A stretch of DNA of 33,425 nucleotides from Myxococcota bacterium (GTDB lineage Bacteria > Myxococcota_A > Polyangia > Polyangiales > Houyiibacteriaceae), in the NCBI GenBank assembly GCA_028284955.1, contig JANQQS010000138.1, forward strand, positions 1-33,425. Reading direction: 5' to 3'. The notes under the pieces were generated by a model. The model was given only the letters and a program-made list of their open reading frames with translations, had not been told where the DNA came from and searched no databases. Position 1 is the first letter of the stretch. Each line of letters begins with the position of its first letter. The position numbers were made by a program, and so were the translations under genes. Positions 1-33,425 of this stretch are shown here, piece by piece.

Positions 1-10
1 CCCCGGACCC

Positions 11-119
11 GAAACACCGCCAGCCACCCCCGCGACCAAAGCCCCTCCCGAACCCAAACCCGCCGCCCCTCCTGATCCTGATCCCGAACCCGACGCTGAT
101 CCTGATCCTCATCCCGTTC
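11..119. repeat. Dispersed G/C-skewed hexamer-type repeat, copy 1
   Basis: Degenerate 6-bp periodic tract (units such as GATCCT, GATCCC, GAACCC). It shares its left part (CACCGCCAGCCA) and its right end (GATCCTCATCCCGTTCC) with the tract at 19078-19177, so the two are diverged copies of one element and not independent low-complexity sequence. The minus strand of 42-61 is a canonical G-quadruplex motif: GGG, loop 3, GGG, loop 3, GGG, loop 1, GGGG. The plus strand is open in one frame as Pro/Asp/Glu-rich peptide, but related tracts elsewhere lie between genes, so coding is doubted. Confidence 0.6.
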
Positions 120-189
120 CCGCTGCGAGCGAGAGGCTCACGATCAACGCAAGCAGGCACTGCTCAGCAGCGATCAAATGGGTTGATTG

Positions 190-223
190 CAGCTCTGGGT
201 GCGTCCCAGCTCTGGGTGCATCC
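190..223. repeat. 17-bp tandem duplication
   Basis: Two adjacent 17-bp units, CAGCTCTGGGTGCGTCC and CAGCTCTGGGTGCATCC, differ at one base. They abut the terminal repeat of the element at 224-394. No function can be assigned. Confidence 0.75.
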
Positions 224-394
224 CATAGAGCAGTGGAATTTTGGCCTGAGCGCGAGCGCCCCCGCAGCGAACGACTGAGGAAGGCTCCGAGCCTTTCGCA
301 GTGAGAGAGCGAGGAGGTTGTTGCGGCTGGAGCTGTGCATGGCGGAGCGGACGCAGGGGCAGCCGCAATCACGCCAAAGGATCAGTGCTCTATG
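224..394 (+). repeat. MITE-like element, copy 1
   Basis: About 171 bp bounded by imperfect inverted repeats: CATAGAGCAGTGG at the left, and AGTGCTCTATG at the right. An internal stretch around 310-352 (including GCTGTGCATGGCGGAGCGGA) recurs in inverted orientation inside the element at 18440-18723. No transposase is encoded, so if mobile it would be a non-autonomous element. Terminal similarity to 33298-33425 and 490-566 suggests one larger family. The 395-489 interval after it holds nothing recognised. Confidence 0.6.
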
Positions 395-489
395 GCAATG
401 GTCAGTATAGTTGATCGAAATCACGCAGCGCAGAGACATCCCGCGAACTCCCCGGCAACCATGTCACGTGCCTCCTGGCGGGGGAGTTT

Positions 490-566
490 GGGTGAATCGG
501 CGGGGTCGTACCCCGACGAGAGAGGGTCTGGGTGCCAGACCCTCTCGCAAACTGATCAGTGCGCGG
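490..566 (-). repeat. Double-hairpin 3'-end repeat, copy 1 (abuts cydB)
   Basis: Contains two perfect hairpins: 522-544 (10-bp stem GAGGGTCTGG, 3-nt loop) and 501-515 (6-bp stem CGGGGT, 3-nt loop). The reverse complement matches 33298-33375 almost base for base. On the minus strand it starts in the last codons of cydB, and the cydB stop codon lies inside the repeat's conserved end. The hairpins could terminate or stabilise the cydAB transcript. There is no U-run directly after them, so a simple intrinsic terminator is not clear. Confidence 0.65.
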
Positions 567-1629
567 GCGAGCTCTTGAAGAGCCGGTAGAGCCACGTCAG
601 ACCGGGAATGACCAAGGCGCCCGCGATCAGCAGCGTGGCGGCGAGGGCGGTCATGGTGGCAGCTGGCGCCGCGGCGTCGTGCCACGTTCGTTGCGCGCCG
701 CCTTGAAGCTCAAGCGCGACGGGATAGACCGCGCCCCAGTAACCAGCGAGCACTGCGCCGACGACGCCCCCAGCGACGACTCGCGTAGTCCAAGTTTTGT
801 TTGTCGAGAGCAGGCGCCATAGAAAGGCCATGCCCGAGGTGGCAACCAGAAATGCGCCGTAGACGGTAAAGTCTTTCGTCGCTTCGACGAACCAGGGTAC
901 GCCTTCGAGCCACGCTGCCCCCGTCACCGCGCCACCGAGCACTATCACGACGAGCGTCCAGCGCTTCGCGCGCGCGCTAGCTTGCGTTTGCTGAGGGCCG
1001 GAAAGCTCACCGACCAAGAAGACTGCCGCAAGCCACGCAAAGAGGGCGATCACGAACAATCCTGTCACAGCCGGAAACACACCGACCCACGGCGCGACAT
1101 ACGCTTCATAAACAGACGGCGGAAGCGTCGAATCCTCGCTTGTGAAAATCGCGGTCGAAGAGAGACCGCCTCGCGACATCGCAGCCGCCAAGTGACCGAA
1201 CATGAACGGCACAAGTGCACTGCCGCCGCAGAACAAGACGGTCCACAAGCGGTGCACGCTAGGGTCATCGCCAACGTCGTAGTATCGGAACACGAACGCC
1301 GTACCTCGCAGGATGATGCCTACCAGCATCAAGAGCAGCGGAATATGCAGCTGGGTCGCCATGTGCACGTGCACTTCGGGAAACGCAACGAATAGGATGA
1401 CCAGCGCGACGATGATCCAAATGTGATTGGCCTCCCACACCGGCGCGATCGCGCGCTCTCCGGCTTTCCGAAGCGCGCGCCGCTCTTCCACCGAGCGGCT
1501 GCTTCGAAATCGTGAAGACGTCAACTCGAGAATACCCACGCCAAAATCTGCGCCACCGCAAAGCACGTAGGCGAACAGCGACAGCACCAAAAACGCCATG
1601 ACCACCGTTTCGCTGGCCGATGCGATCAA
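556..1629 (-). CDS. cydB: Cytochrome bd-type ubiquinol oxidase subunit II
   Basis: Subunit II of a bd-type quinol oxidase: an integral membrane partner of CydA in the terminal oxidase that reduces O2 to water using quinol. The N-terminus carries the family signature GGADFGVG within the first membrane segment, followed by several hydrophobic helices and the TFNG-like region typical of CydB; it ends in a short basic tail. The proposed TTG start at 1629 overlaps the cydA stop (TTGA) and has GGAG eight bases upstream; it places GADFGVG about 25 residues in, as in E. coli. An ATG at 1599 is the alternative (347 aa instead of 357). It is translationally coupled to cydA. The stop codon lies inside a dispersed repeat (490-566). 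Family assignment is firm, the start less so. Confidence 0.9.
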   Translation of the reverse strand: MIASASETVVMAFLVLSLFAYVLCGGADFGVGILELTSSRFRSSRSVEERRALRKAGERAIAPVWEANHIWIIVALVILFVAFPEVHVHMATQLHIPLLLMLVGIILRGTAFVFRYYDVGDDPSVHRLWTVLFCGGSALVPFMFGHLAAAMSRGGLSSTAIFTSEDSTLPPSVYEAYVAPWVGVFPAVTGLFVIALFAWLAAVFLVGELSGPQQTQASARAKRWTLVVIVLGGAVTGAAWLEGVPWFVEATKDFTVYGAFLVATSGMAFLWRLLSTNKTWTTRVVAGGVVGAVLAGYWGAVYPVALELQGGAQRTWHDAAAPAATMTALAATLLIAGALVIPGLTWLYRLFKSSPAH

Positions 1630-2972
1630 GAGGCTGCTCCACGCGCCCAGCCCGCGATCTCGCGCGACGGCGGCTCGAGACGCGACGCGTGACGTACTTG
1701 CCGGCGCCACATCCACGTCGCGCTGATACCGATCAGAAGATAGAGCGCACTGAACGCAGCGAGGTGCCATACTTGTCCGGGAACGGGAGTCAGCGCATCT
1801 CGCGTGCGCATGATGCCGTAGATAATCCACGGCTGTCGGCCTACTTCGGTCACCGTCCACCCGGCTTCGATGGCCAAAAACCCAAGCGGCGCGCTGAGCA
1901 CCAACGCGCCGAGGAACCGTTTGTCGCCGAGCCATCGCGGACGAAATCGCATTGCAAACAGCCCGAGCCCGCCGAGCAAGGCGAGCCAGGTTCCGATGCC
2001 CACCATGATCTGAAACGCGACGTGCACCACCGTGACCGGCGGCCAGTCGGCACGCGGAAACGCATCGAGACCGACTACCTCCGCGTTGGGGTCGTCGAAC
2101 GCAAGTACGCTCAGACCTGCGGGGACCTTGATTCCCCAGCGAACGCTCTGGGTTTCTTCGTCTGGAATTCCGCCCACAAGCAAGGGCGCTCGCCGCTGGG
2201 TCTCAAAATGCGCTTCAAACGCAGCGAGCTTCGCAGGCTGCCGCGCGGCTACATCTTGCGCGGCCCAATGGCCGCTCAACGGCTGAAGAAGTGCCGCCAC
2301 GGCGCCCATCGCCAGCGCGATACGCAGCGCTTGGGGATGCATCCGGTCGTTCGACCCGCGCATCATCAGAAACGCATGGACGCCAGCGACCGCGAACCCC
2401 ACCGCCTGGAACGAAGCGAGCACCATGTGGACGCTTTGGGTCGCCCACGCGGGGTTGAGTAGCGCCTGGACCGGGTCGACGTCGTGCGCCACGCCGGCTT
2501 CCCAACGAAAGCCCGTCGGGCTGTTCATCCAGCCATTAGCGGAAATCACAAGAATCCCGCTCGCCAAGCCGGCCACCCCGACCACTACTCCCGTCCACCA
2601 ATGAAGCCGCGGAGCAATCCTTTTCCACCCGTACATGTAGATGCCGAGCGCGATCGCTTCGACAAAAAACGCCGCGCCCTCGAGCGAAAACGGCATGCCG
2701 ATAATCGGGCCTGCGTGACGCATGAATCCCGGCCACAAAATACCCAGTTCGAACGACAGCGCCGTCCCCGACACCGCGCCCGTGGCAAAAAAGATCGCCA
2801 CCCCGCGCATCCACGCCCGTGTGAGGCGATAGGCATCTTCGTCGCCCGTCCGGAGCCACCGCCGATGGGCCGCTGCCATCAAAAACGGCATCACCATGCC
2901 GATCGCCGCCAGGACGATATGAAACCCCAGCGAAACGGCCATGGTCAGTCGCGCAGCGAGCAAGTCGGACAT
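1626..2972 (-). CDS. cydA: Cytochrome bd-type ubiquinol oxidase subunit I (short Q-loop type)
   Basis: Heme-carrying subunit of the bd quinol oxidase, 448 aa. Visible features: His18 and His182 at the positions of the E. coli heme ligands His19 and His186, GRQPW at 378-382, and the quinol-binding region QPAKLAAFEAHFET at 246-259. The protein is much shorter than E. coli CydA (522 aa) because the C-terminal part of the Q-loop is absent, as in the short-loop (CIO/Bacillus-like) branch. Whether it is cyanide-insensitive cannot be read from sequence. cydB follows with overlap. A 22-bp imperfect palindrome (2973-2994) touches the start codon and a candidate promoter lies at 2993-3020. The gene is on the same strand as the jag operon but separated by 68 bp. 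Confidence 0.95.
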   Translation of the reverse strand: MSDLLAARLTMAVSLGFHIVLAAIGMVMPFLMAAAHRRWLRTGDEDAYRLTRAWMRGVAIFFATGAVSGTALSFELGILWPGFMRHAGPIIGMPFSLEGAAFFVEAIALGIYMYGWKRIAPRLHWWTGVVVGVAGLASGILVISANGWMNSPTGFRWEAGVAHDVDPVQALLNPAWATQSVHMVLASFQAVGFAVAGVHAFLMMRGSNDRMHPQALRIALAMGAVAALLQPLSGHWAAQDVAARQPAKLAAFEAHFETQRRAPLLVGGIPDEETQSVRWGIKVPAGLSVLAFDDPNAEVVGLDAFPRADWPPVTVVHVAFQIMVGIGTWLALLGGLGLFAMRFRPRWLGDKRFLGALVLSAPLGFLAIEAGWTVTEVGRQPWIIYGIMRTRDALTPVPGQVWHLAAFSALYLLIGISATWMWRRQVRHASRLEPPSREIAGWARGAAS

Positions 2973-3020
2973 AGAAGGCCTGCCTCAGGCTTCTTATGCG
3001 GCGTTTTACAGACTCGGCAA
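2973..3020 (-). promoter_or_regulatory. Candidate cydAB promoter with overlapping palindrome
   Basis: On the minus strand TTGCCG (3015-3020) and CATAAG (2993-2998) are spaced 16 bp, each matching the sigma-70 consensus at 4 of 6 bases. The interval 2973-2994 is an imperfect palindrome (AGAAGCCTG and its complement around GAG, one bulged base) that would cover the predicted transcription start and the ribosome-binding site of cydA. It may be an operator or a translational hairpin; no regulator is identified. Confidence 0.3.
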
Positions 3021-3040
3021 CCCGCCAACCGAATCGTATT

Positions 3041-3607
3041 CTACCGACGGCGGCGTTCGCTGGTCGCGCTCATTCCGGCGGGAATGATCTGAATGCGGCG
3101 CTGGATGCCCTGCCCCGACGATGAGGTGCTGACGCCGTCAAACTTCGCCAGCGACAAATGGATGAGGCGACGGTCACGCGCACTCATGGGTTCCAAACTG
3201 ACGACCTGACGCTGCTGGACGGCTCGCTTGGCCTCGCGGCGCGCCATCGAGATCAGTCCCTTGTCGTGCCTCTCGCGATAGTCCCCCGAATCGATGACGA
3301 TGTGCCGCCGACTGTCGGGAAATCGATTAACGATCTTGTTGACCAGGAACTGAAGCGCATCGAGGGTTTGGCCTTTTTTGCCGATGGCTCGCCCCGCATC
3401 GGGACCATCCACGTCGAGTACGACGCGTTCATCGTCCTCTCGGATGATCACATCCGCATCGAGGTCCATATGCTCGAGAATGGTATCTAGTACGTCGGCA
3501 GAGGATTCGGCCTTTCCATCGGCCGTAGGATCTTCATGGTTTTCGGTTTCGGCTGCGGGGTCGAGAAAGAGGGCCCCATCACGAGTTTTGTTGTCACGCT
3601 CGTCCAC
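3041..3607 (-). CDS. jag: Jag/KhpB-type KH-R3H RNA-binding protein
   Basis: Cytoplasmic single-stranded nucleic-acid-binding protein of the Jag (KhpB/EloR) family, 188 aa. After an acidic 40-residue N-terminus comes a KH domain with IGKKGQ at 75-80, then an R3H domain with ARDRRLIH near 143-150 and a Gly/Ser tail. The N-terminal Jag_N domain found in many Firmicute homologues is absent. It starts with GTG at 3607, preceded by AAGG at a spacing of 7, and overlaps the 3' end of yidC by 14 bp, so it is translationally coupled. The rpmH-rnpA-yidC-jag order is widely conserved in bacteria and supports the call. Confidence 0.93.
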   Translation of the reverse strand: MDERDNKTRDGALFLDPAAETENHEDPTADGKAESSADVLDTILEHMDLDADVIIREDDERVVLDVDGPDAGRAIGKKGQTLDALQFLVNKIVNRFPDSRRHIVIDSGDYRERHDKGLISMARREAKRAVQQRQVVSLEPMSARDRRLIHLSLAKFDGVSTSSSGQGIQRRIQIIPAGMSATSERRRR

Positions 3608-5429
3608 GTCGTTGCCTTTTCTTACGAGATCGGTTTCGTGAGACGACCTTGGAGGTCGACGTCGGTTTTGGTTGTTGAGTTTGGGCGGGCAGTGCGCTCG
3701 AATCGCCTACTGCGGCAGTCGCAGCGGGCCCGGAAGAGGACGCAGTCGCCGCTGCCTCGACCCCCGGAGTTTCGTGCTCGAGTCTCCAGTTGATGTATTT
3801 CTGTTGAGCGATACCCAGAGTTGAGTTTGTGACCATATACAGACACAGGCCAGCCGGTAGAAACAGCATAAACACGGTAATCATAATCGGCATAAAATAC
3901 ATCATCATTTTCGCCTGCACGGGGTCCATAGTTGTGGGCGTCAGCTTCTGTTGCAAGAACATCAGCCCACCGAGGAGCAGCGGCAGCGTGTAGTAAGGGT
4001 CAGGCGAGGAAAGGTCGGTCCACCAGAGCGCGAACGGGGTGTGATAGAGCTCGATATTCGTGGACAGCGACTGGTAGAGCGCAAACCAAATCGGCAGCTG
4101 CAGCAGGCTGGGAAGACACCCGCCAAGCGGATTGATTTTATGTTTGCGGTAGAGCTCCATGATCGCCGCGCCCTTTTTCTCGCGGTCGTCCGCATAGAGC
4201 TCGTTGATGCGATCCATTTCCGGTTTGAGCTGGCGCATGCGCGCCATCGACCGAAAGCTCCGCTCGGTGAGCGGATAGAGCACGATCTTCACCATCACGG
4301 TGAGCAAAATGATGGCGATGCCCCAGTTGCCCACGTGCCCGTGAATCCAGCTCATCAGCTTGATGAGCCCTGACGCAATCCAGGAAAACCACCCAAGGTC
4401 GACAACGCGATCTAAGTCGTGTCCCGCCGCGGTGAGCGCCTTGAGATCTTTGGGGCCGACGTAGGCAACGGATCGGTAGGTCTTCGATTGTCTCGGTTCG
4501 ACGGTTTGCTTGGGAAACACCAGCCGACTGGAAAACAAGCTTCCCGCCGCGTCGTCGCCGGCCCAGCCGCGATCCGAAGACTCGAGCTCGCAACGAATCG
4601 CACGCGGCGAATCCGAAGCGATCACGTTCGCAAAGTAGCCGTTCTCCACGCCGACGAAGCGCACATCCGGGCCATGCCGCCGTTTTGATGCGAGCTCCTC
4701 GCGATCTTCCCGAACCAGCTCGTCGTCATAGCGACAAATCCCGTGGCTGATGGCCGGAGCAGGTCGACCCAAAAAACCGCCGTCTTCGTCTTCGCGCGGA
4801 ACGTAGTGATGCGTTTGCAGCGAAACCTGAACCTGCTTCGCCTGCCTCGCTCGGTTCTCTACCCGCAGCGTCGACCAAAGCTGGTAGGGCGCCTCTCCTG
4901 CTTCGATTTTCTGAACCACCGCCCATCGCATATTCGACCAGCGAAACGCGACCGCGCGCGGAGAGAGCTGCTGAGCTTTCCATTGCGCGCCGTCAGGAAT
5001 GTTCACTCCTTGGATCTCGGCTCGCAACGGGAGATATTCACGTTTGTCGGTGGTGACGAGTTCGATAGGTTGGCCGTTTCGTCGAAATCGCGCGCCGCGC
5101 AGACGCAAACTCACGAGCGCGGCATTCGAAGCGGTGAACTTCGCCATCATGTGGTCAGTCTTGATCTCAACCGTCGGCGCATTGCGCAACCGACGCGATG
5201 CCGCGATCGCGTTTTGGCTGCTGCCCGCGCTCGGCTTGCTCTCGCGAGGCGCCGCCTGCGCCTGGGCGCGTCCATCGGCGCCTCTCGCCGTCGATGGATC
5301 CGCCTTCGTCGATGATTCTGAGGTTGATTGTTGCGAGGCCGGGACGAAGTACTCAGCGCCAAAATAGCTTACGCCGAGCAGCGCGCCGAAGATGGCTAGA
5401 GTGATCAAGTGTCGCTTGGGATTGTCCAT
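3594..5429 (-). CDS. yidC: Membrane protein insertase YidC
   Basis: Inserts and folds inner-membrane proteins, alone or with SecYEG. The 611-aa protein begins with a membrane segment (MDNPKRHLITLAIFGALLG), followed by a large beta-rich periplasmic domain typical of Gram-negative YidC, and then the conserved five-helix core with the hairpin around RMRQLKPEMDRINE, NPLGGCLPSLLQLPIWFALY and PIMITVFMLFLPAGLCLY. The C-terminus is strongly basic (RSRKKRQRRGR), consistent with ribosome contact. ATG at 5429 was chosen because homologues start with MD/MN just before the first helix; the frame is open 17 residues further. No yidD lies between rnpA and yidC, where many genomes have it. Confidence 0.95.
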   Translation of the reverse strand: MDNPKRHLITLAIFGALLGVSYFGAEYFVPASQQSTSESSTKADPSTARGADGRAQAQAAPRESKPSAGSSQNAIAASRRLRNAPTVEIKTDHMMAKFTASNAALVSLRLRGARFRRNGQPIELVTTDKREYLPLRAEIQGVNIPDGAQWKAQQLSPRAVAFRWSNMRWAVVQKIEAGEAPYQLWSTLRVENRARQAKQVQVSLQTHHYVPREDEDGGFLGRPAPAISHGICRYDDELVREDREELASKRRHGPDVRFVGVENGYFANVIASDSPRAIRCELESSDRGWAGDDAAGSLFSSRLVFPKQTVEPRQSKTYRSVAYVGPKDLKALTAAGHDLDRVVDLGWFSWIASGLIKLMSWIHGHVGNWGIAIILLTVMVKIVLYPLTERSFRSMARMRQLKPEMDRINELYADDREKKGAAIMELYRKHKINPLGGCLPSLLQLPIWFALYQSLSTNIELYHTPFALWWTDLSSPDPYYTLPLLLGGLMFLQQKLTPTTMDPVQAKMMMYFMPIMITVFMLFLPAGLCLYMVTNSTLGIAQQKYINWRLEHETPGVEAAATASSSGPAATAAVGDSSALPAQTQQPKPTSTSKVVSRNRSRKKRQRRGRA

Positions 5430-5522
5430 GACGGCGAATGAAAAGATGCCCGGGGTACGGGGGCTCGAGGTTGCGCGCAAGCATATGCGCCATTTTCTTC
5501 CTCGCGTCGAACAAACTCCCCG

Positions 5523-5915
5523 TTATTTTCGGTTTTTTTGCACTTTGCCCGAACGCGCCCGGGCCGCCTCGCCCAGCGCACGACGGGCCCGCATCACTTC
5601 CGCGCGCACGTCCACGTAGGAAAGCGACGGGCTGCCTCGCTTGGCAATGAAGACGAAATCGGAATTGTTCGAAAAACACTCCTGATGCGTTCGAAAAACC
5701 TCCCGAACAAGGCGCTTGACCCGGTTTCGGGCCACGGCGTTGCCGATTTTCCGCGTCACGGTGATGCCGAGACGCGCTTGCTGGGGCTCCTCGCCGCGTT
5801 CGCGCGGTCGAATCACGATGATAAAGTGGGGCGTGTGAACTTTACGGCCCTCACGCTGAACGCTCAGGTAGTCCCGTCGGTTCTTGACGCGTGCTGTCTG
5901 AGGGTAACCGTACAT
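5523..5915 (-). CDS. rnpA: Ribonuclease P protein component
   Basis: Protein subunit of RNase P, which removes 5' leaders from pre-tRNAs together with the M1 RNA. The 130-aa protein has the expected N-terminal stretch (YPQTARVKNRRDYLSVQ), the central RLGITVTRKIGNAVARN segment and the RNR signature ARNRVKRLVREVFR that binds RNA. The C-terminal 25 residues form a basic extension. ATG at 5915 fits homologue starts. It lies 104 bp after rpmH and 93 bp before yidC in the same direction. The RNase P RNA gene is not in this window. Confidence 0.95.
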   Translation of the reverse strand: MYGYPQTARVKNRRDYLSVQREGRKVHTPHFIIVIRPRERGEEPQQARLGITVTRKIGNAVARNRVKRLVREVFRTHQECFSNNSDFVFIAKRGSPSLSYVDVRAEVMRARRALGEAARARSGKVQKNRK

Positions 5916-6019
5916 AGGGTCGCGTACTCGACGTCGACCAAGCGGCCGATGTCTCGTTCGCCTACGTCCAACCGAGGGCTGTTCAGCGCGAAACGGCTAT
6001 TTCTCGCGACAGCGGACGG

Positions 6020-6169
6020 CTACTTCTTGTAGCACGAGACGGTGAGCCGCTTTCGTCCTTTGCGACGTCGCGCCGCAAGCACCTTACGACCGCCGCGCGT
6101 TTTCATGCGCGCGCGAAAACCATGGGTGCGCAATCGGCGCGTGCGGTGGGGTTGATAGGTGCGCTTCAC
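6020..6169 (-). CDS. rpmH: 50S ribosomal protein bL34
   Basis: A 49-residue ribosomal protein read directly from the minus strand. It starts [17 protein letters not shown] after the initiator, continues through [20 protein letters not shown] and ends LTVSCYKK, matching the bL34 family along its length. It starts with GTG; no in-frame ATG lies near the family start, and AGGA sits about eight bases upstream. It is the first gene of the rpmH-rnpA-yidC-jag cluster. The family assignment is essentially certain; the GTG start is slightly unusual for a ribosomal protein gene. Confidence 0.96.
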
Positions 6170-6249
6170 GGCTTAGGTTCCTGGTCGATGCGAGTTGGTC
6201 GAAAGACTCCGCGGGACCTGACCGGAGACGGCCCGGCGAGCGAGCGCGC

Positions 6250-6278
6250 AACTAAGCACGCTGTCTGCGAGGTGTCAA
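6250..6278 (-). promoter_or_regulatory. Candidate promoter of the rpmH operon
   Basis: On the minus strand a perfect TTGACA (6273-6278) is followed after exactly 17 bp by TTAGTT (6250-6255), a poor -10 match. It lies about 80 bp upstream of the rpmH GTG start, inside the 295-bp interval (6170-6464) between radC and rpmH, where no confident gene is seen. Confidence 0.35.
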
Positions 6279-6464
6279 GCGCAGCCACCACGCGTACCCC
6301 CGCCCGCACATGAGCCTTCCGGGGCATGGGGCAAGGTCGCGAAACTGGCCCGACTCCGGCGATCGCAAGACTGATCACAACTGCCCTGGAAACAACCGCC
6401 CTCCCCAACAAAACTCCGTGGACAACGGATGTGCAACCAAACACTACGCAAGAGAGCCAAAGTT

Positions 6465-7271
6465 TCACGATTCGCCCGTTCCCCGTCGGTTCTCGGCCGG
6501 TAGCGCGGGCGGAAGCATGCCGTGATCCAGAAAGCTGAAATAGCTCTGGTCGGCGATGATGACGTGGTCGAGCACCTCGATGCCCAGCAATCGACCCGAC
6601 TCGTAGAGCGTGCCGGTAAGGTCTACGTCCTCCGGGCTCGGCTCAGGATCTCCGCTGGGATGATTGTGCGCAAAAATGACCGCCTTTGCCGCGTTTCGAA
6701 CCAACCCACGAAACGCATCGGCGGGGGTCACCGGACACGCCGCTATGCCGCCGAGCCCCACCAAGAACTCGCCAAGCAGCCGATGTTTCGCGTCCAAACC
6801 AAACGCGACGAAATGCTCCACCTCCGCCGTGCGCAGACGCGACGCGAACGAAAACACATCGGCACTCGACTGAATACGAGAACCACACTCTGCCCCTGCC
6901 TCCTCCGCCCGTCGCCCCAGCTCACACGCCGCGATCAGCCGCGACGCTTTGGCGCAACCCACGCCTGCCAAGCGCGACAGGTCTGCACACGTGGCGCGCG
7001 ACAATCCACCCAGCCCTCCATATTGCGCGAGGAGTTTCGCAGAAAGCGTCTGGACTGAATCTCGATGCGACCCCGTGCTCAACAGAAGAGCGACGAGATC
7101 TGCATCGTCCAATACCTGAGGGCCGTAGCGAGCCAGTCGTTCTCGAGCGGTCGATGGTTCTTCCATGAGCAACCCATCAAGCAACGCTTTTGCCGCTCCC
7201 CGCGTCGGTAATTTCGAAGCGTTGTGAGCTGGCGCATGGCGAGTTGGCGGGCAAGCCTCGGCGACCGCCAT
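6465..7271 (-). CDS. radC: RadC-family JAB/MPN-domain protein
   Basis: RadC (UPF0758) protein, 268 aa. It has an N-terminal helix-hairpin-helix-like part (RERLARYGPQVLDDADLVALLLSTG and LAGVGCAKASRLIAACELGRR) and a C-terminal JAMM metalloprotease-like fold with HNHPSGDPEPSPED, the complete metal-binding signature. The molecular role of RadC is not settled, and the old DNA-repair link has been questioned. ATG at 7271 is chosen for its good ribosome-binding site (GGGA, spacing 9) and because it leaves a 45-bp divergent spacer to the next gene; an extended frame to 7391 would overlap that gene. A later ATG near 7166 is also possible. Same strand as rpmH, but probably a separate unit. Confidence 0.9.
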   Translation of the reverse strand: MAVAEACPPTRHAPAHNASKLPTRGAAKALLDGLLMEEPSTARERLARYGPQVLDDADLVALLLSTGSHRDSVQTLSAKLLAQYGGLGGLSRATCADLSRLAGVGCAKASRLIAACELGRRAEEAGAECGSRIQSSADVFSFASRLRTAEVEHFVAFGLDAKHRLLGEFLVGLGGIAACPVTPADAFRGLVRNAAKAVIFAHNHPSGDPEPSPEDVDLTGTLYESGRLLGIEVLDHVIIADQSYFSFLDHGMLPPALPAENRRGTGES

Positions 7272-7316
7272 GACCTTTCCCGTGACCTCGGCGGCAATGC
7301 GCGGTAGGTCGCTCGC

Positions 7317-8534
7317 GTGCACTCGCGTCTCAGCCTGGTGGTGGTCCTGTGGTCCGCGGCGATCGGCGTGGTCGTGCTCTTGCAGCGACACCCTGCGGCA
7401 AAGCCAGAGCCTTCGCCGCCGCCTTTGCCAAATGAACAGACTTCTTCAGCGCCGGGGCCCAAGCCCCCCCGCCCCCCCGCCGCCCCGGTCTATCGCGGCG
7501 ACCGACATTTGAGCGGCCGAAGCCCTCATCGCGGCCCCGCCGATCCCAAACTCGCGTGGCGCTATGCCACGAAGGGGCGAATTTTTTCGCAACCGATCGT
7601 GGCTCGTTCGGGGCTCATCTATTTCACGAGCCAAGACGGAACGCTGCACGTGATCAACCGACACGGCGTATCCCAATGGCGCGCTGCGCTTCGTGGTCCC
7701 GCGTACGCAACGCCGATGGTCGACGCGCGGGGAAACGTCTATGTCGGCTCCGACGCAGGCACGTTCTTTTCTTTCAACGCCGACGGCCGCCGAACGTGGA
7801 GCCTCTCTACCGCAGACCACGCCGATACCGCGCCTATGCTCGCCCCGAGCGGAGCGATCTACTTCACGGCAGGTTTGCATCTGTGGTCGGTGACCGCCGA
7901 CGGTCGCGTCCAATGGAACGTACGCGCATACTCAAAAGTCTTTACTGCGCCTTCGATCGATGCCGCCGGCAACGCGTATATCGGCTCTCAGGACGATCGT
8001 GTATACGCGATCTCCCCCGACGGAAAGATTCGGTGGTCGTTTCGCGCCGGTAACGACGTGGACTCGAACGTGGTCATCGGCGACGACGGATCGCTGCTTT
8101 TTGGCTCCGACGACAAACACGCCTATGCGCTTGAGACGAACGGACAGCTGCGATGGAAACGTCGCGTTGGCGGGTATGTCCGCGCCCCTTTGGCGCTCAC
8201 CGACGACGACGGAGTGTTGGTCAACGTGTATGGGCCCCGTCCCAAAGTGGTCGCGCTCGACGTCGCAAACGGAGCGCTGCGCTGGGAATTCGCGATTCGG
8301 TTGACCGACACCTCGGAAACCGGCGTGCGTTCCGGCCCCCTCGTGGACCGCGAGGGCAACATCTATTTTGGAGCCCACGACGACTACATCTACTCGCTGT
8401 CTCGCGACGGCACCCTTCGCTGGGTGTTTCGCACGGCCGGCGACGTTCATTCAAGCCCCACGCTGGGGCCTGACGGTACGCTCTATATCGGCTCTTCCGA
8501 CCGTTTTCTCTATGCGTTGCGCGACGATTTCTAA
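7317..8534 (+). CDS. Membrane-anchored PQQ-type eight-bladed beta-propeller protein
   Basis: A 405-aa protein with an N-terminal hydrophobic anchor or uncleaved signal (LSLVVVLWSAAIGVVVLL), a Pro-rich linker to about residue 75, and then eight successive repeats of about 40 residues. Each repeat has the pattern W-x-f ... s-P-x-x-x-x-x-G-x-x-Y-x-G-s-x-D-x-x-x-Y-a-l-x-x-d-G, which is the PQQ/BamB propeller repeat, and eight blades match the PQQ-fold propeller. No Cys for lipidation and no dehydrogenase active site are seen, so a scaffold or binding role outside the cytoplasm is more likely than an enzyme. It starts with GTG at 7317 with AGGT upstream, divergent from radC. A precise function cannot be given. 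Confidence 0.85.
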   Translation: MHSRLSLVVVLWSAAIGVVVLLQRHPAAKPEPSPPPLPNEQTSSAPGPKPPRPPAAPVYRGDRHLSGRSPHRGPADPKLAWRYATKGRIFSQPIVARSGLIYFTSQDGTLHVINRHGVSQWRAALRGPAYATPMVDARGNVYVGSDAGTFFSFNADGRRTWSLSTADHADTAPMLAPSGAIYFTAGLHLWSVTADGRVQWNVRAYSKVFTAPSIDAAGNAYIGSQDDRVYAISPDGKIRWSFRAGNDVDSNVVIGDDGSLLFGSDDKHAYALETNGQLRWKRRVGGYVRAPLALTDDDGVLVNVYGPRPKVVALDVANGALRWEFAIRLTDTSETGVRSGPLVDREGNIYFGAHDDYIYSLSRDGTLRWVFRTAGDVHSSPTLGPDGTLYIGSSDRFLYALRDDF

Positions 8535-8580
8535 ACTCGCACGCTCAAGTATCGGCTCCCGCCGTCGTTTTGTTGGTTCT

Positions 8581-8793
8581 ATGGAGCAGAATCGGGACGA
8601 AGATCCGCAAATCGACCACGCGACACGCCGCACCCATAGCTATCTGCCCATCCCGTCGCATTCAGATTTGGGTCAAGTTCGAAGCGAATCGATTCCCGCT
8701 CCCAAGTCGTGGGCTCCGGTCGAGTCGGCGCTGGTGGTGGCGGTGCGCAACTATATCGAAGTCAACCGGCTTTCGGCGTTTCCGGATCGCTAG
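8581..8793 (+). CDS. Hypothetical small protein
   Basis: A 70-residue frame starting at ATG 8581, 46 bp after the propeller gene and in the same direction, followed by a candidate terminator. The sequence is polar at first (MEQNRDEDPQIDHATRR) with a helical end (ESALVVAVRNYIEVNRL). No family is recognised. Codon use resembles the neighbouring genes only moderately and no clear Shine-Dalgarno site precedes the start, so it may not be translated. It could be a small cytoplasmic partner of the upstream gene. Confidence 0.4.
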   Translation: MEQNRDEDPQIDHATRRTHSYLPIPSHSDLGQVRSESIPAPKSWAPVESALVVAVRNYIEVNRLSAFPDR

Positions 8794-8809
8794 CCTCCTA
8801 GCATGAGCG

Positions 8810-8840
8810 CGTCATTATTCTCATGAATGACGTATTTTTA
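8810..8840 (+). terminator. Candidate intrinsic terminator
   Basis: Perfect 7-bp inverted repeat CGTCATT / AATGACG with a 9-nt loop, followed at once by TATTTTTA. It lies 17 bp after the small ORF and 15 bp before the convergent transglycosylase stop. The stem is short and AT-rich, so strength is doubtful. Confidence 0.4.
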
Positions 8841-8854
8841 GCATAGAACCGCGT

Positions 8855-11323
8855 TTAAAACGCGACCGAATCGGCGTCGAGGCGTGGCAAGGCAACGCTC
8901 AGCTGCTGCATGGGGAGACCCTGTTGGGCTCGGTACGCGCGGTAGTGCGTCAACACGCGGCGAACGTAGCGATGAGTTTGAGTGAAGGGAATGCGCTCGA
9001 GAAATACGTCGAGCGGAAGATGCTCGCCATACTCCCGGAGCCATTTGCGCACATTGTGGGGGCCCCCATTGTACGATGCGATGGCCAATGGCAGCCGCCC
9101 GTTGAAGCGCTCAATCAGCGAGCGCAAATACCACGCCGCAAACTCCAGGTTCGTGTTTGGGTCAAGTAAGTCGGCGGTCGTGAAATCGTTCCGGCCGAGC
9201 GATTGAGCGATGCGGAGGCCCGTCCGAGGCATAATCTGCATCAGCCCGACGGCGCCCGCGTACGACACAATGCGGCGCTGGTATACGCTTTCGACCCGCA
9301 TCACAGCGAAAAGCAGGTTCGGGTCGAGGCCAAACTTCGCCGCCGCCCGCTCCACCAGCCGCGCGTAGGCGCGAGGACGGGCGGCTACCGCAGTGGGGCC
9401 CACAAACCCGGTTGCCGCACCTGCTTCACCGATCCGGCGCGCCACCCGAGCGAGCACTTCGCGCTCCTCCACGCTCAGCTTCAGACGAGCCTTGCGCAGT
9501 TTCCAGCTCATACGGCTGCGGGCCCGTTCCGCGCCGCGGCTCACCGATTCGAGACCGGCGCGGCGAATCGCGCGTCGCCTCGCCTCTCGCCAGGCCAAAT
9601 AAGCCTCATAGAGTTCGGCACCCGCGGCGTCGACTTCGTCGATCCGCAACAAGTCTTCAGCCCGACCGATCCACGGCAAGGATTCGCTGTGGGCTTTGCC
9701 GATCGGTCGCAGCAAATCGGCCAGCGCCGCGTGGTCAGGTGCTGGCGCCCGAGGACTGCGGCGAAACGACGCCACCGTGCCTTCATCGCGAGCCTCTGTA
9801 CGCGGAAGATGACCGCCAAGGCTCGCTAGCTTCGGCGACGAAGGCTCGCGCGCAAAGGCGAGGAGCGCGTCGGCCGACACTTCACAACTCGGTTTGGCGC
9901 CACAGAGCGCGACCGCGGCTTCACGAGCCCGCCACAGCCGAAGCTGCGCCCACATCGCGTAGTATCGGGTCGCGGAGCGATCTCGCTCGATCACTTTCGT
10001 ATACGCCGCTTCCGCATCCTTCAGTTTCCCGAGTCGCTCGAACGCGCGAGCTTGGTGATACGTCGCTTGAACTCCTGCGGAGGAAGAGCCTTCAACCGAG
10101 GCAAGAAACGCAACCAGACGCTCGTCGCTAGCCGTGCCGGCTGCGGCAACGGCAGCACGCACTCGGATGCGCGGAGGAAGGGTTCGTCGAGACAGCGCCG
10201 CGAGCGCTTCGTCGGTTTCTGTTTGCAGCGCGCCGGAGGCGGCAAGCCGAATCACCGCCAGCAAGCGGGCGGTCGGCAGACGCCGAAGCGCGCTGCGTCC
10301 CCGAAGCGCGCGAATCTTCTTTTTCGCGCCTTTGGCGCGTTTGCGCGCTTGGTCTTCGGTAGACGCTCCAGCGAGCACAACGCGCTCCTGCACATCGGCG
10401 AGCCGGGTCTTAAGGTCGCCTCGGAGCCGGGTTCGCTCCAGCATGTTGGCGACCGCTTCCTGAGCTTGTTTCGGTGAAGCCCATCGAGCGAGTCGTTCGA
10501 TGCGCTCGATCTCTTGCACCGCGGTGTAGGCGCGTACCGCGACACCTTGATCGCGCATCGCCTGCAGCCGTGCCCGCGCCTGCGCGGCAAGCGAGCTTGC
10601 GGGATGATTCAGATCGATCTCCTTGTAGAGAGAAATCGCTTTGCGGTTGTTGCCACGCGCTTCCTGAGCCCGTGCGTGGGCGAACAGTAGTTCGCTTTCG
10701 TGGGGCAGCTCCGGATAGCGACGCAACAATGCGCGAAGGGCTTTTTCTCCGCTCCAATGGCCCGCAGAAATCAGCGCTCGAACCGAGCCCACCTGCGCTT
10801 CCAGCCGTACCGTGCTGTCGACGCTTTTTTTGGCGGCATCGAACGCGGGCTTGGCTTCTTGATATTTGCCCTCGCGAAGGAGAAGCTGTCCGCGCGCCAG
10901 AGCTACACGGTCGGCAATCCGCGGATAGCTGCGTTCGGTCGTTTCCAACAAAGCGAGAGCTGCCCCGCTGCGTCCTTCGCCTGCGAGTTCTTCGGCGACA
11001 CGAAGCGGGTGGCGAACTGCCGCGCTACGATGCGTTCCCGCTGACGCCTCGTGACACATCAACGAAGGTCGTGGCGTCGTGGCTCGAGCCGGCGCCTCGG
11101 GAGACTTGGGTTTGGCGCCGCGAACCGGCGAACGAACAGCGGCCGAGGAGGCGGAGACGCGAGCGCTGGCGACGCACGATAGAGGTGCGCCGCTTGCACA
11201 CATGAGCCCAAATGCGTCTGGACCCCCGTCCCACGCACGGGCTGACGAATTCCAGGGTTCCCACAGGGTAACTACCCAAATCAGAACAAAAACTGGGTAA
11301 AGTAACCGAAAGCTGACCAACAC
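8855..11323 (-). CDS. Soluble lytic murein transglycosylase (Slt type) with TPR-like superhelix
   Basis: Periplasmic enzyme that cleaves the MurNAc-GlcNAc bond of peptidoglycan with formation of 1,6-anhydroMurNAc. It has an N-terminal hydrophobic signal or anchor (LLYPVFVLIWVVTLW), a long alpha-helical region with TPR-like repeats (for example LARGQLLLREGKYQEAKPAF, AHARAQEARGNNRKAISLY), and a C-terminal SLT domain. The likely catalytic Glu is residue 678 in AVMRVES, followed by GAVGLMQIMP and SYNGGPHNVRKW. At 822 aa it is longer than E. coli Slt70 (about 645 aa). GTG at 11323 was chosen because AGGGG lies upstream; ATG at 11344 is the alternative. It is probably monocistronic, with a 358-bp repeat-containing gap upstream. 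Confidence 0.9.
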   Translation of the reverse strand: MLVSFRLLYPVFVLIWVVTLWEPWNSSARAWDGGPDAFGLMCASGAPLSCVASARVSASSAAVRSPVRGAKPKSPEAPARATTPRPSLMCHEASAGTHRSAAVRHPLRVAEELAGEGRSGAALALLETTERSYPRIADRVALARGQLLLREGKYQEAKPAFDAAKKSVDSTVRLEAQVGSVRALISAGHWSGEKALRALLRRYPELPHESELLFAHARAQEARGNNRKAISLYKEIDLNHPASSLAAQARARLQAMRDQGVAVRAYTAVQEIERIERLARWASPKQAQEAVANMLERTRLRGDLKTRLADVQERVVLAGASTEDQARKRAKGAKKKIRALRGRSALRRLPTARLLAVIRLAASGALQTETDEALAALSRRTLPPRIRVRAAVAAAGTASDERLVAFLASVEGSSSAGVQATYHQARAFERLGKLKDAEAAYTKVIERDRSATRYYAMWAQLRLWRAREAAVALCGAKPSCEVSADALLAFAREPSSPKLASLGGHLPRTEARDEGTVASFRRSPRAPAPDHAALADLLRPIGKAHSESLPWIGRAEDLLRIDEVDAAGAELYEAYLAWREARRRAIRRAGLESVSRGAERARSRMSWKLRKARLKLSVEEREVLARVARRIGEAGAATGFVGPTAVAARPRAYARLVERAAAKFGLDPNLLFAVMRVESVYQRRIVSYAGAVGLMQIMPRTGLRIAQSLGRNDFTTADLLDPNTNLEFAAWYLRSLIERFNGRLPLAIASYNGGPHNVRKWLREYGEHLPLDVFLERIPFTQTHRYVRRVLTHYRAYRAQQGLPMQQLSVALPRLDADSVAF

Positions 11324-11495
11324 TCCACCCCTATTGTGGTACATTATCGCACTCAGCGCAAAAAGTTTGTAATTCCAAGCATAAAGCGCGGCGAAAACCC
11401 CCGCGCTATCTAGTCCGACGTATCCGCGTCGCTCCGCGTTCAAAACTCATACTGAACAAACGAGTGTAACCCATCTTGCCCGGTAAAGCGTCGCT

Positions 11496-11672
11496 GGACC
11501 CCGGCCCCAACGCAGATCCCGAACCTGGTCCCGGACCGGATGCCGTACCCGGCGCCGGAACTAGGGGCCGAACCAGATCCCGAACCTGATGCTGATGCCG
11601 ATCCAGATCCCAACGCTGAACCCGGATGCCGATCCCGAATCTGATCCCGGTCCGGGCGCCAAACCGAACGCC
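11496..11672. repeat. Hexamer-type degenerate repeat tract, copy 2
   Basis: About 175 bp of 6-bp periodicity on the plus strand (GATCCC, GAACCT, GATGCT, GATGCC, GAACCC units). Composition and unit match the tracts at 11-119 and 19078-19177, although the ends are not recognisably shared. It lies just 3' of the small membrane-protein gene that closes the proS operon. The rest of the 11345-11681 gap holds nothing recognised. Confidence 0.5.
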
Positions 11673-11681
11673 GCTGCCGCG

Positions 11682-11870
11682 CTAGCGGTTGGTCTTTGGC
11701 TCTGACGTCGATTCCTGTTTGGACTGAGCGCCCGAATCAGATTCCGGGTCGTGCTCGAGTTCCGGCATCACCACCGTGACCACGCCGACCGCCAACACCA
11801 CCAAGAACGCCACCCAAAGCGCCACGTTGCGGGGCCAGGGGCTTTCCCGGTTCGAGAGGTCCTCGCTCAC
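11682..11870 (-). CDS. Small single-pass membrane protein
   Basis: A 62-residue protein with a charged N-terminus (MSEDLSNRESPW), one clear membrane helix (NVALWVAFLVVLAVGVVTVVM) and an acidic/Ser-Lys tail. It starts with GTG whose last bases form the proS stop codon (GTGA overlap), so it is translationally coupled to proS. No family is recognised. The predicted topology is a cytoplasmic N-terminus or a signal anchor with the tail outside. Its tight coupling and the good helix argue that it is real; function unknown. Confidence 0.6.
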   Translation of the reverse strand: MSEDLSNRESPWPRNVALWVAFLVVLAVGVVTVVMPELEHDPESDSGAQSKQESTSEPKTNR

Positions 11871-13144
11871 GCGGTTTCCCCGGATGGGTCGTGCATGTCG
11901 TCGTTCAGCATTCGAATCACCGCTTCGGCGGCGTCTGTTACCGCCACCGCGACCGCTTCCGGCTCGGTTCGGCGCTTGAGCTCGACTTTGCCCTCCGCGA
12001 GCCCGCGCTTTCCTACGGTTACGCGAATCGGGAATCCAATGAGATCGGCGTCCTTGAATTTGGCGCCCGGCCGCTCAGACCGGTCGTCCAGCATGGCATC
12101 GACTCCCTGCTCGATCAGCGTTTGGTATATGCCCTCGGCCGCTTGGAGTACTTCGTCGCCGCCAAGAGGAGTCACGATAACGTGATAGGGAGCCATCGAG
12201 AGCGGCCAGACAATGCCGGCGTCGTCGTGATGTTGCTCAATCGCGGCCGCGACTAGGCGAGAAATGCCGATTCCGTAGCAACCCATCACGACCGGCGTTT
12301 GGTTTCCTGCAGGGTCGAGGAACTGCGCCGACATGGCTTTGCTGTAGTGGGTTCCCAAGAGAAAAATGTGACCGCCTTCGATGCCGCGGTAGCTCTTGAG
12401 CGAGGCGCCACACGAGGGGCAATCCTTCTGTTCGCCGGCGACTTCGACGTTTGCCGCATAAGAACACTCGGCGCACGCCACAAGCGCATCTTCCCCCGTC
12501 TGCGCCAAGATTTGAAACTCGGCGCTCAGCGACCCGCCCATGGCCCCGCTATCCGCTTGCACCACTCGATAATCGAGGCCCAGTCGGTCGAAGATGCGCT
12601 CGTACACCTGGCGCATGTTGTCGTAGCTGCTGCGTCCTGCTTCCTCACTTTGGTCGAACGAGTAGGCGTCTTTCATCAAGAACTCTCGACAACGCAGCAA
12701 GCCGCCTCGTGGTCGTGGTTCGTCACGAAATTTGGTTTGCACTTGGTACAACGTGAACGGGAGCTGCCGGTAGCTGCTCAGGCTGCGTCGAACCAAATCG
12801 GTGACGATCTCTTCGTGAGTAGGTCCAAGGTGATAGTCTTGACGCCGACGGTCCTGCAGCCGAATCAGCTCGGGCCCGAAAGATTCCCAGCGGCCCGATT
12901 CCTTGAAGTAGGTGGCAGGAAGCAACGCGGGGAGGAGCATTTCCTGCGCTCCCGCGGCATCCATCTCGCGCCGGACGACTTCGGTGACTTTTCGGACCAC
13001 GCGAACGCCAAGCGGCAGCATATCGTAAAGCCCGGCGCCAACCATACGTACAAAGCCTCCGCGCAGGAGTAGCGCGTGAGATGGCTGAGTCGCTTCCTTG
13101 GGAACTTCTTTGAGCGTCGGAATGAATGCCGAAGAAAACCGCAT
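11867..13144 (-). CDS. proS: Prolyl-tRNA synthetase lacking the INS editing domain
   Basis: Class II synthetase that charges tRNA(Pro). The 425-aa protein shows FRDEPRPRGGLLRCREFLMKDAYSF (motif 2), VMGCYGIGISR (motif 3), the N-terminal FIPTLKEVPKEA stretch and an anticodon-binding domain from about residue 318. Bacterial-type ProRS is normally about 570 aa with a YbaK-like INS domain of about 180 aa that deacylates Ala-tRNA(Pro). Here that domain is missing, and residues 224-245 form a short loop with C224xxC227 and C242xxC245, possibly a zinc knuckle. Short ProRS forms are known in Alphaproteobacteria. ATG at 13144 fits the usual N-terminus; a TTG at 13174 is the alternative. It follows the kinase gene by 72 bp. 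Confidence 0.93.
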   Translation of the reverse strand: MRFSSAFIPTLKEVPKEATQPSHALLLRGGFVRMVGAGLYDMLPLGVRVVRKVTEVVRREMDAAGAQEMLLPALLPATYFKESGRWESFGPELIRLQDRRRQDYHLGPTHEEIVTDLVRRSLSSYRQLPFTLYQVQTKFRDEPRPRGGLLRCREFLMKDAYSFDQSEEAGRSSYDNMRQVYERIFDRLGLDYRVVQADSGAMGGSLSAEFQILAQTGEDALVACAECSYAANVEVAGEQKDCPSCGASLKSYRGIEGGHIFLLGTHYSKAMSAQFLDPAGNQTPVVMGCYGIGISRLVAAAIEQHHDDAGIVWPLSMAPYHVIVTPLGGDEVLQAAEGIYQTLIEQGVDAMLDDRSERPGAKFKDADLIGFPIRVTVGKRGLAEGKVELKRRTEPEAVAVAVTDAAEAVIRMLNDDMHDPSGETA

Positions 13145-13216
13145 AGCGCGAGCCAGGTATCTAGCCCGAAACAAAACCGCCGTCGACGGTCGAATGCACA
13201 GGATAGGCTTCTTGGT

Positions 13217-14779
13217 CTACGGTCGTTTGCGCGGCCGCTTTCGTCGCGCTCGCTTACGCGCGCGACGCTTCCGTTTGCGGACCCGCTTCGACTTCTTTCG
13301 ATCTGCCGGAGCCACCTCGGCGTCCCCAGCCCCCGCGTCCACCCCCGCATCGAACGGGAGCGCAGCGTCGAATGCATGGATCGACGAGGGTACAATCGCG
13401 CCTCCATCCCTCGTCGCGGGAATGCCGTCGACCCCCCATGGGGAAGGCGGCTCTCTTCCCGTCGACGTCCCGGTTCCTGAAGGGTCGGCCCCCGGAGCAT
13501 CCCCACCGAAATTTGAATGGCTTTTGCCGGTCGGATGAGTATCGATCTGGGCCACTTCGGAGGCAGGCTGTTTCGAAGCAGGTGTCGCAAGCCGGAATGC
13601 GGCGTAGCCCGCGCCGGCCAACACCGCCAAGGCAAGCGGAGGCCACCACCAGCTCGCCCCCACTCCCGGTCGAAACGAAGGTCGGTAGGTATCGATGGGA
13701 CGAATCTTCCCCGCCGAATCGTCTTCTTCGGTTCGTTCCTGGGTGGTGAACAACACCGCGGAGTCGTCCTCTCGCCGCGAGCCGGTGCTGGGGTCGCCCC
13801 GATCGAGAGCAACTCGGTCAAGGGCGACCTGTCGTTCAGTCGAGTCGACCACGGTAGAGATTTTTAAGCCTCGCCCCGTGGTCACGGACGGAAACTCCGA
13901 CATCGAGGCAAGCCCCGAAGGCGCGAGCTCAATATCTTCGGGGAATGCGGCAAAGAGCGCGTCCCGCATCGCGCGAGCGTCTTGATAGCGGTGTTCTGGG
14001 TCGCGGCTGATCGAAGTTTCGATCAACGCGCGAAGCTCCGGCAACACGTTCGGGACAAACTCGGCCAGCGGAGTCGGTTCTTCGGTGGTGATTTTGACGA
14101 TGAGGTCGCCCACATGGTCCGCTTCAAACGGCAGCCGACCGGACACCGCTTCATAGAGAATCACCCCCATCGAATACACATCGCTGCGCGCGTCGACATT
14201 GGGGAGACCGCGCGCCTGCTCTGGCGACATGTAGTCCGGGGTGCCCATGATGATTCCGTCTTGCGTCATGGCCGTGTCGCCAGCCAAAGCGGGTCGGGAA
14301 ATACCGAAATCCAGCAACTTCGGGAGAACTCCGTCCGACGTCACCACCAGGAAAATGTTGTCCGGCTTGAGGTCTCGGTGGGTGATTCCCGCGTCGTGCA
14401 CCGCCGACAATCCCCGTAGGGTTAGCGAGACGATACGGAGAATCTCCATAAGGTTGGGAGGCGGATCCTGCTCCATCCGGTGGGCCAGGCTCGCCCCGTG
14501 AAGCAGCTCCATCACCATATACGGAGTGCCATCCGGGGTCGTGCCGAAATCCATGATTTCGACGACGTTTTGGTGGCGCACGGATGCGGCGAGCTGAGCT
14601 TCGCGGACAAATCGCTCGTTCATGTCCGGGGTACGGGCAAGCAGGAACTTCACCGCCACTCGGGTGTTCAGCGTGAGATGAACCGCTTCCCAAATGGTCG
14701 CCACGCCCCCGCGGGCGATTTCGCGCTCCAGACGATACCGCCCACCGAGCACGGTGCCGGGATCATACGCATTCGCCAT
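13217..14779 (-). CDS. Transmembrane Ser/Thr protein kinase with basic C-terminal tail
   Basis: A Hanks-type kinase of 520 aa. The N-terminal catalytic domain is complete: Gly loop IARGGVATIW, ATP lysine K44, HRDLKPDN with D136, DFG with D157, and MSPEQARG. After a linker rich in charged residues comes one membrane helix (WWWPPLALAVLAGAGYAAF), then a low-complexity extracytoplasmic region of Asp/Ala/Gly, and finally about 28 residues that are nearly all Lys or Arg. The basic tail is unusual for the family. ATG at 14779 is placed just before the kinase domain; a GTG at 14833 is the alternative, and neither has a strong ribosome-binding site. It precedes proS on the same strand. No substrate can be inferred. 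Confidence 0.9.
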   Translation of the reverse strand: MANAYDPGTVLGGRYRLEREIARGGVATIWEAVHLTLNTRVAVKFLLARTPDMNERFVREAQLAASVRHQNVVEIMDFGTTPDGTPYMVMELLHGASLAHRMEQDPPPNLMEILRIVSLTLRGLSAVHDAGITHRDLKPDNIFLVVTSDGVLPKLLDFGISRPALAGDTAMTQDGIIMGTPDYMSPEQARGLPNVDARSDVYSMGVILYEAVSGRLPFEADHVGDLIVKITTEEPTPLAEFVPNVLPELRALIETSISRDPEHRYQDARAMRDALFAAFPEDIELAPSGLASMSEFPSVTTGRGLKISTVVDSTERQVALDRVALDRGDPSTGSRREDDSAVLFTTQERTEEDDSAGKIRPIDTYRPSFRPGVGASWWWPPLALAVLAGAGYAAFRLATPASKQPASEVAQIDTHPTGKSHSNFGGDAPGADPSGTGTSTGREPPSPWGVDGIPATRDGGAIVPSSIHAFDAALPFDAGVDAGAGDAEVAPADRKKSKRVRKRKRRARKRARRKRPRKRP

Positions 14780-14967
14780 GGTATCTGCGTTCGCGATAGG
14801 CCTTTCATTGTACCATGGAGACCCAGCTGTCACTGGGCAATGTCAAAAGTCGCGCCGCGGCCCCCGGGAACGAAGCCCGCGCCGTCAAAAACGTGACAAA
14901 AGATGCCTCCGCAGGGGCCAGGCAGTCAGAACATTGGCGCTCGGAGCGCGCGATCATCCTATATTTA

Positions 14968-14996
14968 TATAATATTTCACTGGTATGGTGATTGCA
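14968..14996 (+). promoter_or_regulatory. AT-rich promoter region of the diguanylate cyclase gene, with a sigma-54-like site
   Basis: A perfect TATAAT (14968-14973) lies in the only strongly AT-rich stretch of this gap, without a clear -35 box. Immediately downstream, 14981-14996 (TGGTATGGTGATTGCA) matches the sigma-54 pattern TGGYRYR-N4-TTGCW at every defined position. A sigma-54 start would fall only a few bases before the ATG at 15011 and exclude the ribosome-binding site, so the sigma-70-like start is the safer reading. Confidence 0.35.
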
Positions 14997-15010
14997 TCAT
15001 TGGGGAGACG

Positions 15011-15892
15011 ATGACCAACGATGACACCGCAACCTATCCACACGGGACGTACGAAAACGTGCGCATTCAGCCCGCGACCAGCAAAGCCCCCGGCGTGGTA
15101 CCCGCACTGACTGCGCTTGCCGCTGCCACCTCCGTCCAGGAAGCGGAATTTCGAAAATCCCGCATTCGACGCCAGTTCGGCGAGGCATCCGCCGTCCTTG
15201 AGACCCTGCTCGAAGAAATCACCAATCGCATTCGTGAAGTAGAGGAACTTCGACGCCTCGCGGGCTGCGACGCGCTCACCGGAATTTCAAACCGCCGGGC
15301 GTTTGAGGATGCTTTGGATCGAGAGGTGGCTCGCCACAATCGGCATGGCGGAGGCTTGGCGGTGCTGTTGCTCGATTTGGATGGCCTCAAGGAAATCAAC
15401 GACACCCATGGTCATGCGGCTGGCGATGAGGCGATTCAGCTGGCCGCAAAGGCCTTGGCCGACACGCTGCGGGGAACCGACCTCGTCGCACGGCTAGGCG
15501 GGGATGAGTTTGCGGTGCTGATTACCGATGTGGAGCGAGACGGCGTACAGATCGTCGCCCGGCGCTTACGCGACGCAGTGGAATCGGCACGGGTGGCCGG
15601 GTCGCCCCTGCGCATCAGCATCGGTGCCGCAACCGCCAACGATTTGACGGTGACCCGCGCCGAAATGCTGTCGGCCGCCGATCAGCAGCTCTACGCCAAC
15701 AAGCGCGACCGCAAAGAGCCGCGCACTCCCGCCCGTGAGCCCGCTCGGCTCAATCGTCGCGATCACTCCGAGTTTCGCTGGGCCAACCCTGCGCGCGAAT
15801 CCGTCCGACCCGGCGCCTTCCCACCGGGCGAGTCTGTTCGGCCTCTTGGGTCGCTCAAACGGGAGCGCCCAAGTGTGAATCCACGCGCTTGA
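15011..15892 (+). CDS. Cytoplasmic diguanylate cyclase (GGDEF)
   Basis: Makes cyclic di-GMP from two GTP. The 293-aa protein has an N-terminal part of about 85 residues with a likely coiled coil (FGEASAVLETLLEEITNRIREVEELRRLAGCD) leading into a GGDEF domain. The catalytic signature RLGGDEF is intact at 161-167, and the product-inhibition I-site RGTD (154-157) sits exactly five residues before it, so activity and feedback control are both predicted. No membrane segment or named sensor domain is present. The last 60 residues are Pro/Arg-rich and probably disordered. ATG at 15011 has GGGGAG just upstream. It is divergent from the kinase gene and convergent with ttcA. Confidence 0.93.
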   Translation: MTNDDTATYPHGTYENVRIQPATSKAPGVVPALTALAAATSVQEAEFRKSRIRRQFGEASAVLETLLEEITNRIREVEELRRLAGCDALTGISNRRAFEDALDREVARHNRHGGGLAVLLLDLDGLKEINDTHGHAAGDEAIQLAAKALADTLRGTDLVARLGGDEFAVLITDVERDGVQIVARRLRDAVESARVAGSPLRISIGAATANDLTVTRAEMLSAADQQLYANKRDRKEPRTPAREPARLNRRDHSEFRWANPARESVRPGAFPPGESVRPLGSLKRERPSVNPRA

Positions 15893-15917
15893 AGCTCAGT
15901 TCTCCTCCCCGGGGATA

Positions 15918-16733
15918 TCAGTCTTCAATGACTCGAAGCAGCGGTCGGCGATGAGCTTTCTTGCCGAGCTCGGAGTCCCAAAGCGATGCGTCCATCAGGT
16001 GCGAGGTACGAACGTTTGATAGCGCGGCGAGCATGCTTTGACGCATGTGGGGCACGCGACCCTCGAGGTCGGTAAGAAGCTGTTTGACCTGCTTGCGCCA
16101 AAGGTTCTCCTGCGAACCGCATAGGTCGCAAGGGAGAATCGGAAACCGTTGCGCCTCGGCAAACTCGGCGATGTCAGATTCTGCCGCATACAGTAGGGGA
16201 CGAATGACTACATGGGCGCCATCGTTACTCACAAGCTTCGGCGGCATCGCGCCAAGCGAGCCCGTAAACATGAGATTGAGCATCAACGTTTCAATGGCGT
16301 CGTCGCGATGGTGTCCGAGCGCGATTTTGTTGCAGCCGAGCTCTTTCGCCACGCGATAGAGAATTCCGCGGCGAAGTCGCGAACAGAGGGCGCAATAGGT
16401 GTCGCCTGGTGATACTCGATCGGTAACGATGGAGTAGGTGTCTTCGCGCACGATCCGGTGCGCATGGCCCTTTTCCTCTAGCCACTCCTCGAGCGGCGTC
16501 CCGTCGTATCCGGGATGTCCCTGATCGACATGCACGGCAACCAGTTCAAATGGAATCGGCGCAATCCGGCGAGCGCGTTCGAGCAGGTGAAGCAGCGTAT
16601 AGCTGTCTTTCCCTCCGCTCACCCCCACGAGGATACGGTCTCCGTGGGTGATAAGGTCATAGTCTCCGATGCACTGACCAACGCTCTGAGAAAGCTGGCG
16701 CTCAAGCTGGTCGTTTCGGGTTCGCAGCGGCAT
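15918..16733 (-). CDS. ttcA: tRNA 2-thiocytidine biosynthesis protein TtcA
   Basis: ATP-dependent enzyme that thiolates cytidine 32 of certain tRNAs. The 271-aa protein has the PP-loop SGGKDS at 39-44, and two CxxC motifs at C114/C117 and C202/C205, the positions of the Fe-S-ligating cysteines in TtcA. LGHHRDDAIETLMLNL is also typical of the family. Length is close to the usual TtcA size (about 270-310 aa). It is monocistronic, convergent with the GGDEF gene (25 bp apart) and divergent from the J-domain gene (128 bp). No odd features. Confidence 0.95.
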   Translation of the reverse strand: MPLRTRNDQLERQLSQSVGQCIGDYDLITHGDRILVGVSGGKDSYTLLHLLERARRIAPIPFELVAVHVDQGHPGYDGTPLEEWLEEKGHAHRIVREDTYSIVTDRVSPGDTYCALCSRLRRGILYRVAKELGCNKIALGHHRDDAIETLMLNLMFTGSLGAMPPKLVSNDGAHVVIRPLLYAAESDIAEFAEAQRFPILPCDLCGSQENLWRKQVKQLLTDLEGRVPHMRQSMLAALSNVRTSHLMDASLWDSELGKKAHRRPLLRVIED

Positions 16734-16861
16734 CGGCAGTTCCTAGCGCAGGGAGGAACGCGGCGCCAAACGCACGCTTTCGTTTCGCGCCCCGGCTTGT
16801 CTATTCGATCTTCCACCACGACTCGGGAATGTGTCACCATCAGGAGGATGAGGCCCTGCCG

Positions 16862-18442
16862 ATGACCGGCGCCCCCCAAGCGATCGCGGAAGGGAGTCTG
16901 ACCCAGACGCCGTTTCTGCACGTATTGATCTCCGTCGAGCAGCGCAAACTCACCGGCACCCTCGCCGTTTGGCCCGACGACGGCACCAACCGTCCCGATC
17001 GCATCTGGTTCGAGGACGGCGCGGCTCGCGCGGCCACCCTGATCGATGCCGCTTCTTCACTGGAGCAAGGCCTGCTTCCCATCTTTCGGCGCACCAAAGC
17101 GCCCTATGCCTTCTATGAAGCGAATGTTCTCGCTGGCGCGCAGGTGATCAAGGGGCGCGTGGACCCCTGGGCCGTTGCGGTCTCAGCGCTTCGAGGGGGC
17201 GCTCGGGAGGACATTGTCGACGCTGTGCTCGCCCGCTGGAGCACGCAACCGATTCGGCTCAAACCACGCGTCCCGCTGCAACGATTCGAGCTCGACAGCA
17301 AAGAGCGCGCGTTTGTGGATTTGATTCTCGCAGAGTCAGCGCCGGTTGCCACGCTGGTTGGCGCTTCAGGGGACGAGCGTTTGGCGAAACGTTTGCTCTA
17401 TCTTTTTTCGCTCACTGACAATCTCGCAGCCGCCGCCCACCGACCATCCCCGCCGCCTCCAAAGAAATCTTATTCGCGAATTCCTCCGCCGCCCGCGGAG
17501 GAACCAGAGCTTCCGGGGTTTCCTTCCGAGCCGCCGCTGTCGTCCCCCGCGGAAGCGCATTTGCTAGCCGAAGCGCACGCTGAGGCACAAGGCGTGAACC
17601 TTACACGGTCGTCCACCGTGCCGCCGCCTGCGCCCGCCGATTCAATTCCGCCGCCCCCTGTCACCCTTAGTCCTGACGCCGTCACGCGATGGAACGAGGT
17701 CACCCAGCGAGCCCGAGAGATCGACAATCAGACCTATTTCCAGATGCTGAGCGTAGAAGAAAACGCGGAAGAGCAAGCGATCCGCAACGCGTACTTTGCT
17801 CAGGTAAAAGCCTGGCACCCCGATCGCTTGCCGGCCGAAATCGAAATCCTGAAACCCTGGGCGGAACGCATCTTTCGGCACCTTACGGACGCGATGAACA
17901 CGCTCGCCGATGCGGAAGAGCGTATCAAGTACATCAAAGCGGTTCGTCAGGGAGGCGGCACCCCCAAAAGCGCTCGTCATGTCGCGGCGATTGTGAACGC
18001 AGCGGTTGAATTTCAGAAGGTTGAGGTTTTGGTGCGCCGACGAGAGTGGGAAGAAGCGCTCAAGTCTCTGGAAATCGCGCTCGCCACAGCTCCGGAAGAT
18101 CCCGACTACATGTCGATGAAGGCGTTTATTCTATTCCACCAGCACGGCATCAAAGACGAAGCCAAGCTTCGCCAAATGAAAAAGTTCTCGCGGGTGGCGC
18201 TCGAGAATGATCCGAAGTGTCAGCGTGCACACTATACGCAAGGACTGATTCTCAAATGCGAGGGTCGCGACGAAGCGGCGCTGCAACATTTTCGAACCGT
18301 GGTCCAGCTCAACCCCAAGCATCTCGAAGCAACGCGCGAAGTGCGCCTCGCCGAAATGCGCAAACGAAAGCGCATTCCCTCGCCCGCGGGCGCGCAACCG
18401 GTGGGGAATCTGCTATCAAAGCTCTTCTCCAACAAGAAGTAG
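16862..18442 (+). CDS. DUF4388 / J-domain / TPR protein
   Basis: A 526-aa cytoplasmic protein with three parts. Residues 1-190 resemble DUF4388 (PATAN-like), starting AEGSLTQTPFLHVLISVEQRKLTG, a domain common in Myxococcota regulatory proteins. A Pro-rich linker covers about 195-270. A J-domain at about 290-350 has the essential HPD at 319-321 (AWHPDRLP), so it should stimulate an Hsp70 (DnaK). TPR-like helices follow from about 370 (REWEEALKSLEIALATAPEDPDY, CEGRDEAALQHFRTVVQLNPKH). ATG at 16862 has GAGG eight bases upstream; an ATG at 16829 is in frame but lacks a site. The stop codon TAG is formed by the first bases of the repeat at 18440-18723. Client or target unknown. Confidence 0.88.
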   Translation: MTGAPQAIAEGSLTQTPFLHVLISVEQRKLTGTLAVWPDDGTNRPDRIWFEDGAARAATLIDAASSLEQGLLPIFRRTKAPYAFYEANVLAGAQVIKGRVDPWAVAVSALRGGAREDIVDAVLARWSTQPIRLKPRVPLQRFELDSKERAFVDLILAESAPVATLVGASGDERLAKRLLYLFSLTDNLAAAAHRPSPPPPKKSYSRIPPPPAEEPELPGFPSEPPLSSPAEAHLLAEAHAEAQGVNLTRSSTVPPPAPADSIPPPPVTLSPDAVTRWNEVTQRAREIDNQTYFQMLSVEENAEEQAIRNAYFAQVKAWHPDRLPAEIEILKPWAERIFRHLTDAMNTLADAEERIKYIKAVRQGGGTPKSARHVAAIVNAAVEFQKVEVLVRRREWEEALKSLEIALATAPEDPDYMSMKAFILFHQHGIKDEAKLRQMKKFSRVALENDPKCQRAHYTQGLILKCEGRDEAALQHFRTVVQLNPKHLEATREVRLAEMRKRKRIPSPAGAQPVGNLLSKLFSNKK

Positions 18443-18723
18443 AGCAGTGGCCTTTTGGCCTGATCTTGGCTGGACTAGGGTCCTCCGGACCCGTACTGCG
18501 TCTGGGCCTGTGCAGCTCCACGGACTTCGTCCGCTCCGCCATGCACAGCTCCTGCCACAACAACCTCCCCTGCTCGCCCGGACGAAGCACTAATGTGCGT
18601 CATCCGGGCTGCGCTGCCCAGTGGGGGGTGGGGCCCCATCGGATGTATTCGATGGGGCGGGGGCGGCATCGCCCCCGAGGAAAGTAGCCGCTCAAGCTCA
18701 GACCAAAATTCCACTGCTCTATG
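18440..18723 (-). repeat. MITE-like element, copy 2
   Basis: About 284 bp bounded by inverted repeats: TAGAGCAGTGGCCTTTTGG at the left, and CCAAAATTCCACTGCTCTA at the right. It shares an internal block with 224-394 in inverted orientation (here 18526-18576, including CCGCTCCGCCATGCACAGC), and the outer flank GCATCC is also shared. Internal inverted repeats (CATCGGATG..., GGGGGCGGCATCGCCCCC) add hairpins. No protein is encoded. It begins in the stop codon of the J-domain gene and ends 30 bp before higA. Confidence 0.65.
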
Positions 18724-18753
18724 GGATGCGACTTTCATTAAAGTGGGAAGACT

Positions 18754-19017
18754 ATGAAAGCGCCGAAGAATCCATTTCATCCAGGTGAAATTCTCCTGGA
18801 AGAGTTTCTGCAGCCGATGGGAGTGAGTCAGGCGGCTTTTGCAAAGCGCATTGGGTGGACGCCGGCTCGGCTCAACGAACTGATTCGAGGCAAACGAGGA
18901 ATCACGGCCGACGCAGCGCTGGACCTTGCAGAAGTGCTCGGAACGACCGCTAAACTATGGATGAATTTGCAGTCGACGTACGATCTAGATCGTGCCCAAA
19001 AGAAGCGCGTCGCGTAA
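18754..19017 (+). CDS. higA: HigA/VapI-family antitoxin, orphan
   Basis: An 87-aa XRE-family DNA-binding protein with the HigA signature: PFHPGEILLEEFLQPMGVSQAAFAKRIGWTPARLNELIRGKRGITADAALDLAEVLGT, containing a helix-turn-helix at about 24-43, and LWMNLQSTYDLDRA at the C-terminus. In higBA loci the RelE-type toxin HigB precedes HigA by a few bases. Here the upstream interval is only 30 bp after a repeat element and no toxin frame is present, so the antitoxin is an orphan or HigB was lost. GGGAAG lies upstream of the ATG. It may act as an autonomous repressor. Confidence 0.9.
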   Translation: MKAPKNPFHPGEILLEEFLQPMGVSQAAFAKRIGWTPARLNELIRGKRGITADAALDLAEVLGTTAKLWMNLQSTYDLDRAQKKRVA

Positions 19018-19077
19018 CCGAGCCAACCTCCAACCCAGACAGGAGCGGAGTCAAATGCTGAATCTGATGCCCGACGC

Positions 19078-19177
19078 CGAAGCACCGCCAGCCAACCCCA
19101 CTGCTGAAACTCCTCCCGACCTTCAACCTGTCACCCCATCCCGACGCTACTCCTGATCCCGATCCTCATCCCGTTCC
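19078..19177. repeat. Dispersed G/C-skewed hexamer-type repeat, copy 3
   Basis: Aligns with 11-119: both ends are shared (CACCGCCAGCCA at the left, GATCCTCATCCCGTTCC at the right) with a diverged middle. It fills most of the convergent gap between higA (ends 19017) and acs (ends 19177); its conserved right end overlaps the first base of the acs stop codon. On the acs transcript strand it is G-rich (repeated GG/GGG runs), but it lacks the perfect G-quadruplex motif of copy 1. Confidence 0.6.
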
Positions 19178-21114
19178 TAAACGGACAACCTCTTGACGAC
19201 TTCGGCGTTTTCGAGCGTAGTCACGTCACCCAGTTCTTGTTCACCGCTGGCGATTTTTTTAAGTAGGCGGCGCATGATTTTTCCGCTGCGCGTTTTGGGC
19301 AGCGCGTCGGTAAAGTGTAGCGCGCTCGGCTTGGCAAACTTGCCGATCTCGCGCGCGACGTGGTCGATGAGCTCGTCGTTTAGTTTCGTGGACGCCGAAC
19401 ATCCGCCTTTGAGCGTAACAAACGCAACCAAGGCTTGCCCTTTGAGTTCATCGGGTCGTCCGACAACCGCCGCTTCAGCTACGGCATCGTGAGACACCAA
19501 GGCGCTTTCGATTTCGGCGGTGCCTAGGCGATGTCCGGAGACGTTTACTACATCGTCGATGCGCCCCATGACCCAGAAGTAGCCGTCTTCATCTCGCCGC
19601 GCGCCGTCGCCGGTAAAGTAGATTCCCTCGAAGCGGGAGAAGTATTGCTCGCGAAAGCGTTCGTCGTCGCCCCACACCGTCCGGAGCATGCTTGGCCATG
19701 GTTGGTCGATCACCAGCAAGCCGCCCTCATTGGGCGCGGCTTCGGAACCGTCTTCGCGCAAGACTTTGGGCGAAACGCCAAAGAACGGGACCGTGCACGA
19801 TCCTGGTTTGGTGGCTACCGCCCCAGGCAGCGGCGTCATCATGATGCTGCCGGTTTCGGTTTGCCACCACGTGTCGACAATCGGGCAGCGTTCTTTGCCA
19901 ATGACCTCGCGATACCACATCCATGCTTCTGGGTTGATAGGCTCGCCGACCGTGCCCAGCAATCGCAGCGAAGACAGGTCGTGTTTCTTTGGCCATTGGT
20001 CGCCCCATTTGATGAACGCACGCACCGCGGTTGGCGCGGTGTAAAAAATCGTGACTCGATGTTCTTCAATGATCTTCCAGAAACGACCCGGGTCAGGCTC
20101 GTTTGGCGCGCCTTCATAAAGGACGATCGTCGACCGATTGGCGAGCGGCCCGTAAACGATATAGCTGTGCCCGGTGATCCAGCCTACGTCGGCGGTGCAC
20201 CAGTACACGTCGTCGTCTTGCAAATCGAATACGTAGCGACAGCTCAGGGCTGCACCGATCATGTAGCCCGCCGTGGTGTGGAGAACGCCTTTGGGTTTTC
20301 CGGTGGTTCCCGATGTGTAGAGGATAAATAGCGGATGTTCCGAATCTACCGGAACCGCGTCGCAGTGAGGCGACGCGCTTTGAACCAGCTCGTGCCAATC
20401 GACGTCGCGCCCTTCCGTCGCGATTTCGTTCTTCGTGCGCCGCAGGGTGATGACGTGGCGCACGCTGTCACTCTGCGCGACCGCTGCATCCACCTGTGGC
20501 TTGAGCGGGACCACTTTCCCGCGACGAAATGTGCCATCTTGGGTAATCACCACTTTGGCTTGGGCGTCGCGCACCCGGTCGCGAATCGCCTCCGCCGCAA
20601 AGCCGCCAAAAATGACGGTGTGCACCGCGCCGATGCGGGCGCACGCAAGCATGGCGATGGTCGCCTCGGGAACCATGCCCATGTAGATGGCCACCCGATC
20701 CCCGGCTTCGACGCCCAATGATTTGAGGCCGCTCGCAAGCCGGCACGTTTCGTCGAGCAACTCCTGGTAGGTGAGATTGCGTTTTTCCCCTGGCTCTCCC
20801 TCCCAGCGGATGGCGATGCGCTCACCAAGGCCCGCCAGCACGTGTCGGTCGAGGCAGTTGAACGCGAGGTTGGTGGTCCCCCCGCCGAACCAGCGAGCGT
20901 GCGGCGGCGTCCACTCGACAACGCTCTTGGGCGCGGAAAACCAGTGAAAGTGCTCGGCCTGCTCTCGCCAAAATGACTCGGGTTCGTTCACGCTGCGCGC
21001 ATACAAGCGCTCATACGCCTCCCGGGAGCCAACGAGCGATTTGGCTTTGAACTCACCTGGCGGCTCGAATAAGCGGTGTTCGTGAGAAACGCTTTCGAGC
21101 GCAGATTCGTTCAT
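19177..21114 (-). CDS. acs: Acetyl-CoA synthetase
   Basis: AMP-forming acetate-CoA ligase that activates acetate through acetyl-AMP. The 645-aa protein shows [19 protein letters not shown] (P-loop), the acetate-pocket region around [50 protein letters not shown] (hinge and CoA region) and the C-terminal [14 protein letters not shown], whose Lys is the site acetylated by Pat-type enzymes in other bacteria. Length equals the usual 645-655. It starts at ATG 21114 ([19 protein letters not shown]). It is monocistronic, divergent from the PEGA gene across 239 bp. No actP or acetylase gene is nearby in this window. Confidence 0.97.
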
Positions 21115-21280
21115 CGTATGTCCCCCCGGGTGACGCTCGAGCCGGAGATTTGAGCCCGAGCAATACGTTCCCGGTACTCAAGCACAGCTACCTCAGCGCT
21201 GCTACCCAAACCATCGTTCGATGCAGCTTCCAATCCTTCACTGAGCTTTCGCCTCGAAGCCTGTTTGCTCGGCGCCATAA

Positions 21281-21320
21281 TCTTAGAGAACCAGATTCTT
21301 GGAGAACCAGATTCTTGGAG
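21281..21320. repeat. 16-bp tandem repeat upstream of the PEGA gene
   Basis: Units TCTTAGAGAACCAGAT (21281) and TCTTGGAGAACCAGAT (21297), followed by a partial third unit. It lies in the 239-bp divergent gap between acs and the PEGA gene, about 35 bp before the latter's ATG. Copy-number change here would alter promoter or leader length. Nothing else is recognised in the gap. Confidence 0.8.
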
Positions 21321-21353
21321 ATTGGGCAGACTCCGTTCTAGCCTCGCGTAGAC

Positions 21354-23309
21354 ATGTTTCGATTTCTGAGGGGTCTAGACTTGGGGAGCCCAGGCTTGGG
21401 GAGCCCAGGCTCGTGGGGCCTAGGCTTGTGGGGCCTGAGCTTGTGGGGCCTGAGCTTGTGGGTAAGCGCCGTTTCTACCGCTCACGCGCAGCGCTATGTG
21501 CCGGTGAATATCGAGTCGTCTCCTGAGGGAGCCGTGGTGTACCTCGATTCTTCCGACAGCACGCCCGTGGGCACCACGCCGCTTCGCAATATTCGGGTTC
21601 CCACCGGGGCGCACACCCTCATTTTTCGTCTACCGAACCACGAAGAACGCAAGCTGCCAGTTGAGTTCAAAAAGCGACGTGAGACCTACCGAGCAGAGCT
21701 CAAAGCGCTCGCCACCATCGACGTCCGAGCCGGAAACCCCGCGGCGGAAGGCGCGACACTGCGGCTCGACGGCCGACCGGTGGGCGCGATTCCCTATCAG
21801 CAGACCGTAGCGCCGGGACGCCACCATATTCAGATCGATAAGGAAGGACACGCGCCCATGAGCCAATGGGTGCAGCTCGAGGGGGGCCAGGTCTTTACCC
21901 TGCCCATATCCCTGAACGCAGATACGCCCCCACCTCCCGAGGGAGGCAGCTTGCGTGTGCTTGCAGATGTACCTGAAGCCGTGATCAGCGTGGACGGAGA
22001 GAGCATCGGCGAATCCCCGGCAAACGTGGAGCGTTTGGAAGAAGGTGAGCACATCGTGCGCATCTCCGCCGAGGGATATCGGGACACCGAACGTACCGTC
22101 ACCGTCGAAAAAGGACGGCGCAAAATCGTCTCGGTACGCCTCGAGGCCGTGCGCGCACCGCTCGGTCGTTTGGTGGTGACGTCGGACGTTGCGAACGCCA
22201 ACGTATTTGTGGATGGCGAAGACCATGGCGCAGCACCCGTGGCCATCAATGAGCCAGCGGAAGGGATGCATACCATCGTCGTTCGCGCGCCTGGCCACGA
22301 CGAGTTTCGAACGACCTGCACCATCGCCCCCGGAGGGGAATGTTCCATTCGAGCGCAGCTCGCTCCGGAAGAAACACCGGTGCGGGTCGCTGCCAATGCC
22401 GACGACGCCCAGTTGTTCGTCGACGGAAAGTTGGCCGGACCTGTGCCTTGGGAAGGACGCCTTCCGGTTGGCTCCCATCGTCTAGAAGTGCGCGCCGGCG
22501 GGTACGACCTTTACGCTGAGCAGGTTCACCTCGAGCCGAGCGCAGAGCCGCGGTTATTCGACGTCACGCTACGCGAGACGGTCGACTTGAGTGAGGAAGA
22601 GCTCGCCGCGAAGGCCGTCGAGCGGCAACAGCAGCGACGCGAGGCCATCAGCCGCGGCGCCGCGGTGCTTCCCGCGGACCTTACCGTCGTCGACTTCTCG
22701 GTCGGCTGGCCATACCTCGCCGAGTTTCGTTTTGGCATCGGCGTGCTCGATATCCTCGACGCAGGGATCGGCATTCGCACCTCGGGACGCCTGACCGAGT
22801 TCGTAGGCCGAGCAAAATTTGGCTGGCGGCCAGTTCCTCAGCTATCGCTGGGCGTTCAGACGCAGCTCGGCGGCGGCATTGGCCCGAACCGCGGAGCGAC
22901 CGAGGAAGAAGTCGACGCGGCGATGGGCGGCCCGGTCAGCGGCCATCCGACCAATAGCTTTTTTCTTTCCGCGGAAGCCCTGGGCACGCTGCACTTTAGC
23001 CACGCCGGAGCATTCACACTCTGGTTTTCCGTGGATGTGCACAGCGACCGATGGGACTGGCAAGGCAGCGACCGTTCGACGTTGGTGCTGACCGAGAACG
23101 GCGGCGGTTTCGAGCGCCAGGGGCTGGTGCGTCCTCGCCTCGGGGGATCGCTCGAGCTGGTGATCACGCGTCGGTGGAACATCTGGGGCTTGTTCGAAGG
23201 GATTTTGGCGGGCAGCGGCCGGCGGATTCTCGGCGATGTACTCGGCGGAGACCGGTCGGACACGGAGATGTACGGCCGTGTCGGCATGACCTACAAGTTC
23301 GGTATCTGA
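21354..23309 (+). CDS. Exported PEGA-repeat protein with C-terminal beta-rich domain
   Basis: A 651-aa exported protein. The signal peptide (to about AHA-Q, residue 46) is built from five-residue repeats (LGSPG, LWGLS) encoded by a 15-bp tandem array. Residues 47-420 contain about five PEGA-type domains, each with a pattern like 'v.VDGe.iG.sP' and 'GeHivrisaeGy' (for example ISVDGESIGESPANVERLEEG, VFVDGEDHGAAPVAI, LFVDGKLAGPVPWEG). After a helical charged stretch, residues 440-651 alternate hydrophobic residues and end in YKFGI with a terminal aromatic/Ile, as in outer-membrane beta-barrels. It probably binds surface or cell-wall material. No strong ribosome-binding site is seen. The pseudokinase gene follows in the same direction after 97 bp. 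Confidence 0.85.
   Translation: MFRFLRGLDLGSPGLGSPGSWGLGLWGLSLWGLSLWVSAVSTAHAQRYVPVNIESSPEGAVVYLDSSDSTPVGTTPLRNIRVPTGAHTLIFRLPNHEERKLPVEFKKRRETYRAELKALATIDVRAGNPAAEGATLRLDGRPVGAIPYQQTVAPGRHHIQIDKEGHAPMSQWVQLEGGQVFTLPISLNADTPPPPEGGSLRVLADVPEAVISVDGESIGESPANVERLEEGEHIVRISAEGYRDTERTVTVEKGRRKIVSVRLEAVRAPLGRLVVTSDVANANVFVDGEDHGAAPVAINEPAEGMHTIVVRAPGHDEFRTTCTIAPGGECSIRAQLAPEETPVRVAANADDAQLFVDGKLAGPVPWEGRLPVGSHRLEVRAGGYDLYAEQVHLEPSAEPRLFDVTLRETVDLSEEELAAKAVERQQQRREAISRGAAVLPADLTVVDFSVGWPYLAEFRFGIGVLDILDAGIGIRTSGRLTEFVGRAKFGWRPVPQLSLGVQTQLGGGIGPNRGATEEEVDAAMGGPVSGHPTNSFFLSAEALGTLHFSHAGAFTLWFSVDVHSDRWDWQGSDRSTLVLTENGGGFERQGLVRPRLGGSLELVITRRWNIWGLFEGILAGSGRRILGDVLGGDRSDTEMYGRVGMTYKFGI
21380..21463 (+). 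repeat. 15-bp tandem repeat inside the PEGA signal-peptide coding region
   Basis: Five full units and a partial sixth: CTTGGGGAGCCCAGG twice, CTCGTGGGGCCTAGG, CTTGTGGGGCCTGAG twice, then CTTGTGGGT. Each unit codes five residues, so gain or loss of units keeps the frame and changes the hydrophobic core length of the signal peptide. Confidence 0.9.
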
Positions 23310-23406
23310 CAGCCCGTACAGCCTTTGGGCATGCACGTGCACTGAATCGTGGTAAGGACCTCTGTGGACCTGCCCCGATGAAACCTTTCGCTTTTTTGAG
23401 AAGGCT

Positions 23407-24873
23407 GTGAGCGAGGCGTCGTCGGATCGCACCCGTGTGGCGGGGTTTATCGAGCAGCGAGGGCCGAAACCCAAACGCGGCGATGTCGTGGGCGGTCGCT
23501 ATGAAATCCGCGGTCGCCTGCGTGATGACGTGTTTTCGTTTGGGTATTTGACGCGCGATGTACGCACCCAAGTTCCCGCGTTGCTTCGCGTGTTGCGACC
23601 AGGACTACTCGATGACCCGTTCGCCCAGGCGGCTACGCTCGACAAGCTGCAAGACGTAGTAGGCGTTCGCGGGCGCTACCTACCCGGTCTGATATCCGCA
23701 GGACAACACGCCGGCCTTCTTTACACCTCCGAAGAGGTTCCCGTTGGGGTGTCCCTGCGCGATGTGTTCGACCGCCGGAACGCCGCCGGTCGTCCGCTCA
23801 CGGCACGCGAATTGCTGCCGGTGGTCACACGTCTCGCAACCGCGCTCGGCGAAGTTCCGGCTCCCTGGCACCATGGCGAAGTCCGCGCGGAGCACGTGTG
23901 GGTGGACCCGGAAGCGGGTCTGCGTCTTTCGGGAGCCTTCTTATTGGCGGCGATGCCCGCCGGGCTCTTGGCAGCCATGCTGCAAACGGATCGCTCCCTG
24001 CGGCGAATGTTTGCGCCCGAGGTATTTGCGGGGCGACAAAGCAAAGCCGCCGATCGTTTCGGTATCGGCGCGATCGCATTCGAAGCACTCACACTTCGGT
24101 TGCCTCGCCTCGAAACCGACGCGCCCCTCGCCGAAACCCAAGGCGCCGTAGGGCAGGCCATCGACACGCTCCTATCAAACCAACCCAAACAGCGAACGTC
24201 TAGCGCGGAACGTCTGTGCGCCGCGCTTCGAGAGCGGGTGCAGCGCGCCTCGGCGCCGCCGACCGTGAGCACCCCGTCGTCGACCCATCGAGAACGCACA
24301 TCGGTTCTCGACATCCCGCTGAGCAGCGAAAAGACCCACATCATCACCGACCAAGCGCTGATCGAAGAGTTTGCGTACGTCGAGGAACCGGCTCCGCCTC
24401 CGCCTCCGCGGCCCAAAGCGCCAGCGCAGCTTCAAGCACCGCCGCAGCCTCAAACACCGCCGCCGCCTCAAACACCAACGGCGGGGATGCCGCGGGCGAC
24501 ACCTCAGCCGCGCGCCCCGTCATCGGCGCCACCGCCTCCCCCGGCGCGCCCTACGAACGGGTCACCATCGCGATTGTCCGCGCCTGCGCACCATGGAGAT
24601 CCCGGTCGCCGGGCGATCGCGAATGCCCACCGCCGGGATTCTCAACCAGCCGATGCCCATCGCACTCGCGATCCTCGCCGCAGCGAACCGCCGGTGAACC
24701 ACCGGGTGCAAAGCCGAGGAATGGTGGCCGCGCGGGCTCCCGAACGAGGCGAACGATTCGTCGACACGTTGCACCCGCCGGCAAGGTCGACGACCGGCAA
24801 GATCGTGTGGACCGGCGTCCTCGTTCTCGCCGCGGTGCTGGCGACATTGGTGTATTTCCTAGCAACCCGATAG
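23407..24873 (+). CDS. Tail-anchored pseudokinase
   Basis: A 488-aa protein with a kinase-like fold at about 28-275 whose catalytic residues are lost. The glycine loop reads RLRDDVFSFGY, the ATP-lysine region PALLRVL has Arg instead of Lys, HRDLKPEN is replaced by HGEVRAEHV (156-164, no catalytic Asp), and DFG is replaced by LSG (175-177). APE (203-205) and DRFGIGAIAFEAL of the F-helix remain, so the fold is likely retained. A long Pro/Gln-rich linker (290-460) leads to a C-terminal membrane helix (IVWTGVLVLAAVLATLVYFLA) that ends the protein. It starts with GTG at 23407 and has GAGAAGG upstream. It probably works as a scaffold or phospho-sensor; it follows the PEGA gene and may share its transcript. 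Confidence 0.85.
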   Translation: MSEASSDRTRVAGFIEQRGPKPKRGDVVGGRYEIRGRLRDDVFSFGYLTRDVRTQVPALLRVLRPGLLDDPFAQAATLDKLQDVVGVRGRYLPGLISAGQHAGLLYTSEEVPVGVSLRDVFDRRNAAGRPLTARELLPVVTRLATALGEVPAPWHHGEVRAEHVWVDPEAGLRLSGAFLLAAMPAGLLAAMLQTDRSLRRMFAPEVFAGRQSKAADRFGIGAIAFEALTLRLPRLETDAPLAETQGAVGQAIDTLLSNQPKQRTSSAERLCAALRERVQRASAPPTVSTPSSTHRERTSVLDIPLSSEKTHIITDQALIEEFAYVEEPAPPPPPRPKAPAQLQAPPQPQTPPPPQTPTAGMPRATPQPRAPSSAPPPPPARPTNGSPSRLSAPAHHGDPGRRAIANAHRRDSQPADAHRTRDPRRSEPPVNHRVQSRGMVAARAPERGERFVDTLHPPARSTTGKIVWTGVLVLAAVLATLVYFLATR

Positions 24874-24909
24874 GCCGCCCTCTACGTTCTGGTCTACAGC
24901 GGCTCTGGT

Positions 24910-25239
24910 CTACAGGGCCTGATCCATGAGCTGCGCGATCGTGGTCTTTGGCGCAGCGCCGACCTGTTGCCCGACGACTTCGCCGCCTTTGAATACAAGA
25001 AGCGTGGGCACGCCCCGGATGCCGTATTTCGACGCCGATCCCGGGCTTTCGTCAATGTCGACCTTGGTCACCTTCATGCGGCCTTCGTACTCTCCCGCCA
25101 GTTGACCGACCAGCGGAGCGATTTGCTTGCACGGGCCACACCACGTCGCCGAGAAATCCACCAACACCGGAATGTCCGACTGGATGACTTCCTGGTCAAA
25201 GTTGAGGTCATTGACTTCGAGGACTTTGTTGTCTGCCAT
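24910..25239 (-). CDS. trxA: Thioredoxin
   Basis: Small cytoplasmic dithiol oxidoreductase, 109 aa. The active site WCGPC is at 33-37 within VLVDFSATWCGPCKQIAPLV; the cis-Pro is in GIRGVPTLLVF. The buried Asp and the Lys of the fold are present, and length equals the classical thioredoxin (about 105-110). ATG at 25239 gives the standard N-terminus; the frame remains open upstream, but that part has no family similarity. A TTGACA box lies so close to the start that a leaderless mRNA is possible. It is convergent with the pseudokinase gene, and its stop codon lies in the second copy of an 11-bp direct repeat (CTGGTCTACAG at 24889 and 24905). Confidence 0.95.
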   Translation of the reverse strand: MADNKVLEVNDLNFDQEVIQSDIPVLVDFSATWCGPCKQIAPLVGQLAGEYEGRMKVTKVDIDESPGSASKYGIRGVPTLLVFKGGEVVGQQVGAAPKTTIAQLMDQAL

Positions 25240-25245
25240 GAACCC

Positions 25246-25274
25246 TAAGTAAGGATTCCCTCGCCGTCTGTCAA
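25246..25274 (-). promoter_or_regulatory. Candidate trxA promoter
   Basis: On the minus strand a perfect TTGACA (25269-25274) is followed after 17 bp by TACTTA (25246-25251), a weak -10 box. The start point would fall at or next to the trxA ATG (25239), implying a leaderless or near-leaderless transcript if this promoter is used. Confidence 0.3.
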
Positions 25275-25389
25275 CGCGTCCGTGGTCAAGGCCGCAGAAT
25301 GGCCCAGGTTCCCGGCTCATGGTACGATATGGGAACTGTTTGCTGCCGCACGGGTGCTGGAGATTGCGCCCCTTTTGAGGAGCTCGGTT

Positions 25390-25812
25390 ATGCAGGCGCA
25401 CCGCGTGTTCTTGTCCCAAGAGACACTCGACCATTGGCTTCAGGAGGAGCGCGTGTCGGTGGAGGGTGAGGTGATGACGCTCAACCCTGAAGGACAATCG
25501 TTTCGACTTATCACGGCTCTGCACTTCGTCGCGGAAGTGGCGGATGGCGGCGACGAACACGAGCTGGTCGGCACGGTTCACGACCTGAGCGAGATCGAGG
25601 CGCTGGGCGGCGAACACTGTGCTGGTTCGGTGATTCTCGGCGACAACGCGTACGACGTCGTGGAAGGATTTGTGGGCGACCCGCTGACCCCTGAAGCAGA
25701 TGTTGCGACCGGTTCGGACCTTGCCGCGGCCACTCGCGCCGCACTCGGCGACGGCGAGCCAAGCTCCAACGCCGAACGCGTCGCCCGATTCTTTTTGGGC
25801 ACGCGGCAGTAA
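25390..25812 (+). CDS. Conserved-looking protein of unknown function, first gene of the heme operon
   Basis: A 140-aa soluble acidic protein (QAHRVFLSQETLDHWLQEERVSVEGEVMTLN at the N-terminus). There is no signal, membrane segment or known motif; the secondary-structure feel is alpha/beta with a beta-rich middle (FRLITALHFVAEVADGGDEHELVGTV) and an Ala-rich helical end. ATG at 25390 is chosen for its excellent ribosome-binding site, GAGGAG with spacing 7; the longer frame from 25282 lacks one. The next gene starts three bases after its stop, so it belongs to the hemA operon and may serve it, but no family is recognised and no function is claimed. Confidence 0.75.
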   Translation: MQAHRVFLSQETLDHWLQEERVSVEGEVMTLNPEGQSFRLITALHFVAEVADGGDEHELVGTVHDLSEIEALGGEHCAGSVILGDNAYDVVEGFVGDPLTPEADVATGSDLAAATRAALGDGEPSSNAERVARFFLGTRQ

Positions 25813-25815
25813 CCA

Positions 25816-26598
25816 ATGTCGGCGGTGGGTAGTTGGTTTGCTCTGACAGCGCTCCTCTATGCTGCATCAAGCTGTTTTTATCTCGCGATGTTGCTGCGCG
25901 GGGCGGCGGTGGTGGGGCGCTATTCCCGCGGCGTGCTCGCGTTCGCGGCCGCATCCCATGCCGCGTTTCTGCTTCAAAGCGGCGGCCCTTGGGGAACCAT
26001 TCATAGCGCGCTGAGCCTGCTCAGCTTGGGGGTTGCGCTCGCGTTTGTGGTCTTTGCTCGCCGGCCTTCGGTGGAAATGCTGGGAGCATTCCTCACACCT
26101 CTGATCTTGGTGTTCTTCCTGGGGTCCGGCTTGCAGCAGGGCGTAGGTCAGGTCTCAGACGAAGTGCGCTCGGTCCTTCTTCCGGTGCACATTACGGTCA
26201 ACGTGCTCGGGTTTGTCGCGTTCGCGCTCGCGTTCGGAGCTGCGCTCGGATACGTGCTCCAAGAACGATTGCTTCGCCGTCGCCGGCTCACGGGAGTCTT
26301 CGAACGGTTGCCTTCGCTTGACGCGCTCGACGCACTCGGGCTCCGCGCGGTGGTAATCGGGTTTCCTTTGCTCACCTTGGGAATCGTCACCGGGGCGTTC
26401 TGGGCCGCGCGGCTTCGGCCAGGGGTTCCGCTGATTTCCCCAGCCCAGGCGTTCGCGGTGATTTCGTGGGTACTTTTTGCCGTCGTGTTGCTGACCCGCG
26501 TGTCGGTAGGCTGGCGAGGCCGACGAGCCGCTATCGGGACGATCATGGGGTTCGTTTGTGCCCTCGCTGTGCTCGTCGGGTACATGGTGCGCGCGTGA
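25816..26598 (+). CDS. CcsA/HemX-like cytochrome c assembly-type membrane protein
   Basis: A 260-aa polytopic membrane protein, about eight helices, of the CcsA/CcmC/HemX superfamily. It retains early and late His-containing segments (ASHAAFLLQSGG, VLLPVHITVNVLGFVAFALAFGAALGYVLQE) and GFPLLTLGIVTGAFWA. The heme-handling WWD motif (WGxYWxWDP in CcsA and HemX) that should follow is replaced by RLRPGVPLISPAQAF, so heme binding through that motif is unlikely. Position directly before hemA resembles the hemX-hemA order in several bacteria, where HemX affects glutamyl-tRNA reductase level. It has three bases of spacing from the gene before and a GTGA overlap with hemA. Assigned by fold-like pattern, not by motif. 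Confidence 0.8.
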   Translation: MSAVGSWFALTALLYAASSCFYLAMLLRGAAVVGRYSRGVLAFAAASHAAFLLQSGGPWGTIHSALSLLSLGVALAFVVFARRPSVEMLGAFLTPLILVFFLGSGLQQGVGQVSDEVRSVLLPVHITVNVLGFVAFALAFGAALGYVLQERLLRRRRLTGVFERLPSLDALDALGLRAVVIGFPLLTLGIVTGAFWAARLRPGVPLISPAQAFAVISWVLFAVVLLTRVSVGWRGRRAAIGTIMGFVCALAVLVGYMVRA

Positions 26599-27935
26599 CC
26601 GATCTCACCGTGGTTGGCCTTTCTCACCACACCGCGCCGCTCGCGCTCCGCGAACGCCTATCGGTGTCGACGAGCCAAGTGGAACGCGAGCTCAAAACGC
26701 TCATGGCGGCAAACGGGCCTTTCGGCGATGCCCAGGTTGGTGAGAGTTTGCTCCTGTCGACGTGCAATCGAGTGGAAATCTACGCGGAAGGCCCTGACGC
26801 GGGCGCAACCATCCGGAGCGCGCGAGAATACTTTCGTACGCGGGTGCCTGAAGTCGCAGGGCTGTACGAACATCGCGGTGCAGAAGCCGCGCGGCATGCG
26901 TTTCGAGTGGCCTCTAGCCTCGATTCCATGGTGATCGGAGAGCCCCAGATTCTCGGACAAATGAAAGACGCGGTCGACGCTGCGCGACGCGCGGGCACGC
27001 TGGGAACGTTTCTCGATCGCTGCTTCACCCGAGCGTTCGCGGTGGCCAAAAAGGTGCGCACAGAAACCCGCATCGCATCCGGCGCGGTGAGCATTCCGTC
27101 TATTGCGTGCGAGCTTGCGCGAAAGATCTTCGGTGACGTACGCGGTCGACGTGCGCTCTTGGTCGGAGCCGGCGAAATGGGAGAGCAGGCCGCCGAGCGA
27201 TTCGCGCAGCTCGGCGCGCGGCTCACGGTGATGAATCGGAGCGGAGAGCGAGCCGCCACGCTCGCTCAAAAAGTCGGTGGCGAGCACCGAGGCTTTGAAC
27301 ATCTGCCAACCGAACTGACAAACGCCGATGTGGTACTAACCTCTACGTCGAGCGATCGCTTTGTACTGACTTCCGCACTTATGAAAGGCGTGGTTCGATC
27401 GCGCCGTCGCCGGCCATTGTTTGTTATTGACATCGCCGTCCCCCGCAACGTCGACCCTCGCGTCGGAGGGTTCGACAACGTATTTCTTTACGACGTGGAC
27501 GATCTCGACCAAGTCGCCGCCGACAACCTCGCAGTCCGCAGAGAAGAAGCCGTTGCCGCAGAAGCCATCGTCGAAACGGAGGTGATGGCATTCGAGTCGT
27601 GGAAGCGTTCGCTGTCACTCGCCCCCACCATCGTAGCCCTGCGCAATCGCTTCTCCGACGTGGTTCGCGCAGAACTCGAGCGAACTATGGAACGGCTCGG
27701 AGGCTTGAACGACCGCGACCGTGTCGCGCTCGAGCGTATGAGCGACGCGATGGTGAATAAATTGCTGCATCAGCCGCTCTCCGAACTGAAACGCGGAGCA
27801 GGCGGCGACGGCGACCGGCAACTCATCGAGGCCGCCCGTCGCCTCTTTGCTCTCGACGAAGCGCGAGAACATAACGATGCATCGCTCGAAGAACCTCGCT
27901 CTGCGCAACTCGCTGCGCAAGGAAAACGAAAATGA
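26595..27935 (+). CDS. hemA: Glutamyl-tRNA reductase
   Basis: First committed enzyme of the C5 tetrapyrrole pathway, reducing Glu-tRNA to glutamate-1-semialdehyde with NADPH. The 446-aa protein has VGLSHHTAPLALRERLS, the catalytic cysteine in LLLSTCNRVEIYA, SMVIGEPQILGQMKDA, an NADPH-binding region (ALLVGAGEMGEQAAERF) and the C-terminal dimerisation helices. It starts with GTG at 26595, overlapping the stop of the preceding gene by GTGA; earlier in-frame starts would lie inside that gene. The stop overlaps hemC as ATGA. Heme-regulated degradation in other bacteria depends on the N-terminus, which looks ordinary here. Confidence 0.97.
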   Translation: MTDLTVVGLSHHTAPLALRERLSVSTSQVERELKTLMAANGPFGDAQVGESLLLSTCNRVEIYAEGPDAGATIRSAREYFRTRVPEVAGLYEHRGAEAARHAFRVASSLDSMVIGEPQILGQMKDAVDAARRAGTLGTFLDRCFTRAFAVAKKVRTETRIASGAVSIPSIACELARKIFGDVRGRRALLVGAGEMGEQAAERFAQLGARLTVMNRSGERAATLAQKVGGEHRGFEHLPTELTNADVVLTSTSSDRFVLTSALMKGVVRSRRRRPLFVIDIAVPRNVDPRVGGFDNVFLYDVDDLDQVAADNLAVRREEAVAAEAIVETEVMAFESWKRSLSLAPTIVALRNRFSDVVRAELERTMERLGGLNDRDRVALERMSDAMVNKLLHQPLSELKRGAGGDGDRQLIEAARRLFALDEAREHNDASLEEPRSAQLAAQGKRK

Positions 27936-28960
27936 AAATCCGCATGGCGACCCGGTCGAGTCGCTTGGCTTTGAACCAAACGCGATCCGTTGCGGCGTGG
28001 ATTCGCAAACAAATGCCCCACGCAGAGATCGTTGAGGTTCCAGTGCAAACCCGAGGCGACAAGGTCGTTGATCGCCCGCTCGCCGAGATCGGTGGTAAAG
28101 CCCTTTTTGTAAGCGAAGTCGAGCGATGCGTTATCGAGGGCGATGCTGACCTCGCGGTGCACTCGCTCAAAGACATTCCTGGCGACGTTCCGCTTCCCGA
28201 TGGCATGGAGCTAATGTGCTTTCCTGAGCGCGAGGCGGCACACGATGTATTGCTCACCCCCGACAGCAGCGAACTAGAGGCTTTGGAAGCAGGGGGGTCG
28301 ATAGGCACATGCAGCCCCCGAAGAGTCGCCCAGCTTCGTTTGCGTCGGCCCGACATGCGGTTTGAAACGTTGCGAGGAAACGTGGAGACACGATTGCGGC
28401 GCCTCGACGAAGGGCGCTATCAGGGCATCGTTCTTGCTGCGGCCGGCCTCCGCCGACTGGGGCTTTTGGATGCTCGGGCACACTGGCCGATTCCTATCGA
28501 CTTGTGTTTGCCGGCGGTGGGCCAAGGCATTTTGGCCATCGAAGCGCCGAGCGAACGCAGCGACCTCCGAGAGATATTGCAGGGGCTCGAACATGAGTCT
28601 ACGCGCCTCGCTGCAGAGGCTGAACGAAGCTTTCTCAAAGCGCTCCAAGGAAACTGCCACGTGCCCATCGCCGCGCTCGCCCGGGTGCACGACGACGGTG
28701 CCCGACTCAGTCTCGACGCGTTTGTCGCATCATCGGACAACGGGCGTACACTTTCAGGAACCGCCGAGCGATACCTTCGGGGGCGGGAACGCGAAAATCA
28801 GATCTCCACCGCGCAGCAACTCGGAGCAGAAGTTGCGGCGAGCCTGATCGAACAAGGCGCCCGGAAGATCATTGTGGACGCCGCAATGACCAAGGAGCGA
28901 CACGCTCGTCAGGGAAACGGCCATGGCCCGGATGGGGACCGTTACAAATGGGGGCGGTAA
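27932..28960 (+). CDS. hemC: Hydroxymethylbilane synthase (porphobilinogen deaminase)
   Basis: Joins four porphobilinogens into hydroxymethylbilane. The 342-aa protein has IRMATRSSRLALNQT, the active-site region AVHSLKDIPGDVP, IGTCSPRRVAQL, and the dipyrromethane cofactor Cys in LQGNCHVPIAALA (family: GGC-x-P-type loop; the residue before Cys is Asn here and not Gly). The C-terminal 25 residues after KIIVDA are polar and probably disordered. Starts with ATG overlapping the hemA stop. hemB and hemD are not in the window, so the pathway is completed elsewhere. Confidence 0.96.
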   Translation: MKIRMATRSSRLALNQTRSVAAWIRKQMPHAEIVEVPVQTRGDKVVDRPLAEIGGKALFVSEVERCVIEGDADLAVHSLKDIPGDVPLPDGMELMCFPEREAAHDVLLTPDSSELEALEAGGSIGTCSPRRVAQLRLRRPDMRFETLRGNVETRLRRLDEGRYQGIVLAAAGLRRLGLLDARAHWPIPIDLCLPAVGQGILAIEAPSERSDLREILQGLEHESTRLAAEAERSFLKALQGNCHVPIAALARVHDDGARLSLDAFVASSDNGRTLSGTAERYLRGRERENQISTAQQLGAEVAASLIEQGARKIIVDAAMTKERHARQGNGHGPDGDRYKWGR

Positions 28961-28964
28961 CTCG

Positions 28965-29390
28965 ATGCAGGACACCCGCTCTGCTACCGCCGTGAACCAA
29001 CTCGTCTGGTGTGGTGGGCTCGCAATCACGGGAACCATACTGCTTTTGGCCTTTTTTCTGACCCCCGATCCATCGGGCCATGGAACACATACCCAGCTCG
29101 GACTTCCGCCCTGCGGGTTCTTGACGATGACCGGCTACCCTTGTCCCGGATGCGGTCTAACGACGTCGTTCGCGCATTTGATACGCGGCGAGGTGGGTAA
29201 CGCGGCCCGGGCCAACGTCTTTGGAGTTGGACTATTTGCGGCAACCGTTCTGATGGCCGCTGTCTCGGCGTGGGGGCTCGCGCGACGAAAGCCCGTGTGG
29301 TCTACGTTGGAATCGCTCCATGCCGAAAAAATCGCGCTCGCGCTGGCCATAATCGGCGTTGTATTCTGGGCCGCGCGGTTGATGGCGTGA
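28965..29390 (+). CDS. DUF2752 membrane protein
   Basis: A 141-aa membrane protein with about three helices. It carries the DUF2752 signature: PPCGFLTMTGYPCPGCGLTTSFAHLIRG, a loop with CxxC-type cysteines next to a helix. The function of the family is unknown; the paired cysteines could be redox-active or bind metal. ATG at 28965 lies five bases after the hemC stop, with GGGGGCGG upstream; a frame from 28923 would overlap hemC. It overlaps the next gene by GTGA. Placement between hemC and a kinase makes it part of the heme operon. Confidence 0.87.
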   Translation: MQDTRSATAVNQLVWCGGLAITGTILLLAFFLTPDPSGHGTHTQLGLPPCGFLTMTGYPCPGCGLTTSFAHLIRGEVGNAARANVFGVGLFAATVLMAAVSAWGLARRKPVWSTLESLHAEKIALALAIIGVVFWAARLMA

Positions 29391-30640
29391 ACGAAGAGGC
29401 CCAAAACCTGGTCATCGGCGGTCGTTTTCGACTAGACGCACAGCTTGGCGCAGGGGGCATGGCACAGGTATTTCGAGCCTGGGACCTCGCTCGCAATCGC
29501 GCAGTGGCGGTAAAACTGCTGAAGCCCGATATCGCCAGCAATGAGGAAGCCGTCGAGCGCATGCGCCGGGAAGGTGAGGCGCTCAGTCGACTGAAGCACC
29601 CGTGCATCGTCGCGATCGAAACGTTTGGAAAGCTTCCAGACGGTCGCATGTTCCTCGCGATGGAGCTTCTCGAAGGCGAGACTCTCGGAGAACGGATGCG
29701 GCGCCACACCATGAACCCTGGGGAGCTGGCACCCGTGGTCCGAGACGTAGCCAGCGGGCTGACGGCAGCCCATCAGGCGCACATCGTTCATCGCGACCTC
29801 AAGCCCGACAATATTTTCCTTTGTGGGCCGGGCCCGAATCAACCGCCCGCGGTGAAGATTCTGGACTTTGGAATTTCAAAAATCTACGGCTACGATCGGC
29901 TCACCCGCACTGGTCAAATCCTTGGTACGCCGCGGTATATGGCGCCCGAGCAGCTCTCCGCGGACCGTAGCCTAGACGGACGCGTGGACGTCTACGCGAT
30001 GGGCGTGATCCTCTACGAAGCGCTCGCGGGTCACCCTCCTTTTTGGGGAACCAACCCAAGTGAGCTCGTCATCAACATCTTGCATGGAAACTCAGCCCCG
30101 CTGAAGTCGTATCGAGCCGACCTCGCCGACGATATCGTGGCGGTGGTGTCTCGAGCTATGGCGCGCGTACGCGAGGCGCGCTTCCCCAACGTGGGCGCCC
30201 TGAGTGAAGCTTGGGGCGCGGCGGCGACGGCAGGAGTCGCGGCTTCAAGCCAGGTCAGGGATCGATCGCAGATGCGCACCAGCGTACTGGGCGGAGTAGA
30301 CAGCGATGCCCCACCGCGTCCCTTATGGGAACAGCCCCAGGATCTATCCCCCGGCACCTTCGGCAATTCGGGCGCACCGCCCCAGTCCGCGGCAGACCAG
30401 GGTTCCGACGGAAACGATGGTGAAACAAGACCTTCCTTCAAGCCTCTGCCGCCAACGGCATCACCAGCCGCGAGCTCCAGCTCGTCGGTTGATTCGTCAG
30501 AGGTTTTGCCGCCGCACGAACCGCTGAAGTTGCCCATACGCACGCGAGGCCTATGGATCTTGGCCGCGTTGCTCATTGCGGCGGCTTCGGCAGGGGTAGT
30601 GATCGCTGCGCTTCAGTTTTTTGGGGGTTCTCGTTCGTAG
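29387..30640 (+). CDS. Transmembrane Ser/Thr protein kinase, last gene of the heme operon
   Basis: A complete Hanks-type kinase of 417 aa. It has Gly loop LGAGGMAQVFRAWD, ATP lysine K43, HRDLKPDN with D137, DFG with D160, and the activation segment TGQILGTPRYMAPEQL. A Ser/Pro-rich linker follows from about residue 290 to a single membrane helix near the C-terminus (GLWILAALLIAAASAGVVIAALQFF) with only six residues beyond, so no extracellular sensor. It starts with GTG overlapping the DUF2752 stop by GTGA, hence translational coupling to the hem genes. Its substrate could be HemA, HemC or the membrane partners; that is inference. It is convergent with the ATP-grasp gene, two bases apart. Confidence 0.93.
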   Translation: MNEEAQNLVIGGRFRLDAQLGAGGMAQVFRAWDLARNRAVAVKLLKPDIASNEEAVERMRREGEALSRLKHPCIVAIETFGKLPDGRMFLAMELLEGETLGERMRRHTMNPGELAPVVRDVASGLTAAHQAHIVHRDLKPDNIFLCGPGPNQPPAVKILDFGISKIYGYDRLTRTGQILGTPRYMAPEQLSADRSLDGRVDVYAMGVILYEALAGHPPFWGTNPSELVINILHGNSAPLKSYRADLADDIVAVVSRAMARVREARFPNVGALSEAWGAAATAGVAASSQVRDRSQMRTSVLGGVDSDAPPRPLWEQPQDLSPGTFGNSGAPPQSAADQGSDGNDGETRPSFKPLPPTASPAASSSSSVDSSEVLPPHEPLKLPIRTRGLWILAALLIAAASAGVVIAALQFFGGSRS

Positions 30641-30642
30641 AG

Positions 30643-31533
30643 TTACGCAAGCTCCTCGAGCGCGTCGGCGCAGCGGGCTGCCGCTTGGTCGTCGAACAAG
30701 AAGAATAGCCGAGGGTCGATCAGCTCGACCTCGTTGACAAACAAGGATCCGTCACGTTCGATTCCGTCGACTCGAGCGTAGGGCAATCCTTCGGCCAACA
30801 CCGCACGAGCGCTAGCCGCTTGCTCGATCAGTTGTGGCGAGGGTTCGTCGCGCACCGCGCTGCCGCCGTAGGTCGCTTGCTCGCGATACTCCCCGGCTTT
30901 CGGGACTTTCCGAACCGCGTGGCTAAACGTGGATCCGAAGAACACGAAGCTCCATTCTCCAGCGGAGCAGATTTCCGGAAAAAAGGGCTGGACGAGCACG
31001 TCTCCTTGTTCGCGAATCGCAGCCACTTGAGGCTCAAGCGCGGCGAATTCCTCGAGGCGTCCTCGAACGGTGCCTACCGCGCCGCCCGAAATCGCGGGTT
31101 TGAAAATGAACTCGTCCCAGCCTCGCGCAGCAAGCTCCTTACGCAGCGAGCACGTTTCTCCGGGCGCCACGAAAAGCGACGGGATCGTCTGCACGCCAGC
31201 TTCGGAGAGACGCAAAAGATAGCGCTTCGATATGTTTTCCCGCACCACTCGAGGAGGATTCCACAGCGGAAGCCGGCCGCGTTCACAGCGATCCAACCAG
31301 CCTCGAAACTCGTCAATCCGGAACAGGAAATCCCAGGTGGAGCGAATCAGCAATGTGTCTTGGCCCTCGAACGCGCTCGGCGGTTCGTCCCACCGAATAG
31401 GCGTCACGATGTGGCCACGCCGCTTAAGTTCCTCAACGAGCACGAGGTCGTCGTCTACATAAGCGCCGTCCGAAGAGTACGTGGCAGTAAACGGGTCATT
31501 CGATGTTCCTTTGATGATGATTCCAACGCGCAT
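30643..31533 (-). CDS. ATP-grasp ligase-like protein
   Basis: A 296-aa ATP-grasp protein resembling the RimK/DcsG-like group. Visible motifs: the pre-ATP-grasp part ends with LLIRSTWDFLFRIDEF; nucleotide-binding FIFKPAISGGAVGT; a central VQPFFPEICSAGEWSFVFFGSTFSHAVRKVPKAGEYREQATYGGS; and metal-binding end YARVDGI...LFVNEVELIDPRLFF. Such enzymes couple ATP hydrolysis to joining a carboxylate with an amine or thiol. The substrate is unknown; DcsG makes D-cycloserine in Streptomyces, but there are no other dcs genes here. ATG at 31533 has GGGAG upstream and lies nine bases after the AdoMet decarboxylase stop, so the two are co-transcribed. Confidence 0.85.
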   Translation of the reverse strand: MRVGIIIKGTSNDPFTATYSSDGAYVDDDLVLVEELKRRGHIVTPIRWDEPPSAFEGQDTLLIRSTWDFLFRIDEFRGWLDRCERGRLPLWNPPRVVRENISKRYLLRLSEAGVQTIPSLFVAPGETCSLRKELAARGWDEFIFKPAISGGAVGTVRGRLEEFAALEPQVAAIREQGDVLVQPFFPEICSAGEWSFVFFGSTFSHAVRKVPKAGEYREQATYGGSAVRDEPSPQLIEQAASARAVLAEGLPYARVDGIERDGSLFVNEVELIDPRLFFLFDDQAAARCADALEELA

Positions 31534-31542
31534 AACAACTCC

Positions 31543-32508
31543 CTACAACGTGTATACGAATGGCTCGCTGGCTCGCGCCGCTGGTCGATAGCAATGCAGA
31601 AACCGCACCTCGTAGCCCGCGGCAATGCCCTTCACGTCATCTTTGATGCGATAGTCCGGAAGCTCGAATCCCGGCGATGAACCCGCTGCTGGAGTGAACG
31701 CCACAATATCGACCGAACGGGGCCGAAAGATGTGCAGCACGCGAGAAATCAAATCTTGGGAATCGCCGCGAACGTCGACGTTCGTTTCGAAACTTACGTA
31801 GCTCCCGATTCGTTCGGGCGTGACGTGGATGGTGTAGTATTCATGGTCGCGCAGGGCATTAAGGGAGTAGCCGGCCGGCGTAAACGCGTGTTCGTCGACT
31901 CGAAAGCCAGGCAAGAGATTTCCGAGATCGACCGGGTCCACGCGGGTCGACCCGGGGCGAAAGCAGCGCAACCGATCCTCAGGCAACCCGTGCATGAGCA
32001 CTTCAAGCGTTGTGTCGTCGCTTCGCGGCAGGTGTTCCGCGGTCGTGTGAAATACGTGTACGCAGTGGTCGTGCTCCTCGCCGAAACGAAGGGCGCGCCC
32101 CGGAAGCCACGTCGCCAAACGTGAGGCGTCTTCCCGAAACGAGGTGGGCTGCCGCTCGGGAAAGTGTTCATTTTTCCGTTCGTAAATCAGCGATGCAATC
32201 TGTTTGGGAGGGATTTGCCGGAGCACCATGGCGACTGCATCCACGAGGCGTGTTTGCCCGCAGGTGATCAGCGTGAGGTGGTCGTCCCATACAAAAAGGC
32301 TGGATTCGGAAAGCAGGTAGGCGTCGCACACGTCGCTCTCCAGTTTGGAGAGAACCTGCGCTCCCGCTGCGGCGACCACTTCGTGCCACCACGATGGGTT
32401 CATGCTGCGAAGAGGCGGATGATCGCCGACCACTGCGATTTCCACTTTTTTTTCCGGACCCTCGAAATAGGTAGGGGGTTCTGCAGGGTTTCCCGAGGAA
32501 ATCGTCAT
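31543..32508 (-). CDS. Eukaryotic-type (class 2) S-adenosylmethionine decarboxylase proenzyme
   Basis: Makes decarboxylated AdoMet, the aminopropyl donor for spermidine. The 321-aa protein aligns with the eukaryotic enzyme and not with bacterial SpeD (about 115-260 aa). YFEGPEKKVE carries E16 and E19 (human E8, E11). YLLSESSLFV gives the self-cleavage site E68-S69, whose Ser becomes the pyruvoyl group. ITCG supplies C83 (human C82); GYSLNAL supplies S215 (human S229); TIHVTPE supplies H228 and E232 (human H243, E247). Thus processing and catalysis look intact. ATG at 32508 was chosen by comparison with the human N-terminus; a four-codon frame MSGR overlaps it just upstream. No spermidine synthase is in the window. 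The ATP-grasp gene follows. Confidence 0.93.
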   Translation of the reverse strand: MTISSGNPAEPPTYFEGPEKKVEIAVVGDHPPLRSMNPSWWHEVVAAAGAQVLSKLESDVCDAYLLSESSLFVWDDHLTLITCGQTRLVDAVAMVLRQIPPKQIASLIYERKNEHFPERQPTSFREDASRLATWLPGRALRFGEEHDHCVHVFHTTAEHLPRSDDTTLEVLMHGLPEDRLRCFRPGSTRVDPVDLGNLLPGFRVDEHAFTPAGYSLNALRDHEYYTIHVTPERIGSYVSFETNVDVRGDSQDLISRVLHIFRPRSVDIVAFTPAAGSSPGFELPDYRIKDDVKGIAAGYEVRFLHCYRPAARASEPFVYTL

Positions 32509-32628
32509 CGGCCGCTCATGATGGTCGCAAATAGCAAACGCGCAAATCCCGAGGTATCCGCGGGGCACGCCTGGCTTTTGGCCACCCGCGCGAAAAGAGA
32601 TTACGATCGTACAGAAGAACAATACTCC

Positions 32629-33294
32629 ATGCGTTTCTTCCTTTCTTATTGGGCGGCAATCGGCTGCCTTACGTATGCTCTTCTGCCCACGTCGGCGAAC
32701 GCCGACATCTATCGATGCACGGATCGGGACGGTACCGTCCACTTCACGAACGTCCGAGAGCGGGGACGCCGATGTCGGGTGGCGGTGCGTGAACGCAAAC
32801 GACGAACACGCCGCTCATCAGCGACACGCCCAAAACTGAGTTCCTCAGCGGCGCGCCATGCTGCGCAGCGCAGTTCGAAGACCGCCAGCGATCCAAACCG
32901 ACGACATCGCTACGACGCGATCATTAGCGCCGCTGCACATCTGTACCGGCTTCCTCCATCCTTCATTCGCGCGGTGATGCAGGTCGAAAGCAACTTCAAT
33001 CCCCACGTGGTCAGTCACGCGGGAGCAATTGGTCTAATGCAGTTGATGCCAAGAACGGCAAGCTCCATGGGAGTGCGCGATCCGTTTGACCCGCGACAGA
33101 ATATTTTGGGGGGCGCGCGCTATCTGAGAATCCTCGCGAACCGCTTTCGCGGCAATCTAGTGCTCACGGTAGCCGCGTACAATGCAGGCGAGGGCGCCGT
33201 CTTGCGGTATCGCGGCGTACCACCCTACGCCGAAACGCGCCGATATGTCCGCCGAGTGTTGGAGCACTACTACCGTTTTCGCTCCCGGTCCTAG
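32629..33294 (+). CDS. DUF4124-SLT lytic transglycosylase-like protein
   Basis: A 221-aa exported protein. It has a signal peptide (MRFFLSYWAAIGCLTYALLPTSANA), a DUF4124-like segment (IYRCTDRDGTVHFTNV, residues 27-42), a very basic linker (RRCRVAVRERKRRTRRSSA), and an SLT (lysozyme-fold) domain at about 95-215. The catalytic Glu is E120 in AVMQVESNFNP, followed by GAIGLMQLMP and AYNAGEGAVLRY. It likely cleaves peptidoglycan glycan strands. ATG at 32629 is the first good start, divergent from the AdoMet decarboxylase gene (120 bp). Its stop TAG lies three bases before a dispersed hairpin repeat. Confidence 0.93.
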   Translation: MRFFLSYWAAIGCLTYALLPTSANADIYRCTDRDGTVHFTNVRERGRRCRVAVRERKRRTRRSSATRPKLSSSAARHAAQRSSKTASDPNRRHRYDAIISAAAHLYRLPPSFIRAVMQVESNFNPHVVSHAGAIGLMQLMPRTASSMGVRDPFDPRQNILGGARYLRILANRFRGNLVLTVAAYNAGEGAVLRYRGVPPYAETRRYVRRVLEHYYRFRSRS

Positions 33295-33297
33295 TCG

Positions 33298-33425
33298 AGA
33301 GCAGTGGTCAGTTTGCCTGAGGGTCTGGCACCCAGACCCTCTCGTCGGGGTACGACCCCGCCGATTCACCCAGCTGTGTTTTTTGAGGGTCTGGCACCCA
33401 GACCCTCTGGCTGGGATACGATCCC
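33298..33425 (+). repeat. Double-hairpin 3'-end repeat, copy 2 (runs off the right edge)
   Basis: Starts AGAGCAGTGGTCAGTTTGCC three bases after the transglycosylase stop. Hairpins: 33319-33341 (10-bp stem GAGGGTCTGG, loop CAC), 33346-33360 (6-bp stem CGGGGT), a run of six T at 33379-33384, then a second copy of the 10-bp-stem hairpin at 33385-33407. It is the reverse complement of 490-566 over the shared 77 bp. It may act as terminator for the transglycosylase gene. Confidence 0.7.

Follow-up and report, generated by a model that had tools for sequence, protein, structure and literature searches.

Genes and features of the locus

The stretch of DNA analysed here (33,425 nucleotides, referred to as the window) carries two adjacent, intact minus-strand genes, which encode a class-2 (eukaryotic-type) S-adenosylmethionine decarboxylase (AdoMetDC) and an ATP-grasp ligase, and a lytic transglycosylase gene that is transcribed divergently from them (Table 1). 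The gap from the decarboxylase to the ATP-grasp gene is exactly 9 bases (31534-31542), which suggests that both genes are co-transcribed, and no spermidine synthase gene was found adjoining the pair in the window. The original prediction had described precisely this arrangement, with the ATP-grasp gene nine bases after the decarboxylase and no adjacent spermidine synthase, and the window sequence confirms both points.

Copies of a 23-bp near-palindrome, GAGGGTCTGGCACCCAGACCCTC, are also found in the window. At up to 2 mismatches this sequence occurs 223 times in the genome, and its reversed control 0 times. The copies sometimes form short runs, spaced about 66-68 bp apart (G000:C176:33065-33289), and they are often located near contig ends. 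The repeat is a REP- or MITE-like element.

Table 1. Genes, motifs and repeats located in the window.
Feature	Position	Strand	Evidence and remarks
23-bp near-palindrome GAGGGTCTGGCACCCAGACCCTC	522-544	-	Window copy
23-bp near-palindrome GAGGGTCTGGCACCCAGACCCTC	33319-33341	+	Window copy
23-bp near-palindrome GAGGGTCTGGCACCCAGACCCTC	33385-33407	+	Window copy
Putative ATP-grasp carboxylate-amine ligase, DcsG-like, 296 aa	30643..31533	minus	DcsG model, PDB 6jil; not a conserved speD partner
Predicted class-2 (eukaryotic-type) S-adenosylmethionine decarboxylase proenzyme, 321 aa	31543..32508	minus	PF01536, PDB 1msv, predicted fold
HVTPE motif (residues 228-232): H228 (processing; human H243), E232 (human E247)	31813..31827	minus	Alignments
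Ser69 codon (human S68), predicted self-cleavage site giving the pyruvoyl group	32302..32304	minus	Aligned with the human self-processing position
FEGPEK motif, residues 15-20, with E16 and E19 (human E8, E11)	32449..32466	minus	Conserved in alignments
Lytic transglycosylase (DUF4124 and SLT), divergently transcribed	32629..33294	plus	PF01464, 1.1e-29

Identity of the decarboxylase

The decarboxylase open reading frame (ORF) is intact, from an ATG start at 32508 to its end at 31543. Its product matches the class-2 profile PF01536 with an E-value of 4.5e-59 (200.7 bits, curated cut-off 22.2) and human AdoMetDC (1msv) with 1.8e-27 in a phmmer comparison, and it scores 139.1 against the narrower equivalog model TIGR00535, which is under the cut-off of 233.15. 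The AlphaFold2 model of the protein (pLDDT 89.1) has the human enzyme 1jl0 as its top PDB match (TM 0.85-0.87, E 4e-28, 314 aligned columns), and in this model the double-domain fold is predicted to lie on one chain.

Every catalytic residue of the human enzyme had been claimed to be present, and E16, E19, S69, C83, S215, H228 and E232 are indeed all found in the protein. All of them except E232 are invariant in two bacterial alignments, of 13 and 32 sequences respectively, and E232 is almost invariant in the alignment of 13. Residues F15, E16, G17, E19 and K20 of the FEGPEK motif are unchanged throughout both sets, and S69 sits in an LSESSLFV motif. The gene encodes a real and complete class-2 AdoMetDC with a full active site.

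Spermidine biosynthesis in the genome

The search for a spermidine synthase elsewhere in the genome, which the original prediction had proposed, located a canonical soluble SpeE (276 aa) on another contig, with 362.2 bits against a cut-off of 260. The genome thus contains the partner synthase expected for a SpeD of the spermidine pathway. A biosynthetic arginine decarboxylase (SpeA) is also encoded on another contig (871 bits, cut-off 369). No class-1 SpeD (PF02675) was found in the window genome, an assembly that is 96.55% complete and in 223 contigs, so that absence is not absolute; the class-2 enzyme is consequently the only AdoMetDC found in it. Class-1 SpeD was not found either in the 12 family members included in the phylum sample. 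Across the 284 sampled genomes of the phylum there are 126 carriers of class 1 and 15 of class 2 (PF01536), and only one genome (G145) has both. This tendency to mutual exclusion gives a Fisher p of 0.002 when kinship is ignored. A PF01564 match is present in all 15 class-2 carriers.

Several proteins related to these enzymes were also noted. In four class-2 carriers, L075 (G028), L077 (G081), L076 (G205) and L078 (G266), the top spermidine-synthase match is a membrane-fused polyamine aminopropyltransferase of about 505 aa or longer, with no soluble SpeE; L075 gives 644 bits against PRK03612 (cut-off 472). The window genome itself encodes two multi-membrane proteins of about 1000 aa (L017 on G000:C214 and L018 on G000:C183) with a weak spermidine-synthase domain, one of them with TPR-like repeats. 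Besides, class-1 proteins of about 270 aa with two SpeD units in tandem (L223-L232) occur in the same phylum, mostly in family f20. By eye, their C-terminal half retains the catalytic pattern ESH...FSC and their N-terminal half has lost it, which is opposite to the class-2 arrangement with its cleavage site in the N-terminal half. These tandem proteins were considered as relatives of class 2 and rejected, because no similarity emerged when the profiles were compared (probability 1.3%).

The locus is very probably explained by ordinary spermidine biosynthesis, in which the class-2 enzyme replaces class-1 SpeD and the ligase is a lineage-specific neighbour. The proenzyme would cleave itself at Ser69 to generate the pyruvoyl cofactor and would then decarboxylate AdoMet, and the decarboxylated product would be used for spermidine formation by the canonical synthase encoded elsewhere in the genome. 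Putrescine would be supplied from arginine via SpeA, presumably followed by the steps leading from agmatine to putrescine. The class-2 enzyme would thereby stand in for the bacterial class-1 SpeD, and the downstream ligase would perhaps be transcribed with it. With SpeE and SpeA available from other loci of the genome, there is no need to invoke a special sink for decarboxylated AdoMet. Counting against this explanation is the fact that in this phylum speD is found without linkage to speE.

A different fate of decarboxylated AdoMet, namely aminopropyl transfer outside spermidine (for example by membrane-fused spermidine-synthase-like proteins), is improbable here. A 'polyamine-independent role' of this kind was reportedly put forward by Li et al. 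in 2019. Such a transfer would accommodate the two proteins of about 1000 aa in the window genome and the 505-aa membrane-fused form of related class-2 carriers, but in the window genome a canonical soluble SpeE passes its equivalog cut-off, and SpeA is present as well. As regards the group, decarboxylated AdoMet may be put to use outside spermidine, since the best match in G028, G081 and G205 is only the membrane-fused form. For the window genome, ordinary spermidine biosynthesis is the preferred explanation.

The ATP-grasp ligase and the gene neighbourhood

The original prediction had gone further and proposed that decarboxylase and ligase form a dedicated pathway, with decarboxylated AdoMet or a polyamine as the substrate of the ligase. 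The nine-base gap and the common strand agree with this proposal, and so does the fact that the ligase retains the conserved ATP-grasp residues: K103, K145, Q182, E193, R254 and D256 are identical in 31/31 aligned sequences, DcsG included. Nevertheless, the closest characterised relative of the ligase is the D-cycloserine synthetase DcsG (PDB 6jil, 7.6e-19), which is not a polyamine ligase. The NCBIfam DcsG model itself matches at 2.1e-36, yet the score of 125.6 bits falls far short of the equivalog cut-off, which is 360. No polyamine-ligase family of Pfam or NCBIfam was matched, with just sub-threshold matches to GSH-S_ATP, DcsG and glutathione synthase, and no glutathionylspermidine synthetase domain was matched in Pfam.

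Conservation also argues against a dedicated pathway. A ligase-like gene lies beside class-2 speD in none of 14 other genome loci and in none of the 80 loci of the best 80 of 360 relatives. A few of these 80 break off shortly after speD, and the two groups of loci, 94 together, overlap in part. Within the window's family the ligase has a clear relative in only two other genomes (G188 and G183), on contigs without speD. The survey for the pair in other genomes, proposed with the original prediction, thus found it neither at the speD loci of relatives nor in the family, and the pair is private to the window's genome within the data searched, where the family survey comprised 34 genomes and a second genome of the window's genus is absent from the sample. 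Relatives of the ligase are found in 96 of the 284 phylum genomes (E 0.001 or better), and 20 of their loci were inspected without revealing an informative common neighbour, one gene type recurring in 4. A dedicated pathway is accordingly very improbable, the pair being unconserved and SpeE and SpeA encoded elsewhere. The result that decarboxylase and ligase do not make up a new pathway kept among relatives removes a false lead. The best explanation is that the ligase is a lineage-specific neighbour within a DcsG-like orphan family.

The neighbour kept in many Myxococcota relatives is the divergent lytic transglycosylase and not the ligase. At 7 of the 14 genome loci, and at about 19 of the loci from the best 80 of 360, strong transglycosylase matches lie near speD. 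Weak 'SLT' matches inside speD were disregarded, being antisense artefacts of an ORF whose start was placed too far upstream. Some relatives of genus g2 (L024, L026-L029) have, as read by eye from translations, an ORF resembling L-aspartate oxidase downstream of class-2 speD and, about 4 kb farther, one resembling AdoMet synthetase (metK). In 43 of the 80 loci (best 80 of 360), class-2 speD is followed immediately downstream by the spermidine synthase gene speE.

Least probable of all is a neofunctionalisation of the decarboxylase toward arginine or ornithine: this is widespread among class-1b SpeD homologues, according to PMC10407285, but the protein retains the human class-2 active-site residues, SpeA is already present for arginine, the enzyme is the sole AdoMetDC found in a genome carrying canonical SpeE, and its relatives lie directly upstream of speE.

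Distribution and phylogeny of bacterial class-2 enzymes

The original prediction regarded this enzyme as a normally eukaryotic class present in a bacterium, by lateral transfer or as an ancient bacterial branch. The protein does belong to an established bacterial branch, and its presence in a bacterium is not new: PMC10407285 states that class-2 AdoMetDC is encoded by some bacteria (citing Li et al. 2019) and that phylogeny points to a eukaryotic source of the bacterial enzymes. A scan of the contigs of GTDB species recovered 360 stretches encoding class-2 relatives. The best 80 of these 360 come from metagenome-assembled genomes (MAGs) and isolates, mainly of Myxococcota, Bdellovibrionota and Elusimicrobiota, and also from Acidobacteriota (Sulfidibacter corallicola), Planctomycetota and one Marinomonas, where MAG taxon labels may hide misbinned contigs. 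The decarboxylase protein is present in 28 of the 34 genomes of the window's family. No class-2 SpeD was found in viral contigs, in agreement with PMC9992855, which reports no class-2 AdoMetDC in viruses. These data indicate that class-2 AdoMetDC spans several bacterial phyla and, in the sampled phylum genomes, mostly replaces class-1 SpeD.

An unrooted maximum-likelihood tree was built with 80 bacterial proteins (best 80 of 360) and the human, potato and Trypanosoma brucei enzymes, the eukaryotic sequences being taken from PDB entries. A well supported branch (100/98) sets all bacteria apart from the eukaryotes, and the window protein lies inside a mostly Myxococcota group of 33 rows (100/97). 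Branching within known bacterial SpeD had been named beforehand, like a lack of conservation of the pair, as an outcome that would refute the original prediction; both outcomes were obtained, the bacterial SpeD being of class 2. Such deep nesting in the bacterial clade speaks against the window's genome having acquired the gene in a recent transfer of its own. Bdellovibrionota are nearest the base of the bacterial clade in this unrooted tree with only three long-branched eukaryotes. It could be proposed, contrary to the published direction, that bacteria (Bdellovibrionota, Myxococcota, Elusimicrobiota) have had the class-2 enzyme since ancient times and that eukaryotes obtained it from them, but this seems unlikely. 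Because the tree is unrooted, its eukaryotic branches are long and its bacterial side consists of the best 80 of 360 relatives, it does not show which way the transfer went. The wide spread of the class-2 enzyme over bacterial phyla offers material on which the direction of this ancient transfer between bacteria and eukaryotes can be tested.

Comparison with known systems

The ligase has in common with DcsG (6jil) the ATP-grasp family and its conserved residues, and DcsG is the closest curated model, yet the score is far under the equivalog cut-off. As for the decarboxylase, the class-1b SpeD of Thermotoga maritima (1vr7, 1tlu) catalyses the same reaction predicted for the class-2 enzyme, is about half its size and matches one half of its fold weakly (TM over the target 0.61-0.64).

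The likeness to human AMD1 (1msv, 1jl0) is much more extensive and includes the predicted fold, the self-cleavage serine and the equivalents of E8, E11, C82, S229, H243 and E247, with 28-29% identity in the structural alignment. A network of charged residues binds putrescine in the human AdoMetDC. From this network the acidic E23, D165, E169 and E241 are kept in the bacterial protein, whereas human K80 is replaced by isoleucine, as read from the alignment. Finally, the window protein shares its clade and its invariant residues with the other bacterial class-2 AdoMetDCs, the Myxococcota members being mostly 46-58% identical to it. In Bdellovibrionota and Elusimicrobiota class-2 speD is usually followed directly by speE, whereas in Myxococcota, including the window genome, the two genes are unlinked.
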